From contig NZ_CP020562.1 of NCBI RefSeq assembly GCF_002082565.1, positions 3,968,001 to 4,032,000 of the forward strand: a DNA stretch of 64,000 bases, in the 5' to 3' direction. The position numbers were made by a program, and so were the translations under genes. The DNA comes from Halomonas sp. GT. GTDB lineage: Bacteria > Pseudomonadota > Gammaproteobacteria > Pseudomonadales > Halomonadaceae. Below are positions 1 through 64,000 of the stretch, piece after piece; the first letter of the stretch is position 1, and each line of letters begins with the position of its first letter. The notes under the pieces are model-generated. The model saw only the letters and a program-made list of their open reading frames with translations, was not told where the DNA came from and searched no databases.

Positions 1-661
1 CATGGCCACGCAACCGATCACGCTCTGGGATGTCACGCAGACGAGCACGAACGGTACCAGGGCTCGGCGGATCAATGCGCCGCTCGTGGCAGCGACGCAT
101 GACCTCCTGTACCGCCTTTTGTGCTGAGGGACGCTGCAGCGTCAAATAAACCTCTTTGATAACTTCCTGAATCACCGCCTCCGCATGCGCGGGGATACGC
201 GACTTCCCCTTCTTCCACCCTGGCTTTTGAGGAATCAATGCGAGCACCGAGCCCGTCGCTTTATACCGCTTCAACCAACGGTAGATCGTAGCCGTATCAA
301 CCCCCGTTTGCTTAGCACGCTCCTCCGCTGCATCTCGCCCCACGGTATGGCGATCCACCAAGGGCTTAATGATGGAAAAGCGATGCTCGGCCTCCCGCCA
401 ATCGGCATCCCCAATCTCGGACATATCCTGCTCAGGGGGTACAGACCCGCTATTGAGAGGCGCTAGTTCTTTGATGCGAAGCGGGCAACTACGCCCGGAC
501 TCAACGGCAATGCCAATGACCGTCTCAAAATCGAGCACCTGGGAAATTCGGTAAACGGTGCCATCTTTCTGAACCTGCTCACCCACCATGATCTGCAAGT
601 GTTGGCGTCTTTGGGCGACTCCATTATTTGGTTCAGTTGTGTTGCCACGATGATTATTCAT
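1..661 (-). CDS. tnsB: TnsB/TniA-like DDE transposase, N-terminal part (runs off the window)
   Basis: About 220 codons are visible, open to the window edge. The gene starts with ATG at 661, inside the end of tnsA (ATGAATAA overlap), so the two are translationally coupled. After a short N-terminal segment comes a helix-turn-helix-like region around residues 85-115 (TGVDTATIYRWLKRYKATGS), followed by a basic stretch. This matches the DNA-binding N-terminus of TnsB-family transposases. The DDE catalytic core would lie beyond base 1. Known role: TnsB binds the end repeats and carries out strand transfer together with TnsA. Family assignment is by context plus N-terminal resemblance. Confidence 0.8.
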   Translation of the reverse strand, partial: MNNHRGNTTEPNNGVAQRRQHLQIMVGEQVQKDGTVYRISQVLDFETVIGIAVESGRSCPLRIKELAPLNSGSVPPEQDMSEIGDADWREAEHRFSIIKPLVDRHTVGRDAAEERAKQTGVDTATIYRWLKRYKATGSVLALIPQKPGWKKGKSRIPAHAEAVIQEVIKEVYLTLQRPSAQKAVQEVMRRCHERRIDPPSPGTVRARLRDIPERDRLRGH

Positions 662-1334
662 GATCGGGTACCCATACCTCCGATAGAGGACTGAAGGATT
701 GAGCCATATCGCAATCTAGCTGTCGGGTCGCCAGTAGATGCCATAAATGCGCAATCCCCTCTGCCCGGTAAATATCGCCCATGAAGTGCCGAGAAAGCAG
801 GTAATCCAAGGTCGCCACCCCCATCTCCCTCACCGTATTGAGGACTGCCTGGCTTTCGACAGAGGGAAACACCATCCGCTTATAGCGCGCTAGGAAGGTA
901 ATGTTGTCCAAGGTCTTATCACGAATGCGGCTTTCATCATGAATGCTAAAAGACCATCCCTCGTTGCTAGCATGCCGCATCGCCGCCTTCCATTTAGGCG
1001 ACCATTCACGCCAATGTGCTTGCCACTTTTCCCGTGGTTTGACCTCCACCAGGAGAGGTTTTGGGTAGTCCTTGTAATGACGGTTACCGAGACGGTAATA
1101 AACCAAATAATCCGGGGTGTAGGTGTAACACCTACCGGTCACAGGATGATGAAACGGGATCTCGCACGGCTGGGAAATCACACCAAGGACGCTCACATCA
1201 AAGTCAGCCTTTATGAGGAAATCACGTTCGAGCGTCGACTCGAACGCAATAGACTCCTCCCCGCGAAAGGCATAGTAGCCAGACACACTTCGTCGGGTAG
1301 GGCCGATTTTACGAACAGATGTAGGCAGTGGCAT
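654..1334 (-). CDS. tnsA: TnsA-like transposon endonuclease
   Basis: This is a heteromeric transposase endonuclease subunit of 226 aa. In Tn7 relatives TnsA cuts the 5' strands at the ends, turning replicative into cut-and-paste transposition. Restriction-endonuclease-fold residues are visible: Glu in FESTLERDF, Asp in YTPDYL and the EVK motif of LLVEVKPREKW. The N-terminal RKIGPTRRSVSGYYAFRGE motif is also typical of the family. I chose ATG at 1334; a TTG five codons upstream at 1349 is possible, and neither has a clear ribosome-binding site. The start overlaps the innermost TnsB-type repeat, so TnsB binding could repress the operon. Confidence 0.88.
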   Translation of the reverse strand: MPLPTSVRKIGPTRRSVSGYYAFRGEESIAFESTLERDFLIKADFDVSVLGVISQPCEIPFHHPVTGRCYTYTPDYLVYYRLGNRHYKDYPKPLLVEVKPREKWQAHWREWSPKWKAAMRHASNEGWSFSIHDESRIRDKTLDNITFLARYKRMVFPSVESQAVLNTVREMGVATLDYLLSRHFMGDIYRAEGIAHLWHLLATRQLDCDMAQSFSPLSEVWVPDHE

Positions 1335-1339
1335 GAGCA

Positions 1340-1473
1340 GTCGCACCAAATGTTGAATAAAACGTGGCCTGTCGCAGCAATTGCTATTAATTCTGTCGCA
1401 TTCAATCCTGCATAGACTACCATAATAGCCCGATATTACGTGCTGAGGGTCGCATTAATTGCTGAAAATGACA
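1340..1473 (-). repeat. Transposon end with four TnsB-type binding repeats
   Basis: On the plus strand GTCGCA or GTCGCACC occurs at 1340, 1371, 1395 and 1449. On the minus strand each is preceded by an AT-rich half, giving repeats such as CAGCAATTAATGCGAC and AGCAATTGCTGCGACAG. Several spaced ~20-bp repeats next to the tip are what Tn7-like ends use as TnsB binding sites. The outermost copy lies inside the terminal sequence that finishes at 1473. Confidence 0.7.
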
Positions 1474-1478
1474 GAGGC
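1474..1478. other. Candidate 5-bp target-site duplication (GAGGC)
   Basis: The five bases directly after the transposon tip are GAGGC. They would complete the Gly-Gly-Ser codons expected in intact comM. Tn7-like elements duplicate 5 bp on insertion. The second copy would be at the far end of the element, outside the window, so this is a prediction. Confidence 0.45.
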
Positions 1479-2138
1479 TCAAAACCCAAACCAGGGGAAA
1501 TCTCGCTTGCTCACCACGGCGTGCTGTTTTTAGACGAGCTGCCAGAGTTTTCGCGTAACGTCTTGGAAGTTTTACGGCAGCCACTAGAAACGGGGGAAAT
1601 TCACCTCTCACGCGCCAGTCATGAACGCCGTTATCCGGCACAGTTTCAGCTCGTTGCCGCCATGAATCCCTGCCCCTGTGGCCACCTGGGGGACCCGCGC
1701 CAGCGCTGCCAGTGCAGTGCCAGCCAGATTCAGCGCTATCAGGCACGGCTTTCTGGCCCGCTGCTAGACCGCATTGACCTGCAAGTGGAAGTGCCCGCCC
1801 TTCCGCCCGAACAGCTCACCGCCCAAACTCAAGGTGAACCTTCCAGCGCCGTGCGCGAGCGGGTGATGGCCGCCCGAGAGCGGCAGATGGCGCGAGGTGC
1901 ACTCAACAGCCAGCTTAGCGGCAAAGCCCTAGAAGCCGCCTGCGCGCTGAACGATGAAGAGCGCGCCTGGTTGGCAGGCGTGCTGGAAAAGCTCAAGCTC
2001 TCTGCCCGCGCCTATCACCGTGTTCTGCGGGTCGCGCTTACCCTGGCCGACCTACAAGGCGAACCCAAGCCCACTCAGCCACACTTTATCGAGGCTATCG
2101 GCTACCGGCAGTTGGATAGGCTGCTAAGGGGAGCCTAG
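1474..2138 (+). pseudogene. comM: comM (YifB-like Mg-chelatase AAA+ protein), 3' fragment cut by the transposon
   Basis: About 220 C-terminal residues of the ~505-aa ComM family remain. The fragment begins at GSKPKPGEISLAHHG, keeps the Walker B region GVLFLDELPEF, a Cys-rich segment (CPCGHLGDPRQRCQC) and the C-terminal Mg-chelatase domain. The N-terminal Lon-like domain and Walker A are missing. In other bacteria ComM is a hexameric helicase that promotes branch migration during natural transformation, so that activity is probably lost. An ORF can be read from a GTG at 1440 inside the transposon, but that start is fortuitous. The stop overlaps the convergent hydrolase gene by 4 bp. Confidence 0.92.
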
Positions 2139-3103
2139 TGCACATTTTCAACAAAGTTATCCAAGGCATCAAACAGCACTTGCCGAATCGGTTCGGCCTC
2201 GTTAACTAAGTGGTGCCGTGCTTCTGGGTGGCGGTAGATCTCAGCATTGGGAAACTTCTCCTCTAATACCGCCAAATTCCACTCCCAATCGACGGTAAGA
2301 TCTTGCTCGCCCTGCAGAATAAGCGTCGGCAGCGGATTAGGTGACAACGCTAGCAAGCGCGGCATCCAACGTCGCATGGCAGTTATCCACGAAACGCTTA
2401 ACCGTTCGGGCTGAAGCGGGTCTTGGTCGCGTAGAAACGCCGTAAACTGCTCATCAGTGGAATTGGGGCGATACTTGCGCGGCAACTCTTTTAAAAAAGG
2501 GCTCGCAATGAGGTGCAGCCAGCTAGACTGACTCCAACGCCAGGGGCGCACCAATGGCGCCAGCAGTACAATACCCGCCCAGCCTGCTGCCTCACGGCGG
2601 GTGAGCGCGTCGGTCGCCAAGATGGCCGCACCCGTACTCTGTCCGACCCCTAGCCACGGCTTAGGGGCCATACCCTGGCATTGCAATGTCGCCTGCAAAT
2701 GCGCAAGGCAGTGCTGGTAGTCGTCAAAATCTTCAATGTCGGCACGTGGGCCGCTGGAAAGGCCGTGACCAGGAAGATCCCACAACACCACCCGCCACCC
2801 CTTGGCCAGCAGGCAACCGAGCAAATGGCGGTAAAGCCCTAAATGGTCAAAGTAGCCATGAATTACAAACGCAGTGCCCGTGGGGACAGGCGGGCTCCAT
2901 ACTTGGCACCAAAGAGCAAAGCGTCCAGTATCAATAAAACCCGCGTGCACTTCGCTGGTGTCGTTTAAAAGCGTTTCTAAGCCGTAGTGGCGAAAATAGT
3001 CATGCACAGCGTCCGTTAGCTCATCGCCCGGCCTAAGCCGGGAGAGCGATGATTCGCCTGCTGCTTGCCTAAACAAGCCTTCCAGGTGTTGGAAATTATG
3101 CAT
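2135..3103 (-). CDS. Alpha/beta hydrolase (serine aminopeptidase S33 / monoacylglycerol-lipase-like)
   Basis: This 322-aa cytoplasmic hydrolase has no signal peptide. An oxyanion-region motif VIHGYFDH lies near residue 82 and the nucleophile elbow GQSTG near Ser156. A probable acid is in LQGEQDLTVDW near 267 and the catalytic His in ARHHL near 299. DLPGHGLSSGP around 110-118 is typical of lysophospholipase/monoglyceride-lipase-type proteins. The substrate cannot be told from sequence. ATG at 3103 has a GGAGAG ribosome-binding site. The gene is convergent with the comM remnant and divergent from glcB. Confidence 0.85.
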   Translation of the reverse strand: MHNFQHLEGLFRQAAGESSLSRLRPGDELTDAVHDYFRHYGLETLLNDTSEVHAGFIDTGRFALWCQVWSPPVPTGTAFVIHGYFDHLGLYRHLLGCLLAKGWRVVLWDLPGHGLSSGPRADIEDFDDYQHCLAHLQATLQCQGMAPKPWLGVGQSTGAAILATDALTRREAAGWAGIVLLAPLVRPWRWSQSSWLHLIASPFLKELPRKYRPNSTDEQFTAFLRDQDPLQPERLSVSWITAMRRWMPRLLALSPNPLPTLILQGEQDLTVDWEWNLAVLEEKFPNAEIYRHPEARHHLVNEAEPIRQVLFDALDNFVENVH

Positions 3104-3309
3104 TAACGTCTCTCCGTGAACGCCACCTATCCATTGGCTGAATGACAGCGGAGACCACTACCGCTCTCATCATTTGGTCGAGCATTTTGCTGCTTTACGG
3201 CATCGGCTGTTTACATGCCAGCGCAGTTGTGGAAGTATTTTCCATAAATATATGTTTACCCTGACCGTGGCACGGTAATATCCCACGGGCATCTTTACAG
3301 GAGAACCCC

Positions 3310-5484
3310 ATGAGCGAGCGTATCACGCGTCACCGTTTACAGGTGTCAGCAGACCTGGACCGTTTCATCAATGAGCAAGCATTACCAGGCACGGGTGTCG
3401 ACGAAAACGCCTTTTGGGCCGGCGTTGACGCCCTCTTCCATGATTTGACACCGAAAAATCGCCAATTGCTTGAAGAACGCGACACGCTTCAAGAAAAACT
3501 GGATGTCTGGCACCGTGAAAATCCGGGCCCGGTTAGCGATATGCAGGCTTACCGCAGCTTCTTAAAAGATGCTGGTTACCTAGTGGATGCGCCGAATAGC
3601 GTTAAAACCACCACGGCTAATGTAGATCGCGAAGTCGCTGTTCAAGCAGGCCCGCAGTTGGTCGTGCCTGTGAGCAACGCCCGCTATGCGTTGAATGCCG
3701 CTAACGCCCGCTGGGGCAGCTTGTACGATGCTCTATACGGCACCGATGCGATTTCAGAAGAAGATGGCGCTGAGAAAGGCACCAGCTTCAACCCGAAGCG
3801 TGGCCAAAAAGTTATCGCCTATGCCCGCGGTGTGCTTGATCGTGCAGCCCCTCTGGCCACAGGCTCTCACCGCGATGCAGTGAAATACGCTATTCGTGAC
3901 GGTCACTTGGTCGTTAGCCTGGAAGGCGGTCGCGAAACCGGCCTAAAAGATTCCGGCAAGCTGATCGGCTTTAACGGCGACGCATCTGCGCCAGAAGCAA
4001 TCCTGCTTGCCAATAATGGCCTGCACCTGGAAATCCAGATCGACGACAGCCACTCGATCGGTAAAACCGACCCCGCTCACGTGAAAGACGTGGTGGTGGA
4101 AGCGGCGCTGACCGCAATTATGGATTGTGAAGACTCCGTTGCTGCTGTCGACTCTGAAGACAAAGTCGGTGTTTACAGCAACTGGCTTGGCCTGATGAAG
4201 GGCGATCTGGAAGAGAGCATCGACAAAGGCGGCAAAACCTTCAAGCGGACGCTGCACGCTGATCGTACTTGGCAAACCACCGATGGCAGCACCGTTAAAC
4301 TGCCGGGTCGTTCGCTGATGTTCGTGCGCAACGTTGGCCATTTGATGACCACGCCTGCCATCCTAGACGAAAACGGCAACGAACTGCCGGAAGGTATCTT
4401 GGACGCAGTAGTGACCTCACTGCTGGCGCTGCACGACCTGAAAAAAGACGCCGATCAGCCGCGTAACTCACGCGCTGGCTCAGTGTATATCGTGAAACCG
4501 AAAATGCACGGGCCGAAAGAAGTAGCATTCGCCAACGAGCTGTTTGGTCGCGTTGAAGACATCTTGGGCATGAGCCGTGACACTCTGAAAATGGGCATCA
4601 TGGATGAAGAGCGCCGCACTACCGTCAACTTGAAGGCGTGCATTGCTGAAGCGGCTTCTCGGGTTGTATTCATCAACACCGGTTTCCTTGACCGCACCGG
4701 TGATGAAATGCACACCGCCATGGAAGCAGGCCCGATGGTTCGCAAAGGCGATATGAAGAGCGCTGCGTGGATCACCGCCTACGAGAAGAACAACGTGCAG
4801 GTAGGCTTAGCCTGTGGCCTGCGTGGTCGTGCTCAAATCGGTAAAGGCATGTGGGCGATGCCGGATCTGATGCATAACATGCTAGAGCAGAAAATTGGCC
4901 ACCCGAAAGCGGGTGCTAACACGGCATGGGTGCCCTCTCCAACGGCGGCTACGCTACATGCGCTTCACTATCACCAAGTCAACGTAACGGATGTACAGCG
5001 CGAGCTGGAAGCCCAGGGCGAACCCGATTTCTTGGATGACCTGCTCACCGTGCCAGTCGCCGAAAATGCCAACTGGTCGGATGAAGAGATTCAACAAGAG
5101 TTGGATAACAACTGCCAGGGCATTCTGGGCTACGTAGTGCGCTGGGTTGAGCACGGCGTGGGCTGCTCGAAAGTGCCAGACATTCATAACGTAGGCCTGA
5201 TGGAAGACCGCGCTACGCTGCGTATTTCCAGCCAACATATTGCCAACTGGCTGCACCACGGCATTGTCGATGCGCCGCGAGTGGAAGAAACGCTTAAGCG
5301 TATGGCTAAAGTGGTTGATAAGCAGAACGCTGGCGACCCCACCTACACGGCCATGAGCGCCGACTTCGAAGGCTCAACCGCCTTTAAAGCAGCCTCTGAC
5401 TTGGTGTTCAAAGGCCGCGTACAGCCTTCTGGCTACACCGAACCGCTACTTCACGCGTGGCGTCAGGTGCATAAGGCGAAGTAA
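3310..5484 (+). CDS. glcB: Malate synthase G
   Basis: The enzyme condenses glyoxylate and acetyl-CoA to malate in the cytoplasm, completing the glyoxylate or glycolate route. At 724 aa it has the length of the monomeric G isoform rather than the ~530-aa A isoform. Recognisable blocks include [48 protein letters not shown] and [20 protein letters not shown]. The conserved Cys block near the C-terminus ([13 protein letters not shown]) is also present. It starts at ATG 3310 after CAGGAG and stands alone between an upstream divergent gene and a strong terminator. Confidence 0.96.
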
Positions 5485-5505
5485 GCCCGTTTTACGGTAT
5501 CATCA

Positions 5506-5536
5506 GCCTCGAGGCGCATGCCTCGGGGCTTTTTTA
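5506..5536 (+). terminator. Intrinsic terminator after glcB
   Basis: A 10-bp stem, GCCTCGAGGC with GCCTCGGGGC (one G-T pair), has the loop GCAT and is followed by seven T. It lies 22 bp after the glcB stop and before the thioesterase gene. Confidence 0.85.
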
Positions 5537-5551
5537 TAAAGGACAATAATA

Positions 5552-5986
5552 ATGACCGTAATGACTGCCGAGCAGATTGAACACTTTTTAGATGAGGTGT
5601 TTCCCCAGCGGATGGGCAGAATTGAAAGCGTTGGTGCGATGAGTGCCACCCTGCGACTAACTATCGGTGAGCAACACCTTCGCCCTGGCCCCAGGGTGTC
5701 TGGTCCGACCATGATGGGCTTTGCTGATGTGGCATTGTATGTGGCCATTTTGGCACAAATAGGCCCCGAAGCCATGGCGGTCACCAGTGACTTAAACTGC
5801 CATTTCTTACGTGCGGCCTCTGGCGAACACGATATTGTTGCTCACGCCAAACTCATTAAGTTAGGCCGCCGTTTAGCGGTAGGCGAAGTGCAGATTTTCT
5901 CTGTCAGCGATGACACTAAGCCGGTTGCGCACATTACCGCGAGCTATGCGCTGCCAGACAGCCCAACTGGCCAACCACCGCGCTAA
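5552..5986 (+). CDS. PaaI-family hotdog thioesterase
   Basis: This 144-aa single hotdog-fold protein is likely a small acyl-CoA thioesterase. Typical features are GPRVSGPTMMGFADVALYVAILA in the middle (the hotdog helix with its conserved Gly and acidic residue) and SDLNCHFLRAASG on the following strand. The acyl substrate is unknown. It starts at ATG 5552 directly behind the glcB terminator. Its last 4 bp overlap the convergent DUF423 gene. Confidence 0.85.
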   Translation: MTVMTAEQIEHFLDEVFPQRMGRIESVGAMSATLRLTIGEQHLRPGPRVSGPTMMGFADVALYVAILAQIGPEAMAVTSDLNCHFLRAASGEHDIVAHAKLIKLGRRLAVGEVQIFSVSDDTKPVAHITASYALPDSPTGQPPR

Positions 5987-6360
5987 CGGCTGAGCAGCGC
6001 AGTGACGGCTAAGCCTAACCAGCCTGCCATCAACAGCAAACCACCGATGGGCGTTACAATACCAACGCTAAGCCCTACTAGGGCCATTAGGTAAAGTGAG
6101 CCCGAAAATGCGGTGATACCCAACGCCCATAGCGCTAGCACGATGCGCTGTCCTGGCTGAGGGCACTGGCTGCGCCAAGCCAGCACCGCTAACATGGCCA
6201 ACGTATGCCACGCTTGGTAACGCACGCCAGTTTCAACGATGTCGACCATGGCAGCAGTGGTACGCGATGCCAACCCATGAGCCGCATAGGCCCCTAGTAT
6301 CACCATTAACGCCCCTGAGAGGGCTACTAAACACCACCAGGGTTTGTCTGCTCGCTGCAT
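5983..6360 (-). CDS. DUF423 small membrane protein (YgdD-like)
   Basis: This inner-membrane protein has 125 aa and four predicted hydrophobic segments. GALMVILGAYAAHGL near the N-terminus and ETGVRYQAWHTLAML are hallmarks of DUF423. IALWALGITAFSGSLYLMAL and PIGGLLLMAGWLGLA are further membrane helices. The family has no established biochemical function. The gene starts at ATG 6360. Confidence 0.85.
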   Translation of the reverse strand: MQRADKPWWCLVALSGALMVILGAYAAHGLASRTTAAMVDIVETGVRYQAWHTLAMLAVLAWRSQCPQPGQRIVLALWALGITAFSGSLYLMALVGLSVGIVTPIGGLLLMAGWLGLAVTALLSR

Positions 6361-6375
6361 GCGTTACTCCTGTTT

Positions 6376-6440
6376 ATAAATACTCATTATAAGTACTTGA
6401 GATAAGTGCTTGAGATAAGTACTCGACATACGCACTCGAT
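6376..6440. repeat. Tandem 13-bp repeats upstream of thiS
   Basis: Four consecutive 13-mers at 6389, 6402, 6415 and 6428 read ATAAGTACTTGAG, ATAAGTGCTTGAG, ATAAGTACTCGAC and ATACGCACTCGAT. A weaker fifth (ATAAATACTCATT) precedes them at 6376. They lie between the divergent DUF423 and thiS genes, about 100 bp before thiS. No THI-box (TPP riboswitch) core sequence is seen in this interval. Confidence 0.8.
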
Positions 6441-6537
6441 GTTTCACTGACATGATTCACGTTGTTACATACCTTGAGCGGTACGAAACCGCTACAATAG
6501 ACAATGTTTTGCCTCACCGAATGGGACACTTACCGTT

Positions 6538-6759
6538 ATGCCTACTCCTAATGAGTCGATACAACTGACGCTCAATGGCGAATCGCATACGCTGGCAGCT
6601 GGCCTTAGCGCCGCTGATCTGATTGAGCAATTAGGCCTGACCGGGCGCCGTATCGCTGTGGAAATTAACGAACAGATCGTGCCCAAAAGCCAGCTTGCTC
6701 AAACGCATTTAGCCAATGGCGACCAGATAGAAGTCGTTCACGCCATCGGCGGCGGCTAG
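6538..6759 (+). CDS. thiS: Sulfur carrier protein ThiS
   Basis: This 73-aa ubiquitin-like carrier ends in the required Gly-Gly tail (VVHAIGGG). Its C-terminal thiocarboxylate donates sulfur to ThiG for synthesis of the thiazole ring of thiamine. The sequence LTLNGESHTLAAG followed by LIEQLGLTGRRIAVEINEQIVPKSQ is standard for the family. It is followed after 39 bp by thiG, with which it should be co-transcribed. Confidence 0.95.
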   Translation: MPTPNESIQLTLNGESHTLAAGLSAADLIEQLGLTGRRIAVEINEQIVPKSQLAQTHLANGDQIEVVHAIGGG

Positions 6760-6798
6760 CGTAGCCCATCACCGTTTTTGCTTTCAAAAGGAACCGCT

Positions 6799-7593
6799 AT
6801 GACGCCACTGACTGATACACCGTTTACCGTTGCTGGGCGCGAGTTCAGCTCCCGCCTGCTCGTGGGTACTGGCAAATACAAAGACTTTACTGAGACTGGC
6901 GCGGCCATTGCACAAAGCGGCGCGGAAATTGTCACCTTTGCCGTGCGCCGCACCAACTTAGGTCAAGATGCCGACGCGCCTAACCTTCTCGATGTCATTT
7001 CCCCTCAACGCTACACCTTGTTGCCCAACACCGCTGGCTGCTACAACGCCAAAGACGCCGTGCGCACCTGCCGCTTGGCGCGTGAGCTACTGGACGGCCA
7101 TAACCTGGTCAAGCTGGAAGTGCTCGGCGACGATCACACCCTCTATCCCAATGTGGTCGAGACGCTAAAAGCCGCTGAGACACTGTTGGCTGATGGCTTT
7201 GACGTCATGGTGTACACCAGTGATGACCCTATTGTGGCACGTGAACTAGAAGCCATGGGTTGCTGCGCCATCATGCCGCTAGGTTCGCTGATTGGCTCGG
7301 GGCATGGCATTCAAAACCCGCATAATGTACGCCTGATTGTTGAGCAAAGCAGTGTGCCCGTGTTGGTCGATGCGGGCATCGGCACCGCTTCTGACGCTGC
7401 CATGGCCATGGAGCTGGGGTGTGACGGCGTACTGCTCAACACAGCGATTGCTCACGCCCGCGACCCGTTGCGTATGGCTAACGCCATGAAGCTTGCCGTA
7501 GAAGCTGGCCGCGATGCCTTCTTAGCAGGCCGTATGCCTCGCCGCCAGAGCGCCGACCCCTCTTCGCCTTTTGCAGGCCGAATTAACGGCTGA
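6799..7593 (+). CDS. thiG: Thiazole synthase ThiG
   Basis: ThiG makes the thiamine thiazole from deoxyxylulose phosphate, dehydroglycine or iminoglycine, and ThiS-borne sulfur. The 264-aa TIM barrel has [11 protein letters not shown] near the N-terminus and the Schiff-base Lys in [10 protein letters not shown] (about residue 105). [12 protein letters not shown] and [13 protein letters not shown] bind substrate and phosphate, and [15 protein letters not shown] is also conserved. I chose ATG 6799 because it follows AAAAGGA at good spacing; an upstream TTG at 6778 would extend it by seven unlikely residues. Confidence 0.95.
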
Positions 7594-7605
7594 TACAGAG
7601 ACACC

Positions 7606-8376
7606 ATGACCGATACGAACGACACTACGCCTGAAAGCAACGCTGCTGGCGCTGAGAGCAACACCACAGGCCCTGAAAATGCTGATGCCCCGCTACACCG
7701 GCGGGGGATTAAGAGCTACGTGATTCGCGCAGGGCGCATGACCCCAGCGCAAAGCCGGGGCTTAGAAGACGTTTGGCCACGTTTAGGACTGACGATTGCC
7801 GATGGGCGTCAGGATCTGGACACCCTATTTGGCCGCCAAGCGCCACGCGTGGTGGAAATTGGCTTTGGTATGGGTAACTCACTCATCGAGCAAGCCGAAC
7901 GCCACCCAGATACTGACTTTATCGGTATTGAGGTTCACGCGCCTGGTGTGGGCAAGCTGCTAGACGAGGTAGATAAACGCGGCTTAACCAACCTGCGCGT
8001 TTACCGCGAAGATGCCTTAGCGGTGCTGGAGCAGTGTCTACCTGAAGACTCATTAACCACGCTACAGCTATTTTTCCCCGATCCCTGGCCGAAAAAGAAG
8101 CACCACAAGCGGCGTATTGTGCAGCCTGCGTTTGTTGAACTAATTCGTACGCGCTTAAAACCTGGCGGCACCTTCCACATGGCGACCGACTGGGAAGCCT
8201 ATGCCGAGTGGATGGCCGAGGTCATGGACGCCGCACCCGGCTATGCGAATACCGCCAGCGCCGACACAGCACCCTACGTTCCGCGTCCCGACTTTCGCCC
8301 GCTAACTAAGTTTGAAGCCCGCGGCGAGAAACTTGGCCACGGCGTATGGGATTTGATTTACCGCCGTGACGTTTAA
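7606..8376 (+). CDS. trmB: tRNA (guanine-N7-)-methyltransferase TrmB
   Basis: TrmB methylates G46 in the tRNA variable loop using S-adenosylmethionine. The SAM-binding loop [16 protein letters not shown] lies around residues 84-99. The family motif [18 protein letters not shown] sits near 165. The C-terminal [19 protein letters not shown] is diagnostic. The first ~30 residues are a low-complexity N/T/E-rich extension ([14 protein letters not shown]) not found in short family members; internal starts would remove it, but ATG 7606 fits the short gap after thiG. Confidence 0.95.
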
Positions 8377-8406
8377 ACACAGCGATTAAAGATAGCTCAG
8401 CGTCGT

Positions 8407-9408
<1,002 letters not shown>

Positions 9409-9512
9409 GGCATTTCTCCTGGCTCTGGATAGATGATCAGCATAGGCAATTTGCCTATTGTCTGCCTAAACGTCAGAAGAGGTATTCACCGAGATCAAAG
9501 AAAGATGCCGCT

Positions 9513-9644
9513 AAAAGGAGTAAAGCCGCTCCAAGCGGGAGCGGCAAAAGACCGTGACTAGCAAGGAAAGAGGAACAATGACAGGAAACTGGCGCTGATT
9601 TTTGAAATAGCGTCGTGGTTGCCAATCTTTCAGCAAACACGGGC
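9513..9644 (-). ncRNA. Array copy 5 of the small RNA, with a diverged pairing region
   Basis: The 5' half matches the other copies, but the pairing region reads TTGTTCCTCTTTCCTTGCTAG instead of TGGTTTCTCCCTCTCATTGC. It stays pyrimidine-rich. The terminator loop is enlarged (CGCTT) and the T-run weakened (TTTACTCCTTTT). This copy is the most distal from the promoter and could have a different target set or be decaying. Confidence 0.45.
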
Positions 9645-9649
9645 ACTAG

Positions 9650-9779
9650 AAAAAAGAAAGCCGCTCCAAGGGAGCGGCAAAAGACCGTGACTAGCAATGA
9701 GAGGGAGAAACTATGACAGGAAACTGGCGCTGATTTTTGAAATAGCGTCGTGGTTGCCAATCTTTCAGCAAACACGGGC
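9650..9779 (-). ncRNA. Array copy 4 of the small RNA
   Basis: It matches copies 2 and 3 except for TAGTTTCTCCC in place of TGGTTTCTCCC at the 5' side of the pairing region. Hairpin and TTTCTTTTTT run are intact. No promoter of its own is seen. Confidence 0.48.
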
Positions 9780-9784
9780 ACTAG

Positions 9785-9914
9785 AGAAAAGAAAGCCGCT
9801 CCAAGGGAGCGGCAAAAGACCGTGACTAGCAATGAGAGGGAGAAACCATGACAGGAAACTGGCGCTGATTTTTGAAATAGCGTCGTGGTTGCCAATCTTT
9901 CAGCAAACACGGGC
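9785..9914 (-). ncRNA. Array copy 3 of the small RNA
   Basis: It is nearly identical to copy 2 through the pairing region and hairpin; the T-run is slightly altered (TTTCTTTTCT). No promoter of its own is seen. Confidence 0.48.
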
Positions 9915-9919
9915 ACTAG

Positions 9920-10050
9920 AAAAAAAGAAAGCCGCTCCAAGGGAGCGGCAAAAGACCGTGACTAGCAATGAGAGGGAGAAACCATGACAGGAAACTGGCG
10001 CTGATTTTTGAAATAGCGTCGTGGTTGCCAATCTTTCAGCAAACACGGGC
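9920..10050 (-). ncRNA. Array copy 2 of the small RNA
   Basis: This copy repeats copy 1 from GTTTG-TGA-GTTGGCAACCACGAC to the terminator, with ~11 extra bases (around CTATTTCAAAAATC) before the pairing region. The pairing region GGTTTCTCCCTCTCATTGCTAG is identical to copy 1. No separate promoter or Fur box is visible in front of it, so it depends on read-through or on processing of a longer transcript. Confidence 0.5.
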
Positions 10051-10055
10051 ACTAG

Positions 10056-10174
10056 AAAAAAGAAAGCCGCTCCAAGGGAGCGGCAAAAGACCGTGACTAG
10101 CAATGAGAGGGAGAAACCATGACAGGAAACTGGCGGTTTCTGTCGTGGTTGCCAACGTCTCATCAAACGCTGAC
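10056..10174 (-). ncRNA. Promoter-proximal Fur-controlled small RNA (RyhB/PrrF-like candidate), copy 1
   Basis: The predicted transcript is ~119 nt, from about 10174 to the T-run after the hairpin at 10084-10066. The hairpin is a perfect 8-bp GC-rich stem with loop CTT, followed by TTTCTTTTTT. The middle carries a C/U-rich stretch (GGTTTCTCCCTCTC) that is anti-Shine-Dalgarno in character, followed by CATTGCTAG. CTCTCATTGCT resembles the RyhB core CTCACATTGCT as I remember it. Size, Fur operator and terminator match iron-responsive small RNAs. No expression evidence is available, and the family name is an analogy, not a homology claim. Confidence 0.62.
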
Positions 10175-10180
10175 AATCAC

Positions 10181-10209
10181 AATATAATCATTCTCATTTA
10201 CCCCGTCAA
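10181..10209 (-). promoter_or_regulatory. Sigma70 promoter of the small-RNA array
   Basis: On the minus strand TTGACG (10209-10204) and TATATT (10186-10181) are separated by exactly 17 bp, close to consensus. Transcription should start near 10174. The promoter sequence is not repeated within the array; only the part downstream of the predicted start is. Confidence 0.75.
10182..10196 (-). promoter_or_regulatory. Fur-box-like operator overlapping the -10 element
   Basis: TGAGAATGATTATAT matches the 7-1-7 Fur consensus TGATAATnATTATCA at 11 of 14 defined positions. It covers the spacer and -10 element of the array promoter, where Fur-Fe2+ would block RNA polymerase. This predicts transcription only under iron limitation. 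Confidence 0.6.
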
Positions 10210-10256
10210 CCTAAATGCGAATACTTTTTATTTATTTTTAAGACAGTTTTTTTACA

Positions 10257-11171
10257 CTAGCCCACTAACTGCAACCAGACGGGCAACGTCAGCATCGCTA
10301 ACAGCGTCTGGCCGGTAATAATTGCCGCCATAAGCTCTGCATCACCTCCCAACTGCCGAGCAAGAATGTAAGCAGATGTGGCGGTAGGCAGCGCTGCAAA
10401 CAGCAACGCCACATCACGACTGATAGGGTCCAGCCCCACCAGCCACGCTAATAACAGCACCACCGCAGGCATTAACAACAGCTTGATGCTATTCGTCGCT
10501 ATCACGCCACGATCCAGCCGTAACAGTGCTGCAGGGCGCAGCGCCACTCCCACGGCAATGAGCCCTAGCGGCAGCGCCGCACCACCCAATAGCCCTACTG
10601 TATCCTTGCTCCAACCGGGCAAGCCAACACCCGAAAGATTGAGCCCGATACCTGCTAGGCAGGACAAAATCAGTGGATTTTTAGCCAGTGCGAGGGCACT
10701 TTGGCCAAGGCTTCCACTGCCCAGCGTACCTGCCGCGACAAAGCTTGCGACACACATTACGTTCACCACCGGTACCATGAGTGCCACCGCCACAGCGGCG
10801 GTAGTCGCCCCCATGCTGCCATGTAGCGCCGCGGCTCCCGCGACGCCCACGTAGGTGTTAAAGCGAACGGCACCTTGGAACACCGACGTGAACGCCGCAG
10901 GCGTTAAGCCAAGGTAACCACGACAGCGCCATAACAACAGACCCAAAACCCCCATAGTGCCGAGCAATACCAACGCGATGCGTCCAACCGGCACTTGGCT
11001 GACATCAGCAGTAGCCAGCGTACCTATCAGCATTGCTGGAAATAGCACAAAGTAGATCAGACGCTCCATTTGCGGCCAGAACGTAGCACTTGGCCAACGG
11101 CCATAGCCAATGGCAGCGCCCAGCAAAATCAATAAAAACAGTGGCCCAAGTGCGCCAGTAATGCTCTCCAT
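10257..11171 (-). CDS. AEC-family (auxin efflux carrier-type) transporter
   Basis: This inner-membrane transporter has 304 aa and about ten hydrophobic helices. It starts with ITGALGPLFLLILLGAAIGY and has the family feature RFNTYVGVAGAAALHG plus a mid-protein charge-poor linker. LFAALPTATSAYILARQLGGDAELMAAIITGQTLLA near the C-terminus is highly typical of bacterial AEC/MDC-type permeases. Substrates in bacteria are usually malate, malonate or similar anions; none can be assigned here. Its stop lies just upstream of the array promoter. Confidence 0.85.
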   Translation of the reverse strand: MESITGALGPLFLLILLGAAIGYGRWPSATFWPQMERLIYFVLFPAMLIGTLATADVSQVPVGRIALVLLGTMGVLGLLLWRCRGYLGLTPAAFTSVFQGAVRFNTYVGVAGAAALHGSMGATTAAVAVALMVPVVNVMCVASFVAAGTLGSGSLGQSALALAKNPLILSCLAGIGLNLSGVGLPGWSKDTVGLLGGAALPLGLIAVGVALRPAALLRLDRGVIATNSIKLLLMPAVVLLLAWLVGLDPISRDVALLFAALPTATSAYILARQLGGDAELMAAIITGQTLLAMLTLPVWLQLVG

Positions 11172-11277
11172 TGTTATTCCTTGTTAACTGCGACATCCCA
11201 GCACAGCGACATCCGTGCGATTACTGTTACCATGAAACTAACTTCCACCTTACGGCCTGCGTAGTGACTATTCTGCC

Positions 11278-11781
11278 ATGAAGAACTTGCCTAAACCTGT
11301 CTACTTCACGGGTTTTCCAGCACTAAAAGTGCTTATCCTCATCACTGGCATCTCACTGGCCGCCTGCACGTGGTACGTTTTCGCCAATTGGCTACGTGAT
11401 GATGGTGATATTGCATGGTTTACACCGGATGCCGACTGCAATCTACACACCAGCACGTGCTCGGCAGTTCTGGGGGATAAAGGCCGCCTAACACTGACCG
11501 TTGATGCCGATGGCCGTATCGACGCGCTGGATATTCTGCCACTGGATGTAGAAGTAGAGGGCCTCAACCCAAGCCATGTGACGGTCGACTTTATTGGGCG
11601 TGATATGGATATGGGCTTACACCGTTTTGGATTAACCGCTACTGCACCCGGGCACTTTCATGGCCAAGGGCAAGTCGGTATCTGCACGCAAGACGTGATG
11701 CCCTGGCGGGCGCGGGTTATCCTGGAAACACCGGAAGGAAAGTTGGGCAGTTGGTTCGACTTTGACGTGATTAGGAGTTAG
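11278..11781 (+). CDS. Membrane-anchored protein paired with SCO1, function unknown
   Basis: The 167-aa protein has one N-terminal membrane anchor (about residues 15-37) and a periplasmic domain. The domain contains two Cys (ADCNLHTSTCSA) and a Met/His-rich patch (GRDMDMGLH, GHFHGQG). VMPWRARVILETPEGKLGSWFDF closes it. It lies 5 bp upstream of the SCO1 gene, so the two are almost certainly co-transcribed. I infer a role beside SCO1 in copper handling for cytochrome oxidase; the Met/His patch could bind metal but no assigned family was recognised. Confidence 0.75.
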   Translation: MKNLPKPVYFTGFPALKVLILITGISLAACTWYVFANWLRDDGDIAWFTPDADCNLHTSTCSAVLGDKGRLTLTVDADGRIDALDILPLDVEVEGLNPSHVTVDFIGRDMDMGLHRFGLTATAPGHFHGQGQVGICTQDVMPWRARVILETPEGKLGSWFDFDVIRS

Positions 11782-11786
11782 TACGC

Positions 11787-12395
11787 ATGGCCGCTAAACC
11801 AAACAATCGTAAAGCACTCTGGCTAGGACTAGTGCTGATACTTGTCTTGCTGACCATTTCGGCTATCGGCCTTTACCAGTTTGCCTTCCAGCCTAACAGT
11901 GACGACGTGACGGGGGGGCCGATAGAAATGCCCTCTACCCAAGGTGATTTCTCTCTCTCCCAGCTAGATAAAGACGACATTGCGATTGTTTCATTTGGCT
12001 ACACCTACTGCCCAGATGTTTGCCCAATGAATCAGGCCGTTAAACGCCAGGCATTGGCCCAGCTAAGCGACGCACAGCGCGAACGCGTGGTGCCGATAAT
12101 GATAACGGTTGACCCTGAACGCGATACGCTGCCACGCATGGAAGAGTATATGCAGTTCTTTGGTGATGCGTTTATCGGCTTGGTGGGCAGTCAAGAGCAG
12201 CTTGAAGATGTAGCAGCACGCTATGGCGTTATTTGGCGGCGAGTAGAGGCACCCGATTCAGCCATGGCCTACACCATTGACCATAGCGCTTCGCTTTTCT
12301 TGGTTAACCGTAAAGGTGAGATTTTGCAGAGAGTGCTCTACTCCCCAGCACCACACGGCTTAGTGTCAGCGCTGGAGAATGAACTAGATAGCTAG
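11787..12395 (+). CDS. SCO1/SenC-family copper chaperone and thiol oxidoreductase
   Basis: This 202-aa protein is anchored by an N-terminal helix (residues 10-33) with a periplasmic thioredoxin fold. The copper ligands are present: C75 and C79 in YCPDVCP and H166 in YTIDHSA. SCO proteins deliver or reduce copper at the CuA site of cytochrome c oxidase. The gene follows the membrane-anchored partner at 5 bp and is convergent with the esterase gene. No oxidase genes are in the window. Confidence 0.92.
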   Translation: MAAKPNNRKALWLGLVLILVLLTISAIGLYQFAFQPNSDDVTGGPIEMPSTQGDFSLSQLDKDDIAIVSFGYTYCPDVCPMNQAVKRQALAQLSDAQRERVVPIMITVDPERDTLPRMEEYMQFFGDAFIGLVGSQEQLEDVAARYGVIWRRVEAPDSAMAYTIDHSASLFLVNRKGEILQRVLYSPAPHGLVSALENELDS

Positions 12396-12438
12396 GACCA
12401 ACTGAAAATCTGAGTTTATCGTTTAGGCGGTCCCGGGG

Positions 12439-13488
12439 TTAAGGTGTGCTTTGTAGGTGATCAAGCATTGCCATTAGCGCTCTGGCTTGAGTGCCATCAC
12501 GCGTGTCATGCAACGGATTGAGTTGCCACGTACTTTCGGCAAAGCCCCACCAATCCCAGCACCCCTGCGGATTAGCCATGCTACTTTCCGCCTGTGGGTA
12601 CAACACCACTTGTCCATGGTCTGCTGCCCAACGGTTCAAACCACTGTGACGTACAAACGTATCGCCAATGGCTTCAACGCTCATTTGACAACCATGCAAA
12701 GCTATTGTGACAGGGCACCCTCCCGCTTCACACGCCTCGGGAATAAATAGATACCCCACATCAGCCAAGCCTTTAACCGCGTACTCCGACTGATCAAAGG
12801 CAATCACTTCGCCCTCGCTAGCATTAGCCTCACGCTCAGGGTAAAGCCATGAAAGCATATCGCCAGCCACATTCTCATCACAGGCAAGCACATGACTGCC
12901 CCCGCCCTGGCGACAGCCACCAAGTGCCTGGGGGCTAGCACTGGCCTGCTTCGGCAATTTTATGGGCCAGCCATGACCTGTGTTCTCACTGCTTACGAAA
13001 CGCAGCTGCTCAGAAGATGCCAGCCAGCGCTGCCACTGTTCTGCCAACAAGCTACCCAGCTCAGGAGACACCGTGTCATCTTCATCACCGTGCCATACAT
13101 AGGCACGCAGTTGGCTTAACGCGTCGCGCTCACCCACCTGCTCAAGTGACTCGTAACGCTCGCGCCGACGATCCAGCTCATCCAAGGAAGGCAACCCCCG
13201 GCGAGTGCTCATACACTGGTTAAGGGCCAAACTGAGCGCGCCCTGGGCACAGCTCCAAGGCCCCGCCGCTAATACACCTACGCCACTAAAGCGCTCTGGC
13301 CAAGCAACCGCCAACTGTGCAGCCATGTAGCCGCCAGAAGAGACACCTACCACGCTAGCATGATCGCTCGCTGCGCTGAGTGCAGGTAAATCACCAGGCA
13401 CGTCCTCTGCTTCAGCCTGAACAACCGTGCTGCCTAACAGTAAAAGCGCGCCAACAAGGCAAGATGTAGAAACGGCGGAACGTATCAT
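12439..13488 (-). CDS. Exported PHB-depolymerase-family esterase
   Basis: This 349-aa hydrolase has a signal peptide (cleavage after about VVQAEA, residue 26). The lipase box GVSSG (Ser near 50) and AWPERFSGVGVLAAGPWSCAQG match poly(3-hydroxybutyrate) depolymerase-type esterases. A second family block, TIALHGCQMSVEAIGDTFVRHSG with VVLYPQAESS and CWDWWGF, is also present. It could release 3-hydroxybutyrate from extracellular polymer, or act on other esters. It begins immediately after the FKBP stop, suggesting a shared transcript. Confidence 0.8.
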   Translation of the reverse strand: MIRSAVSTSCLVGALLLLGSTVVQAEAEDVPGDLPALSAASDHASVVGVSSGGYMAAQLAVAWPERFSGVGVLAAGPWSCAQGALSLALNQCMSTRRGLPSLDELDRRRERYESLEQVGERDALSQLRAYVWHGDEDDTVSPELGSLLAEQWQRWLASSEQLRFVSSENTGHGWPIKLPKQASASPQALGGCRQGGGSHVLACDENVAGDMLSWLYPEREANASEGEVIAFDQSEYAVKGLADVGYLFIPEACEAGGCPVTIALHGCQMSVEAIGDTFVRHSGLNRWAADHGQVVLYPQAESSMANPQGCWDWWGFAESTWQLNPLHDTRDGTQARALMAMLDHLQSTP

Positions 13489-14169
13489 TTACTCAACGCC
13501 TAACAGTTCAACGCGGAACGTCAGCATCTCATTCGGGCCAATCGGGCCTTGACCACCTTCCCCATACGCCAGCTCAGCAGGGATATATAGCATCCAGCTA
13601 TCGCCTACGCTCATCAGTTGAAGCGCCTCCTGCCAGCCTTCGATGACCTGGTTTACCTGGAAACTCACCGGCTGACCGCGCTCAAAGGAACTGTCGAATA
13701 CGGTGCCATCCAGCAGCATGCCTTCATAATTCACTTCTACGGTGTCTTCTGCGCCTGGAGTTGCGCCGTCGCCGGACTCAAGCACTTCATACTGCAAGCC
13801 AGATTCAGTCACTTCAACTTCTTCACGCTCAGCATTTTCCGCTAGGTAAGCCTGGCCTTCCTCTAGATTAAGCTGAGCAATTTCAGCGGCTTCTTGCTCG
13901 CGCTCCGCCATAGAACGCTCTTGGAAAGCGACCAGCGCCTCCATCATTTCTTCTTCGCTTAACGCCAACTCCTTGCCATCAAAGACATCGCGCATGCCGT
14001 CCGTAAATGTATCTAGATCGAGGTCTTCAATATCAGCCTGCATGCTCTCGCCTAGAGTGACGCCTAAGCTATAGGCAAGACGCTGTTCGTCGGTTTCAGG
14101 CGCCGCTGCAGCAAAAGGAGCAACCAGTAACAAACTCGCCAAGGCGGTGGAAGAAAACAATGCTTTCAT
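13489..14169 (-). CDS. FKBP-type peptidyl-prolyl cis-trans isomerase, exported (FkpA/Mip-like)
   Basis: This periplasmic prolyl isomerase and chaperone has 226 aa. The signal peptide MKALFSSTALASLLLVAPFAAAA is followed by a dimerisation region (DEQRLAYSLGVTLGESM) and a long charged helix (residues 85-120). The C-terminal FKBP domain has VEVNYEGMLLDGTVFDSSFERGQP and PAELAYGEGG. I chose ATG 14169 because it gives a clean signal peptide and has AAGG upstream; a longer reading from 14196 does not. Confidence 0.9.
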   Translation of the reverse strand: MKALFSSTALASLLLVAPFAAAAPETDEQRLAYSLGVTLGESMQADIEDLDLDTFTDGMRDVFDGKELALSEEEMMEALVAFQERSMAEREQEAAEIAQLNLEEGQAYLAENAEREEVEVTESGLQYEVLESGDGATPGAEDTVEVNYEGMLLDGTVFDSSFERGQPVSFQVNQVIEGWQEALQLMSVGDSWMLYIPAELAYGEGGQGPIGPNEMLTFRVELLGVE

Positions 14170-14223
14170 GTAAAAAAACCTTATCCAGCGGCGCAACGCG
14201 CCAAATGTTTGAGTAGCTCAAAG

Positions 14224-14273
14224 ACTAACACCCGCCACCTCAGGCTGCATTACCTGAGAAGGCGGGTGTTAGT
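14224..14273. terminator. Large two-stem inverted repeat downstream of teaD
   Basis: The outer 13-bp stem is ACTAACACCCGCC with GGCGGGTGTTAGT; an inner stem is CTCAGG with CCTGAG around an 8-base loop. It lies 33 bp after the teaD stop. There is no T-run, so termination is likely but not of the standard intrinsic type. Confidence 0.5.
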
Positions 14274-14305
14274 GAGACCGCTATTAAGTTCAGTAGTTTG
14301 GTGTC

Positions 14306-14749
14306 TTAAACGACCAATGTGGGACAGTGTGCCGCACCCGCCACCCGTTGGGAGACACTGCCCAACAACAAGTTCTTCTCGCCGTTGGTTCCTTGAGCAC
14401 CAATCACGATTAAATCGCACTCCCGTTTACGGGCAAAGCGCACAATGGTTCGTGAGGGGCGCCCGCCTTTCACAAACGCCCTTATTCGCGCGCTGTCCGC
14501 CCCCATCTCTATGGCATAGGACTTGGCGTGGACTGCAATTTCCGTGGCGTACTCTTTCAGTGCATCATCGGGCAAATCAAGTTTATTCGGCCGCACCATG
14601 GAAAGCGATGCTTCCAATAAGCTGTGGTGCTTAAAGACACACAGCAAATAAAGCTCTGCACCGGTAAGCATATGCAGGCCAACCGCTTTATCCAGCGCCT
14701 TAATCGCCCCTTTTGAGCCATCTACGGGAATTAAAATGCGATTAAACAT
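14306..14749 (-). CDS. teaD: UspA-like protein TeaD, partner of the ectoine TRAP transporter
   Basis: This 147-aa universal stress protein has the ATP-binding signature G-x2-G-x9-G-S in [16 protein letters not shown]-terminal [21 protein letters not shown] is typical. In H. elongata TeaD is encoded with teaABC, binds ATP and negatively affects ectoine uptake. Its position 21 bp after teaC on the same strand matches that arrangement. ATG 14749 follows GGAG. Confidence 0.88.
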
Positions 14750-14770
14750 CCGCGATCTCCTTGTGACTGC

Positions 14771-16054
14771 TTAGCGGAAGGCAACATCACGCAAAAACAG
14801 CGCAATCTGCGGGAACATGATCAGCAGCGCTGCCGCTAGAATCAGCATAAAGATAAAGGGCGGTGTGCCTTTGATAACTTCCCAGTAAGGCCGCTTAAAG
14901 ATTGCAATCGCGGTGAATATATCGCACCCAAAGGGCGGCGTCGCCGAGCCTATCGCTACTTGTAGCGTGATCAAAATACCCACTAGCACAGGGTCGAGGC
15001 CGGTCGCTGCAATCGCTGGCGCAAAAATGGGTGTTAGCACCAAAATGACCACAATTGGGTCAACAAACATACAGGCGACAAAGAAGGAGATACAGATTGC
15101 AATCAGCACACCTGTAGGCCCAGCCTCATTGACACCTACTGCTTCCAGAATCATTTGCGGAATCTGTGCGAACGAGATTATCCAGGAGAACCCATTACCA
15201 ACAGCGACCAATATAAACACTACTGCGGTAATTAAACCGGTGGATTTAGCAATCGCATAAATATCGTTCATCTTGAGCGAACGGAATACCACAAACTCAA
15301 GCAATACGGCATATAGCACACAGGCTGCGGCTGCTTCCGTCGGGCTAAAAATACCACCATAGATACCGCCAACAATTATGACGGGAAAACCTAGCGGCCA
15401 TAGTGCTTTTTGTACGGCTACAGCGCGCTCTTTCCAGCTAGCGCGGGGCTCAGTAGGCACGCCTTTTACCACGGCATAAATAATGCAATATATTGAGAAC
15501 ATAAACAGGATTAAAAGCCCTGGCCCAATACCCGCGATAAACAGCTCACCAATAGATGTTCCTGAAATAACCCCATAAATAATCATGCCAATACTTGGGG
15601 GTATCAAAAAGGCAATGTCACTCGCGTTAATGATCAATGCCAGTGTAAAGGGGTCTGAGTAGCCCGCTTTCAACATTTTGGGTCGCAGCGGTGAACCCAC
15701 TGCTACTACGGTTGCCTGAGTAGAGCCAGAAACCGCGCCAAACAGCGTACAGGAAGCCGCTGTACTGACCGCAAGACCACCTTTGATATGGCCTATAAAG
15801 GACATCACCATATCAATTAAGCGATTGGCCGACTGCCCTCGAGTCATGACATCTGCCGCCAATATAAACATTGGCACCGCAATCAGCGAAGCAGGCCGAA
15901 TACCTGCCATCATCTGTTGGATCAACGTATCCATTTGGCCGAAGCCGTTAAACATCATATAAAAACCGATCACCGCGGCGGTAATCAGCGGGATCATCAT
16001 AGGAAAGCCCAGCAGCAGCAGGGCAATCATGGTGACTACCATTATCGTCGTCAT
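14771..16054 (-). CDS. teaC: TRAP transporter large permease TeaC (ectoine uptake)
   Basis: This 427-aa integral membrane protein is the DctM-type subunit that carries the Na+-coupled transport pathway. Eleven or more hydrophobic segments are visible. Family motifs include SGSTQATVVAVGSPLRPKML, ASDIAFLIPPSIGMIIYGV and IGSATPPFGCDIFTAIAI. The start follows AGGGGAACGCT, 28 bp after teaB. The assignment to ectoine rests on the TeaA-like binding protein and teaD neighbour. Confidence 0.92.
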   Translation of the reverse strand: MTTIMVVTMIALLLLGFPMMIPLITAAVIGFYMMFNGFGQMDTLIQQMMAGIRPASLIAVPMFILAADVMTRGQSANRLIDMVMSFIGHIKGGLAVSTAASCTLFGAVSGSTQATVVAVGSPLRPKMLKAGYSDPFTLALIINASDIAFLIPPSIGMIIYGVISGTSIGELFIAGIGPGLLILFMFSIYCIIYAVVKGVPTEPRASWKERAVAVQKALWPLGFPVIIVGGIYGGIFSPTEAAAACVLYAVLLEFVVFRSLKMNDIYAIAKSTGLITAVVFILVAVGNGFSWIISFAQIPQMILEAVGVNEAGPTGVLIAICISFFVACMFVDPIVVILVLTPIFAPAIAATGLDPVLVGILITLQVAIGSATPPFGCDIFTAIAIFKRPYWEVIKGTPPFIFMLILAAALLIMFPQIALFLRDVAFR

Positions 16055-16082
16055 AGCGTTCCCCTAGGGTGCAAGCCCTGCT

Positions 16083-16661
16083 TTACACTTCTGTTTCGGT
16101 GTCTTTGTAACCGTCGACTACCCCTGTCGAGAGATATACATCCCGAGAGGTAAGGTTTTTAATTGCCGTTAATAGGTACTGAATGCCCGTAATTAAGAAC
16201 CCCATAGGCACCCAGACGTAAATGATCCAAATAGGCAACCCGAGCGATGGCAACACGCGACCTTTACTTTGAAGGTCGAGGATGTAAACCACGGAGTAGT
16301 ACAGCAGGAAAAACATAACAAGGGAGGTAAATAACGATATACCTATCATCAGCACCTTACGCCCCCCGACGGGCAAGGCATCATAGATGGCTGACATACG
16401 TATATGGCGGCCGTGGCGAGCAGCGTAGCCGATACCCGCAAAAGTAATCATAATGATTAAAATACGGTTTAATTCACCTGAAAACATAATGCTATTACCA
16501 AATACAAAGCGGGCAATAACATTGGTGACCGTATTCAGCGCCATTAGCAAAACCCCCACCGCCAGTATGACTGACTCGATTTTGCTAATTGCAGTGTCGA
16601 TCACGCCTAGTATGCCAGGCAAGCTAGAGCTGTAATTCTTTTCGGATTCTTCTTCGGTCAT
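16083..16661 (-). CDS. teaB: TRAP transporter small permease TeaB (ectoine uptake)
   Basis: This 192-aa DctQ-type subunit has four membrane segments, for example [21 protein letters not shown] and [27 protein letters not shown] (the conserved RHGRHIRMS loop). It partners TeaC in the membrane. ATG 16661 has GAGGAG 6 bp upstream. An intrinsic terminator separates it from teaA, so it should be expressed at a lower level than the binding protein. Confidence 0.92.
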
Positions 16662-16882
16662 GGCCGATCTCCTCTTATGCAGCGTGGCAGCTAACTATTC
16701 AAAACCTAGTGCCTCTTCCTTCACTGACCACCGAACGGAGCGTGTCCGGCCTTACTCATTTTGTAGCGTAACGGTTAATAACTCTTTCCGCTTCAACGCT
16801 GGATGTACGTAAATTTTTCTGTCTTTTACGCACGGTAACGCGCTTTTTTTGTTAGATGGCTGTCAGCATCGGGTAAGCGTAT

Positions 16883-16916
16883 AAAAATAAAAAAGGGGGC
16901 AGCGCTGGCTGCCCCC
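16883..16916 (-). terminator. Intrinsic terminator between teaA and teaB
   Basis: Perfect 9-bp stem GGGGGCAGC with GCTGCCCCC and a 4-base loop; on the minus strand it is followed by TTTTTTATTTTT. It sits 40 bp after the teaA stop and 220 bp before teaB. Partial read-through would give an excess of the periplasmic binding protein over permease. Confidence 0.88.
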
Positions 16917-16955
16917 TGGTGTTTTACCGTTAAAACGAGTGTACTAAACGGAGAG

Positions 16956-18002
16956 TTACTCGTTAGTGACGGCTTCGAGATCAGCTTTGAACTGCTCAAG
17001 CAATTCAGAACCTTTATCGCCCGTCATTTCTAAGAAGGCTTCTTCAACCTGAGGAGCACGGTCACGGAAAGCTTGGATTTGTTCTTCATCCAAACGTGTC
17101 ACAGTGACTTCATCCGAAGCTTCCTGGATTTTAGCTAATGCCTCGTCGGCTAGGCCTTTAATGTGCTCGATTGTGTGATCATAAGCAGCATCAGACGCCT
17201 CCTGCACTAGCTCCTTATCTTCATCAGACAAGCCTTCATAGAAGTCTTGGTTAGCCATCATGGCGGTAGTGAACCAGCCATGGCCTGTGAAGGTAAGATG
17301 CGGTGACACTTCATATAAACCGCCGGACTCAATCCAGAAAATCGGGTTTTCTTGACCATCGATAATACCGGTTTGCAGGCCACCATATACTTCGCCCCAC
17401 GGCAGCGGCGTTGGTGTTGCACCAAAGGCATCATACGTTTCTGAAAGCAATGGGTTCGTCATGGTACGAATTTTCTTATTATTCATATCTTCCGGCGAGC
17501 TAATCGGCTCGTCGGTGGTAACGACCATTTCACCTTCAGGGTACATCTTCAGTAGCTCAAGGCCTTGTTCGGCGTAGAGCTCAGGGAACATCTCGTTAAT
17601 GGCCTTACTCTCATCGAAGAAAGTGAGGACGGTTTCTTCATCTGTTGGTAACAAATAAGGGATAAAGAAGATTTGCGCTTCTGGGATAAGAGAACCCGTG
17701 AACCCAGGCGACTGGTTGACAAACTGAAGAATGCCGTTTTGGGTCTGCTCCATGATGTCGTCAGACTCACCTAACTCACCGAAACGGTAAACCTGAACGG
17801 TATGATCTGAATTCTCTTCGATATATTCTTTGAATGCGTAAGCGAACACATCTTGGACATCGCCTTCGTACTCTTCGTGGGCGTAACGCCAGTTATCTGC
17901 TTGAGCGGCTGCGCTGAGACCAAATAGTAGTGCACCAATGCTCGCCGTTGTCATTAACTTAGTCGTTACTGAACGAGTCGAAATTAACTTGCTTGCCTTC
18001 AT
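16956..18002 (-). CDS. teaA: Ectoine/hydroxyectoine TRAP binding protein TeaA
   Basis: This 348-aa DctP-type protein has a signal peptide (cleavage after AAAQA, about residue 35). The mature part starts DNWRYAHEEYEGDVQD, which I recognise as nearly the H. elongata TeaA N-terminus. Other close blocks are GILQFVNQSPGFTGSLIP, TMTNPLLSETYDAFGATPTP and GIIDGQENPIFWIESGGLYE. TeaA captures ectoine and hydroxyectoine in the periplasm for TeaBC. High expression at high salinity is known in the relative. The upstream 180 bp is AT-rich, but I could not settle on a promoter. Confidence 0.93.
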   Translation of the reverse strand: MKASKLISTRSVTTKLMTTASIGALLFGLSAAAQADNWRYAHEEYEGDVQDVFAYAFKEYIEENSDHTVQVYRFGELGESDDIMEQTQNGILQFVNQSPGFTGSLIPEAQIFFIPYLLPTDEETVLTFFDESKAINEMFPELYAEQGLELLKMYPEGEMVVTTDEPISSPEDMNNKKIRTMTNPLLSETYDAFGATPTPLPWGEVYGGLQTGIIDGQENPIFWIESGGLYEVSPHLTFTGHGWFTTAMMANQDFYEGLSDEDKELVQEASDAAYDHTIEHIKGLADEALAKIQEASDEVTVTRLDEEQIQAFRDRAPQVEEAFLEMTGDKGSELLEQFKADLEAVTNE

Positions 18003-18229
18003 GCAGAGTTCCCCTAGCAGTGGTAAGCGCGCTATGCGAGTGCGCCAGTACTTAATTTTTGTATAAAGCGTGCCGCTCTCAAACGCTCTGTTAGTTGTCA
18101 GTAGCTTTAGAGTAACTATTCATAAAAGCATCCTTCATAAAGCATGTTTTCTTGAATACATTTAGAAACAGTTACACATGCAATAACAACCTTAAAACAC
18201 GCGTTATTCAAAAATAGCTTAATTTCAGG

Positions 18230-18802
18230 CTAGCGCGGTCGCTCGTAGCGGTCAAGCTGTGTCGCAAGCATATTAAGTGCCTCCCTGACGTTCTCGCGCT
18301 CGGGTGACACAGCCACCTGATCAAATGCAAGAGCATCGTAAAACAGCTTACTTTGCAGCCATTGTGCAACATCTTGCTTACTTATAGCGCAGTTTGTTAA
18401 TCGCTGGTTATGTTTAGACGCTTGCAATATCCAGTGCTGCCAGCGTTGAAGATTCTCACGCTCAGCTTGAAGTTCGGCCTGCTGAAGCGTCTTTCGCAAC
18501 TCAGCAATATCCTTATTCATGGCAGCTTGGGGCTTAAGGTCGCGACGCAATTGGCGCAAAACAGCCGTGACCGATTGCTGCCAACGCTCGCGCGCTTTGC
18601 GCTCCACTGCCAGCGCCCGGGGTGATGCCTGAAGACCGTGCTGATAGAGCCAGCCGTGCACTAAAAGCTCACACACATCCACCTCTGCACTGTCCTGCAG
18701 AATAAGACATGCTTGCTCGACCCCGGGTTGGGCATAAAACGTCAGTGCAAAATCCCACAGCGGAGCCTGCTGTAAGCGCTGGAATCGGTTAGAATCGAAC
18801 AT
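18230..18802 (-). CDS. TIGR02444-family protein, function unknown
   Basis: This 190-aa soluble protein has the family opening LWDFALTFYAQPGVEQACLILQDS followed by DVCELLVHGWLY. The C-terminal part is helical and charged, with coiled-coil-like stretches around residues 95-125. The family is found next to ABC-F genes in gammaproteobacteria; here it is divergent from yheS with 28 bp between starts. I use ATG 18802 because an upstream reading would overlap yheS and lacks family similarity. No biochemical role is known. Confidence 0.82.
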   Translation of the reverse strand: MFDSNRFQRLQQAPLWDFALTFYAQPGVEQACLILQDSAEVDVCELLVHGWLYQHGLQASPRALAVERKARERWQQSVTAVLRQLRRDLKPQAAMNKDIAELRKTLQQAELQAERENLQRWQHWILQASKHNQRLTNCAISKQDVAQWLQSKLFYDALAFDQVAVSPERENVREALNMLATQLDRYERPR

Positions 18803-18830
18803 TGATTTACTCACTTTTTCGGGAGAATGC

Positions 18831-20777
18831 ATGATCGCACTGCGCCAAGTCGCCCTGCAACGGGGTACGCAAACGCTACTCGATAACGCTGACCTTACGC
18901 TCCACAGCGGCATAAAGGCTGGCATTATTGGGGCAAACGGCGCCGGTAAGTCGAGCTTATTCAAACTCCTGCTAAGCGAGCTCGGCCCCGACCAAGGCGA
19001 CGTCGAGATGAGCGGTGGTCAGCGGATTGCCCACATGGCCCAGGAAGTGGAAGCACTGGATCGCCCCATTGTGGAGTATGTATTAGATGGCGATCGTGCA
19101 TTGCGGCAAGCAGAAGCTGATCTTCTGGCTGCACGCAAAGCAGACGATGCGCATCGGGAAGCCGAGTTACATGGGCTTATCGAAACGTTGGATGGCTATA
19201 CTGCAGAATCACGGGCATCGCAGCTGTTGGTAGGGCTCGGTTTTGTGCAAGCAGATCTTAAGCGACCCTTGTCGGACTTTTCCGGGGGCTGGCGTATGCG
19301 AGTGAATCTAGCCCGCACACTGTTTATGCCTTCCGACTTATTACTGCTTGATGAGCCGACCAACCACCTTGATCTCGACGCTCTACTTTGGCTAGAACAG
19401 TGGCTAACCCGCTACCCAGGCACATTGCTGCTGATTTCTCATGACCGCGACTTTCTGGATGCCGTGTGTGATCACATTGTGCATATGCATCACCAAACGC
19501 TTGAGCTTTACCGCGGCAACTACTCTCGCTTTGAGCGCACGCGGGCTGAAAAGCTCGCTCTACAGCAAGCAGAAGCAGCCAAACAGCAGGCTCGCCGCGA
19601 AGAAATTGAGCGCTTTATAGCGCGTTTTCGCGCTCAGGCAACCAAAGCAAAGCAGGCGCAAAGTCGTGTAAAAATGCTGGAGCGTATGGGGGATATTGCT
19701 GTTGCTCATACGGATTCGCCTTTTCACTTCACCCTGCCTGCTGCAGATAAGACCTCACATCCACTGCTCGTGCTTGACCAAGCGACCCTTGGCTATCGCA
19801 GCGAAACAGGCGATATCGCGCAGTTAGAGAAGGTCAACATTACGTTATTACCCGGTAGCCGCATCGGCCTATTAGGCCCCAATGGCGCGGGTAAATCGAC
19901 ATTGATCAAATCATTGACCGGTGAACTTTCGCTGTTAGAGGGCAAGCGCGTTCCAGGTGAGCATTTAGCCATTGGCTATTTTGCCCAGCACCAGTTGGAA
20001 AGTTTAGACGTGACGACGACACCGTTTGTACATGTGCAACGGCTCTCTCCCACGGCAAGTGACCAGGAAATTCGCAATTTTCTAGGAGGCTTTGGCTTTA
20101 AGGGCGATGACGCCTTTGGCGAAGTCGGCACCTACTCCGGCGGTGAAAAAGCGCGCTTGGCACTCGCGCTAGTCGCCTGGCAGAAACCCAACCTGCTGCT
20201 GCTCGATGAGCCAACCAACCATTTGGACTTGGAAATGCGTGAAGCGCTAACCGAGGCGCTGGCAAGTTTTGAGGGCACGGTCATTCTTGTGTCTCACGAC
20301 CGGCATTTATTGCGTGCCACGGTTGATGAATTCTGGCGGGTAGCAGACCATCGTGTTGAACCCTTTGATGGCGATCTCGATGACTATCGGGCATGGCTAA
20401 AGGCGCGTTTGGAAGAAGGCAGACGCGATGCGCGTAGCGAAAAAAGCGAACGCCAAAGTCAGCAGCCTAGCGGTGACCGGAAAGCCGCTCGCAAGGCAGC
20501 AGCAGAACTACGCGAGAAGCTGCGACCACTGAAAAAAGAGCGTGATCAAGCTGAAAAAACTATGGAGAAAACTCAGCAGGCGCTTGAAGAAGTAGAAGCT
20601 ATTTTGGCTGATCCTACGCTTTATACCGACAGCGCTCGCAAAGCAGAACTGACCGAAGCACTTGCCCAGCAGGCGAAAATCAAAAGTCGCTTGGATACTG
20701 CTGAACAGCAGTGGCTAGCCGCAGAGGAAGCGCTGGAAACAATGGAAGCAGAGCTGTTGGCCAGCGAAGACGCCTAG
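18831..20777 (+). CDS. yheS: ABC-F ribosome-associated ATPase YheS
   Basis: This 648-aa soluble protein has two ABC domains and no membrane part. Walker A motifs are GANGAGKSS (about 37-45) and GPNGAGKST (about 349). Signature motifs are FSGGWRMR and YSGGEKARL, and Walker B is LLLLDEPTNHLDLD, present twice. The inter-domain linker with ERFIARFRAQATKAKQAQSR and a C-terminal coiled coil (about 530-640) fit YheS. ABC-F proteins act on stalled or slow ribosomes rather than in transport. ATG 18831 follows GGGAG. Confidence 0.94.
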   Translation: MIALRQVALQRGTQTLLDNADLTLHSGIKAGIIGANGAGKSSLFKLLLSELGPDQGDVEMSGGQRIAHMAQEVEALDRPIVEYVLDGDRALRQAEADLLAARKADDAHREAELHGLIETLDGYTAESRASQLLVGLGFVQADLKRPLSDFSGGWRMRVNLARTLFMPSDLLLLDEPTNHLDLDALLWLEQWLTRYPGTLLLISHDRDFLDAVCDHIVHMHHQTLELYRGNYSRFERTRAEKLALQQAEAAKQQARREEIERFIARFRAQATKAKQAQSRVKMLERMGDIAVAHTDSPFHFTLPAADKTSHPLLVLDQATLGYRSETGDIAQLEKVNITLLPGSRIGLLGPNGAGKSTLIKSLTGELSLLEGKRVPGEHLAIGYFAQHQLESLDVTTTPFVHVQRLSPTASDQEIRNFLGGFGFKGDDAFGEVGTYSGGEKARLALALVAWQKPNLLLLDEPTNHLDLEMREALTEALASFEGTVILVSHDRHLLRATVDEFWRVADHRVEPFDGDLDDYRAWLKARLEEGRRDARSEKSERQSQQPSGDRKAARKAAAELREKLRPLKKERDQAEKTMEKTQQALEEVEAILADPTLYTDSARKAELTEALAQQAKIKSRLDTAEQQWLAAEEALETMEAELLASEDA

Positions 20778-20843
20778 CCTTACGCTGGCTAATCCTCACT
20801 GCTTGAAACCAACGCTGTTTGAAACCTAGGCTAATTAACTAGG

Positions 20844-21281
20844 TCAGCTTTCAAGCATGAACGTTACCGGCCCATCGTTAATTAGCGCCACTTGCATATC
20901 AGCACCAAATTGGCCGGTCGCGACGCTAGGCCAGGTTGCGCTCGCCTTGGCCACCAAATAGTCAAACAGGCGCTCGCCATCGGCAGGCGGTGCAGCGCTA
21001 GAAAAACTGGGACGCAAACCTTTGCGAGTATCGGCGGCCAACGTAAACTGTGACACCAGCAATAAGCTACCGTTAGCCTGTTGAAGGTTATGATTCATTT
21101 TGCCTTCTTGGTCGCTGAAAACGCGGTAGTGCAGCAGTTTATGCAGTAACTTTTCAGCATCGACCTCACTGTCGCCCTTTTCAACGCCCACTAAAGCAAG
21201 TAAACCATGCTCAATGGCTCCTACCGTCTTACCTTCGACCGTCACGCTGGCGTTTTTTACCCGCTGAATCAGTGCCTTCAC
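20844..21281 (-). CDS. dtd: D-aminoacyl-tRNA deacylase
   Basis: Dtd hydrolyses D-aminoacyl-tRNAs and mischarged Gly-tRNAAla. The protein is 145 aa, the family's usual length, when begun at GTG 21281, which has AGAGG at proper spacing; longer readings add an atypical extension. The catalytic motifs SQFTLAAD and NDGPVTFML are both present. The start [17 protein letters not shown] is standard. Confidence 0.94.
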
Positions 21282-21359
21282 ACTTGCCTCTTGCGATGTG
21301 TCCCAAAGATAATACAGTGTACTCGCTGGCACAGGCATCAGACAAAACCCTGATTTGAA

Positions 21360-21941
21360 TTAACCCTGGCCCAGTAGCGCATCACGAAAACCATCGCTTA
21401 GAGGACGCTCGCCCAACCAAATACCAAACATAGCGCTGGCGAATTCAGCACTGTCATCTTCAAATACCACATCGCCATTAAGGGCGAGTTGCAGCGACTC
21501 CCCATCCCAGCTGAGTAGATAGCGATCACCAGGTGCTACATCACGATAGCGCTGATTCAGCCGCTCTAGGTCCTCCTCAATTTGGCTAAACTCATAGAGT
21601 GTCAGCGACTCTTTTAGCGTTTTCTCAGTCGCTTCAGCAAAATCAGCCGCCTCAATGTCATGAAAATAAGCTAACTCAAGGCGGCGAGGAACATCACTCA
21701 ATGGCAGCGGCTCAGTTTCTCCCTCAAGCTGGTAGTAAGCCCCTGCATAGGCGGTCCAGATCATATAGCGGAACACGCCAGTACCCATTAACGCGTAGCG
21801 CTGACCATCAATTTCAACGACGCGCTCAAAGCGCTCTCCCCGTTCAGTCACACTATCTGCCAGCACACTAGGTGCCGATAAAAATGTACCGACTGACAGC
21901 AGCGTGCCCAGCATTAAAGGGTGTTTGTATACATATAGCAT
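21360..21941 (-). CDS. Exported chalcone-isomerase-like domain protein
   Basis: This 193-aa protein has a signal peptide (cleavage after VLADS, about residue 30). The domain MGTGVFRYMIWTAYAGAYYQ followed by LELAYFHDIEAADFAEAT and the C-terminal FGIWLGERPLSDGFRDALLG are typical of the bacterial chalcone isomerase-like family. The family adopts that fold but has no known isomerase activity in bacteria. It follows dtd in reverse order with 78 bp between. Confidence 0.78.
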   Translation of the reverse strand: MLYVYKHPLMLGTLLSVGTFLSAPSVLADSVTERGERFERVVEIDGQRYALMGTGVFRYMIWTAYAGAYYQLEGETEPLPLSDVPRRLELAYFHDIEAADFAEATEKTLKESLTLYEFSQIEEDLERLNQRYRDVAPGDRYLLSWDGESLQLALNGDVVFEDDSAEFASAMFGIWLGERPLSDGFRDALLGQG

Positions 21942-22013
21942 AGCGAAACCTCTATTTTTTTCAGAACACTAGCTATACATACACAAAACAAAAATAAAGG
22001 TTCCGTACAACAA

Positions 22014-22859
22014 CTACCAGGAGCGACATAGCATGAGGTCGCAGTGAGGTTCGCCTAGCAGCATTTCGGTCACTTGGCTGCTGTGCTGGGGCTGGCCGCG
22101 GCTTCCAATAATCACCAAATCTGGAGAGTGTCGCTTCATGTAATCTTGAAGCACATCACAAGGTTGCCCTGGCTCGAGCACTAACTCAACATCAGGGACG
22201 CCATCAAGATCGCGCATTAAACTCTCAATCTCGTTATCCAGCGTCCTACGTAAGCGTTCTACTTCATGGTCTCGCCACTGGGCAAAATTAGCCTGGGAGC
22301 CCAACTCACGCTCTCCAGGCAAACTCCAGGCATGTAGGAGCGTCAACGTCGCTTCTGGAAAGCGAATGAGTGCCTCCCTGAGCGTTTGGCGTGCGGTAAG
22401 CGAAAAATCGATCGGCACCAGAATATGTTGCCAAGGCTGCGTTGGTAGATAAGAGGCGACCACCACTGGGCAGGGCGCACTTCGCAGCACACGCATCACG
22501 GTGGTTCCCAAAAGGAGGTCTTTCTGTCCGCGCTTACGGTGCATGCCCATAATAATTAATGAGGCATTGCGTTCGTGAGCTTCTCGAACGATTTCAACAT
22601 GAGGCGCCCCCACAACGGTTTGAATAAACAATGAAGGCGCTTCCAGCGCGTAATCTTCGCGCAGATCGGTCAATGTAGCACTGATATCTTCGTTAACCGC
22701 GCTTTCAACGTCGTGAAGAACACGGCGGGGCAAGTAAGGGTCAAGGACGTGAAGAATGTCGAGCTGCGCCCCTTGTGCATAGGCCAGCCGAAGGGCGCGA
22801 GCAAACGCAGCGCGGTTATCCTGAGAAAGGTCCGTGGCGAACAGCAGCGTGCGAGACAT
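22014..22859 (-). CDS. Tandem-domain universal stress protein
   Basis: This 281-aa protein contains two UspA domains in tandem (about 1-140 and 145-281). The first ends in MGMHRKRGQKDLLLGTTVMRVL and the second in IIGSRGQPQHSSQVTEMLLG. Only the G-S/T end of the nucleotide motif is clear in the first, and the second lacks the full G-x2-G-x9-G-S/T, so ATP binding is uncertain. N-terminal ATDLSQDNRAAFARALRLA is standard. It stands alone between thiD and the chalcone-isomerase-like gene. Confidence 0.88.
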   Translation of the reverse strand: MSRTLLFATDLSQDNRAAFARALRLAYAQGAQLDILHVLDPYLPRRVLHDVESAVNEDISATLTDLREDYALEAPSLFIQTVVGAPHVEIVREAHERNASLIIMGMHRKRGQKDLLLGTTVMRVLRSAPCPVVVASYLPTQPWQHILVPIDFSLTARQTLREALIRFPEATLTLLHAWSLPGERELGSQANFAQWRDHEVERLRRTLDNEIESLMRDLDGVPDVELVLEPGQPCDVLQDYMKRHSPDLVIIGSRGQPQHSSQVTEMLLGEPHCDLMLCRSW

Positions 22860-23016
22860 GGCACAACTCCTTGGCCGACCAAGTCGGCACCGTCAGTAGG
22901 CACGTTAGATAGCCAAACAGGCACTGTTCAGCATGGTGTTCGTTTGCGCATACTGCAAGGTGTGTCTTACCTTTTCGATTGCTGCTCTGCACGCTTATTG
23001 CGCTAGGTCATTTACA

Positions 23017-23847
23017 TCACCACCACGCATGGAAATGGTGCACTGGCCCACGCCCATGACCGACATTTAGCCGAGTGCTCGCTTCTAATGCGGCATGTAA
23101 CCACACCTTAGCTTCGCCAATCGCTTGCTTAGGTGCATCTGACGACGCATTGTCCGGTAGTTTTGCTAGACACGCAGTGATCGCAGACGAGAGCGCGCAA
23201 CCCGTGCCGTGCAAGTTATCAGTGTCGATACGCGAGGCAGGAAGCCATGTGTGGCCGTCCGGGGTTGCCAGTAAGTCTGGGCAGGTATCTCCACGTAAGT
23301 GCCCACCTTTCAGCACCACATAAGGAGCGCCCAACTCAACCAGCGCTGGCAGCATCGCCTCCATGTCATCCAGCGAATTCGGTGATTCGGCATCTAAAAG
23401 CACAGCCGCTTCAGGCAAATTGGGCGTAATCACGTCAGCCAACGGTACCAATATATCGCGCACAGCACGAATGCCTGCGTCATCGACCAGAATATCCCCA
23501 CTTTTGGCTACCATTACCGGGTCCAGCACGATCCAGCGGGGGCGTTTTTGCCGCAATACTTCAGCAATTACTTCGGCAACCTCGCGGCTGGCGACCATGC
23601 CAATTTTAACGGCATCTAATGCCACATCATTTATCAGGTTTTCTAACTGCTCGCGAATAGCGTGAGGTGAAACCGGATACACAGAAGCCACACCACAGGT
23701 ATTTTGGGCGATGACAGCAGTGATGACATTGGTCCCGTAGACACCCAGCGCAGAAAAGGTTTTCAGATCACCCTGCAAACCCGCACCACCCGAGGGGTCG
23801 GAACCAGCGATGGTAAGTACATTGCGAAGGCGGAAATCGTTGGACAT
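23017..23847 (-). CDS. thiD: Hydroxymethylpyrimidine / phosphomethylpyrimidine kinase
   Basis: ThiD phosphorylates HMP twice to HMP-PP, the pyrimidine half of thiamine. This 276-aa ribokinase-fold protein has TIAGSDPSGGAGLQGDLKTFSALG at the N-terminus, LDPVMVAKSGDILVDDAG in the middle and the anion-hole motif DTDNLHGTGCALSSAI near the C-terminus. It is located far from thiSG and alone, and thiE is not in the window. Confidence 0.94.
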   Translation of the reverse strand: MSNDFRLRNVLTIAGSDPSGGAGLQGDLKTFSALGVYGTNVITAVIAQNTCGVASVYPVSPHAIREQLENLINDVALDAVKIGMVASREVAEVIAEVLRQKRPRWIVLDPVMVAKSGDILVDDAGIRAVRDILVPLADVITPNLPEAAVLLDAESPNSLDDMEAMLPALVELGAPYVVLKGGHLRGDTCPDLLATPDGHTWLPASRIDTDNLHGTGCALSSAITACLAKLPDNASSDAPKQAIGEAKVWLHAALEASTRLNVGHGRGPVHHFHAWW

Positions 23848-23920
23848 GGGGCTCCTTACTTAACGGTTCAGTAGTGCTCTAGAATACCCAAGTACAGCGC
23901 TCAATAGGGGCTTCTTAACT

Positions 23921-23950
23921 AAAACAATGGCCGCCTCTTAGGCGGCCATT
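23921..23950 (-). terminator. Intrinsic terminator after the second TRAP operon
   Basis: Perfect 10-bp stem AATGGCCGCC with GGCGGCCATT (loop TCTTA on the plus strand), followed on the minus strand by GTTTTAG. It lies 55 bp after the dctP stop and upstream of thiD. Confidence 0.8.
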
Positions 23951-24004
23951 GTGTGTTCAACGAGAGCAGCATGCTAATAGCATAGTTACATCGCTATTGA
24001 GCCG

Positions 24005-25114
24005 CTACTGCGTTGTGTCTCCATCTGGATTCCGTGCGTTGTAGTACGCCTGTTCAGAGATTGCATGGTAGTTTTCGACCTTATCCTGGAAGGTACGATA
24101 GGAGTCATAAATCCGTGTACCCAACTCGCTCGACTCAGCCAACTCAGCAATGACTTCTGCTGAATACTCACGGGCCTGAGCCAACACGTCGTCAGGAATG
24201 CGGCGCAGCTCAACCTCATGTTCGTTGACCAACGTCTCCAGCGCATCGTTATTACGCGCGGTGTACTCATCAAGTACGCTCGCATTAATATCGCGCACTG
24301 CGGTCGTCAAGATAGCCTGCAAATCAGCGGGTAACTCGGCTAAGGCTTCTTCGTTGACGATGGTTTCAAACATCACCGTCGGTTCGTGCCAGCCAGGATA
24401 GTAGTAGTAATCGGCAGCCTGATGTAGACCAAAGGCTAAATCATTGTAGGGACCAATCCACTCAGTCGCATCAATGGCACCTGACTGAAGTGATGTGAAG
24501 ATTTCGCCGCCTGGCATGTTCACAATGGCAACGCCCATACGGCTCATCACTTCACCGCCTAAGCCCGGCATGCGCATTTTCAGGCCATCAAGATCCTCAA
24601 TGGAATTGATTTCCTTGTTATACCATCCGCCCATTTGAACGCCAGAAGCCCCCCCCACCATGACATCCACACCAAAGGGCTCGTAAACTTCGTTCCACAG
24701 TTCCATGCCACCGCCATAATACAACCAGGCATTCATTTCCTGTGCGTTCATGCCAAATGGCACCGCAGCGAAGAACTGTGCTTCAGGGGCTTTACCCTTC
24801 CAGTAATAAGAAGCAGAGTGGCCAAGCTCAGCAGTGCCGTCAGACACAGCATCAAAGACTTCAAACCCAGGCACCAATTGGCCAGCGCCGAATACTTCAA
24901 TGGTTAGGCGACCATCGGACATTTCTTCCACTAGCTGCGAGAGACGCTCAGGCCCCTGCCCCACGCCTGGAAAGTTTTTCGGCCAGGAAGTGACCATTTT
25001 CCAGCGGAAGTTTTCTTGTGCCTGAGCCTGATTATCAAAACTTGAGACCACTAGCAAGCTAGCGGATAGAGCGGTTGTCATCGCAATGGCGACAGGTAGC
25101 GCTTTGGCTTTCAT
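24005..25114 (-). CDS. TRAP transporter substrate-binding protein, DctP/TakP family
   Basis: This 369-aa periplasmic binding protein has a signal peptide ending near NQAQA (residue 32). FRWKMVTSWPKNFPGVGQGPE opens the mature protein, followed by GHSASYYWKGKAPEAQFF and ATEWIGPYNDLAFGLHQAADYYYYPGWHEPT. These blocks match the TakP-type group that binds alpha-keto acids and similar carboxylates. The exact ligand is not determinable. It is the last gene of a dctQ-dctM-dctP set and has a close paralogue at 51357. Confidence 0.9.
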   Translation of the reverse strand: MKAKALPVAIAMTTALSASLLVVSSFDNQAQAQENFRWKMVTSWPKNFPGVGQGPERLSQLVEEMSDGRLTIEVFGAGQLVPGFEVFDAVSDGTAELGHSASYYWKGKAPEAQFFAAVPFGMNAQEMNAWLYYGGGMELWNEVYEPFGVDVMVGGASGVQMGGWYNKEINSIEDLDGLKMRMPGLGGEVMSRMGVAIVNMPGGEIFTSLQSGAIDATEWIGPYNDLAFGLHQAADYYYYPGWHEPTVMFETIVNEEALAELPADLQAILTTAVRDINASVLDEYTARNNDALETLVNEHEVELRRIPDDVLAQAREYSAEVIAELAESSELGTRIYDSYRTFQDKVENYHAISEQAYYNARNPDGDTTQ

Positions 25115-25315
25115 ACATAACCCTCTTGCTTCTATTGTTGCTGTTATAGTCAGGGGGAGGCCGCCTAGCCCGTTTGACTAAGCGGTTTGTTGCAAGCCGT
25201 TCGTTGGCACAGCTAGGCTGCTTTTAATTAAGATTGCCACGTAGTTGCGTTGATAGTAACGATAGTTTTCAACTGGGCACTAATCTAAATGACTTAGCCT
25301 AAAAAGATGCCTTTT

Positions 25316-26722
25316 TCAAAATTGAGTAGGGAGCCAAGTGGCCAGTTGAGGGAAATACGCTAGCATCAGCAACATGCCAAGCTGCATCAGGATAAACGGA
25401 ATGACTCCACGATAAATCGCCGAAGTTGGCACTGAAGGTGGTGCTACACCGCGCAGATAAAACAGTGCAAAGCCAAACGGTGGGGTTAAGAACGACGTTT
25501 GCAGATTGATGGCGATCATGATGCCCAGCCAAATCGGATCTAGCCCCATGGCCAACAGAATCGGCCCAACGATGGGCACCACCACGAAAGTGATCTCGAT
25601 AAAGTCGAGAATAAAGCCAAGCAGGAAGATGACCAGCATCACGATAATAGTGGCGCCCACCACACCGCCGGGCATGCCTTCGAACAGATCAGTCACCATA
25701 TGCTCGCCGCCGTAAGCTCGGAAAACCAGCGAAAACAGCGCCGCACCAATCAATATCATAAACACCATGGTGGTCACATGGGTGGTTGAACGCAGCACAT
25801 CTTTCAGCGTTGCCCAATCCAACTGACGATAAGCAATGGCCAGCACCAGAGCACCAAAGGCGCCAACGGCAGAGGCTTCAGTGGGGGTTGCAAAACCGCT
25901 TAAAATCGAGCCAAGCACCGCGACAATAAGTACGACGGGAGGCACTAAGCCTTTCAATAGCAGCCATCCCAGACCTGATGTATGACCAAGCTCGGCCATT
26001 AGCTCTTCACGGTCAGCAGCAGGCGCCATTTGCGGGCGTAGCCAAGCGACCATAGCAACGTAAATCATATACATAACTACCAGAATCAACCCTGGCACCA
26101 GCGCTCCCATAAACAGATCTCCCACAGAGACCGTTTTAGGACTAAAAATGCCCATCGAGAGCTGAGCCTGCTGGTAAGCGGACGACAGCACATCGCCAAG
26201 CAGTACCAATGCAATGGAGGGCGGGATGATCTGGCCTAGCGTGCCGGTCGCACAAATGGTGCCGGTCGCAAGCGAGGTGCTGTAACCACGCTTTAGCATG
26301 GTAGGTAGCGACATAAGCCCCATGGTCACCACGGTGGCTCCCACAATGCCGGTAGACGCCGCCATCAGCATACCGACCAAGGTCACGGAGATGCCCAAAC
26401 CCCCCCGCATAGCACCAAACAGCAGCGCCATTGCATCGAGCAGTGTTTCGGCTACTTTGGACTTCTCAAGTAAAACGCCCATTAAGACAAATAGTGGCAC
26501 CGCCAATAACGTTTGATTGGTCATAATGCCGTAAAGCCGATTGGGTAGCGCGGCGAGATAACCACTGTCGAAATTGGCGCTTACACCGATAGCCTCAAGG
26601 CCTAAACCCATACCAGCAAACAACAGCGCGGTGCCCGCTAACGAAAGCGCCACAGGAAAACCGAACATGAGTACGATACAGATGGTGGCAAATAAAATAA
26701 GCGGCATAAATTCCAACATCAA
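25316..26722 (-). CDS. TRAP transporter large permease (DctM type)
   Basis: This 468-aa integral membrane protein has about twelve hydrophobic segments. Family motifs are ASTGIVGATVVTMGLMSLPTML, TGTICATGTLGQIIPPSIALVLLGDV and NLQTSFLTPPFGFALFYLRGVAP. The long form, with an extra loop near residues 235-260, goes with TakP-type binding proteins. ATG overlaps the dctQ stop by 4 bp (ATGA), so the two are coupled. Confidence 0.92.
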   Translation of the reverse strand: MMLEFMPLILFATICIVLMFGFPVALSLAGTALLFAGMGLGLEAIGVSANFDSGYLAALPNRLYGIMTNQTLLAVPLFVLMGVLLEKSKVAETLLDAMALLFGAMRGGLGISVTLVGMLMAASTGIVGATVVTMGLMSLPTMLKRGYSTSLATGTICATGTLGQIIPPSIALVLLGDVLSSAYQQAQLSMGIFSPKTVSVGDLFMGALVPGLILVVMYMIYVAMVAWLRPQMAPAADREELMAELGHTSGLGWLLLKGLVPPVVLIVAVLGSILSGFATPTEASAVGAFGALVLAIAYRQLDWATLKDVLRSTTHVTTMVFMILIGAALFSLVFRAYGGEHMVTDLFEGMPGGVVGATIIVMLVIFLLGFILDFIEITFVVVPIVGPILLAMGLDPIWLGIMIAINLQTSFLTPPFGFALFYLRGVAPPSVPTSAIYRGVIPFILMQLGMLLMLAYFPQLATWLPTQF

Positions 26723-27279
26723 ACGCGCTCCTCAAGGTGGTTATCACCACCAACAGATGGGGGTATCCGGCCAGTAAATACGTAGCTATTGCGCACGACC
26801 TCAATGACACCTTGCACTATCATCAGCGCAGCAAAGATCGGTATTAAGGTTTTCAGTGCAAAGACGGCTGGAATGCCACCGTAGTCTGAAGAGGTCTCCA
26901 TAACACGCCAGGAGTTAGCAACGTAGCCTAAGCTTGAAGCAATGATAAACATCATCACGGGAATCAAGAGCGTAATAATACCCACGATGTTAACCATCGC
27001 CTGGCGGCGAGGCGTCATTCCTCGATAGAAAATATCGACACGCACATGGCCATCGTGGCGAAAGGTGTAAGCCGCAGCGAGCATAAAGACACTGGCATGC
27101 ATATACATCACCAGCTCTTGCATAAAAATGCTGTTAACGCTGAAAACATAACGAAGCAGTACAATCGCGAACTGAATCAACATCATAATGATGATCAGCC
27201 ACGCAAGACTACGCCCGAACCATTCCGAAGCGCGGTCCAGCGCAGCGATAAACGCAGGTAGTTGTGTTGTGTCTGACAT
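26719..27279 (-). CDS. TRAP transporter small permease (DctQ type)
   Basis: This 186-aa protein has four membrane helices. The conserved QELVMYMHASVFMLAAAYTFRHDGHVRVDIFYRGM loop is present. I take ATG 27279 (MSDTTQLPAFIAAL); a TTG 16 codons upstream is possible, but neither has a strong ribosome-binding site. It is the first gene of the three-gene TRAP operon. Confidence 0.88.
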   Translation of the reverse strand: MSDTTQLPAFIAALDRASEWFGRSLAWLIIIMMLIQFAIVLLRYVFSVNSIFMQELVMYMHASVFMLAAAYTFRHDGHVRVDIFYRGMTPRRQAMVNIVGIITLLIPVMMFIIASSLGYVANSWRVMETSSDYGGIPAVFALKTLIPIFAALMIVQGVIEVVRNSYVFTGRIPPSVGGDNHLEERV

Positions 27280-27381
27280 GGAAGTGTCTCGCGTAAAACG
27301 GCTAAGGGGAGTCAGCGCCCCAGACAATAGCGCAAATACGCAGACAATGCAGCGCCCATAAACCGCCTAGCACGCTTATTA

Positions 27382-28212
27382 TTAAACGCTTTGGCGGATT
27401 GCCGCTAGACAGGCTGGAGGTAATGGTAAATCGACAGCAATCGGTAAATGGTCAGAGAACAGATGGTCCAACACATGGACATCTGCGGTTTCAAGTGTCT
27501 GGGAAAGCAGGATGTGATCCAGCGCGCGACGGGGTTGCCAAGATGGATAACTAAGCAGTGGCTTAACCGGGTGAAGTGGCAGCGACATGCTAAAACGTTC
27601 ATGGGCATGAAGCTGATCAGGCGTGCAGTTTAGATCCCCCATGACGACCACATGGCGCAGCGGCTCAATAATATTGCTTAAATAATTCAGCTGACGCACA
27701 CGCCCACGCTGACTCAGCGCCAAGTGGGCTACAAAGATATGCAGTGCATCAGGCCCCTCACCATAGCGTGCGTGAATTGCGCCTCGCCCTGGCAACATCC
27801 CTGGCAAGCGATGCTCTTCGATGTGGCTAGGCACGATACGTGACAATAGCCCATTACTGTGCTGAGCAAACTGCCCTAGATTACGATTTAGCTGCTGAAA
27901 GTAGTGGGGAAACCTTGCTTTAGTGGCAAGGTATTCAACTTGGTTAACACGACCGGAACGAAAACTACCGCCATCAACCTCTTGCAGACCCACTACATCA
28001 AATGGCTCTAACACATTGCCCATTTGCGCCAAGCGTTTAAGCCGTTGGGGATGAGGCAACACGTGCTGCCAACTACGCGTGAGGTAGTGATGATAGGCCG
28101 ACGTTTGAATACCTACCTGCAAGTTAAACGTCAGTAAGCGAATATGACCACGCTCGGCCAAAGACAACGCAGACGAGCCTACTTGCCCACCTGCGTGACC
28201 ATGCTCTAACAC
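27382..28212 (-). CDS. Endonuclease/exonuclease/phosphatase-family protein
   Basis: This 276-aa metal-dependent hydrolase of the EEP fold has LLTFNLQVGIQTSAYHHY, DVVGLQEVDGGSF (catalytic Glu), HLALSQRGRVRQL, VVMGDLNCTPD (Asp-x-Asn) and the C-terminal SDHLPIAVDL (Asp-His). The fold covers nucleases, phosphatases and lipid phosphodiesterases, so the substrate is open. It starts at GTG 28212, two bases after the dsbA stop, and is likely translationally coupled to it. Confidence 0.85.
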   Translation of the reverse strand: MLEHGHAGGQVGSSALSLAERGHIRLLTFNLQVGIQTSAYHHYLTRSWQHVLPHPQRLKRLAQMGNVLEPFDVVGLQEVDGGSFRSGRVNQVEYLATKARFPHYFQQLNRNLGQFAQHSNGLLSRIVPSHIEEHRLPGMLPGRGAIHARYGEGPDALHIFVAHLALSQRGRVRQLNYLSNIIEPLRHVVVMGDLNCTPDQLHAHERFSMSLPLHPVKPLLSYPSWQPRRALDHILLSQTLETADVHVLDHLFSDHLPIAVDLPLPPACLAAIRQSV

Positions 28213-28214
28213 CG

Positions 28215-28847
28215 TTATTGTGCGCGCTCGTTACGCACGCGCTCGACAAGCGCATCCGCAATTTGCGGCATATTTTCCAAGCTACCTGCCGTGCTTGGCG
28301 ACACAACGTAGCGGCCATCAACAATAAGTGCCGGCACACCCATCAGGCGCATTTCACGCATGCGACTATTGGCTTTGTTGACTTCGCTGCGAACGCCAAA
28401 CGCCGTCAACGCCTGCTTAGCTTTTTCTTCGCTGACGCCGTAATTAGAGAAAAATTCTGCGATTTCATCCGCATCTGTCAGTGAGCGACCATCTTCATGA
28501 ATGGCCTCAAAGAAATCAGCATGCAGTTCATCTTCGATACCCAGAGATTCTGCTGCATAAAACGCTGTCGCGTGGGTGTTCCAGTCACCGCCCATGGTGG
28601 CCGGCATGTGAACAACGCTAACGTCGTCCTCAAGTGTTTCGTACCACTCACTTACAGGTGTTTGCAGCCGGTAGCAATGCGGGCAGCCAAACCAAAACGC
28701 TTCGGTCACTTCAATCTGTCCCTCTTCGACCTGTGTCTCCACCGGCGACTCGAGCAGTGTGTAGTGCTGACCTTCTACCAGCTCCTGAGCACTTACTGCC
28801 GCAGATAAACCTAAGCCAGCCATCGCGACCATTAACGTTTTCAACAT
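28215..28847 (-). CDS. dsbA: Thiol:disulfide interchange protein DsbA
   Basis: This 210-aa periplasmic oxidase introduces disulfides into exported proteins. The signal peptide MLKTLMVAMAGLGLSAAVSA is followed by the thioredoxin active site CPHC in FWFGCPHCYRLQTP and the cis-Pro loop MGVPALIVDGRYV. I chose ATG 28847, which has GGAG 10 bp upstream and a clean signal peptide, over a reading 15 codons longer. Its place beside cytochrome c4 and engB resembles the dsbA-polA-engB region of other gammaproteobacteria. Confidence 0.93.
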   Translation of the reverse strand: MLKTLMVAMAGLGLSAAVSAQELVEGQHYTLLESPVETQVEEGQIEVTEAFWFGCPHCYRLQTPVSEWYETLEDDVSVVHMPATMGGDWNTHATAFYAAESLGIEDELHADFFEAIHEDGRSLTDADEIAEFFSNYGVSEEKAKQALTAFGVRSEVNKANSRMREMRLMGVPALIVDGRYVVSPSTAGSLENMPQIADALVERVRNERAQ

Positions 28848-28952
28848 AGCGAAAATTCTCCAAGAATGAGCGAGACTGTGACTGCTGAGCATGCATAGAG
28901 GTTCCCTATCTCTTTAATTACCAGCGAGATAGGGCACCTTGATTAGCTGCGA

Positions 28953-29582
28953 CTAGTTCAAGCCTAGCAGGTAATTCGCTACAGCTTCCATATCGTTATC
29001 GCTCATTTTGGAAGCGATATCACCCATGATGTTGTTCGGGCTGTTAGCACGCTCACCGGAAGCAAAGTCTTGCAACGTGGACACTGTATACTCTGCGTGC
29101 TGACCTGAAAGCGCCGGGTATACTGCGCTGCCGATACCGGCCCCCGTCGGTGTATGACAAGCGCTACACGAAGGAATGCCTTTGGACATATCGCCCGCCC
29201 GGTACAACTCTTCACCGCGAGCTAAAAGCTCTGAGTCTTCATCACTAGTCTGGCCAAGGTTCGCGTCTTGCCCTGCAAAGTGAGCCGCGACATCCCAAGC
29301 GTCTTGATCCGAGAAATCATCGACTTGACCGGCCATGGTGGGAACCATGCGGTCGCCATCGCGGATATCCATGATTTGCTTGGCTAGATAGGACATTTGC
29401 TGCCCCGCTAGGTTTGGAAAAGCGCCCGATGGGCTAACACCCTGCTGGCCATGGCAGGCCGCACAGGACTGAGCCAGTTCACGACCTGCCGCCGCATCCG
29501 CGTCAGCTTGGTGGTCGGTTTGAGCGTGTACGGTGCCAACGGCACCCATGGTAATTGCCAGGCTTGCCAGTAACTTTCTCAT
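28953..29582 (-). CDS. Di-haem cytochrome c4
   Basis: This 209-aa periplasmic electron carrier has a signal peptide (AVGTVHA). Two haem-binding motifs, CAACH and CSACH, mark two class I cytochrome domains of about 90 residues each. C4 cytochromes feed electrons to terminal oxidases. ATG 29582 was chosen because it yields a clean signal peptide; upstream sequence in frame is not signal-like. The start region contains UAGCAAUGAGA (29587-29577), a perfect 11-nt complement to the predicted small RNA at 10056-10174. Confidence 0.93.
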   Translation of the reverse strand: MRKLLASLAITMGAVGTVHAQTDHQADADAAAGRELAQSCAACHGQQGVSPSGAFPNLAGQQMSYLAKQIMDIRDGDRMVPTMAGQVDDFSDQDAWDVAAHFAGQDANLGQTSDEDSELLARGEELYRAGDMSKGIPSCSACHTPTGAGIGSAVYPALSGQHAEYTVSTLQDFASGERANSPNNIMGDIASKMSDNDMEAVANYLLGLN

Positions 29583-29892
29583 TGCTATTCCACTATGCCG
29601 TTTGATTATTGACTGGTACGCACCCTGGGCGCTGCCCAGGTTCAGCACTTTACCAGGGTCAGCTCCGCCAAAACGAACAACATGTCGTGTTGGTCGCTGC
29701 TGGCTAGAGCGCGATGGTACACTAGCGCCCCAGGTCGCAGTTATAAACCGCTTGCATTATAACGAATCACCCTAGCGGCGGGAATGCAAGTCCAGGTCTG
29801 CTTTTGGGGTAATTCGTCGCGGTACCGTCATTTACTCACGTTAACGTGGTGAAACGGGCCGTCTTATACGTCTGTTTTTCAGGATTAACACC
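29583..29892. other. 310-bp intergenic region between cytochrome c4 and engB
   Basis: It holds the divergent start regions of the cytochrome c4 and engB genes. In E. coli the neighbouring Spot 42 gene lies before engB, so I looked for one. I see no GC-rich hairpin with a T-run, no tRNA and no small gene with a credible ribosome-binding site. Confidence 0.5.
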
Positions 29893-30528
29893 ATGTCTAC
29901 TGCCAATGATCACCCAGTCGCTCGACTGAACTATCCCACTGCCCGCTTTATGATTAGCGCACCAACACTTGCTCTGTGTCCAGACGATACCGGCGCAGAA
30001 GTCGCGTTTGCTGGACGCTCGAATGCTGGTAAATCAAGCGCGATTAACGCGCTTACTCAACAGAATGCCCTTGCCCGCACCTCGCGTACACCAGGCCGCA
30101 CCCAGTTGATCAACTTTTTCAGCGTCATGAACGACGAATCGCGCCGCTTAGTCGATTTGCCCGGCTATGGCTACGCCAAAGTGCCTGAAGCAGTGAAGCT
30201 TGAGTGGCAGCAGCATCTGTCTGACTATCTGCGCGGCCGCTTCAGCTTACGTGGCCTTGTACTGCTAATGGACGTGCGCCACCCGCTAACCGAGTTCGAT
30301 CAAATGATGCTCAATTATGCGGATAAGCGCGAAATGCCGGTTCACATTCTGCTGACTAAATCCGATAAATTAAAAAAAGGCCCTGCTAGCGCCTCGCTGC
30401 AAAAAGTACGTTCTCGCCTTAAAGAGTGGGAAGACTTAGTCTCAGTTCAGCTTTTCTCATCGCTCAAGCGCGACGGTGTAGATACGCTTTCTCAAAAGCT
30501 CGACCAGTGGCTGCATACTCCTGAGTAA
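29893..30528 (+). CDS. engB: Ribosome-biogenesis GTPase EngB (YsxC/YihA)
   Basis: This 211-aa GTPase is needed for 50S subunit assembly. The P-loop is GRSNAGKSS, followed by [11 protein letters not shown] (G2), [11 protein letters not shown] (G3) and LLTKSDKL (G4). The gene is monocistronic and divergent from cytochrome c4. Confidence 0.95.
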
Positions 30529-30612
30529 ACCAAGGATTACCGAACAAGCCAAGTTTTCTCCAATAAACGGAATCTTGCCAAACACCCCATTGTTCTTAAA
30601 CAAACCGCTTTT

Positions 30613-31350
30613 TCACGAGCGTCGCTCCAACCACTCGATCAGCTCAGGCAATTCTTTCACGTGGGCAATGCGGTGGGTACGTGCTGGCAAAGCTTGGTCG
30701 CCCTGCGCGGCGATCCATACGGCGTGCATGCCCAACTGCTGTGCGGGTAGCACGTCCTCTTGCCAAGAGTCACCTACATGCATGGCCCGGTGTGGCACAA
30801 CATTCAGACGCTCCAAGGCAGTGAGAAACGGCTTAGGATCTGGTTTTGGTGCCAGTAATTCGCCTGCAGCAATAGCGACGGGAAAGTACGCTGCTAACGG
30901 CTGACGCTTAAGGTGAATATTGCCATTGGTAATAGCGGCTAGTTGGTAACGCTCGCTCAACGCGGTTAATAGCCCCGCGGCTTCGGGGTGCGGCGTTACT
31001 TGAACCCGCAGGCGATGAAACTCATTCATAGCAGCGGCGGCCCATAGCAACGCACTACTGCGTGTTAAGCCTTGAGCTTCCAACTGTGCTTCTAACGCCC
31101 GCAAACGCAGCCAGGTAAAGTCGCCACGCCTTTCAGGCACTCGCTTGGCCCATTCTTGGCGGCGGTCCAAGTAATCAGTCAGCCCCTGCTGGTAACTCAG
31201 CGCTAATGGCGCTTCATGGCGTGCTTTGCGCCACGTTGCCAGCGCTTCAATTAGCCAACGATAGTGACCCTCTTCCGTTTTTAACATCACGCCTTGGTTG
31301 TCCCATAGCGTATCGTCAAGATCAAACGTAATCGCTTGCAGAGAAGCCAT
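30613..31350 (-). CDS. yigB: HAD-family phosphatase, YigB-like
   Basis: This 245-aa HAD hydrolase has the nucleophile motif FDLDDTLWDN, motif II (AAITNGN) and motif IV (HVGDSWQEDVLPA). E. coli YigB dephosphorylates FMN and a riboflavin-pathway intermediate; the same place after xerC supports this identity. It starts 2 bp after the xerC stop and is the last gene of the argH-to-yigB cluster. Confidence 0.88.
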   Translation of the reverse strand: MASLQAITFDLDDTLWDNQGVMLKTEEGHYRWLIEALATWRKARHEAPLALSYQQGLTDYLDRRQEWAKRVPERRGDFTWLRLRALEAQLEAQGLTRSSALLWAAAAMNEFHRLRVQVTPHPEAAGLLTALSERYQLAAITNGNIHLKRQPLAAYFPVAIAAGELLAPKPDPKPFLTALERLNVVPHRAMHVGDSWQEDVLPAQQLGMHAVWIAAQGDQALPARTHRIAHVKELPELIEWLERRS

Positions 31351-31352
31351 GG

Positions 31353-32261
31353 TTAACTCCGTGTCGTGCGGCGTTTTGCGCGGGGGTGAGCAGCATCATA
31401 ACTTTCGGCCAAGTGCTGCCAATCCAGGCGAGTGTAGACTTGAGTGGTCGATAAATTAGCGTGGCCCAGCAATTCCTGCACCGCCCGCAGATCTTGGCTG
31501 GATTCCAATAAATGACTTGCAAACGAGTGGCGCAGGCGATGGGGATGGAGGTGTTCAGGCAAACCACGCACAATAGAAAGTTGCGCCAAGCGCTTTTGAA
31601 TACCGCGGTGTCCCAGACGCTGCCCACGCTGGCCGACAAATAACGCCATCTCGCCCGTTGCCGCCAGCGCAGATCGACAAGACAGCCACGCCTCAATAGC
31701 TTGATCCGCTCGCTTACCAACGGGCACTTGCCGAGGCTTACTGCCCTTACCCATCACTCGCACATGGTGAGCATTTAAGTGACCCACATCCAGCGCGGCA
31801 AGTTCCGCTAACCGTAGGCCGCTAGAGTAAAATAACTCAAGCATAGCTTGGTCACGTATTGCCAGTGGCGTGCCATCGTGGGGCGTATCTAAAAAACGTG
31901 ATAGCGCATCAACATCAAGCGGTCTTGGTAAATGGCTAGGCTGCTTTGGCGTGCGCAATAGTCCAACAGGATTGTCGGCAAGCACATGTTGCTGCACAAG
32001 ATAATCAGCAAAGCGTGATAGCGCAGCACGGCGGCGAGCTAAACTTCTCGGTGCGAGGCCGCGAATGCGCTCCGCTCCTAAGAAGGCGCGCAGAAATGCA
32101 GTGTCTAACGTCGCCGCATCGGTGACGCCGCGTTGCTCAGAAAAACGCAGCAGAGCGTTTAAATCCTGACGATACGCCGCCACCGTGGCAGGGCTTGCAT
32201 GGGTACCAAGCTTACGTAAATACGCTTCGATCTGCGTCGTTAATGCGCGTGGGCTACCCAT
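31353..32261 (-). CDS. xerC: Site-specific tyrosine recombinase XerC
   Basis: With XerD this enzyme resolves chromosome dimers at dif. The 302-aa protein has an N-terminal SAM-like domain and the catalytic residues Arg in SSGLRLAEL, His-x-x-Arg in HRLRHSFASHLL, His in LLGHANLSTTQ and Tyr in VYTRLDW. ATG 32261 lies 8 bp inside the end of the DUF484 gene. The operon position matches E. coli dapF-DUF484-xerC-yigB. Confidence 0.95.
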   Translation of the reverse strand: MGSPRALTTQIEAYLRKLGTHASPATVAAYRQDLNALLRFSEQRGVTDAATLDTAFLRAFLGAERIRGLAPRSLARRRAALSRFADYLVQQHVLADNPVGLLRTPKQPSHLPRPLDVDALSRFLDTPHDGTPLAIRDQAMLELFYSSGLRLAELAALDVGHLNAHHVRVMGKGSKPRQVPVGKRADQAIEAWLSCRSALAATGEMALFVGQRGQRLGHRGIQKRLAQLSIVRGLPEHLHPHRLRHSFASHLLESSQDLRAVQELLGHANLSTTQVYTRLDWQHLAESYDAAHPRAKRRTTRS

Positions 32262-32964
32262 GGTGTTCCAGGCGAAGCAGTAACCGTGCCACGATATCGC
32301 TCAGATACTCTGTAAACAACGTATCCATGCTGGCGCGATAACAGTCGGGATCTGGGCTTGCGAGAAGTAAATACCCCAGCTGCTCGCCCGCGGAAAGCCG
32401 CGAAACGGCACAGGAGCCCGCACGCCGGGGTGCTTTGGTATGTGGCAACAAACACTTCCAATCGCTAACACTGAGCTTGGCACAACGGCTGGTGCGCCCA
32501 TCTAGTAGGGCGGCAAGACGAGCGCTGGCATGCTGGTCTAGCACGTGACGCGGCGGTTGAGGCGGTGTTGGCTCATCGTCACTTAATGAGGATGGGCACC
32601 ATAGCGCCATTGCCGGCGTTTGAAAGTGCTCACTCAACTGAACAGCGAGCGCTTGTGCCAGGGTATCGCGATCTTCTGCCTCAACCAGACTGAGCAGTGT
32701 CTCCCGTAGGCGTCGGTATTGGGCTTCGTTATGCCGTGCCGTTTCTAGAAGATGCTCAAGCCGTCCCTCTGCTGTTTCAGCACGCTGGCGTAAATCAATC
32801 ACCAAACGCTCTAGCAGTGATACCGCCCCATCAATGTGGGGATGCGGCACCTTAAGTTGCTGCAGTAAGCCTTCACGACCAACAAAAAAATCGGGGTGAC
32901 GAGCCAGCCAAAACGCCACTTGATCAGGGTCGAGCGTTTTGCGCGGCTCGGGGGCTTGAGACAT
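32254..32964 (-). CDS. DUF484 family protein (YigA-like)
   Basis: This 236-aa protein lies between dapF and xerC, as in many gammaproteobacteria. It opens with LDPDQVAFWLARHPDFFVGREGLLQQLKVPHP, the family hallmark, then has a coiled-coil helix (SLLERLVIDLRQRAETAEGRLEHLL) and a GAF-like domain. ATG 32964 has GGAGAA upstream and is preferred to an in-frame ATG 11 codons earlier inside dapF. Its function is unknown. Confidence 0.88.
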   Translation of the reverse strand: MSQAPEPRKTLDPDQVAFWLARHPDFFVGREGLLQQLKVPHPHIDGAVSLLERLVIDLRQRAETAEGRLEHLLETARHNEAQYRRLRETLLSLVEAEDRDTLAQALAVQLSEHFQTPAMALWCPSSLSDDEPTPPQPPRHVLDQHASARLAALLDGRTSRCAKLSVSDWKCLLPHTKAPRRAGSCAVSRLSAGEQLGYLLLASPDPDCYRASMDTLFTEYLSDIVARLLLRLEHHG

Positions 32965-32980
32965 CGCCGTTCTCCTCGGA

Positions 32981-33814
32981 TTAATTGAGTGTGACACGAC
33001 CGTCGAAGACGCGTGTAGCAGGGCCCACCATCACCAACGGCGCTTCGGGGTCGGGCCACTCAATGCTTAACTGACCTCCCGGCAGGTGAACGGTGACCGG
33101 GCTTTTCAACAACCCCTGGCGAATACCACTGGCGACAGCAGCACAAGCGCCGGTGCCACAAGCAAGCGTCTCGCCACTGCCACGCTCATACACCCGCAGG
33201 CGAATTTCGCTGGGCGACACAACCTGCATAAACCCCACATTCACCCGTTTAGGAAAGCGAGGGTGAGACTCAAGCAACGGCCCAAGATGCTCTACCGGCG
33301 CACTATCAACACTTTCCACCTGCAGCACGGCATGGGGATTGCCCATTGAGACAACCCCCAGCTCCAGCGTGTCACCGTCGACCTCGACAGCGTGTAGTGG
33401 TTGGTCCCCCGGTGCCTCAAACGGCAACGTGGCGGGATTAAAACGGGGTCTACCCATGTCAACGCGCACCATACCGTCGTGTTGAACATTAAGTACCAAT
33501 GGCCCACCGGCAGTTTCCACATGAATTTCATGCTTATGTGTCAGGCGCTGATCGCGAACGAAACGTGCAAAGCAGCGCGCACCATTGCCGCAATTTTCAA
33601 CTTCGCTGCCATCCGCATTAAAAATACGGTAGCGAAAGTCCATCTCTGGGTCACGGGGCGGCTCAACCACCAATAATTGGTCGAAGCCAATGCCAAAGCG
33701 CCGGTCTGCTAGCTGACGAATCTGCTCATCGCGCAAACGCGCTCGCTGAGTAACCAGATCCACCACCATAAAATCATTACCCAGACCATGCATTTTGGTG
33801 AAGTGCAACAGCAT
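32981..33814 (-). CDS. dapF: Diaminopimelate epimerase
   Basis: DapF converts LL- to meso-diaminopimelate for lysine and peptidoglycan synthesis. The 277-aa protein has both catalytic Cys: ENCGNGARC (near 76) and LACGTGACA (near 222). N-terminal [17 protein letters not shown] is standard. The start codon overlaps the lysA stop (TGATG), indicating coupling with the gene that uses its product. Confidence 0.96.
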
Positions 33815-35085
33815 CAGCGCTCCCCTTCCGGCAGCAGAGTTTCACCGGCCCACAGGCTTGCAAGGCTTTCCCGAGCGCGAACCACATGATAGTTGCTGCC
33901 ATCGACCATTACTTCCGGAGGACGCGGACGGCTATTGTAATTCGATGCCATCACAAAGCCGTAAGCACCTGCTGATCGAACGGCCAGTAAATCGCCCTCA
34001 GCGATTGCCAGATCGCGCTCTTTACCAAGGAAATCACCGGTTTCACAGACAGGACCTACCACATCATAGACCGCACGCTCACGCTGCTGGCGGGTATCCA
34101 CCGACACAATCGCCTGCCATGCCTGGTACAACGCAGGGCGGATCAGGTCATTCATGGCGGCATCAACAATCGCGAAATTTTTGGTTTCGCCGGGCTTTAA
34201 GAACTCTACACGGGTCAGCATTAAACCTGCGTTAGCGGCAATAGAGCGACCCGGCTCAAATAGCAAAGTAAGCGCTTCACCGCCCTCCCAGCGAGAAAGG
34301 CGTGCCAGCAATTGACTCGCATAATCAAACGGCTGAGGTGGCTTTTCGTCACGATAAGGGACACCTAACCCGCCACCTAAATCCAAATGGTCAATCTCGA
34401 TGCCGCGCTCACGCAACCGCTCCATCAACATTAACAGCCGCTCAAGAGCATCTAAAAATGGTGCCGTTTCCGTGAGCTGAGAGCCAATATGGCAGTCTAG
34501 TCCGGTGACGCGCAAGTTGGGTAAGCTGTCAGCCAGCGCGTAAACATCCAACGCTTCGTCGACTGGAATACCGAACTTGTTGTCTTTCAGCCCAGTAGAA
34601 ATATAAGGATGCGTGCCTGCATCCACATCTGGGTTTACCCGCAGTGATACCGGCGCCACCTTGCCCAATTCCGCCGCAACAGCGTTTAATCGCTCAAGCT
34701 CGGGGCGGGATTCAACATTGAAGCACTTAATGCCGACATCCAGCGCACGAGCCATTTCATGAGGCTGCTTGGCAACGCCTGAAAACACGACTTTTTTCGG
34801 ATCACCACCCGCTTTCAGCACGCGCTCAAGCTCACCAATCGAAACAATATCAAATCCAGCGCCCAATCGAGCAAGCAAACCCAACACTGCCAAATTAGAG
34901 TTAGCCTTCACCGCATAACAAATTAAATGGGGATGACCACCCAAAGCTTCGGTATAGGCTCGGAAATGGCGCTCTAACGTGGCTTTTGAATAAACATAAC
35001 AGGGCGTGCCCAGATCAGCGGCGATCTGGGTAAGCGGGACGTCTTCGGCATAAAGCACGCCATCACGGTAGTTAAAGTGATCCAT
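33814..35085 (-). CDS. lysA: Diaminopimelate decarboxylase
   Basis: LysA is a PLP enzyme that decarboxylates meso-DAP to lysine. The 423-aa fold type III protein has the PLP Lys in [13 protein letters not shown] (near 60), the phosphate-binding [18 protein letters not shown] and the C-terminal [19 protein letters not shown] overlaps the lptM stop (TAATG). Ribosome-binding site AGGAGGGG lies within the lptM 3' end. Confidence 0.96.
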
Positions 35086-35216
35086 TACCCCTCCTGCTCA
35101 GCAGCCGATCCATTGGTGTTTTCGTCAGGCAAATAGAGCGGCCCTTTCTGACCGCATCCCACTAATAGCAGCGCGAGCAGCAGCACCGCACTAACGGTGG
35201 TAACCCAGCGTTTCAT
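35085..35216 (-). CDS. lptM: Small lipoprotein LptM (YifL)
   Basis: This 43-aa lipoprotein has a signal peptide with the lipobox LLLVGC followed by GQKGPLYLP, the diagnostic motif of LptM. In E. coli LptM assists disulfide maturation of the LPS translocon LptD. Its ATG overlaps the argH stop (ATGA), and its stop overlaps the lysA start. The position before the lys/dap genes is the same as yifL in E. coli. It is short enough to be missed by automatic gene calling. Confidence 0.93.
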
Positions 35217-36616
35217 GCATCACCTTTCAGCGCTGCCAACGCCTCGCGGGCACGGCTGGCAGCAGCGCGAACCTGCTCAGGCGCGGTGCCACCGATATGG
35301 TTACGGGCGGCTACGGAGCCTTCTAACGTGAGCACCTCAAAAACATCCTGCTCAATCGTGGCAGAGAACTGCTGCAGTTCTTCAAGGGTCATTTCAGACA
35401 GATCTTTCTTAGACTTCAAACCGTAAGCCACTGATTGACCGACAATTTCATGGGCATCGCGAAAGGCGACGCCTTTGCGAACCAAGTAATCAGCAAGGTC
35501 CGTGGCGGTTGAGAATCCGCGTCGTGCGGCCTCATACATGCTGTCCTTTTTCGGCTCAATAGCTGGCACCATGTCGGCAAAGGCTTTTAAGCAGTCGCGC
35601 ACGGTATCAACGGCGTCAAACAGCGGCTCTTTGTCTTCCTGGTTGTCTTTGTTGTAGGCCAGGGGCTGAGACTTCATCAGCGTTAATAGCGCCATTAAGT
35701 GACCATACACTCGGCCCGTTTTACCGCGAACCAGTTCGGGAACATCGGGGTTTTTCTTCTGCGGCATGATTGAAGAGCCGGTGCAGAAGCGATCAGGCAG
35801 ATCGATAAAGTCAAATTGGGCACTGGTCCACAACACCAACTCTTCACTCATCCGCGATAGATGCATTAGCAGAATGCTGGCAAAGCTGGTGAATTCAATA
35901 GCGAAGTCACGATCAGAGACAGCGTCCAGCGAGTTTTCTGCTGGGCGATCAAAGCCTAGCAACTCGGCAGTGACATGGCGGTCGATGGGATACGTGGTAC
36001 CCGCTAGCGCCGCAGCGCCAAGAGGCATAACGTTCACGCGTTTACGGCAGTCAAGCAAGCGCTCGTGGTCACGGGTTAACATCTCTTGCCATGCCAGTAG
36101 GTGATGGCCAAAGGTCACCGGCTGCGCCGTTTGTAAGTGGGTAAAACCAGGCATAATGGTATCGGCTTCACGGTCGGCTAGCTCAATCATGCCTTCACGC
36201 AGACGAACCAATTCCGCTTCAATCACGTCAATTTCATCGCGCATAAATAGGCGGATATCGGTCGCTACCTGATCATTACGTGAACGGCCTGTATGTAGCT
36301 TTTTGCCTGTAATACCGATTTTATCCGTCAACCGCGCTTCGATATTCATGTGCACGTCTTCAAGCGGAATCGACCAGTTAAACTCGCCTCGCTCGATTTC
36401 GCCCTGAATCTCGGTGAGGCCGTTGATAATGGTGTCACGCTCATCATCGGTCAGTACACCAACCCGAGCCAGCATAGTCGCATGGGCAATGGAGCCCTGA
36501 ATATCCTGGCGCGCTAGGCGCTGGTCAAAAGTCACAGACGCGGTGAAGCGTGCAACAAAAGCATCGGTGGGCTCGCTAAAGCGACCGCCCCAAGATTGGT
36601 TCGTAGCTTGGCTCAT
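35213..36616 (-). CDS. argH: Argininosuccinate lyase
   Basis: ArgH splits argininosuccinate to arginine and fumarate. The 467-aa protein has [19 protein letters not shown] at the N-terminus, [27 protein letters not shown] and the signature [13 protein letters not shown] chose ATG 36616, which is spaced 10 bp from AGGA; an ATG three codons upstream is too close to that site. It heads the seven-gene cluster ending with yigB. Confidence 0.96.
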
Positions 36617-36710
36617 CGGAGGCATATCCTGCTGACTAAACTAAAGGAATCGTTATCAGAAAGTGTACCAGAGTCGCCGCACTCAGCGGCATGCCGATTT
36701 ATAGTCGTTT

Positions 36711-39161
36711 TTACGTCGGCTGTGGTTCAAGATCACTAAACGGATAAGGAGATTCGCGTAAAAAAGTGCGTATGGCTGAAAATGGCATTGGACGAGCAAA
36801 GTAGAAGCCCTGGAAATGCGTGCTATGACGGGCATTGAGGTACGCATACTGCTCTGCTGTCTCTACACCTTCAATTAAAACCTCAAGACCCAGCTTGGCC
36901 GCCATGGTTACCACACCGTCTACAATCGCAGCATCCCGAGAGTCGTTAACCACATCTCGTACAAATGATCGATCAATTTTAAGCTTGTTAATTGGCAAGC
37001 GTTTGAGATAACTAAGGCTTGAAAAACCGGTACCGAAATCATCCAGTGCAATATGCACGCCCAGAGAGCGCAGATCCTGCAATGTTTTTATGGCGTGCTC
37101 TGTACTGTCCATTAGCACGCCTTCGGTAAGCTCTAGCTCCAATAGTTCGGGCGCTAGTCCGCTCTTCTCAAGTACCTGCTGAATAGATGCCAGAAAACCT
37201 GAACGCTGAAACTGCATGGGCGAAATATTAACCGCCATTGTAACGGGCATATTTGCGCTCGCATTAAGCCTGACAGCATCACGACACGCCCTCTCCAACA
37301 CCCACTCGCTGATCGGCATAATCTGCCCGGTGTCTTCTGCCAAACTAATAAACTGGCCTGGGGAAATGTTGCCACGCTCTGGGTGATACCAGCGAATCAG
37401 CGCCTCCACGCCAGAGACGCCACCAGTGGGGCCATGTATTTGCGGCTGGTAATGCAGCTCAAATTGCGATTGCTCTATGGCTTGTTGCAACGCATGACGT
37501 AAATTAACCCGTTCGGAAACTTTACGATTTAGCTCATCGGTATACCACTCATAGGTATTACGCCCTTGCCGCTTGGCCTTATACATCGCCAAATCTGCCT
37601 GCTGTATAAGCTGGCGCGGCTCGCTAATCGTTCCATCATCAGTGGCAATCCCTATACTGGCAGTAATACGCAGCTCGCTGCCTCGATACCAGTAGGGCGC
37701 AGAGAGACGAGCGAGAAGTCGCTCCACCACCTGCATAACATCTTTTTCGTGGGCGAGGTCAGGCAGCAAAACGATAAATTCGTCGCCCCCGAAACGCGCT
37801 ACGGTATCCCAAGGGCGCAACTCTTCCTCAAGGCGCTTGGCGACTTCAATGAGAATATGGTCGCCTACCTCATGGCCAAGCGTGTCATTAATGGGTTTAA
37901 AGTCATCCAGATCGACAAATAGCACAGCTATATAGCGATGATAGCGCTTAGCAAGCAAGCAGCCCTGTGCCAGTCGTTGGTCGAGCAGCAAGCGATTGGG
38001 CAAGCCTGTTAATGCATCGTGGCAAGCGTTATGTCGAAGCTGCGCTTGGGATTCGCGTTGGGCGGTAATATCATTCTGCACACCGATAAAGTGCGTTACA
38101 GCACCTGCTGTATCGCGCACGGGAGAAATATACAGATCATTCCAAAATGGCACCCCGTTACGACGGTAATTGCGTATTACCACATGAACTTCTTGCTGAG
38201 CGTGAATCCCTCTACGCAACTGATCCAGTGTGGCGGGGTCTGTCTCTTCGCCCTGAAGAAAACGGCAGTTTTGCCCTAGCGCCATATCGCGAGAGTAGCC
38301 CGTAATTCGTTCAAATGCCGCGTTCACATAAACCATTGGCAAATCGTGACCCTGGGCATCAACAATAATCACACCATTCGTGCTTGACTCAACGCTCCGC
38401 TCTAGCAGTGTGAGCTGTCGTTCCGTCGCTTTGCGCTCAGTGATATTTTGGGTTGACCCCTGAACTTGAATAATTTGTCCTAGCTCGTCACGAACGGCTT
38501 TGCCGATGACTCTTACCCACAGCTTTACTTCTTGCCGAGTGATGATTTCGAGTTCTTCATCAAAGCTAACCCCGCTCTCGCAACAAGCTTCAAAAACCTC
38601 ACGAATACGTGGCCTTGAACTCGGCGCATAGAAATCAATCGCCTCCTCAACAGTGGGCTGAAACCCGGGTGAAACGCCATGCAAGCGGCACACCTCGTTA
38701 GACCAAATGGGCAGCCTTTCGGCCATATCGACATACCAGCCGCCAATCAGCGCGGTCTCGCCAGCTATTTGGAAGAGTCTCTGATTACGAATAAGCTGTT
38801 TCTCAACGGTTTTTCGTCGCGAAATATCACGGGCGATGACATAAATGACGTGCTCTCCCACTGCGGCGGTAACTTCCAACCACACCATTTTCCCCTCTGC
38901 CGTTACTGCTCGAACATCAAACGGAGGTACTTTCTTTTGGGACTGTAGGCGCGCCAATGCCTCCTCAATAACCGGAATATCGCGACGGTCCACTACCTTG
39001 CCACAAGACTCGCCTATCCATGCGCTAGCGGGATAACCCAGCAGGGTTTCGAACATCGGATTGACGTTAAGTAAAATACCCGCGAAATCAATGCTGAAGA
39101 ATAAATCTTGCGATAATAAAAAAAACTGATCTAACTTGCCTTGAGATTTAACAACGGGCAT
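36711..39161 (-). CDS. PAS-PAS-LOV-GGDEF-EAL cyclic-di-GMP protein (blue-light sensor candidate)
   Basis: This 816-aa cytoplasmic protein has no membrane segments. Two PAS domains (about 10-115 and 125-245) precede a third (about 252-372) with the LOV flavin motif GQNCRFLQGEETD, photo-adduct Cys near 299, and NYRRNGVPFWNDLYISPV. The GGDEF motif at about 458-462 is intact, as is an inhibitory I-site RxxD five residues upstream. The EAL domain from about 560 has VEALIRWYHPERG, DDFGTGFSSLSYL and EGVETAEQ, all expected for an active phosphodiesterase. Both catalytic domains look competent. Which activity dominates, and whether blue light switches it, cannot be told from sequence. Confidence 0.92.
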   Translation of the reverse strand: MPVVKSQGKLDQFFLLSQDLFFSIDFAGILLNVNPMFETLLGYPASAWIGESCGKVVDRRDIPVIEEALARLQSQKKVPPFDVRAVTAEGKMVWLEVTAAVGEHVIYVIARDISRRKTVEKQLIRNQRLFQIAGETALIGGWYVDMAERLPIWSNEVCRLHGVSPGFQPTVEEAIDFYAPSSRPRIREVFEACCESGVSFDEELEIITRQEVKLWVRVIGKAVRDELGQIIQVQGSTQNITERKATERQLTLLERSVESSTNGVIIVDAQGHDLPMVYVNAAFERITGYSRDMALGQNCRFLQGEETDPATLDQLRRGIHAQQEVHVVIRNYRRNGVPFWNDLYISPVRDTAGAVTHFIGVQNDITAQRESQAQLRHNACHDALTGLPNRLLLDQRLAQGCLLAKRYHRYIAVLFVDLDDFKPINDTLGHEVGDHILIEVAKRLEEELRPWDTVARFGGDEFIVLLPDLAHEKDVMQVVERLLARLSAPYWYRGSELRITASIGIATDDGTISEPRQLIQQADLAMYKAKRQGRNTYEWYTDELNRKVSERVNLRHALQQAIEQSQFELHYQPQIHGPTGGVSGVEALIRWYHPERGNISPGQFISLAEDTGQIMPISEWVLERACRDAVRLNASANMPVTMAVNISPMQFQRSGFLASIQQVLEKSGLAPELLELELTEGVLMDSTEHAIKTLQDLRSLGVHIALDDFGTGFSSLSYLKRLPINKLKIDRSFVRDVVNDSRDAAIVDGVVTMAAKLGLEVLIEGVETAEQYAYLNARHSTHFQGFYFARPMPFSAIRTFLRESPYPFSDLEPQPT

Positions 39162-39298
39162 GGCATTACCTAAACATGTGGTTTGCCTGACAGCACTGGC
39201 CTTAAATTCGGCCGGTTATTTTTACTGTGTGGCTGGGTGCTTTATGATGAGACTTATCATAGTTCGTCGCGACCTGTCAGCGACAAAGGGAGAATCAC

Positions 39299-40243
39299 GT
39301 GTCATCCATCACTAAATTGCGCATTGCCACGCGTAAAAGCCAGCTTGCTATGTGGCAAGCCGAGCACGTCCGCGACCGCTTGATGGCGGCACACAGCGGC
39401 CTGGAAGTCGAGCTTATTGCGCTATCAACCAAGGGCGATAAAATTCTCGATACACCACTTTCCAAGATTGGCGGTAAAGGGCTCTTTGTGAAAGAGCTGG
39501 AAGATGCCATGCTCGATGGGCGCGCAGATATCGCCGTTCATTCAATGAAAGATGTTCCTATGCACTTTCCTGAAGGACTCGGCCTTTCTGTCATTTTGGA
39601 AGGTGCCGATCCAACCGATGCGTTTGTTTCCAACCACTATACTAGCATCGACGAGCTACCAGAGGGTGCTCGTATTGGTACTGCTAGTCTACGTCGCGGC
39701 CTGCAAATGCGCGAGGCGCGACCTGACCTGCAGATTCTTAATCTACGCGGAAACGTGCAGACTCGCCTAGCAAAATTAGACGCTGGCGAATTTGATGCCA
39801 TTATTCTTGCCACTTCTGGCTTGAAACGCTTAGGTCTCGATGAGCGCATTGCGCAAGCCTTGCCGCCTGAAATATGCCTTCCCGCCTGTGGCCAAGGAGC
39901 ATTAGGCATCGAATGTCGTCTCCATGACCCCGAATTAATCGGATTATTAGCCCCGTTGGATGATCCCGACACAGCGACTCGTGTGCGTGCCGAACGCGCC
40001 ATGAACACACGCCTAGAAGGCGGTTGCCAAGTACCTATCGCAGGTCATGCTGTACTTGATAAGGCAGGCGACACCATTTGGCTGCGCGGTTTGGTTGGTA
40101 ACCCAGAAGGCACAGAGGTACTGCGAGCAGAGGGCAGTGGTTCTATTCATGAGCCCGAAGCCTTGGGTATCCGAATCGCTGAGGACCTGTTAGATCAAGG
40201 GGCAGGCGATATTTTAGCCGAGGTGTATGGCCGCAACGTATGA
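39299..40243 (+). CDS. hemC: Hydroxymethylbilane synthase (porphobilinogen deaminase)
   Basis: HemC polymerises four porphobilinogens to hydroxymethylbilane in haem synthesis. The 314-aa protein has [41 protein letters not shown] and the cofactor-binding Cys in [13 protein letters not shown]. It starts with GTG at 39299, placed well behind AAAGGGAG. It is first of hemC-hemD-hemX-hemY; hemD overlaps its stop by 4 bp. Confidence 0.95.
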
Positions 40244-41019
40244 GTCAACCGGTACTGATCTGCCGCCCTGGTGATCGGGGAGAGGCACTAGCAAATTCGC
40301 TGCGTTCTCAGGGGGCTTATGTCGAGCAACTTGACGTTATGCGCTTAGAGCCGCTGCCCGAAGATTATGTGCAGCGCAGCATTTGGTTAGATATTGATCA
40401 GTACCATAAAATAGTGGTGGTCAGTCCCTTTGCCGCTTACTGTTTAAGCGAAGCGCTTGATCGCTACTGGCCCCAACTGCCTGTTGGCATTGATTACTAC
40501 AGTGTCGGCCGTGCGACGGCAGGCGTACTATTTGAACAGCTGGGTGTACGTGTCCATATACCTCCGCCTGACCATGGGGAAGACACGAGTGAGGCACTGT
40601 TGTCACTTGCCTCTCTCAAAACGCTTACGCACCAACGTATATTGCTAGTGGCTGGTGAAGGTGGTCGCTCATTATTAGCCGATACCTTAGGCGCACGCGG
40701 GGCCAATGTGACCCGCATCGCGGTGTATCGACGTGTATATCAAGCGCCAACGCCTGCCCTGCAGCAGCGTCTATTAACAGGCGATTATCAAGCGTTAATC
40801 GCTACCAGCGGCGAACTGCTTCAACATCTGGCAAGATGGTGTGAACAAGCAGCGTTGAACCAACCGCTAATCGTTTCCAGTCACCGTTTAGCTAAACTGG
40901 CCGGTAAACTGGGTTTTCGTGACCTCAAGGTGGCGTCGGGAGCAACGCCAGCTGCACTGGCAGCGGTGTTGGGTCGGTCCTGCAACCCAAAGGGTGCCGA
41001 TGTCGATCAAGGAACTTAA
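40240..41019 (+). CDS. hemD: Uroporphyrinogen-III synthase
   Basis: HemD closes hydroxymethylbilane to uroporphyrinogen III with inversion of ring D. This 259-aa two-domain protein is poorly conserved as usual, but [39 protein letters not shown] and [22 protein letters not shown] are recognisable. ATGA overlap with hemC and the following hemX and hemY genes support the call. Confidence 0.9.
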
Positions 41020-41035
41020 TAAGGGCTAGCGACAG

Positions 41036-42547
41036 ATGAGCAAACAACCAAACGATCAGGAAGGCGTACACAACGCGTCTGCCGATGCATCTCAAGACGA
41101 CGCTAAACCGAGCGACACGTCCTCGTCGAGCGGCGAAACGGCAACAACAGGCAACACGACAGCGTCTTCTTACGCCGCTAAAAACAGCCGCTCGCGTCGC
41201 CGTAATAAAGGGAGCTATAACGCGCCCAATGCCAGCACCGTATCAGCGAACGTCAATCATGACCAAGCCTCGACCAAACCAAGTGCGGCCCCCCAACAGA
41301 CAACGGATACTAAGTCATCTGTTGAGCCTAAGCCTTCTGCAGAACCTAAGTCTTCTGCAGAACCTAAGCCTTCGGCAGACGTTAAATCATCAGCAGGAAC
41401 CAAGCAGACGGCAAGCACCAAGCCAACGAGCGGTGGTACTAGCACGTCTGGAAATGCTGCACATGTCCCGCCTTCTTCTAAGAACAGCACCGCGAACAGT
41501 GGCAATGGTGGCGGCAAAGGCAGCGGTATCGCCATTGCACTGGTGATTATCCTGGCACTCGCCGTTGCGTTTGCTGCTTGGCAAGGCTGGCAGCGCTTGG
41601 ATAATCAGCAGCAGCGTATAGACGAGCTGGCCCAGCAAACGCAAAGCAGTGCCTCGCAGCAAGAGGTTAGCGACCTAGCATCACGTATTGAAAGCAGCGA
41701 AGCCGAGCGCACCCAAGCGCTAGACAGCACGATGAGCGAGCTGCGTAGCGAACTGGATAGCTACCGTGGTGAGGTCAACAGCACATTAGACGACGTGCTA
41801 GCGCAGCTGTCTCAAGAGCAGGAGACCGATGAGCGTGACTGGCTACATGCCGAGGCCGCTTATCTGCTACGGCTAGCCAACCAACGCCTGCAATTGGAAG
41901 GTGACGTTGAGGGTGCTGCCGCCCTACTACGCACTGCCGACGCTCGCTTGGTTGATGCTGACAATCCGGCACTAACGCCAGTACGTCGTGAAATTGCGAA
42001 TGAACTTGCAGCCCTGGATGCCGTACCGCAGGTTGACCGCACCGGTATTTATCTCGCGCTGAACGCTCAGCAAGAGCGTATCGCTGGCCTACGGCTGTCA
42101 CAAGAGATTGAAGAGCGCGCTGTTACTTCTAGTATTGAGCAGCCGCCCACGGGCACCTTCCAGCGTCAGTTGGCTCGCTTTGGTGAAGAACTAAAAGATC
42201 TTGTAGTGATTCGTCAGCACGATGAAGCATTAGAAACACTGATTACACCAGAGCAAGAGTCCTACTTGCGTCAAAGCCTACGCTTGATTCTTGAACAGTC
42301 TCAGCTGGCACTGCTGAAAGAAGAGCAAGCGCTTTTTGAGGCAAGCATCGATAAGTCACTAGCGCTGCTGAACGGCTACTACGACACCGAACGTGAAGAG
42401 ACTCAAAGCGTTATTGCTCGCCTGCAAGAACTAAAGCAAACCCAGGTGCAGCCTGAATTGCCGGACATCAGTGCTTCGCAACAAGCACTAGCGGGCTTCA
42501 TTGAAAACCGCTTTGAGTCGCGTCGCCAAGGTGGAGGTGATGCATGA
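41036..42547 (+). CDS. hemX: HemX-like membrane protein
   Basis: This 503-aa protein has a long cytoplasmic low-complexity N-terminus (1-155, Ser/Thr/Lys/Pro/Ala). It contains an imperfect six-residue repeat (EPKPSA, EPKSSA, EPKPSA, DVKSSA). A single membrane helix follows at about 161-181 and a periplasmic coiled-coil domain (about 185-500) with the HemX feature WLHAEAAYLLRLANQRLQLEGDV. The name uroporphyrinogen methyltransferase sometimes given to this family is not supported, since no SAM-binding motif is present. It shares 4 bp with hemY. Confidence 0.88.
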   Translation: MSKQPNDQEGVHNASADASQDDAKPSDTSSSSGETATTGNTTASSYAAKNSRSRRRNKGSYNAPNASTVSANVNHDQASTKPSAAPQQTTDTKSSVEPKPSAEPKSSAEPKPSADVKSSAGTKQTASTKPTSGGTSTSGNAAHVPPSSKNSTANSGNGGGKGSGIAIALVIILALAVAFAAWQGWQRLDNQQQRIDELAQQTQSSASQQEVSDLASRIESSEAERTQALDSTMSELRSELDSYRGEVNSTLDDVLAQLSQEQETDERDWLHAEAAYLLRLANQRLQLEGDVEGAAALLRTADARLVDADNPALTPVRREIANELAALDAVPQVDRTGIYLALNAQQERIAGLRLSQEIEERAVTSSIEQPPTGTFQRQLARFGEELKDLVVIRQHDEALETLITPEQESYLRQSLRLILEQSQLALLKEEQALFEASIDKSLALLNGYYDTEREETQSVIARLQELKQTQVQPELPDISASQQALAGFIENRFESRRQGGGDA

Positions 42548-43809
42548 GAAAACTAATTCTCTTAGTTGTTGCCGGCCTAGCGGTCGGCGCACTGTTCGGG
42601 CACTTGATGATGTCAGTGCCAGGCTATTGGTTAATACGCGTTGGTGACACCTCGGTACAAACGTCGTTTTGGTTCGGCTTGGTACTGCTGCTAGGCGCCT
42701 TTATCGTCTTACACTTTGCCTTACGCCTGCTCAGCGGCATTATTCGTCCGGTGGGGCGTTTTCGCACCTGGAATAGCCGTGCCCGCAATCGTCGTGCAAT
42801 GAAACGTACCGTGCGCGGTTTGGTTGCCTTAACCGAAGGCCGCTGGAAAAAAGCCGAGAAAACGCTGGTGCGAGCGGCTGACGATTCCAGCACACCACTT
42901 GTCAACTACCTTTCTGCGGCACTGGCGGCGCATTACCAAGGCCACCATGAGCAGTCTCAAGAGCATTTAAACCAGGCTCAGCTCACTACCGAAGGGGCTG
43001 ATACGGCCATTGGTCTGATGCAGGCTCAACTGATGGTTGATCGTCAGCAGCCTGAGGAAGCACTGGCTATCCTGAACCGCCTGGATAAAAAGCTGCCCAA
43101 CCACCCGCAAGTGCTCAAGCTCCTTAAGCAAGTGCACCTAAGCGTTAACGACTGGGAAGGCTTACGCCAGTTAATACCACGCCTAGCGGCACAAAAACTG
43201 ATCACCCAGCAAGAGCGTGAGCAGCTGGAATTCAAAGCGTACCGTGAATTGATTGTTTTTGAGGCCAAAAACCCCACGAACATTGAGCGGGTGCGCGGGT
43301 TATGGGCCGATATGCCGGACTATCTACGCGGCAATACCGAGCTAATCGTGCTCTATACCGAGGCACTTTTACAGGCCAACGAAGAGCCTATCGCCGAGCG
43401 CTTGCTTAACCACTCGCTGGACAGCCACTGGGATGCGCGTTTAGTGAAACGCTACGGTCTGCTTAACGTAGATGCCTCACGCCAATTAGCAAAAGCGGAA
43501 AAATGGCTTCAAGAGCGGCCCAACGATCCCGAACTATTGCTGACCTGCGGCCGCCTTTCGCTGCGTACTGGCAAGTGGGAAAAAGCGCTGGAGTACTTTG
43601 AAGCCAGTCAGCGTCAACGCCCTAACGGTGAAGTATGCGCCGAGCTTGCTCGCCTCTATGCAAGCCTTGGCGAACACAACAAGAGCCAGCTCTACTACCG
43701 CCACAGTGTGGATATGCTCGCTAAGTCACTGCCCTCGCTTCCGCAACCAAGCGACGCCAATGACAGCAAGCAAAGTGAGCCCAAAAAAGCCGTTAAGAAA
43801 AGCGCTTAA
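42544..43809 (+). CDS. hemY: HemY protein with TPR repeats
   Basis: This 421-aa inner-membrane protein has two N-terminal helices (about 4-24 and 42-64) and a soluble TPR-rich part. FRTWNSRARNRRAMKRTVRGLVALTEGRWKKAEKTL is the family's entry to the repeats. CGRLSLRTGKWEKALEYFEAS and LARLYASLGEHNKSQLYYR are further TPR units. Its role in the late haem pathway is inferred from linkage in gammaproteobacteria; it is not the protoporphyrinogen oxidase HemY of Gram-positives. A bidirectional terminator follows. Confidence 0.92.
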   Translation: MRKLILLVVAGLAVGALFGHLMMSVPGYWLIRVGDTSVQTSFWFGLVLLLGAFIVLHFALRLLSGIIRPVGRFRTWNSRARNRRAMKRTVRGLVALTEGRWKKAEKTLVRAADDSSTPLVNYLSAALAAHYQGHHEQSQEHLNQAQLTTEGADTAIGLMQAQLMVDRQQPEEALAILNRLDKKLPNHPQVLKLLKQVHLSVNDWEGLRQLIPRLAAQKLITQQEREQLEFKAYRELIVFEAKNPTNIERVRGLWADMPDYLRGNTELIVLYTEALLQANEEPIAERLLNHSLDSHWDARLVKRYGLLNVDASRQLAKAEKWLQERPNDPELLLTCGRLSLRTGKWEKALEYFEASQRQRPNGEVCAELARLYASLGEHNKSQLYYRHSVDMLAKSLPSLPQPSDANDSKQSEPKKAVKKSA

Positions 43810-43831
43810 CGTCGTCAGAAAGCCGTCAATG

Positions 43832-43863
43832 AAAGAGGGTGCCCAATGGGCACCCTCTTTATT
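43832..43863. terminator. Bidirectional intrinsic terminator between hemY and mscL
   Basis: Perfect 13-bp stem AAAGAGGGTGCCC with GGGCACCCTCTTT and a 3-base loop, T-rich on both outer sides. It serves the convergent hemY and mscL genes. Confidence 0.9.
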
Positions 43864-43875
43864 TACATTAACGCG

Positions 43876-44373
43876 TTATTTAGCCGAACCTGACGTCATT
43901 TCAGCCGCATCCTCAGCGGTTAATTCAGACGTACAATGGCCGCAGCGCACTGCTTTAATAGGCACCACCATAAAGCAGTATGGGCAAGGCTTTTCCGTCG
44001 GGTCAGCAGGCGCAACCGCCTCTTCCCGTTTCATTCGATTAATCGTGCGAACCAACAAAAAAACCACAAAAGCAACAATCGTAAAGCTCACCACCGCGTT
44101 AATAAATAATCCCACATTGAGCGTTACCGCCCCTGCCGCCTGAGCATCAGCAAGCGTTGTATACGGCCCACCACCGCTCCCTTCTCTTAGTACGAAAAAG
44201 AGGTTCGAAAAATCGACTCCACCCACCAATAAACCGATCACCGGGTTCATAACATCGGCAACCAGGCTTTTCACAATCAGCGTGAAGGCACCACCAATAA
44301 TGATGCCAACGGCCATATCAACCACGTTTCCCTTCACCGCAAACTCGCGGAATTCCTTAAAAAATTTTGCCAT
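43876..44373 (-). CDS. mscL: Large-conductance mechanosensitive channel MscL with a C-terminal zinc-ribbon-like tail
   Basis: MscL is a pore that opens under membrane tension and protects against hypo-osmotic shock. The 165-aa protein has [27 protein letters not shown] (N-terminal helix and TM1) and [26 protein letters not shown] (TM2). After TM2 comes [24 protein letters not shown], two CxxC pairs resembling a zinc ribbon, which the 136-aa E. coli protein lacks. Relevant context: a halophile that imports ectoine must release solutes on dilution. Confidence 0.94.
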
Positions 44374-44408
44374 TTAACGTACTTCCCAGCCAGCCCTTGT
44401 AAACACTT

Positions 44409-44855
44409 CTATTCTGCCCATGATACCAACACCGCATCTAACGCAGCGCGATAACCCTGTACACCCAATCCCGCAATCACGCCGTCGGCGCGCAGAGAAA
44501 CATACGAATGGTGGCGGAACGCTTCACGCTTATGCACATTCGATAAATGCACTTCGATTACCTTGCCGTCGAAAGCATTCAATGCATCGAGAATAGCGAC
44601 GGACGTATGGGTATAAGCGGCCGGATTAATAATAATCGCCTGAGTCCCATCAATACGCGCAGCGTGAATAGCATCAATCAACTCGCCTTCATGATTACTT
44701 TGTAGGCAAGTAATATCACAGCCCGCCATCACTGCTTTTTCACGCAGAAGATTATTCACGTCCTCTAGGGTTTCGTAGCCATATATCTCTGGCTGACGAC
44801 TTCCTAGCAAATTGAGATTGGGGCCATGTAGTACCAAGACTTTTCCCTGACGCAT
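44409..44855 (-). CDS. aroQ: Type II 3-dehydroquinate dehydratase
   Basis: AroQ dehydrates 3-dehydroquinate in the shikimate pathway. The 148-aa dodecamer-forming enzyme has [21 protein letters not shown] (catalytic Tyr), [33 protein letters not shown] and [20 protein letters not shown] (catalytic His and Arg). ATG 44855 has AGGAGGA upstream. Often linked to accBC in relatives; here it is alone. Confidence 0.95.
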
Positions 44856-45121
44856 GACGTCCTCCTGAACGGTTGGGCCTAACGTAAACCAGCTGAAATA
44901 GCGATATGACCCCGTTCTATCACCTTCCTCCTAACACTGCCAGCGCCTGAGCAGTATGGGTAACTGACACCAATGCTAAACGATACTTAAAAGAGTGTAC
45001 TGGTATCATGTAAAGCTTCATTTCTTATCTATTTAATCGCCATAACTATGCCCTAGAAAAGCACCTAAACACTCCCGTGAAGCGATTACACTAATATAAA
45101 ATCACCACCAAAGGCCTCAAC

Positions 45122-45976
45122 ATGACGCTCCCTCTTTATTTGGGCCTACCTATGTGGGCTAACCAGGATTGGCTTGGCACCCTCTATCCACGGCATGCCA
45201 AAACTGACCTGTTAAGCGATTATGCAGCGGTCTTCTCAAGCGTTGAGGGCAACACCACCTTTTATAGCGGCGCACCAAAGGCAGACACGGTGGCTGCATG
45301 GGCGCGGCAAACACCCCCTCATTTTCGTTTCTGCTTTAAACTTCCTGCCACGGTCACCCATGATCAGCGTTTAACCCAGCCGGAAAATGCCTGGGCGTTT
45401 CTAGAGGCGCTCGCACCCTTGCATGATCGCCTTGGTCCTACCATGGTTCAGCTACCACGTGATTTTGGCCCTTCGGAGCTGCCCCAGCTAGCAGCACTAC
45501 TTGCGCAATGGCCGGCCCACTTACCGTGTGCAGTGGAGGTACGCCACCCCGCTTTTTTCCTCAAAGGAGAGGCAGAAAAAGCCCTTAACCGCTTGTTAAT
45601 AACTTATTCAGCTAACCGCGTAATGCTTGATGTTCGTCCGGTGTTTTCAACACCCGCCAATGACCATTCTGGCTTAGCGCATGCACAGCAAGAAAAGCCG
45701 AAACTCCCGCTACACGTGCTTTCGACAGCGAATTATCCGGTCATTCGCTTCATTGGCCATATTGACAAAACAATTAATAGGGACTATTTCACGCCGTGGA
45801 TAGACCGCCTCACCCTGTGGATAAGTCAGGGGAAAACCCCTTTCTTATTTGTGCATACTGCAGATAATCGAACGTCACCAGAACTAGCCCGCCGTTTGTA
45901 TCATGACGTTCAACACCGCATCACTTTGCCAGCGCTTTCGTCATTCGCCGGCGAGAAGCAGAGCCAACTGTTTTGA
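45122..45976 (+). CDS. DUF72 family protein (YecE-like)
   Basis: This 284-aa TIM-barrel-like protein has GLPMWANQDWLGTLYP, VEGNTTFYSGAPKADTVAAWARQTPPHFRFCFKLP and AVEVRHPAFF, all hallmarks of DUF72. FLFVHTADNRTSPELARRLY near the C-terminus matches as well. No function is established for the family. It is preceded by an AT-rich intergenic region and followed by the NSS symporter gene. Confidence 0.88.
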   Translation: MTLPLYLGLPMWANQDWLGTLYPRHAKTDLLSDYAAVFSSVEGNTTFYSGAPKADTVAAWARQTPPHFRFCFKLPATVTHDQRLTQPENAWAFLEALAPLHDRLGPTMVQLPRDFGPSELPQLAALLAQWPAHLPCAVEVRHPAFFLKGEAEKALNRLLITYSANRVMLDVRPVFSTPANDHSGLAHAQQEKPKLPLHVLSTANYPVIRFIGHIDKTINRDYFTPWIDRLTLWISQGKTPFLFVHTADNRTSPELARRLYHDVQHRITLPALSSFAGEKQSQLF

Positions 45977-46036
45977 CCGATCTTTTTAGGCTAACTGACT
46001 GGCAACCCCCACCACGATCGGATAAATTGCGCGTAC

Positions 46037-46075
46037 TTTCGGAAAATAACGCTGTAACCTCTCTATTTTCCGAAA
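46037..46075. repeat. Inverted repeat (possible operator) before the NSS symporter gene
   Basis: Perfect 12-bp arms TTTCGGAAAATA and TATTTTCCGAAA are separated by 15 bp, 55 bp upstream of the symporter ATG. The wide spacing and lack of a T-run argue against a terminator. It fits a dimeric regulator binding on one face of the helix; the regulator is unknown. Confidence 0.5.
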
Positions 46076-46129
46076 ATCAGCACATTAGGCTAATAACGCC
46101 TTATTACAATTAACTAAACAGGTGATTTC

Positions 46130-47473
46130 ATGGCAAAACTTGCACATGCACAGTGGTCATCGCGCATGGGATTTGTGCTGGCGGCCGCTGGATCAGCCGT
46201 TGGACTTGGCAACATTTGGCGCTTTTCTTACATGGTGGGCGACAGCGGTGGTGCCGCTTTCGTGCTTGTCTACCTTGCTTGCGTGGCGTTGGTGGGCCTG
46301 CCCATTTTGGTGGCTGAATGGATGATTGGCCGCCGTGGCCAAAAAAATCCAATTAATACCATGGCTGACCTTGCAGCCGATCATGGTAAATCTAAGGCGT
46401 GGGCGTTAATCGGGGTGAGCGGCGTATTAGCGGCGTTCCTGATTCTGTCTTTTTACAGTGTCATTGGGGGCTGGTCGCTGAACTACACCCTTAGCTCAGT
46501 CATCGGTACGTTTAACGGCCAAGATGCTGACGCAATTAGTGGTCTTTTTGGCGGCATGCTGGCGAGCCCAACAACTTTGCTGCTTTGGCATACTGCCTTT
46601 ATGTTGCTTGTCATTGGTATCGTCGCGCGCGGCGTAACCAAGGGCCTAGAGAGCGCAGCCCGGCTGCTGATGCCTGCCTTGGTTGTATTAATGCTGATAC
46701 TGGTGGGCTATGGGATGGCAAGTGGCTATTTCGGCGAAGCGCTAGCGTTTATGTTCCGTCCTGATTGGAGTGCACTGAATGGTGGTGTTGTACTCGCTGC
46801 CATGGGCCAAGCCTTCTTTACCCTGTCGCTGGGTATGGGCATCATGATGGCTTACGGCTCTTACCTTGGTGAAGACGTTAATCTTATTAGCACAGCACGC
46901 ACGGTGATCATTCTTGATACGGTGATTGCACTACTGGCGGGACTAGCGATCTTCCCCATTGTGTTTGCGAATGGTCTCAGTGCTGGCGAGGGTCCAGGCT
47001 TGATTTTTGTCACGTTGCCATTGGCTTTCGGCAACATGGCAGGCGGTACAATTCTGGGCTTGATGTTCTTCTTGCTGCTGACCTTTGCTGCCTTAACGTC
47101 AGCGATTTCACTGTTGGAACCAACGGTAGAAATGCTCGAAGAACGCACTACGATGTCTCGTGTCACTGCCACATTGGCAAGCGGGATTGGCGTATGGTTG
47201 CTTGGCGTTGCCGCCTTACTGTCATTTAACGTGTGGTCTGAGGTGCTTTTCTTCGGCCTTAATATTTTCGATCTACTCGATACGTTTACCAGCAAGATCT
47301 TGCTGCCATTAACAGGCCTAGGGGCCATTGTATTTGTCGCGTGGTGCTTGAAGCGTGACAGTGTAGAGGCCGAGCTGGGGCTTTCGTCCACTGGCGTTAG
47401 CGTATGGAACGTCATCGCGCGTTTTGTAGCGCCCGCGGGCGTTATTGCTGTGTTCGTCACAGGGCTACTTTAA
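46130..47473 (+). CDS. Sodium-dependent symporter of the NSS family
   Basis: This 447-aa inner-membrane protein has 11-12 hydrophobic segments. The N-terminal WSSRMGFVLAAAGSAVGLGNIWRFSYMVGDSGGAAFVLVYL holds the Na+ and substrate-binding unwound part of TM1. GVTKGLESAARLLMPALVVLML and FFTLSLGMGIMMAYGSYLGEDV are also diagnostic. Bacterial members import amino acids such as tryptophan, tyrosine or leucine; the substrate here is not assignable. A terminator follows about 90 bp downstream. Confidence 0.93.
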   Translation: MAKLAHAQWSSRMGFVLAAAGSAVGLGNIWRFSYMVGDSGGAAFVLVYLACVALVGLPILVAEWMIGRRGQKNPINTMADLAADHGKSKAWALIGVSGVLAAFLILSFYSVIGGWSLNYTLSSVIGTFNGQDADAISGLFGGMLASPTTLLLWHTAFMLLVIGIVARGVTKGLESAARLLMPALVVLMLILVGYGMASGYFGEALAFMFRPDWSALNGGVVLAAMGQAFFTLSLGMGIMMAYGSYLGEDVNLISTARTVIILDTVIALLAGLAIFPIVFANGLSAGEGPGLIFVTLPLAFGNMAGGTILGLMFFLLLTFAALTSAISLLEPTVEMLEERTTMSRVTATLASGIGVWLLGVAALLSFNVWSEVLFFGLNIFDLLDTFTSKILLPLTGLGAIVFVAWCLKRDSVEAELGLSSTGVSVWNVIARFVAPAGVIAVFVTGLL

Positions 47474-47563
47474 GTTTAAGCCCTCACTAGCAACCAGCAC
47501 TGTTGGCTAAGATGCCGCCCTGTGAATGAACGGGGCGGACTTACTCAACCGCCCTACTATCTT

Positions 47564-47590
47564 AAAGTGCACCCTTTAGTGCACTTTTTT
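47564..47590 (+). terminator. Intrinsic terminator after the NSS gene
   Basis: 9-bp stem AAAGTGCAC with GTGCACTTT, a 6-base loop and six T. The minus-strand gene ending at 47589 overlaps it, so it may serve both directions. Confidence 0.85.
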
Positions 47591-47807
47591 AATGCAATTC
47601 ACTCTCTTGCTGCTCGTCATCGTCTGGCAAGGGGGCAATATCCCGCGATAACTTCTGAAACTCCCGATGCAGCTCGATTCCCCTACGCGCCCTTAGGCTG
47701 CGCTGCGCGGCACTGCGCCGGCGTTGAACATGCTCATCCACTTCCATACTCATAAAGATATCGAGCAGTTCGCTTTTTACCGAGGTAATTCGTTCGACGT
47801 TTCTCAT
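47589..47807 (-). CDS. Small charged protein, function unknown
   Basis: This 72-aa protein has an excellent ribosome-binding site (GGAGGA, 9 bp before ATG 47807), which is the main support for it being real. The sequence is rich in Arg and Glu, with a helical basic middle (VQRRRSAAQRSLRARRGIELHREFQKLSRDI) and an acidic tail. It vaguely recalls the PA3496-type small proteins of pseudomonads, but I would not assign it. No membrane segment or signal. Confidence 0.7.
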   Translation of the reverse strand: MRNVERITSVKSELLDIFMSMEVDEHVQRRRSAAQRSLRARRGIELHREFQKLSRDIAPLPDDDEQQESELH

Positions 47808-48085
47808 AATCGACGTTCCTCCAGGTGAATATGCCTACGTCCACCTGCATCCGTGACGACTGTTTTTTAAATGATGCAGTGCGGCACTTCACTTCTTACT
47901 ATAACCTACTTGACAAAATGATGACGAATCCTGCTGAAATGTCTTAACGGCATTTAAACGCATGACTAAAACGCATTTATACTCTTTCTGCATCGTGGTC
48001 CCTATAAATACGTTGCGGAAAGCACTCAGGCATACTGTAGTGAGCATGCCCGAACAAGTACTAAAGAGAAATTAAGGAGCTGAAC

Positions 48086-48940
48086 GTGAGCCGCGCCCTG
48101 TTCGATGAAATGAGACGCCGCATGGAGCATTTCCGTCGCTCCGAGCAAAAGGTTGCGCGGTTCGTACTGCGCAATCCTGACGAGGTCATCCATATGCGGA
48201 TTGTCGACCTCGCAACAGAGGCTAAAGTCAGTGAGCCTACCGTCGTGCGCTTCTGTCGCGCACTCGGCTGTAATGGGTTCCAGGACTTTAAACTCCAGCT
48301 TGCCCAGATGCTGGCTAGTGGCAGTCAGTTTGCCCAGTTCTCAATGAACGATAGCGATTCGGTTGCCGAATTTTCCCACAGCATTTTCGACTCCACCGTG
48401 GGCACGCTTTTATCGGTGCGCGACCGACTTGATAATGATGCCCTCGGTCGTGCGGTCAACGCTCTCGCCATGGCAAACCGTGTCGAGTTCTATGGCTTTG
48501 GGGCCTCTGGTGCCGTGGCCTTTGATGCCCAACATAAGTTCTTCCGCCTGCAAATATCGACCTCCGCTTATGCCGACCCTCATATGCAAAATATGTCGGC
48601 GGTCACGCTTAAAGAGGGCGATGTCGTGGTCGCTATCTCGCAGACAGGTCGTACCAAGGCGTTGGTCGCTAGCGTTCGTTTAGCGCGTGAAGCAGGTGCC
48701 ACCGTTATTGGTCTGTGCCCAAGTGACTCGCCGCTGGCCAGCGAAGTGAGCCTGCCGCTGTATATCGACGTGCATGAAGATACCGAAATCTACACGCCGC
48801 TTAGCTCACGAATCGCCCATTTGGTACTGATCGACGTCCTTGCCGTTGGCGTTGCCAAAACGCGCGGCCCGAAGCTTGCTGAGCAGTTGAAAGCCGTCAA
48901 GAAGAGCCTGAATACCCTGCGTTACCCTGAAGAGTCGTAG
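48086..48940 (+). CDS. hexR: RpiR-family regulator, HexR-like
   Basis: This 284-aa regulator has an N-terminal RpiR helix-turn-helix (VARFVLRNPDEVIHMRIVDLATEAKVSEPTVVRFCRALGCNGFQDFKLQLAQML) and a C-terminal SIS sugar-phosphate-binding domain (FYGFGASGAVAFDAQHKFFRL, AISQTGRTKALV). HexR controls Entner-Doudoroff and central carbon genes in response to KDPG; the length and HTH are HexR-like, but no glucose genes are adjacent. GTG start with AAGGAG. Confidence 0.85.
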   Translation: MSRALFDEMRRRMEHFRRSEQKVARFVLRNPDEVIHMRIVDLATEAKVSEPTVVRFCRALGCNGFQDFKLQLAQMLASGSQFAQFSMNDSDSVAEFSHSIFDSTVGTLLSVRDRLDNDALGRAVNALAMANRVEFYGFGASGAVAFDAQHKFFRLQISTSAYADPHMQNMSAVTLKEGDVVVAISQTGRTKALVASVRLAREAGATVIGLCPSDSPLASEVSLPLYIDVHEDTEIYTPLSSRIAHLVLIDVLAVGVAKTRGPKLAEQLKAVKKSLNTLRYPEES

Positions 48941-48952
48941 CAGCCTATTCGA

Positions 48953-48968
48953 CTGTATGCACAGCCAG
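48953..48968 (+). promoter_or_regulatory. LexA-box-like site upstream of uvrD
   Basis: CTGTATGCACAGCCAG fits CTGT-N8-nCAG, 53 bp before the uvrD start. The E. coli uvrD SOS box, as I recall it, also ends in CCAG rather than ACAG. The site is part of a perfect 10-bp inverted repeat (48959-48968 with 48973-48982), which may instead be the hexR terminator hairpin, although no T-run follows. Confidence 0.45.
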
Positions 48969-49021
48969 TTCGCTGGCTGTGCTAAACTGGCCGCCCATTT
49001 TTCGAACCGGCAGCGGCTTAT

Positions 49022-51220
49022 ATGGACGACGTCACGGCGATACTTGATCAGCTTAACCCTGCCCAGCGCGAAGCGGTAAGCGCGCCTCAGGGTAACTTAC
49101 TGGTACTGGCGGGTGCCGGGTCCGGTAAAACCCGCGTGCTGGTTCATCGCATTGCATGGCTAATGCAGGCCGAAGGGCTTTCGCCGTATGCCCTGTTGGC
49201 GGTCACGTTTACCAACAAGGCAGCGCGGGAAATGCGCACCCGCCTGGAAGCCCTGCTGAGCATCTCCATGCGCCATGTGTGGGTCGGCACGTTTCACTCT
49301 ATCGCTCACCGCTTGCTGCGCACTCACTGGCAGGATGCTCGGCTACCACAGCACTTCCAAATCATCGACTCCGATGACCAGTTACGGCTGGTAAAACGGA
49401 TGCTCAAAGATTACTCCATCGATGATGAGCGCTTCCCACCCCGTCAGGTGCAGGGATTCATCTCTGGCTGCAAAGAGGAAGGCCTTCGCCCCCACCAAGT
49501 AAACGTGGACGGCGATGGTTATCTTGGCCAGATGGTAGAGCTTTATGAGCGCTACCAATTTATCTGCGAACGCGGCGGCCTAGTGGACTTCGGTGAACTG
49601 CTGCTTCGCAGCCTGGAACTGTTGCGTGACAACCCGCCTTTGCTAAATCATTACCGCGAGCGCTTTGGTCATGTATTAGTCGATGAGTTTCAGGACACCA
49701 ATACGCTGCAATACGCGTGGTTAAAACTACTCACTGGTCTGCAAACACCCATGACCGCCGTCGGTGATGATGACCAGTCAATTTACGGATGGCGTGGTGC
49801 CAAAGTGGAAAATATTCGCCGCTTTGAGGAGGAGTTTCCTAACACTCACACCGTACGCCTAGAGCAGAACTACCGTTCCACAAGCGCGATTCTGGAGGCC
49901 GCTAACACGCTGATTAGCCATAACAGCGAGCGGCTGGGCAAAAACCTATGGACTGACGGTGTCGAAGGCGACCCTATTTCTGTCTATGCCGGGTTTAACG
50001 ACTTAGAAGAAGCTCGCTATATCGTCGATACCATCAAAGAAAAGGTCGATGAAGGGTTTAATCGCCGCGATGTTGCCATTCTTTACCGCTCGAATGCTCA
50101 GTCGCGTTTACTGGAAGAGACGCTGATCCGCCAAGGCATGCCCTACCGTATTTACGGCGGGCATCGCTTCTATGAGCGCTTAGAGATCAAAAATGCTCTA
50201 GCTTACCTGCGTCTACTGCTTAATCGTGATGACGATGCCTCTCTGGAGCGTGTGATTAACGTCCCCACCCGCGGGATTGGCACCCGCACGGTAGAAATTG
50301 TGCGCCATCGCGCTCGGGAACAAAGCATTTCACTATGGCAGGCGCTGCACGATGCCATTCAAGACGGCACGCTAAAAGGCCGTGCGGCCAACGCCGTGCA
50401 GACATTTGCCAACCTCATTGAGCAATTAGACAACGATGCATCTGGCCTGCCACTGCATGAAATTATCGACCACATCACCACTCATACTGGCCTTATCGAA
50501 CATCACAAGAGCGAGCGCGGCGAAAAGGGGCAAGCGCGAGTGGAAAACTTGGAAGAACTGGTGACCGCTGCTCGCGCCTTTACGCATGGCGATGCCTTCG
50601 AAACCCCTGAGGCGGGCGAAGGCATGGCGGCACTGGAAGCATTTCTTTCCGAAGCGGCACTTAATGCAGGCGACCATGAAGCCGATGAGTTTGAAGACAG
50701 TGTGCAACTGATGACCCTGCACTCAGCCAAAGGCTTGGAGTTTCCCGTGGTGTTTATTGCCGGCGTTGAAGAGGGACTGTTTCCTCATAAAATGTCGATC
50801 GAAGAGCCAGGGCGACTCGAAGAGGAAAGGCGACTTTGCTATGTCGGCGTTACCCGCGCAATGCAGAAGCTCTACCTGACCCACGCCGAAACCCGCCGTC
50901 TGCACGGCAAAGAAGTGTTCCCCAGGCCATCGCGCTTTCTACGTGAACTTCCACCCCATCTCTTGGAAGAAGTCCGCCTTCGTGGTCATATTTCCCGTCC
51001 CGTTACCGCTTCACGCTCAAGTTTTGCGCAGCAGCGTGTTGAAAGCGACGGCGACCTACCTGCCCTGCATGTTGGCCAGCGGGTAATGCATCCGGTGTTT
51101 GGCGAAGGCATCATTCTGAATGCGGAGGGCGAAGGTGCCCGCGCCCGCGTACAGGTTAGCTTTGAAGGTGAAGGGGTGAAATGGCTCGTACTAGGATTTG
51201 CCAAACTCACCCCACTTTGA
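49022..51220 (+). CDS. uvrD: DNA helicase II UvrD
   Basis: This 732-aa 3'-5' SF1A helicase works in mismatch and nucleotide-excision repair. The N-terminus LDQLNPAQREAVSAPQGNLLVLAGAGSGKTRVLVHRIAWLM is UvrD rather than Rep. Other motifs are VTFTNKAAREM (Ia), VDEFQDTN (II), VGDDDQSIYGWRGA (III), QNYRST (IV), TLHSAKGLEFPVVFI (V) and EERRLCYVGVTRA (VI). The C-terminal Tudor-like HPVFGEGIILNAEGEGARARVQVSF, which binds RNA polymerase in E. coli, is present. Confidence 0.96.
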   Translation: MDDVTAILDQLNPAQREAVSAPQGNLLVLAGAGSGKTRVLVHRIAWLMQAEGLSPYALLAVTFTNKAAREMRTRLEALLSISMRHVWVGTFHSIAHRLLRTHWQDARLPQHFQIIDSDDQLRLVKRMLKDYSIDDERFPPRQVQGFISGCKEEGLRPHQVNVDGDGYLGQMVELYERYQFICERGGLVDFGELLLRSLELLRDNPPLLNHYRERFGHVLVDEFQDTNTLQYAWLKLLTGLQTPMTAVGDDDQSIYGWRGAKVENIRRFEEEFPNTHTVRLEQNYRSTSAILEAANTLISHNSERLGKNLWTDGVEGDPISVYAGFNDLEEARYIVDTIKEKVDEGFNRRDVAILYRSNAQSRLLEETLIRQGMPYRIYGGHRFYERLEIKNALAYLRLLLNRDDDASLERVINVPTRGIGTRTVEIVRHRAREQSISLWQALHDAIQDGTLKGRAANAVQTFANLIEQLDNDASGLPLHEIIDHITTHTGLIEHHKSERGEKGQARVENLEELVTAARAFTHGDAFETPEAGEGMAALEAFLSEAALNAGDHEADEFEDSVQLMTLHSAKGLEFPVVFIAGVEEGLFPHKMSIEEPGRLEEERRLCYVGVTRAMQKLYLTHAETRRLHGKEVFPRPSRFLRELPPHLLEEVRLRGHISRPVTASRSSFAQQRVESDGDLPALHVGQRVMHPVFGEGIILNAEGEGARARVQVSFEGEGVKWLVLGFAKLTPL

Positions 51221-51356
51221 GCGATGTTAACGTAAGCGTAAAGCTGTAGGCGAATACTTGCCCATTAAAACCTGCTTAGCGCATACTGGCTGGTGGACAC
51301 TGCGCACACTGCGCGTTAATAAAAAAACATCAGATAATTTCGGAGTTATGCCCGCC

Positions 51357-52445
51357 ATGCAACGCCGCCAATTTCTAAAAACCGCCGGCCTCGGTGCCGC
51401 CGGTGTCGCTGCTGCGCCTTTTGTTTCCACCGCTAGCGCCAATGAAACCTATACCTGGGATATGGTGACCTCCTGGCCGAAAAACTTCCCGGCGCTTGGT
51501 ACAGGTGCTAATGACTTTGCACGTCGAGTCGAGCAACTCTCTAATGGCCGCATGCGCATACGCGTGCACGGCGCAGGTGAGCTTGTTCCTGCACTTGAGG
51601 TGTTTGATGCAGTCGCTGCTGGTACTGCCGAGATGGGACATTCCGCGTCCTACTACTGGCGCGGCAAGGTCGCAGCCTCTCAGTTTTTCACCGCGGTACC
51701 GTTCGGTATGAACACCACTGAAATGAACGCGTGGCTGTATCACGGTGGCGGTCAGGAACTGTGGGATGAAATCTATGCCAACCACAACCTGAAGCCTTTC
51801 GCTGTTGGCAATACCGGGACGCAAATGGGCGGCTGGTTTAAAAAAGAGATCAACTCTCTCGACGATATGCAGGGCCTGAAACTTCGTCTGCCAGGCCTTG
51901 CTGGCGAAGCGATGAATGGCATTGGCGTTAGTACCGTCAATATGGCGGGCTCAGAAATTTTCACCTCGCTGCAAACGGGTGCGCTCGATGCAGCGGACTG
52001 GGTCGGGCCCTACAATGATATGGCGTTTGGCCTTCACCAAGTGGCGGATTACTATTACACCTCCGCATGGAACGAGCCGACAGCCGTGCTAGAAGGCACT
52101 GTCAATTTAGACGCTTGGAATGCGCTGCCAGAAGACCTGCAAGACGTTATCCGAGAAGCCGCCCGAGCCTCCAATCTCGCTATGATCAGCGAATTTGCCT
52201 ACCGTAATGCCCAGGCGCTTGAAACACTGGTCGATGAACACGGTGTTCAACTACGCACCTTCCCGGAAGATGTGATGGCAGCGCTGTATGAATCCTCAAA
52301 AGAGGCTATCCAGCGCCAAGTAGACAATGACGAAGAGTCTCGCCGGGTTTATGAATCTTACTCGGCCTTCCAAAAATTGGTGCGTCCGTTCAGCGATGTC
52401 GGCGAATACGCTTACCTTAAAAACCGCGATAATGTCGGCGCCTAG
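51357..52445 (+). CDS. Orphan TRAP substrate-binding protein with a Tat signal
   Basis: This 362-aa DctP/TakP-type protein begins with a twin-arginine signal (MQRRQFLKTAGLGAAG, cleavage near STASA). The mature part, TYTWDMVTSWPKNFPALGTG, GHSASYYWRGKVAASQFFTAVPFGMN and DAADWVGPYNDMAFGLHQVADYYY, is clearly paralogous to the Sec-type protein at 24005-25114. No permease genes are adjacent. ATG 51357 has GGAG 11 bp upstream; ATG 51348 is an alternative but too near that site. It may feed the dctQM permease at 25316-27279 or an unlinked one. Confidence 0.88.
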   Translation: MQRRQFLKTAGLGAAGVAAAPFVSTASANETYTWDMVTSWPKNFPALGTGANDFARRVEQLSNGRMRIRVHGAGELVPALEVFDAVAAGTAEMGHSASYYWRGKVAASQFFTAVPFGMNTTEMNAWLYHGGGQELWDEIYANHNLKPFAVGNTGTQMGGWFKKEINSLDDMQGLKLRLPGLAGEAMNGIGVSTVNMAGSEIFTSLQTGALDAADWVGPYNDMAFGLHQVADYYYTSAWNEPTAVLEGTVNLDAWNALPEDLQDVIREAARASNLAMISEFAYRNAQALETLVDEHGVQLRTFPEDVMAALYESSKEAIQRQVDNDEESRRVYESYSAFQKLVRPFSDVGEYAYLKNRDNVGA

Positions 52446-52472
52446 ACATTTCCCCATCTTTTGGTAGCGACA

Positions 52473-52498
52473 AAAAAGGGCGCCAAGGCGCCCTTTTT
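52473..52498. terminator. Bidirectional intrinsic terminator
   Basis: Perfect 12-bp stem AAAAAGGGCGCC with GGCGCCCTTTTT and a 2-base spacer, A/T tracts on both sides. It separates the convergent TRAP binding-protein and thioesterase genes. Confidence 0.9.
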
Positions 52499-52521
52499 GA
52501 TGCTAATAAACAGTATGTTTC

Positions 52522-52935
52522 TCAGCTATGTACCGCGCGGATACGCCCATTATCGTCTAACGCCACCATAACAAAACGCGCTTCGGTCACTTTTTGTCGC
52601 TCTTCCAAATGACGGCCTTGAGGTGGGCGCACCCATACCTCAACATCAATCTTGATCGAGCTATGGCCTATTTCCCGCACGCAGGTATAAACGCTCACCA
52701 TTGAGCCCACACGCACCGGGCTTAAAAAATCCATCGCCTCAATCGCTACGGTCGCTGTGCGACCGCCTGCCTCTCGGCCCGCGGCCAGTTCGGCGGCTTG
52801 GTCCATCTGGTTAACTAGCCAGCCACCCGGAATATCACCATAGAGATTGGTATCTTGCCGAGAAGCCAGTAACTTTAAGGTGAGCTGCCCCTGCGGAGCA
52901 GGCACATCGTCCAAATCAGTGTCCAGCGGTGTCAT
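52522..52935 (-). CDS. Acyl-CoA thioesterase, YciA-like hotdog protein
   Basis: This 137-aa protein has the hexameric YciA-type pattern: LTLKLLASRQDTNLYGDIPGGWLVNQMDQAAELAA (with the catalytic Asp/Asn region), VAIEAMDFLSPVRVGSMVSVY and SIKIDVEVWV. Such enzymes hydrolyse a broad range of acyl-CoAs and maintain the CoA pool. It is divergent from the pst operon. Confidence 0.87.
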   Translation of the reverse strand: MTPLDTDLDDVPAPQGQLTLKLLASRQDTNLYGDIPGGWLVNQMDQAAELAAGREAGGRTATVAIEAMDFLSPVRVGSMVSVYTCVREIGHSSIKIDVEVWVRPPQGRHLEERQKVTEARFVMVALDDNGRIRAVHS

Positions 52936-53019
52936 AAGGTGGTCGCTTCAAAAGGTTATTGTTGTGATGTTGCTGCATCGCAATAGGCTGGTAATAGTTA
53001 ATCACAAGAGGGGTGTCGT

Positions 53020-53991
53020 TTGAAGCGTTACAATTTACGACGTGTGAGGAAACATCAACTGCTACTGATTCTGACTGGCTGGCTTTTAATGGCAGGCACT
53101 TTTGCTTGGGGGCAACCAGCCTCGGTGAGCGGCACATTAGGTGCCGTCGGTTCTGACACCATGGCAGGCTTGGTGCTGCGCTGGGGCGAAGCCTTAAACG
53201 CCCGCTATCCAGATATCAATTTGCAGTTTCAGGCCGGAGGCTCAGCCAGCGCGCCAACCGCCCTAATGGCAGGCACCACCCGACTAGGGCCGATGTCGCG
53301 CCCCATGACCCATGCTGAACGCCAGCAGTTTATTGACCGCTACGGTTATCCACCGCTTGAACTTCGTGTTGCTCGGGACGCATTAGTCGTGGTGGTACAT
53401 CGCCATAACCCTCTGGATACCCTAACGCTCCCTCAAGTCGATGCGATTTTTTCAACTAGCCTCGCTTGCGGCTCCCCCCGCCACATCCGGCGCTGGAGCG
53501 CGCTGATGCCGATGTCGGATTGGCCCTATGGCCAAATAGCCCTTCATGGTCGTAATCTGGCATCAGGTACCTATGGGCTCTTTCAGGCGAGGGCCCTTTG
53601 CGGTGGCGAGTTCAGGCTTGATATTAGCGAACACCCAGGTTCATCTGCGGTCATTGCAGCAGTGGGAGCCTCCTTCAATGCGATGGGCTATGCAGGCTAC
53701 AACCATTTAAATCCGATGGTGAGCGCTCTACGGCTAGTAGATGAATCCGGCGTTGCTGTTGCGCCCACTGAACGCTCGATTCAACAAGGAAGTTATCCAC
53801 TATCACGTGATCTCTATCTTTACGTTAATCTGCCGCCCGGCGAGCCATTACCCCCCGTAGAGCAAGCTTTTCTGGCGCTTATTTTTTCTGAAGAAGGTCA
53901 GCAAATTGTCAAAGCAGCCGGTTTTGTGCCGCTTCCCAAACATTTACGTGATGCCCAGAGCTTAGATGATGCCCAGCAGCAACGCCCGTAA
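53020..53991 (+). CDS. pstS: Phosphate-binding protein of the Pst ABC transporter
   Basis: This 323-aa periplasmic protein has a signal peptide ending at TFAWG (about residue 31). GAVGSDTMAGLVLRWGEAL, GGSASAPTALMAGTTRLGPMSRPMT and GRNLASGTYGLFQARALCGGEF are phosphate-binding loops of the PstS/SphX type. It starts with TTG at 53020, well behind AGAGGGG. It heads pstS-pstC-pstA-pstB-phoU; no Pho box was seen upstream of it, while one lies behind it. Confidence 0.9.
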   Translation: MKRYNLRRVRKHQLLLILTGWLLMAGTFAWGQPASVSGTLGAVGSDTMAGLVLRWGEALNARYPDINLQFQAGGSASAPTALMAGTTRLGPMSRPMTHAERQQFIDRYGYPPLELRVARDALVVVVHRHNPLDTLTLPQVDAIFSTSLACGSPRHIRRWSALMPMSDWPYGQIALHGRNLASGTYGLFQARALCGGEFRLDISEHPGSSAVIAAVGASFNAMGYAGYNHLNPMVSALRLVDESGVAVAPTERSIQQGSYPLSRDLYLYVNLPPGEPLPPVEQAFLALIFSEEGQQIVKAAGFVPLPKHLRDAQSLDDAQQQRP

Positions 53992-53992
53992 A

Positions 53993-54014
53993 CTGTCATT
54001 TAATTGTCATAAAT
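53993..54014 (+). promoter_or_regulatory. Pho-box-like direct repeat between pstS and pstC
   Basis: CTGTCAT at 53993 and TTGTCAT at 54004 are two 7-mers at an 11-bp period, the PhoB box pattern. They begin 2 bp after the pstS stop. This predicts phosphate-starvation-induced transcription of pstCAB-phoU independent of pstS. Confidence 0.7.
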
Positions 54015-54040
54015 AAACGATAGGGTAAGGAGACTCGACC

Positions 54041-54091
54041 ATGCATGCTTATTTTTGTGATGGCTTTCGCTTTTCTATGATGTCGACATGA
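54041..54091 (+). CDS. 16-codon leader ORF translationally coupled to pstC
   Basis: ATG 54041 has a perfect AAGGAG at 8 bp and encodes MHAYFCDGFRFSMMST. Its stop TGA overlaps the pstC ATG (ATGA at 54088-54091). The pstC start itself has no ribosome-binding site, and no in-frame alternative exists before the stop at 54058. I infer that ribosomes reach pstC by termination-reinitiation from this ORF. The peptide resembles nothing I recognise. Confidence 0.65.
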   Translation: MHAYFCDGFRFSMMST

Positions 54092-55206
54092 CTCCTCCTC
54101 GGCTACCCTTTTCGCGTCAGCCGCTGCGCCATATACAAGACCGACTTGCTACCGGGCTTATCACCGCCGGTGGTGTTGGTGTTTTGTTGGCAATTTTAGC
54201 CATTGGCGTCTTTCTTGTATGGGAAACGCTACCGCTGCTCGCGTTTGGCAACACATTCACCCTTGCAAAACTCTCGCCTCTTGCCTGGGGAACGTTAAAA
54301 GCGGCCCTGGCTGCCATGCTATTCGCAACGCCTATTGCCCTGGGCGCGGCAATGTACTCTGCACTATTTATGTCAGCACGACTCCGTAGCCGTTTGAAGC
54401 CAACCCTTGAATTGATGGAGGCGGTGCCTGGTGTTGTCATCGGTTTTATTGCCGGTTTACTACTCGCCCCCTGGGTGGAACAAAACCTAGCCAGTACATT
54501 GATGATCATTATTTGGCTACCACTAAGCGCAGCGCTCGCGGGATATTTGTGGCACCGGACTGCCGCTCGCGTTCGCCACCGACTACCGCTCTCTTGGGCA
54601 GGCTTATGGCTTCTTCCGTGGCTGGCTGGCATGACGGTACTCGCAATATGGCTTGCCCCAATTATTGAGCAACACTGGTTTGGTGGCGATCTGCGTCGCT
54701 TGCTAGATCAACATTATGGCCTTGATTACGCCACGCGAAATGCATTGATTGTAGGTATTGCGATGGGGTTTGCGGTGATACCCAGTATTTATTCACTCGC
54801 GGAAGATGCACTTGCCGACGTGCCCCCTACCTTAATGGAAGGTGCTCAAGCACTTGGCGCTAGCCGCTGGCAAGCACTGTGGAAGGTTGCTCTACCCACG
54901 GCAGGCCCTGGGGTTTTTTCAGCGGTAATGATTGGCGCTGGCCGCGCCGTCGGCGAAACCATGATTGTCTTAATGGCCAGCGGCAACACTGCGCTCTTCA
55001 GCGCCAGCCCGTTTGAAGGGCTACGTTCACTATCAGCCTCCATCGCCATTGAACTTCCCGAGGCCTCACCGGGCGGGCTGACCTATCACTTACTGATACT
55101 GGCGGCGCTAGCCTTGTTCATTTTTACCTTTGTGGTGAACACGCTAGCTGAAATTGTCAGGCAGCGATTGCGCCGACGCTATCAACGCTTAGGGAGCACA
55201 CTCTAA
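54088..55206 (+). CDS. pstC: Phosphate ABC transporter permease PstC
   Basis: This 372-aa inner-membrane permease is one half of the Pst channel. It has about six to seven helices, the first at about 21-48. LKAALAAMLFATPIALGAAMYSALFM and the cytoplasmic EGAQALGASRWQALWKVALPTAGPG (the EAA loop contacting PstB) are typical. GRAVGETMIVLMASGN is also conserved. It depends on the upstream 16-codon ORF for initiation and overlaps pstA by one base (TAATG). Confidence 0.92.
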   Translation: MTPPRLPFSRQPLRHIQDRLATGLITAGGVGVLLAILAIGVFLVWETLPLLAFGNTFTLAKLSPLAWGTLKAALAAMLFATPIALGAAMYSALFMSARLRSRLKPTLELMEAVPGVVIGFIAGLLLAPWVEQNLASTLMIIIWLPLSAALAGYLWHRTAARVRHRLPLSWAGLWLLPWLAGMTVLAIWLAPIIEQHWFGGDLRRLLDQHYGLDYATRNALIVGIAMGFAVIPSIYSLAEDALADVPPTLMEGAQALGASRWQALWKVALPTAGPGVFSAVMIGAGRAVGETMIVLMASGNTALFSASPFEGLRSLSASIAIELPEASPGGLTYHLLILAALALFIFTFVVNTLAEIVRQRLRRRYQRLGSTL

Positions 55207-56630
55207 TGCGTTGGCAGCGTACTGGTATTTCAAACGTTGGTTTTTTAAAAATGAGCGGCAGCGGCCTCTGGCCTTGGCTCTGTGCTGCCTGCGTGGCGCT
55301 TTCGTTATTGATGTTGGCATCATTATTAACGCTACTGGCACTTCGCGGATTAGGCCATTTTTGGCCAGCACCGTTAGAGGAAGTTACCCTAAACTCAGGT
55401 GACATCGTCATTGGACAGTCAGTTCGTGAAACGACGCTGCCCAAAGGAGCGGGGGCAGAGCGGCTCTATTTCACTGGCAATCAGGATATTACAGGAAGCA
55501 ACTGGCAGTGGATTGCCATTGATGAGATTAGCCAGCAGACCGAGCCAGCCGACCTTATCCGCTTAACGCGCACCCCATGGGGAGATTTTATTGGCCGTTT
55601 AATCGCTGTGGAGAGTGGCGATCAACGACTAACAGATCAGGCAGCCTGGGCCTTCATCCAAGATGCGCTTGCCTTACCTGTCAACCAGCGCGCCCCTGGA
55701 ACGTTAGTGCTAGCCGCCGCTGATGGTCAAACCCTACGCCAGCCGCTGGCAAGTGTTACCCACTTTCAGACGCCGAATGCTATGTCCTGGGGGCAAAAAA
55801 CCATCGCCTGGGGGCAGCGCATCTGGCAATTTCTAAGTGAAGGGCCGCGCGCTGCGAATACTGGCGGAGGTGTCTGGCCAGCCATTTTTGGCACTGTCTT
55901 GATGGTCATTCTGATGTCAGTAATCGTTACTCCGTTTGGAGTTCTCGCGGCTATTTACTTAAACGAAATCGCTCATCAAAACCGCTTAACGCGCTTGGTT
56001 CGCATTGGCGTACGCAACCTTGCAGGCGTGCCTTCAATTGTTTATGGCGTGTTTGGCCTTGGGGTATTTGTATATGGAGTAGGCGGTTCTATCGACAGCT
56101 GGTTTTTCAGTGATGAACTGCCCTCACCCACGTTTGGAACCGGTGGTCTTCTTTGGGCCTCGTTAACGCTCGCCTTGCTCACGTTACCCGTGGTGATTGT
56201 GGCTACCGAAGAGGGGCTAGCACGGATACCCGATGCCCAGCGTGAAGGCGCCGTTGCGCTAGGGGCGACACGCTTAGAAATGTTGACGCGGGTGGTGTTG
56301 CCTATGGCAACGCCCGCCATGCTAACGGGGGTGATTCTAGCCGTCGCCAGAGCCGCAGGCGAAGTGGCGCCGCTAATGCTGGTAGGCGTCGCCAAGCTAG
56401 CGCCGCAAATGCCTGTAGATGGTGAGTTTCCCTACCTTCATCTAGAGCGCAAGTTTATGCACCTCGGCTATCATTTATTTGATACTGCCTTTCATGGTGA
56501 AGATGTACAGGCTGCAATTCCGCTGGTTTTCGCCACCGCGCTGCTGCTGGTGTTAATCGTACTCGTGCTTAATCTAACTGCCATATTTCTGCGTCATTAT
56601 CTGAGGCGTCAGCGAGGAAACGAATGTTAG
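55206..56630 (+). CDS. pstA: Phosphate ABC transporter permease PstA
   Basis: At 474 aa this is longer than the ~296-aa E. coli PstA. An N-terminal helix (about 17-48) is followed by a periplasmic insert of about 165 residues before the permease core. The core has [41 protein letters not shown] and the EAA loop [24 protein letters not shown]. The long form also occurs in other marine gammaproteobacteria. It overlaps pstB by 7 bp. Confidence 0.92.
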
Positions 56631-57439
56631 CGTCATTATCGTCCGACAATGCGGCTCAAGCACCCGTGACGCATTTTTCTGCCGAACAGCGCTGCTTGAG
56701 CATTGAAAAGTTTCACCTCGCTTATGCGGGGAAAACGGCGTTGCGAGACCTAACGTTAGACCTACCACGTCACCGTGTAACGGCCTTTATTGGCCCTTCA
56801 GGCTGTGGAAAATCGACACTGCTACGCGCGATTAATCGATTGCACGACCTTAATGAATCGGTAACACACAGTGGCCATATTCAGCTTGAAGGTCAGGATA
56901 TTCACGCCCCGGACATGAATGTTACCGAGTTGCGACGTCGCGTTGGGATGGTGTTTCAAACACCCAATCCTTTCCCCATGTCGATTTATGAAAACGTAGC
57001 CTTTGGTCTGCGTTTACAGCAACGCTTACCCAAGCGAAAACGAGACGACATTATCGAATGGGCGCTTACATCGGCAGCGCTTTGGGATGAGGTTAAAGAC
57101 CGCCTGCATCGTTCGGCTTGGCAGCTATCTGGCGGCCAGCAACAGCGCTTAGTCATTGCTCGTACGCTTGCCGTTCAACCGGATGTACTGCTACTCGATG
57201 AACCAGCATCAGCATTAGATCCTATCTCAACGCTGAAAATTGAAGAGCTGATTCGTAACCTTAAATCACAGCTAACGCTTGTGCTGGTTACCCACAACAT
57301 GCAGCAAGCCGCGCGGGTTTCTGACTACACGGCTTTTTTGCAGCACGGTGAACTCGTTGAGTACGGGCCAACGGATCAAGTGTTCACCAACCCGCGTTTA
57401 CAACGCACCGAAAACTACATCACCGGCCGCATCACCTAG
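56624..57439 (+). CDS. pstB: Phosphate ABC transporter ATPase PstB
   Basis: This 271-aa ATPase has Walker [10 protein letters not shown], the PstB-specific [27 protein letters not shown], the signature LSGGQQQRL and Walker [15 protein letters not shown]. It powers PstCA and, with PhoU, relays phosphate sufficiency to PhoR. Its start lies inside the end of pstA. Confidence 0.96.
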
Positions 57440-57469
57440 GCCCCAAAGACATTACGTCAGGAGTGCTCA

Positions 57470-58195
57470 ATGGATATTACGAGCGATAGCCATAGCCAAC
57501 ATATCTCTCGCCAGTTCAACCAAGAGCTGGAGGAGCTAAAAACCCACCTGATGGCCATGGGCGGTCTGGTGGAAAAACAAGTGCAAGATGCTGTTTTTGC
57601 GCTACTTGAAGGTGACAGCCGTCTTGCTGAAAAAGTGCGCGACAATGACCGCCAAGTGAACGATCTGCAACTGCAAATTGACGACGAATGTACGCGAGTA
57701 TTAGCGCGTCGTCAGCCAGCAGCTTCTGATTTGCGCTTAGTGCTGGCAGTTATTCGCGCAACGTCTGACCTTGAGCGTATCGGCGATGAAGCCAGCAAAA
57801 TTGCTCGAAATGCGCTACTTTTGAGCGAAAATAGCGGCAACATTCGTGGCTTGGTAGAAGTGCGCCATATCAGCGAGCACGTGCGTAAAATGCTTCGCGA
57901 TGCGCTTACTGCTTTTGCGCGTTTTGATACCGATCTTGCCATGCAAGTGGTGCGCGAAGATGAGTTCGTTGACGACGAGTATGGTAGCGCTATGCGCTCA
58001 CTGATGACCTTTATGATGGAAGACTCGCGTTCGATTAGCTCCGTACTTAGCATTATGTGGGTGCTACGAGCCCTGGAACGCGTCGGTGATCATGCAAACA
58101 ACCTGGCTGAGTACGTCGTCTACTTGGTCAAAGGGTTAGATATCCGCCATAGCGATCCCGACACTATCGACCCACAGGTACTTAAAAAATCTTGA
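57470..58195 (+). CDS. phoU: Phosphate regulon negative regulator PhoU
   Basis: This 241-aa protein has two helical PhoU repeats. FNQELEELKTHLMAMGGLVEKQVQDA and RATSDLERIGDEASKIARNA mark the first; VLRALERVGDHANNLAEYVVYLVKG marks the second. The E/DxxxD motifs bind metal. PhoU is needed for PhoR to sense Pst activity and switch off PhoB when phosphate is plentiful. The gene follows pstB by 30 bp and ends the operon. Confidence 0.95.
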   Translation: MDITSDSHSQHISRQFNQELEELKTHLMAMGGLVEKQVQDAVFALLEGDSRLAEKVRDNDRQVNDLQLQIDDECTRVLARRQPAASDLRLVLAVIRATSDLERIGDEASKIARNALLLSENSGNIRGLVEVRHISEHVRKMLRDALTAFARFDTDLAMQVVREDEFVDDEYGSAMRSLMTFMMEDSRSISSVLSIMWVLRALERVGDHANNLAEYVVYLVKGLDIRHSDPDTIDPQVLKKS

Positions 58196-58220
58196 CCTAG
58201 CAGGCGTTTCCTCCTGCAAT

Positions 58221-58250
58221 ACGCCCAGATATTCCATCTGGGCGTTTTTT
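58221..58250 (+). terminator. Intrinsic terminator after phoU
   Basis: 10-bp stem ACGCCCAGAT with ATCTGGGCGT, a 5-base loop and six T, located 25 bp after the phoU stop and before cysZ. Confidence 0.9.
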
Positions 58251-58263
58251 ATAAGGAGCAAAC

Positions 58264-58998
58264 ATGTTGGATGCGATGACAGCGCTGAGCCGAGGCACTC
58301 GCCTGGTATACCAGAAAGGCCTACGGCGCTATATTTTCCTACCCATCTTGGTCAATATAATCGTTTATGCCAGCATGCTCAGCTTCGTGGTCAACCGCTT
58401 TTCTGGCTGGCTAGACAGTGCTATGACAATGGTGCCAAGCTGGCTAGAGTGGCTCTCATGGCTAATCTGGCCACTTTTTTTTATCAGTCTACTGCTGGTG
58501 ATCTTTTTTACCTTCACCCTGGTCACCCACTTAATCGCCGCACCTTTCTATGGTTTTTTAGCAGCGAAGGTAGAACGTCAAGCGACAGGGCGTGAACCCT
58601 TAGATGACCGCGGGCTCGCTAAAACCGCCGTCGATGCCTTGGGGCGCGAGCTAGTCAAACTCGGCTATATTCTGCCACGCATGGTCATACTGTTTATCAT
58701 TAGCTGGATACCCGGTCTAAACCTGATAGCCCCCATTTTGTGGATGCTTTTTTCCGCGTGGATCATGGCAATCACTTATTTAGATTATCCCATGGATAAC
58801 AATAAGATTACGTTTCGCGATATGCGTACACGATTATCGCAGCGGTGGTGGCCAAGCCTCACCTACGGCGGGTTGATTATGCTAGTGACTTGGATCCCCC
58901 TCGCTAACTTGTTCTTAATTCCCGGTGCAGTAGCAGGCGCCGTATTAATGTGGGACGACCACTACCGCGGTACACGCGACATTACGCCTCATCGCTGA
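58264..58998 (+). CDS. cysZ: CysZ-like sulfate permease (EI24 domain)
   Basis: This 244-aa membrane protein has four to six hydrophobic segments. SRGTRLVYQKGLRRYIFLPILVNIIVY is the family N-terminus, THLIAAPFYGFLAAKVE is the conserved central part and AWIMAITYLDYPMDNNKITF the C-terminal hallmark. CysZ imports sulfate for cysteine synthesis in E. coli. No other cys gene is near. Confidence 0.9.
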   Translation: MLDAMTALSRGTRLVYQKGLRRYIFLPILVNIIVYASMLSFVVNRFSGWLDSAMTMVPSWLEWLSWLIWPLFFISLLLVIFFTFTLVTHLIAAPFYGFLAAKVERQATGREPLDDRGLAKTAVDALGRELVKLGYILPRMVILFIISWIPGLNLIAPILWMLFSAWIMAITYLDYPMDNNKITFRDMRTRLSQRWWPSLTYGGLIMLVTWIPLANLFLIPGAVAGAVLMWDDHYRGTRDITPHR

Positions 58999-59123
58999 AG
59001 GCTTAATCGCTATAACGCTGACACAACCTATTTGTTACATTAAGTTTGTTTGGCTTCACTATTATTCTCAAGATTAAGCATAAGCCTTGTTAAGAAAATA
59101 AGGCTCCTACAAGGAATACGACC

Positions 59124-59603
59124 ATGCTGACCCGCGCACTCTGGTTGACGGCTCTCCTCACTGGCTCAATCTCTTTCGCGTCGGCTCACGACGTTCAAAC
59201 CGACCAGTTAAGGATTGCTCATCCTTTTGCCACGCCGACACCTCCCGGTGTGGTAAACGGTGCCGCTTATCTAGATATTACGGCTCATGCAGAATCCGTC
59301 ACACTGGTCAGTGCGCAGACACCTGTGAGCGAAAGTGTTGAGCTACATGATATGCAGATGGAAGGCGATATGATGAAAATGCGCCACGTCAATGCTATCG
59401 AAATCGCTAAAGACGAAACGCTGACAATGCGCCCGGGTGGCGGTTATCACTTAATGCTAATGGGCTTACACCAGCCACTGGAAGAAGGTGACCGGTTTCC
59501 AATCACACTCGAATTTGCCCAGCAAGACGATATTGAAATAGAAGTTTGGGTTCAAAGTGCCCAAGAAGGAAGCAACGCGGCTGATCGCCATCATCAGCAT
59601 TAA
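59124..59603 (+). CDS. Periplasmic copper chaperone PCu(A)C
   Basis: This 159-aa exported protein has a signal peptide ending SFASA (about residue 21). The copper site pattern is present: LHDMQMEGDMMKMRHV followed by MRPGGGYHLMLMGL, giving the spaced His/Met ligands of the family. PCu(A)C passes Cu(I) to SCO1 or directly to CuA of cytochrome oxidase, so it may cooperate with the SCO1 gene at 11787. A His-rich tail (DRHHQH) closes the protein. Confidence 0.9.
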   Translation: MLTRALWLTALLTGSISFASAHDVQTDQLRIAHPFATPTPPGVVNGAAYLDITAHAESVTLVSAQTPVSESVELHDMQMEGDMMKMRHVNAIEIAKDETLTMRPGGGYHLMLMGLHQPLEEGDRFPITLEFAQQDDIEIEVWVQSAQEGSNAADRHHQH

Positions 59604-59631
59604 TAGGGTTAATCGATAATATTCTTAATCG

Positions 59632-59655
59632 AAAAAGCCCTGCCAAAGCGGGGCT
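59632..59655 (-). terminator. Terminator after the small exported protein gene at 59705
   Basis: 7-bp stem AGCCCTG with CGGGGCT (one G-T pair) and 6-base loop; on the minus strand it is followed by TTTTTC. It may also help to end the convergent PCu(A)C transcript. Confidence 0.6.
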
Positions 59656-59704
59656 AATTTACTCAATAACCTTGTTTGTCACACACTTTTAACCACAGCC
59701 TTCT

Positions 59705-60031
59705 TTACCAGCGTGTACTGCTACCTTCTTCACGGTTTAGTTCTTCAGCGCGATAACCTGCTCTATTGTTAGCTTTAGAGTCATCATCGGTTGTGCTGGA
59801 ACGGCTTGAGGGAGTGTATATCAGAGTATTGTCATTGTCGTTAATCAGATCCTTAGCTGAATAGGTCGCAGGGCCCGATGTGTTACGAGATTGAGGCTGA
59901 ATAATTTCTTGGTTATCAGCACGCTCTTGGTTCAACTCAATGGAAGATTGCGCAAAAGCCATTGGGCTTGCGACAAGGCCCAGCGAGAGGCCCAAAACTG
60001 AAGTATTTTTAAAAAATGTTTTCAACAACAT
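59705..60031 (-). CDS. Small exported polar protein, unknown
   Basis: This 108-aa protein has a clear signal peptide (VLGLSLGLVASPMAFA|QSS, cleavage near residue 27). The mature part is low-complexity and hydrophilic, rich in Asn, Ser, Asp and Glu. ATG 60031 has GGAG 9 bp upstream. Its signal closely resembles that of the neighbour at 60425-60727 (GLVASP-FAQ), so the two are likely related. No family was recognised. Confidence 0.72.
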   Translation of the reverse strand: MLLKTFFKNTSVLGLSLGLVASPMAFAQSSIELNQERADNQEIIQPQSRNTSGPATYSAKDLINDNDNTLIYTPSSRSSTTDDDSKANNRAGYRAEELNREEGSSTRW

Positions 60032-60424
60032 AAATAAAAGCTCCTTGCTACATGGAGCAACCGACAATGTAATGATACAAGGTACCTTTTTTGCCAGTCG
60101 CTGAACGTGTCATCTGAATAATTGCATTTCTAATACCAATAAACAGTGGGCAACGTGACAATGATTATACTATATACAAAAAATTAGACCCCACCGAAGT
60201 GGGGTCTTGAGCACTCTTAATATCGCGATACGTAACACTAGCTTCCTATCCGTTTGAGGGACTCCAACCTTGGAATTAACCCTAACTAGCGTGTTGACCG
60301 TCGAAAGATTCAGTCCTTGAATCTAGGAGCATCCATGCGATTTGACATCCTTGCCTCTGAATAGCTCATCCATAAGCGTAAGAGTTTTAATACCTTTTGA
60401 AAAGATATGTAACCAAAGTTAATG
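60032..60424. other. 393-bp region between two small exported-protein genes
   Basis: It contains the hairpin listed at 60176-60206 and, left of it, AT-rich sequence with a TATAAT on the minus strand that could serve the 59705 gene. Between 60207 and 60424 I see no gene with a credible ribosome-binding site. The 218 bp are either an unusually long 3' UTR of the 60425 gene or an unrecognised RNA. Confidence 0.5.
60176..60206 (-). terminator. Intrinsic terminator (minus strand)
   Basis: Perfect 8-bp stem GACCCCAC with GTGGGGTC around a stable tetraloop (TTCG on the minus strand), followed there by TAATTTTTTG. It lies 218 bp after the stop of the 60425 gene. Confidence 0.82.
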
Positions 60425-60727
60425 TTACATGCCGCTATTTTCTTCAGGCAACTCATCAGTGCTGTCATAGCCAGCATCTGAATCGCCATGATTCGTTGAG
60501 CTTGGCTCCATGTCGCTGGCGTTATCGCCTTCGTCATGGGTCAAATCTTGGCTGTCATAATCACTCGAACCTGTTGTGCTTTCAGGCTGAGAATCGACAG
60601 GCTGTTCATCTGGGGAAATATTGTTTGCTGGATCCGCTGGCTCTTGAGCAAATACCGCAGGGCTAGCAACCAGACCAAACGCTACACTTAAAATACCAGC
60701 TTTCTTGAGTAATTCCTTGGACATCAT
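60425..60727 (-). CDS. Small exported acidic protein, unknown
   Basis: This 100-aa protein has a signal peptide (AFGLVASPAVFA|QEP, near residue 28). The mature part is strongly acidic and low-complexity (Asp, Glu, Ser, Pro, Asn), with no Cys. ATG 60727 has GAGGAG 8 bp upstream. Acidic exported proteins suit a halophile. It is probably a paralogue of the 59705 gene by its signal sequence; the mature parts are only similar in composition. Confidence 0.75.
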   Translation of the reverse strand: MMSKELLKKAGILSVAFGLVASPAVFAQEPADPANNISPDEQPVDSQPESTTGSSDYDSQDLTHDEGDNASDMEPSSTNHGDSDAGYDSTDELPEENSGM

Positions 60728-60837
60728 ATTCCATCTCCTCGATCGCTGTTCAATACTGCTAAATGGTAAGAAAGACTGCCTTTCGGCTTACCAGTTCCTG
60801 TGGTTTTCTCTCTTACCTAAAATAATGCAGACGCCAT

Positions 60838-60906
60838 GCCAAAAAATAAAAAATAATAAAAAAACGTTAATAAACATTAATTTATATTTTTTTAAAAAAT
60901 AAATAA
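60838..60906. other. Extremely AT-rich tract
   Basis: About 70 bp are nearly all A and T, with runs of A5-T7, in a window of moderate GC. It lies upstream of the 60425 gene and downstream of phoR. It could be intrinsically bent DNA, an UP element or a nucleoid-protein site; no ORF or hairpin is apparent. Confidence 0.6.
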
Positions 60907-61015
60907 GACGCTTAGAATCTTTCAATTTAGGCAGGAAAAGTGGCTACAAATGGCACATGAGCATTATTTGACCATACTTATATGACACCGTGACACACTT
61001 ATACAATATCTATAT

Positions 61016-62332
61016 CTAGACAGCATTACGCGGTATGGACTCGCTTTCGACAACGCGTGATGCCGGAAAAACACAGCGAAAGAGAGCCCCTTCGCCAGGG
61101 TGGGATTCAATTTGTAGCAGTGCATCATGTCTCAGCAACACATGTTTCACAATCGCTAGACCAAGGCCCGTTCCACCGGTAGCCGTACTGCGACCTTTAT
61201 CAACACGATAAAAACGCTCGGTTAAACGCGGAATGTGGACAGGGTCTATTCCTTCGCCGTCGTCGTCGACCTCAATACAAGCACTGCCCTCCGGCATGGA
61301 CTTCCAGCGAAGCGTTATCTGACTACCCTCCGGGGTATAACGCACGGCATTAAAGACAAGATTAGAAATAGCACTATGCAGTTCTTGCTCGCTGCCAATG
61401 AGCCGCGCATCACTTTCAAGCACGACTTGGACATTGTGCTGTTGATTAGAGAGCGCTAGCGCATCGCGTCGAATACTGTCGAGCATTGGCCCTAACACCA
61501 GCGCATGATGATCCTCGCCTCCTTGGTCAATTTCTAATCGAGAGAGCAGTAGCAGATCATTGACTAAGTTTTGCATACGCTTCGTCTGCTCTTCCATCTG
61601 AGCGATACCTCGCCCTAAACGTGGTGGAAGTTGCTCTTTCAAGTCGCCGTAAGTTTCTAAATAACCCGTCAGTACTGTTAGCGGTGTGCGCAGCTCATGG
61701 GAAACATTGGCGACAAAATCACGACGCATCTGCTCTAGGCGATGCAAACGGGTAATGTCTCGCGCCATTACCAAGCGTTCATCATCACCATAGAGTGTAA
61801 TTTGATATTGCAGGATACGACGTTCATCGATGGGCGACGTTAACGTTAGCGGCTCACCGTATTTACGTGCGTTAAAGTAGCTGATAAATCGAGGATCACG
61901 AAGCAGGTTGGTAATATGCTGGCCACGGTCGTGGGCCGTTTGTAACCCCAGCATTTCGGTCGCGGCACTATTCCACCATTCTAAGTCACCATGCCGATCT
62001 AGCATGACAACACTGTCACGCATTGCTTCGGATGATTCCTGAATACGCGCAAGGGTGGCACGCAATCGATTCTGGGTAATCCGTTGACTCTTTTGATAGC
62101 GATACAAGCGATCAAAAAGTTCGCCCCACATACCGCTTGCAGCAGGGGGTTCATCATGAGGGTGGAGCGTTAACCACTTAAAGAGTGCGCGCAGTTGGCG
62201 CAGTTGATAAACCAAGCAAACGGCAAGGCCTGCAGCAAACCCAAGCCCTGACATACCTAGCAACCATCCGAGACAAGCCCCCAGGGCAGCTAACCATGCA
62301 ATCCGCCATAATTCTCGGCTCCACAAGCGCAC
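61016..62332 (-). CDS. phoR: Phosphate-regulon sensor histidine kinase PhoR
   Basis: This 438-aa kinase has an N-terminal hydrophobic hairpin (about 10-42), a charged linker, a PAS domain (about 95-190: DSVVMLDRHGDLEWWNSAATEMLG), HisKA with the phospho-accepting His in FVANVSHELRTPLTVLTGY, and a HATPase domain with NLVFNAVRYTPEG and GTGLGLAIVKHVL. The lack of a large periplasmic domain is typical of PhoR, which senses Pst/PhoU instead of phosphate itself. It lies 2 bp downstream of phoB. Confidence 0.95.
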   Translation of the reverse strand: MRLWSRELWRIAWLAALGACLGWLLGMSGLGFAAGLAVCLVYQLRQLRALFKWLTLHPHDEPPAASGMWGELFDRLYRYQKSQRITQNRLRATLARIQESSEAMRDSVVMLDRHGDLEWWNSAATEMLGLQTAHDRGQHITNLLRDPRFISYFNARKYGEPLTLTSPIDERRILQYQITLYGDDERLVMARDITRLHRLEQMRRDFVANVSHELRTPLTVLTGYLETYGDLKEQLPPRLGRGIAQMEEQTKRMQNLVNDLLLLSRLEIDQGGEDHHALVLGPMLDSIRRDALALSNQQHNVQVVLESDARLIGSEQELHSAISNLVFNAVRYTPEGSQITLRWKSMPEGSACIEVDDDGEGIDPVHIPRLTERFYRVDKGRSTATGGTGLGLAIVKHVLLRHDALLQIESHPGEGALFRCVFPASRVVESESIPRNAV

Positions 62333-62334
62333 CG

Positions 62335-63024
62335 TTACACCCGCGCGGAAAAACGGTACCCAGTGCCTCTCACCGTTTGAATGAGACTCTGGTGAGCTTC
62401 CCCTAAGGCCTTACGTAGACGTCGGATATGAACATCTACTGTCCGCTCCTCAACATATACGTTACCGCCCCACACTTGATCGAGCAATTGGCTACGCGTA
62501 TAGGCACGTTCTTGGTGCGTCATGAAAAATTGCAGCAAACGATATTCAGTAGGCCCCATTTCCAATGCCTTGCCGTAAGCACTTACACGGTGACTCACGG
62601 GATCTAATAGCAAACCATTAATCTCGATAGGATCTTCGACGCCACGAGGGGTGGTACGTCGCAATACCGCTTTTAAGCGCGCTACCAGTTCACGGGGAGA
62701 GAAAGGCTTGGTGATATAGTCATCCGCTCCAGCCTCAAGCCCCTGAATTTTATTATCTTCTTCGCCTTTAGCGGTTAACATAATGATAGGCACTTCGGCA
62801 GTAGCTTCTTCGCGCTTTAAGCGCCTTGCAAGCTCAATACCGCTGGTACCTGGCATCATCCAGTCCAGCAAAAGTAGATCTGGCTGGTGGTCAACCATCA
62901 TCGCGTGGGCATCCTGGGCGTTATCCGCTTCAAGCACGCGATAGTCAGCCATTTCCAGCGCCACTGCGATCATCTCGCGGATAGGCGCTTCATCATCGAC
63001 AATCAAAACGGTCTTGGCGGTCAT
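62335..63024 (-). CDS. phoB: Phosphate-regulon response regulator PhoB
   Basis: This 229-aa OmpR-family regulator has a receiver domain with the phosphorylation Asp in [13 protein letters not shown] and Lys in [14 protein letters not shown]. The C-terminal winged helix is [24 protein letters not shown]. It should bind the Pho-box repeats at 63094 and 53993. ATG 63024 follows GAGG. Confidence 0.96.
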
Positions 63025-63093
63025 TCCAGGGCCTCACGGTGTTCAATGAAAGGTAAATCAAAGACATGTCAGTGACGATAACACCATGACTAG

Positions 63094-63115
63094 ATGACAA
63101 TTCTATGACATAGAG
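63094..63115 (-). promoter_or_regulatory. Pho-box-like repeat upstream of phoB
   Basis: On the minus strand TGTCAT occurs at 63110-63105 and 63099-63094, an 11-bp period, about 70 bp before phoB. This suggests autoregulation by PhoB, as in other proteobacteria. Confidence 0.65.
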
Positions 63116-63120
63116 GATAT

Positions 63121-63996
63121 TTAGCCAGTTATTGGCCACCAACTTAGTGCAATACCTGCAAAAATTAACAAACCAGACCAGTGATTATTAAGAAATGCCT
63201 GGAAGCAGCGGCCACGCTCACGACCAATCAGTAACCGTTGTTGGTGGACAAACGTGGCGGCCATAGCGGCTAGCCCAAGCCAGAAAAATCCCCCTAAACC
63301 AACACGCCACCCTACCCAGGCAAGCAGTCCCAGTGTTGCCACTTGTAGCACACCAATTATCAGACGGTCAGCGCTACCAAACAGCACCGCGGTAGATTTA
63401 ATACCAATTTTAAGATCATCATCGCGGTCGACCATGGCGTATTGGGTATCGTAGGCAACGGTCCACAACACATTCGCGCTAAACAATAACCATGCTTCAA
63501 ACGGGACATGACCCAATACCGCACCGAATGCCATGGGGATCGCCCAAGAGAACGCAGCCCCCAACACCACCTGAGGGAAATGGGTGTAGCGCTTCATAAA
63601 GGGGTAAATGAACGCTAATACAACACCGCCTATCGACAACAGCACCGTAAACCAGTTGGTCAATAGCACTAAAATGAAAGCAATAGCTACCAGCGCTATA
63701 AACAGCAGCTGTGCCTCGGTTTCACTGATACGCCCAGTGGCTAGCGGACGCTGCTTAGTGCGCTTTACATGGCCATCGAAATGGCGGTCAGCGTAATCAT
63801 TGACCACACAGCCCGCGGCGCGCATAACGTACACACCAGCAATAAAGATCAGTAGAACATTCCGGCCAGGCACGCCTTCTGCCGCTATCCACAGCGCCCA
63901 TAAGGTGGGCCACATCAATAGCCAAGTACCAATTGGGCGATCCAATCGCATTAAATGTAAAAAATCAGCCACTCGAGCCCATCCCGTTGGCCTCAA
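63121..63996 (-). CDS. ubiA: 4-hydroxybenzoate octaprenyltransferase (start near or beyond the window edge)
   Basis: UbiA prenylates 4-hydroxybenzoate in ubiquinone synthesis. At least 291 aa are visible with about eight to nine helices. Both Asp-rich prenyl-diphosphate motifs are present: [15 protein letters not shown] and [31 protein letters not shown] is the usual N-terminal region. A TTG at 63996 could start it, but the reading frame stays open to the edge, so the true start may lie outside. Confidence 0.95.
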
Positions 63997-64000
63997 CAGA

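Follow-up and report, generated by a model that had tools for sequence, protein, structure and literature searches.

A five-unit array of small RNA (sRNA) genes on the minus strand of a Halomonas genome raises the question as to what the units beyond the first do: they could be transcribed from the one promoter in front of the array, or they could be silent products of its history. The original prediction saw five copies of an iron-responsive RNA of the RyhB/PrrF type behind a single Fur-controlled promoter. To address this question, we examined the array itself, its relationship to known RNAs, its counterparts in related genomes and the differences between its first and its distal copies.

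Anatomy of the array

Between positions 9513 and 10174 of the window (the whole stretch of DNA analysed, 64,000 nucleotides), the minus strand carries five tandem sRNA units, and one promoter lies in front of the first (Table 1). The units are direct repeats with start-to-start steps of 135, 135, 136 and 124 bp, and TRF reports the array at 9522-10135 with a period of 135, 4.5 copies, 97% matches and a score of 1145. The predicted array of five units of ~135 bp is therefore real, except that unit 1 belongs to a shorter class, with the 124-bp step and a 5' part different from that of units 2-5. An assembly artefact, which the prediction had allowed for, is unlikely: the assembly is a single contig of 4.16 Mb, the array's copies are not identical, and comparable arrays occur in six other genomes. 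A search of the same genome with unit 4 returned these five copies and three weak matches (16-28 bases, E 0.26 or worse).

Table 1 Features of the array and its neighbours, in window coordinates
Feature	Position	Strand	Remarks
Sigma-70-type promoter TTGACG-17-TATATT	10181..10209	-	10/12 to consensus; no other Fur-type promoter in the array
Fur-like box TGAGAATGATTATAT over the -10	10182..10196	-	11/14 scored positions; predicted from sequence
Unit 1	10056..10174	-	Complete PrrF-like RNA: two 5' hairpins, single-stranded core, terminator; putative start
Unit 1 core TCTCCCTCTCATTGCTAGTCACGGTC	10089..10114	-	Nearly invariant in the 42-sequence alignment A1
Unit 1 terminator hairpin, tail TTTCTTTTTT	10066..10084	-	From terminator scan
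Unit 2	9921..10055	-	No Fur promoter; intact core 9954-9979; terminator 9931-9949
Unit 3	9785..9920	-	No Fur promoter; intact core 9818-9843; terminator 9795-9813, tail TTTCTTTTCT
Unit 4	9650..9784	-	No Fur promoter; intact core 9683-9708; terminator 9660-9678
Unit 5	9515..9649	-	No Fur promoter; altered core CCTCTTTCCTTGCTAGTCACGGTC at 9550-9573; hairpin 9525-9545
Upstream neighbour, 304-aa membrane transport protein (Mem_trans, PF03547)	10257..11171	-	
Downstream co-directional neighbour, 333-aa D-isomer-specific 2-hydroxyacid dehydrogenase (PF00389, PF02826)	8407..9408	-	

A perfect GC hairpin with a T-run had been claimed for every unit. Four units have perfect 8-pair hairpins with T-rich tails, and the U tract behind the fifth hairpin is interrupted (TTTACTCCTTTT). 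The number of hits in a terminator scan of the array is not above that in shuffled sequences (4 observed vs 3.2 expected), so the case for terminators rests on the perfection of the hairpins, their repetition and their conservation in the genus. Unit 1 folds at -43.5 kcal/mol (z -5.29; 0/200 shuffles equally good), and two internal stretches are less stable (z -2.12 and -2.56). Unit 4 has a single change (CATAG) ahead of its core; the core of unit 5 reads CCTCTTTCCTTGC in place of TCTCCCTCTCATTGC, and this unit scores 78.6 bits with the covariance model R1 described below vs 152.5 bits for unit 1. Within 9408-9545, the co-directional 2-hydroxyacid dehydrogenase gene begins ~100 bases beyond the last hairpin with its broken U tract, and iron-dependent read-through into this gene is possible.

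The predicted promoter with a Fur-like 15-mer over its -10 was found in front of unit 1. Fur boxes were scored at 14 positions of a 7-1-7 consensus; chance matches ahead of units 2-5 score at most 8/14 in that scan, and at most 9/14 in other genomes. The Fur-box promoter that marks PrrF is thus predicted for unit 1 and absent ahead of units 2-5, in agreement with the proposal that only the transcribed part was multiplied.

Relationship to PrrF

At the gathering threshold, Rfam gave no match in the whole 64-kb window. At E<=10, PrrF leads the matches. Its alignment covers the Fur promoter together with unit 1, scores 45.7 bits (E 2e-06), short of the curated RF00444 cut-off of 90, and places the -35, Fur box, core and terminator in the right register. 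Its span of 1-150 carries little weight, as every match, chance ones included, is listed over the whole model. Two further PrrF matches fall on distal units (20.8 and 19.1 bits). RyhB and NrrF are absent among the 12 Rfam matches at E<=10, and ylbH, ncS54, isrL and similar matches, below their own cut-offs, were taken as chance. The proposed RyhB/PrrF type with a Fur-like box is upheld by homology, and can be narrowed to a diverged relative of PrrF.

The locus is matched at the DNA level in all 82 genus genomes searched. When whole genomes were scanned with PrrF, 43 of the 82 gave a match at E<=0.1 (best 5.9e-07), and such a match is absent from the other 39 under the stricter filters of the genome-wide search; none of the 82 genomes, and none of 14 loci including L113, gave a PrrF match over the cut-off of 90. 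To describe the RNA on its own terms, 42 copies were aligned (A1; likeness limit 0.93, with distal array units, G052 and G076 left out). The A1 fold has two 5' hairpins and a terminator, with 98.7% of cells paired and 9/23 pairs changed on both sides, and between hairpin 2 and the terminator lies the unpaired, nearly invariant core. On four of five measures, none of 500 shuffles equals this structure, and on the fifth 42/500 do; the test is favoured by the derivation of the structure from the same alignment. Variants also exist in the genus: L083 (G045) is a 99-base form that lacks hairpin 2 and keeps the Fur-like box, hairpin 1, core and terminator, and in four genomes (L091, L088, L089, L090) the core region has insertions with a second GCTA-containing piece, giving a longer RNA.

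The covariance search of Rfam and other Halomonas genomes that had been suggested as a check thus leaves PrrF below its cut-off, and extends the locus widely: R1, built from A1, matches at E<=0.01 in 261/275 family genomes and 23/24 genera. Among 293 genomes drawn from the order, R1 matches in 26 (12 of them from the same family) and is absent in 267; matches at L120, L121 and L122 had no recognisable core on reading and are probably chance, so that 26 is an upper figure. Re-scoring six order-level R1 loci (two from the same family) with the PrrF model gave best matches of 35.6 to 71.3 bits (L113 71.3, L118 68.0, L119 65.9, L108 60.4, L111 47.2, L104 35.6), and bridging sequences from intermediate genera connect the core type CTCCTCATCAGGCTAATCACGG with the Halomonas core. 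Taken together, the PrrF match, the family-wide R1 matches and the meeting of R1 with PrrF-like loci in the order point to a diverged PrrF-type RNA that the Rfam cut-off misses. We conclude that the locus shares common descent with PrrF, though outside the curated RF00444 boundary; since the cut-off is not reached, we name it a PrrF relative and do not file it as an RF00444 member. Taken alone, homology together with the Fur promoter is highly probable.

RyhB, NrrF and ArrF are iron-responsive RNAs to which the present RNA is likened by analogy. The likeness to PrrF1/PrrF2 is closer and comprises the Fur box over the promoter, a core ending in GCTARTCACGGT, two 5' hairpins, a terminator and the tandem arrangement. 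The Halomonas core differs from that of the PrrF model (CTCCCTCTCATTGCTAG vs CTCCTCATCAGGCTAA), and five units share one promoter, whereas excerpts of a Pseudomonas aeruginosa study (PMC2851614) and of a review (PMC4211561) describe tandem prrF1 and prrF2 copies with separate promoters. NrrF and ArrF are also named in the excerpt of PMC2851614.

Copies and promoters in the genus and beyond

A census of the genus gave 122 copies in 82 genomes. A single copy is present in 53 genomes, while in 19 others two or three copies are neighbours and the extra ones bear promoters by score, and G026 has two copies on different contigs; matches in G052 and G076 lie at contig ends and are outside the copy count, and extra R1 matches in G059 (weak, E 0.009), G066 (weak, E 0.0048) and G068 were left out of the copies. 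Seven genomes have arrays whose extra copies either have no Fur promoter (six genomes) or a decayed one (G054). The window genome, G000, has five copies, G002 and G043 have four each, G078, G080 and G054 three each, and G064 two; counts in drafts are lower bounds, because draft assemblies can collapse repeats. Neighbouring copies at L062, L061 and L065 lie ~1.3 kb apart and are not in direct tandem. A search for the exact 19-base array pattern in named genomes found five stretches, three of them real arrays (Vreelandella alkaliphila, V. zhaodongensis and V. venusta); those in V. olivaria and a MAG have no core and are due to chance.

The heptamer ATGAGAA occurs at the same place in 63/81 first copies of the genus, 10 more are one base off, and 8 lack the exact heptamer. 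A promoter model was built from 63 first copies, whose own scores run from 40.3 to 55.7 bits, and it separates the two kinds of extra copy: in the 19 tandem genomes the 21 extra copies score 30.6 to 54.7 bits, whereas scores in the six array genomes lie between -43.5 and -51.6 bits for all 15 distal copies. The two extra copies of G054 score -0.8 and 13.0 bits, indicative of a decayed promoter, and none of 1000 shuffles is as high. In G002 and G043 the linkers are equalled by 282 to 319 of 1000 shuffles, so a reading as decayed promoters is unsupported there; for the remaining distal units of the six array genomes the figure is 25 to 86/1000.

Beyond the genus, multi-copy genomes (17 from other genera, plus G066) offer 40 places, of which 31 were read. 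Twenty-eight were read as loci: the best Fur-box score lies at -14 to -18 in 16, nine have a similar box there by eye with a lower score, and three (L167, L168, L182) have none there. Three further places were read by position, with a Fur-like box in two and none in the third (G273, 3523156). No promoterless array was established among these 31 of the 40 places. A five-copy counterpart exists at order level in L119 (G523), where five tandem PrrF-like copies with the same core (matches from 1171 to 2461, ~277-302 bp apart) score 57.5 to 65.9 bits with the PrrF model; it differs from the window array in having one Fur-like box per copy, each matching 10 to 12 of the 14 positions.

Array history and constraint on the distal copies

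An upstream frame with the same motif as the array's transporter neighbour is present in 74/82 genus genomes, and a tree of this gene places the six array genomes in one well-supported group of ten, together with the single-copy genomes G003, G037, G038 and G051, and places G054 elsewhere. Promoterless or promoter-decayed arrays thus occur on at least two branches. The array label requires two changes relative to the 17 tandem-promoter genomes on the tree; this count omits the four single-copy genomes, and further gains or losses within the group are therefore possible. Unit 1 and distal units of the same genome share terminator variants in G000, G002, G043 and G078, and not in G064, a pattern suggestive of recombination between copies. 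The variant core of window unit 5 recurs in unit 4 of G002, unit 2 of G064 and both distal units of G078. The core is fully intact in 8/15 distal units, has a single substitution in unit 4 of G043 and a 3-base insertion in unit 2 of G080. We infer that promoter-bearing neighbours came first, that the second promoter was then lost, and that hybrid units and multiplication followed.

Distal copies are clearly less constrained than first copies. Differences between the six array genomes (G054 left out) amount to 0/510 cells of the core in first copies and 412/3115 in distal copies, with 9/465 and 699/2821 in the 5' arm, 0/345 and 201/3094 in hairpin 2, 14/372 and 159/2232 in the terminator stem, and 10/150 and 92/910 in the U tract; the cells are not independent, and recombination confuses the comparison. 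The divergence of the distal cores fits a weak or absent function of these copies.

Target searches

PrrF represses mRNAs of iron-containing proteins (sodB, sdh). With the core alone, pairing at the starts of sodB (-19.0 kcal/mol) and sdhC (-23.9 kcal/mol) does not stand out from that at 65 starts from the window (mean -20.1, sd 4.1); whole-RNA duplex energies were implausibly low and were discarded. The reverse complement of the core, allowing up to three mismatches, occurs at 16 places in the same genome (four in the array and 12 others) vs three for a backwards control. Two of the 12 coincide with what could be the start of a long gene: in L137 the frame has 325 aa and its ATG lies 20 bases past the first matched base, and in L140 a 177-aa frame has its ATG within the match. 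The complementarity searches of this genome and of the sodB and sdhC starts gave no supported target.

Discussion

Homology to PrrF, the promoter architecture and the absence of Fur promoters from distal units were computed directly. The explanation that we favour, with roughly an even chance of being correct, is that a PrrF gene of the Halomonas group was multiplied without its promoter and is read through from the single Fur promoter. Unit 1 would be the complete gene, in which a promoter repressed by Fur drives an RNA of ~115-119 nt; a second copy would have lost its own promoter and so joined the same transcription unit, and recombination between copies would have made, and multiplied, hybrid units consisting of the distal 5' part, the consensus core and a terminator. 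Under iron shortage, RNA polymerase would start at about 10174, the majority of transcripts would stop at the first terminator, and read-through would add RNAs of lower abundance, ~254, ~390, ~525 and ~660 nt in size. The parallel would be PrrH of P. aeruginosa, which an excerpt of PMC2851614 attributes to read-through of the first terminator; the anatomy of the array is compatible with such an RNA. The intact cores in many distal units, the occurrence of such arrays on at least two branches and the PrrH precedent favour read-through, and whether units beyond the first are in fact read through seems to us an evenly balanced matter. We infer Fur repression, read-through and target repression, and any dosage effect would belong to the same reading. 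The high dosage and the ladder of 1- to 5-unit RNAs proposed originally are hypothetical: each unit closes with a terminator-like hairpin, and constraint on the distal copies is relaxed. It is unlikely, in our view, that the array goes further and produces, from its one Fur promoter, PrrF-like RNAs in a graded series of one to five cores, in proportions set by read-through at the successive terminators, such that RNAs with more than one core hold several mRNAs at once and the altered last core has targets of its own.

A serious contender, with perhaps one chance in three, is that only unit 1 works and that units 2-5 are untranscribed leftovers of unequal crossing-over, homogenised by recombination and decaying from the far end. 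The Fur promoter is absent from all 15 distal copies of the six genomes, a terminator hairpin stands behind unit 1, and distal cores are far more variable than first cores; moreover, the last core is altered in G000, G002, G064 and G078, the last hairpin or its tail is damaged in G000, G002 and G078, and the shared terminator variants (G064 excepted) are as expected from recombination. Against this, eight distal cores are fully intact, though recombination with unit 1 could restore them, promoterless or promoter-decayed arrays are found on at least two branches, and the variant core common to four genomes is not randomly decayed. A single long precursor cut by RNase into units, with all five copies feeding one pool, is improbable. 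The single promoter and the near-identical units would suit it, and there is a precedent in CcsR1-4 of Rhodobacter sphaeroides, relatives of the 'cuckoo' RNAs. An excerpt of PMC10253847 describes CcsR1-4 as four homologous sRNAs in an operon with ccaF1, with an RpoHI/RpoHII promoter and RNase E processing. Both have homologous sRNAs in series behind one promoter, a layout predicted here from the absence of the Fur promoter from the distal copies of all six genomes. However, according to the same excerpt the four copies of CcsR1-4 share a single Rho-independent terminator, which closes the operon at its 3' end, whereas each of the five units here has a terminator-like hairpin, and a long precursor would need to pass every one of them. 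CcsR1-4 also qualifies the original claim that no five-copy relative with one shared promoter had been described: a four-copy set with one promoter is on record (PMC10253847, excerpt), and L119 has five PrrF-like copies in tandem, though with a separate box for each.

Two further explanations carry little weight. It is very doubtful that every distal unit has a weak promoter of its own, giving a short RNA of core and terminator. A TTGGCA-16-AAAAAT site in the 5' part matches 9/12 consensus positions in each of units 2-5, and the promoter scan found 6 promoter-like sites in the array region vs 1.0 expected; but four of these are one site repeated, with a poor -10 and no Fur box, and the second hexamer reads AAAGAT or AAAGAC in distal units of the group's five other genomes, and unit 1 does not have it. 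A coding role of the repeats, whether for a repetitive protein (there are open minus-strand frames of 88 and 155 aa) or for a small plus-strand peptide, can be set aside almost entirely. Two of the four steps (135, 135) preserve the frame, and some minus-strand frame is open throughout in 87/122 genus copies (plus strand 9/122), yet each minus-strand frame taken singly is open in at most 42% of the 122 copies, the lengths of 84 first copies (per contig) spread evenly over the three remainders (29, 28, 27), and conservation tracks the hairpins and the core.

In the open-licence papers that we searched, we met neither a PrrF-type RNA native to Halomonas nor a promoterless PrrF array. Excerpts of PMC12164125, PMC13101641 and PMC13414033 concern PrrF1 as an engineered scaffold, and that of PMC12096840 names PrrF for P. 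aeruginosa only. Tandem PrrF genes and sRNA sets with one promoter are known; what is unusual here is their combination, a PrrF-type RNA multiplied without its promoter, which we did not find in these papers. More broadly, the results extend PrrF-type iron regulation to nearly the whole Halomonas family (261/275 genomes), where the Rfam cut-off reports 0/82 in the genus. Promoter-bearing single copies and tandems, decayed promoters and promoterless arrays of two to five units form a natural series, well suited to asking what duplication of an sRNA brings: dosage, read-through RNAs or nothing.
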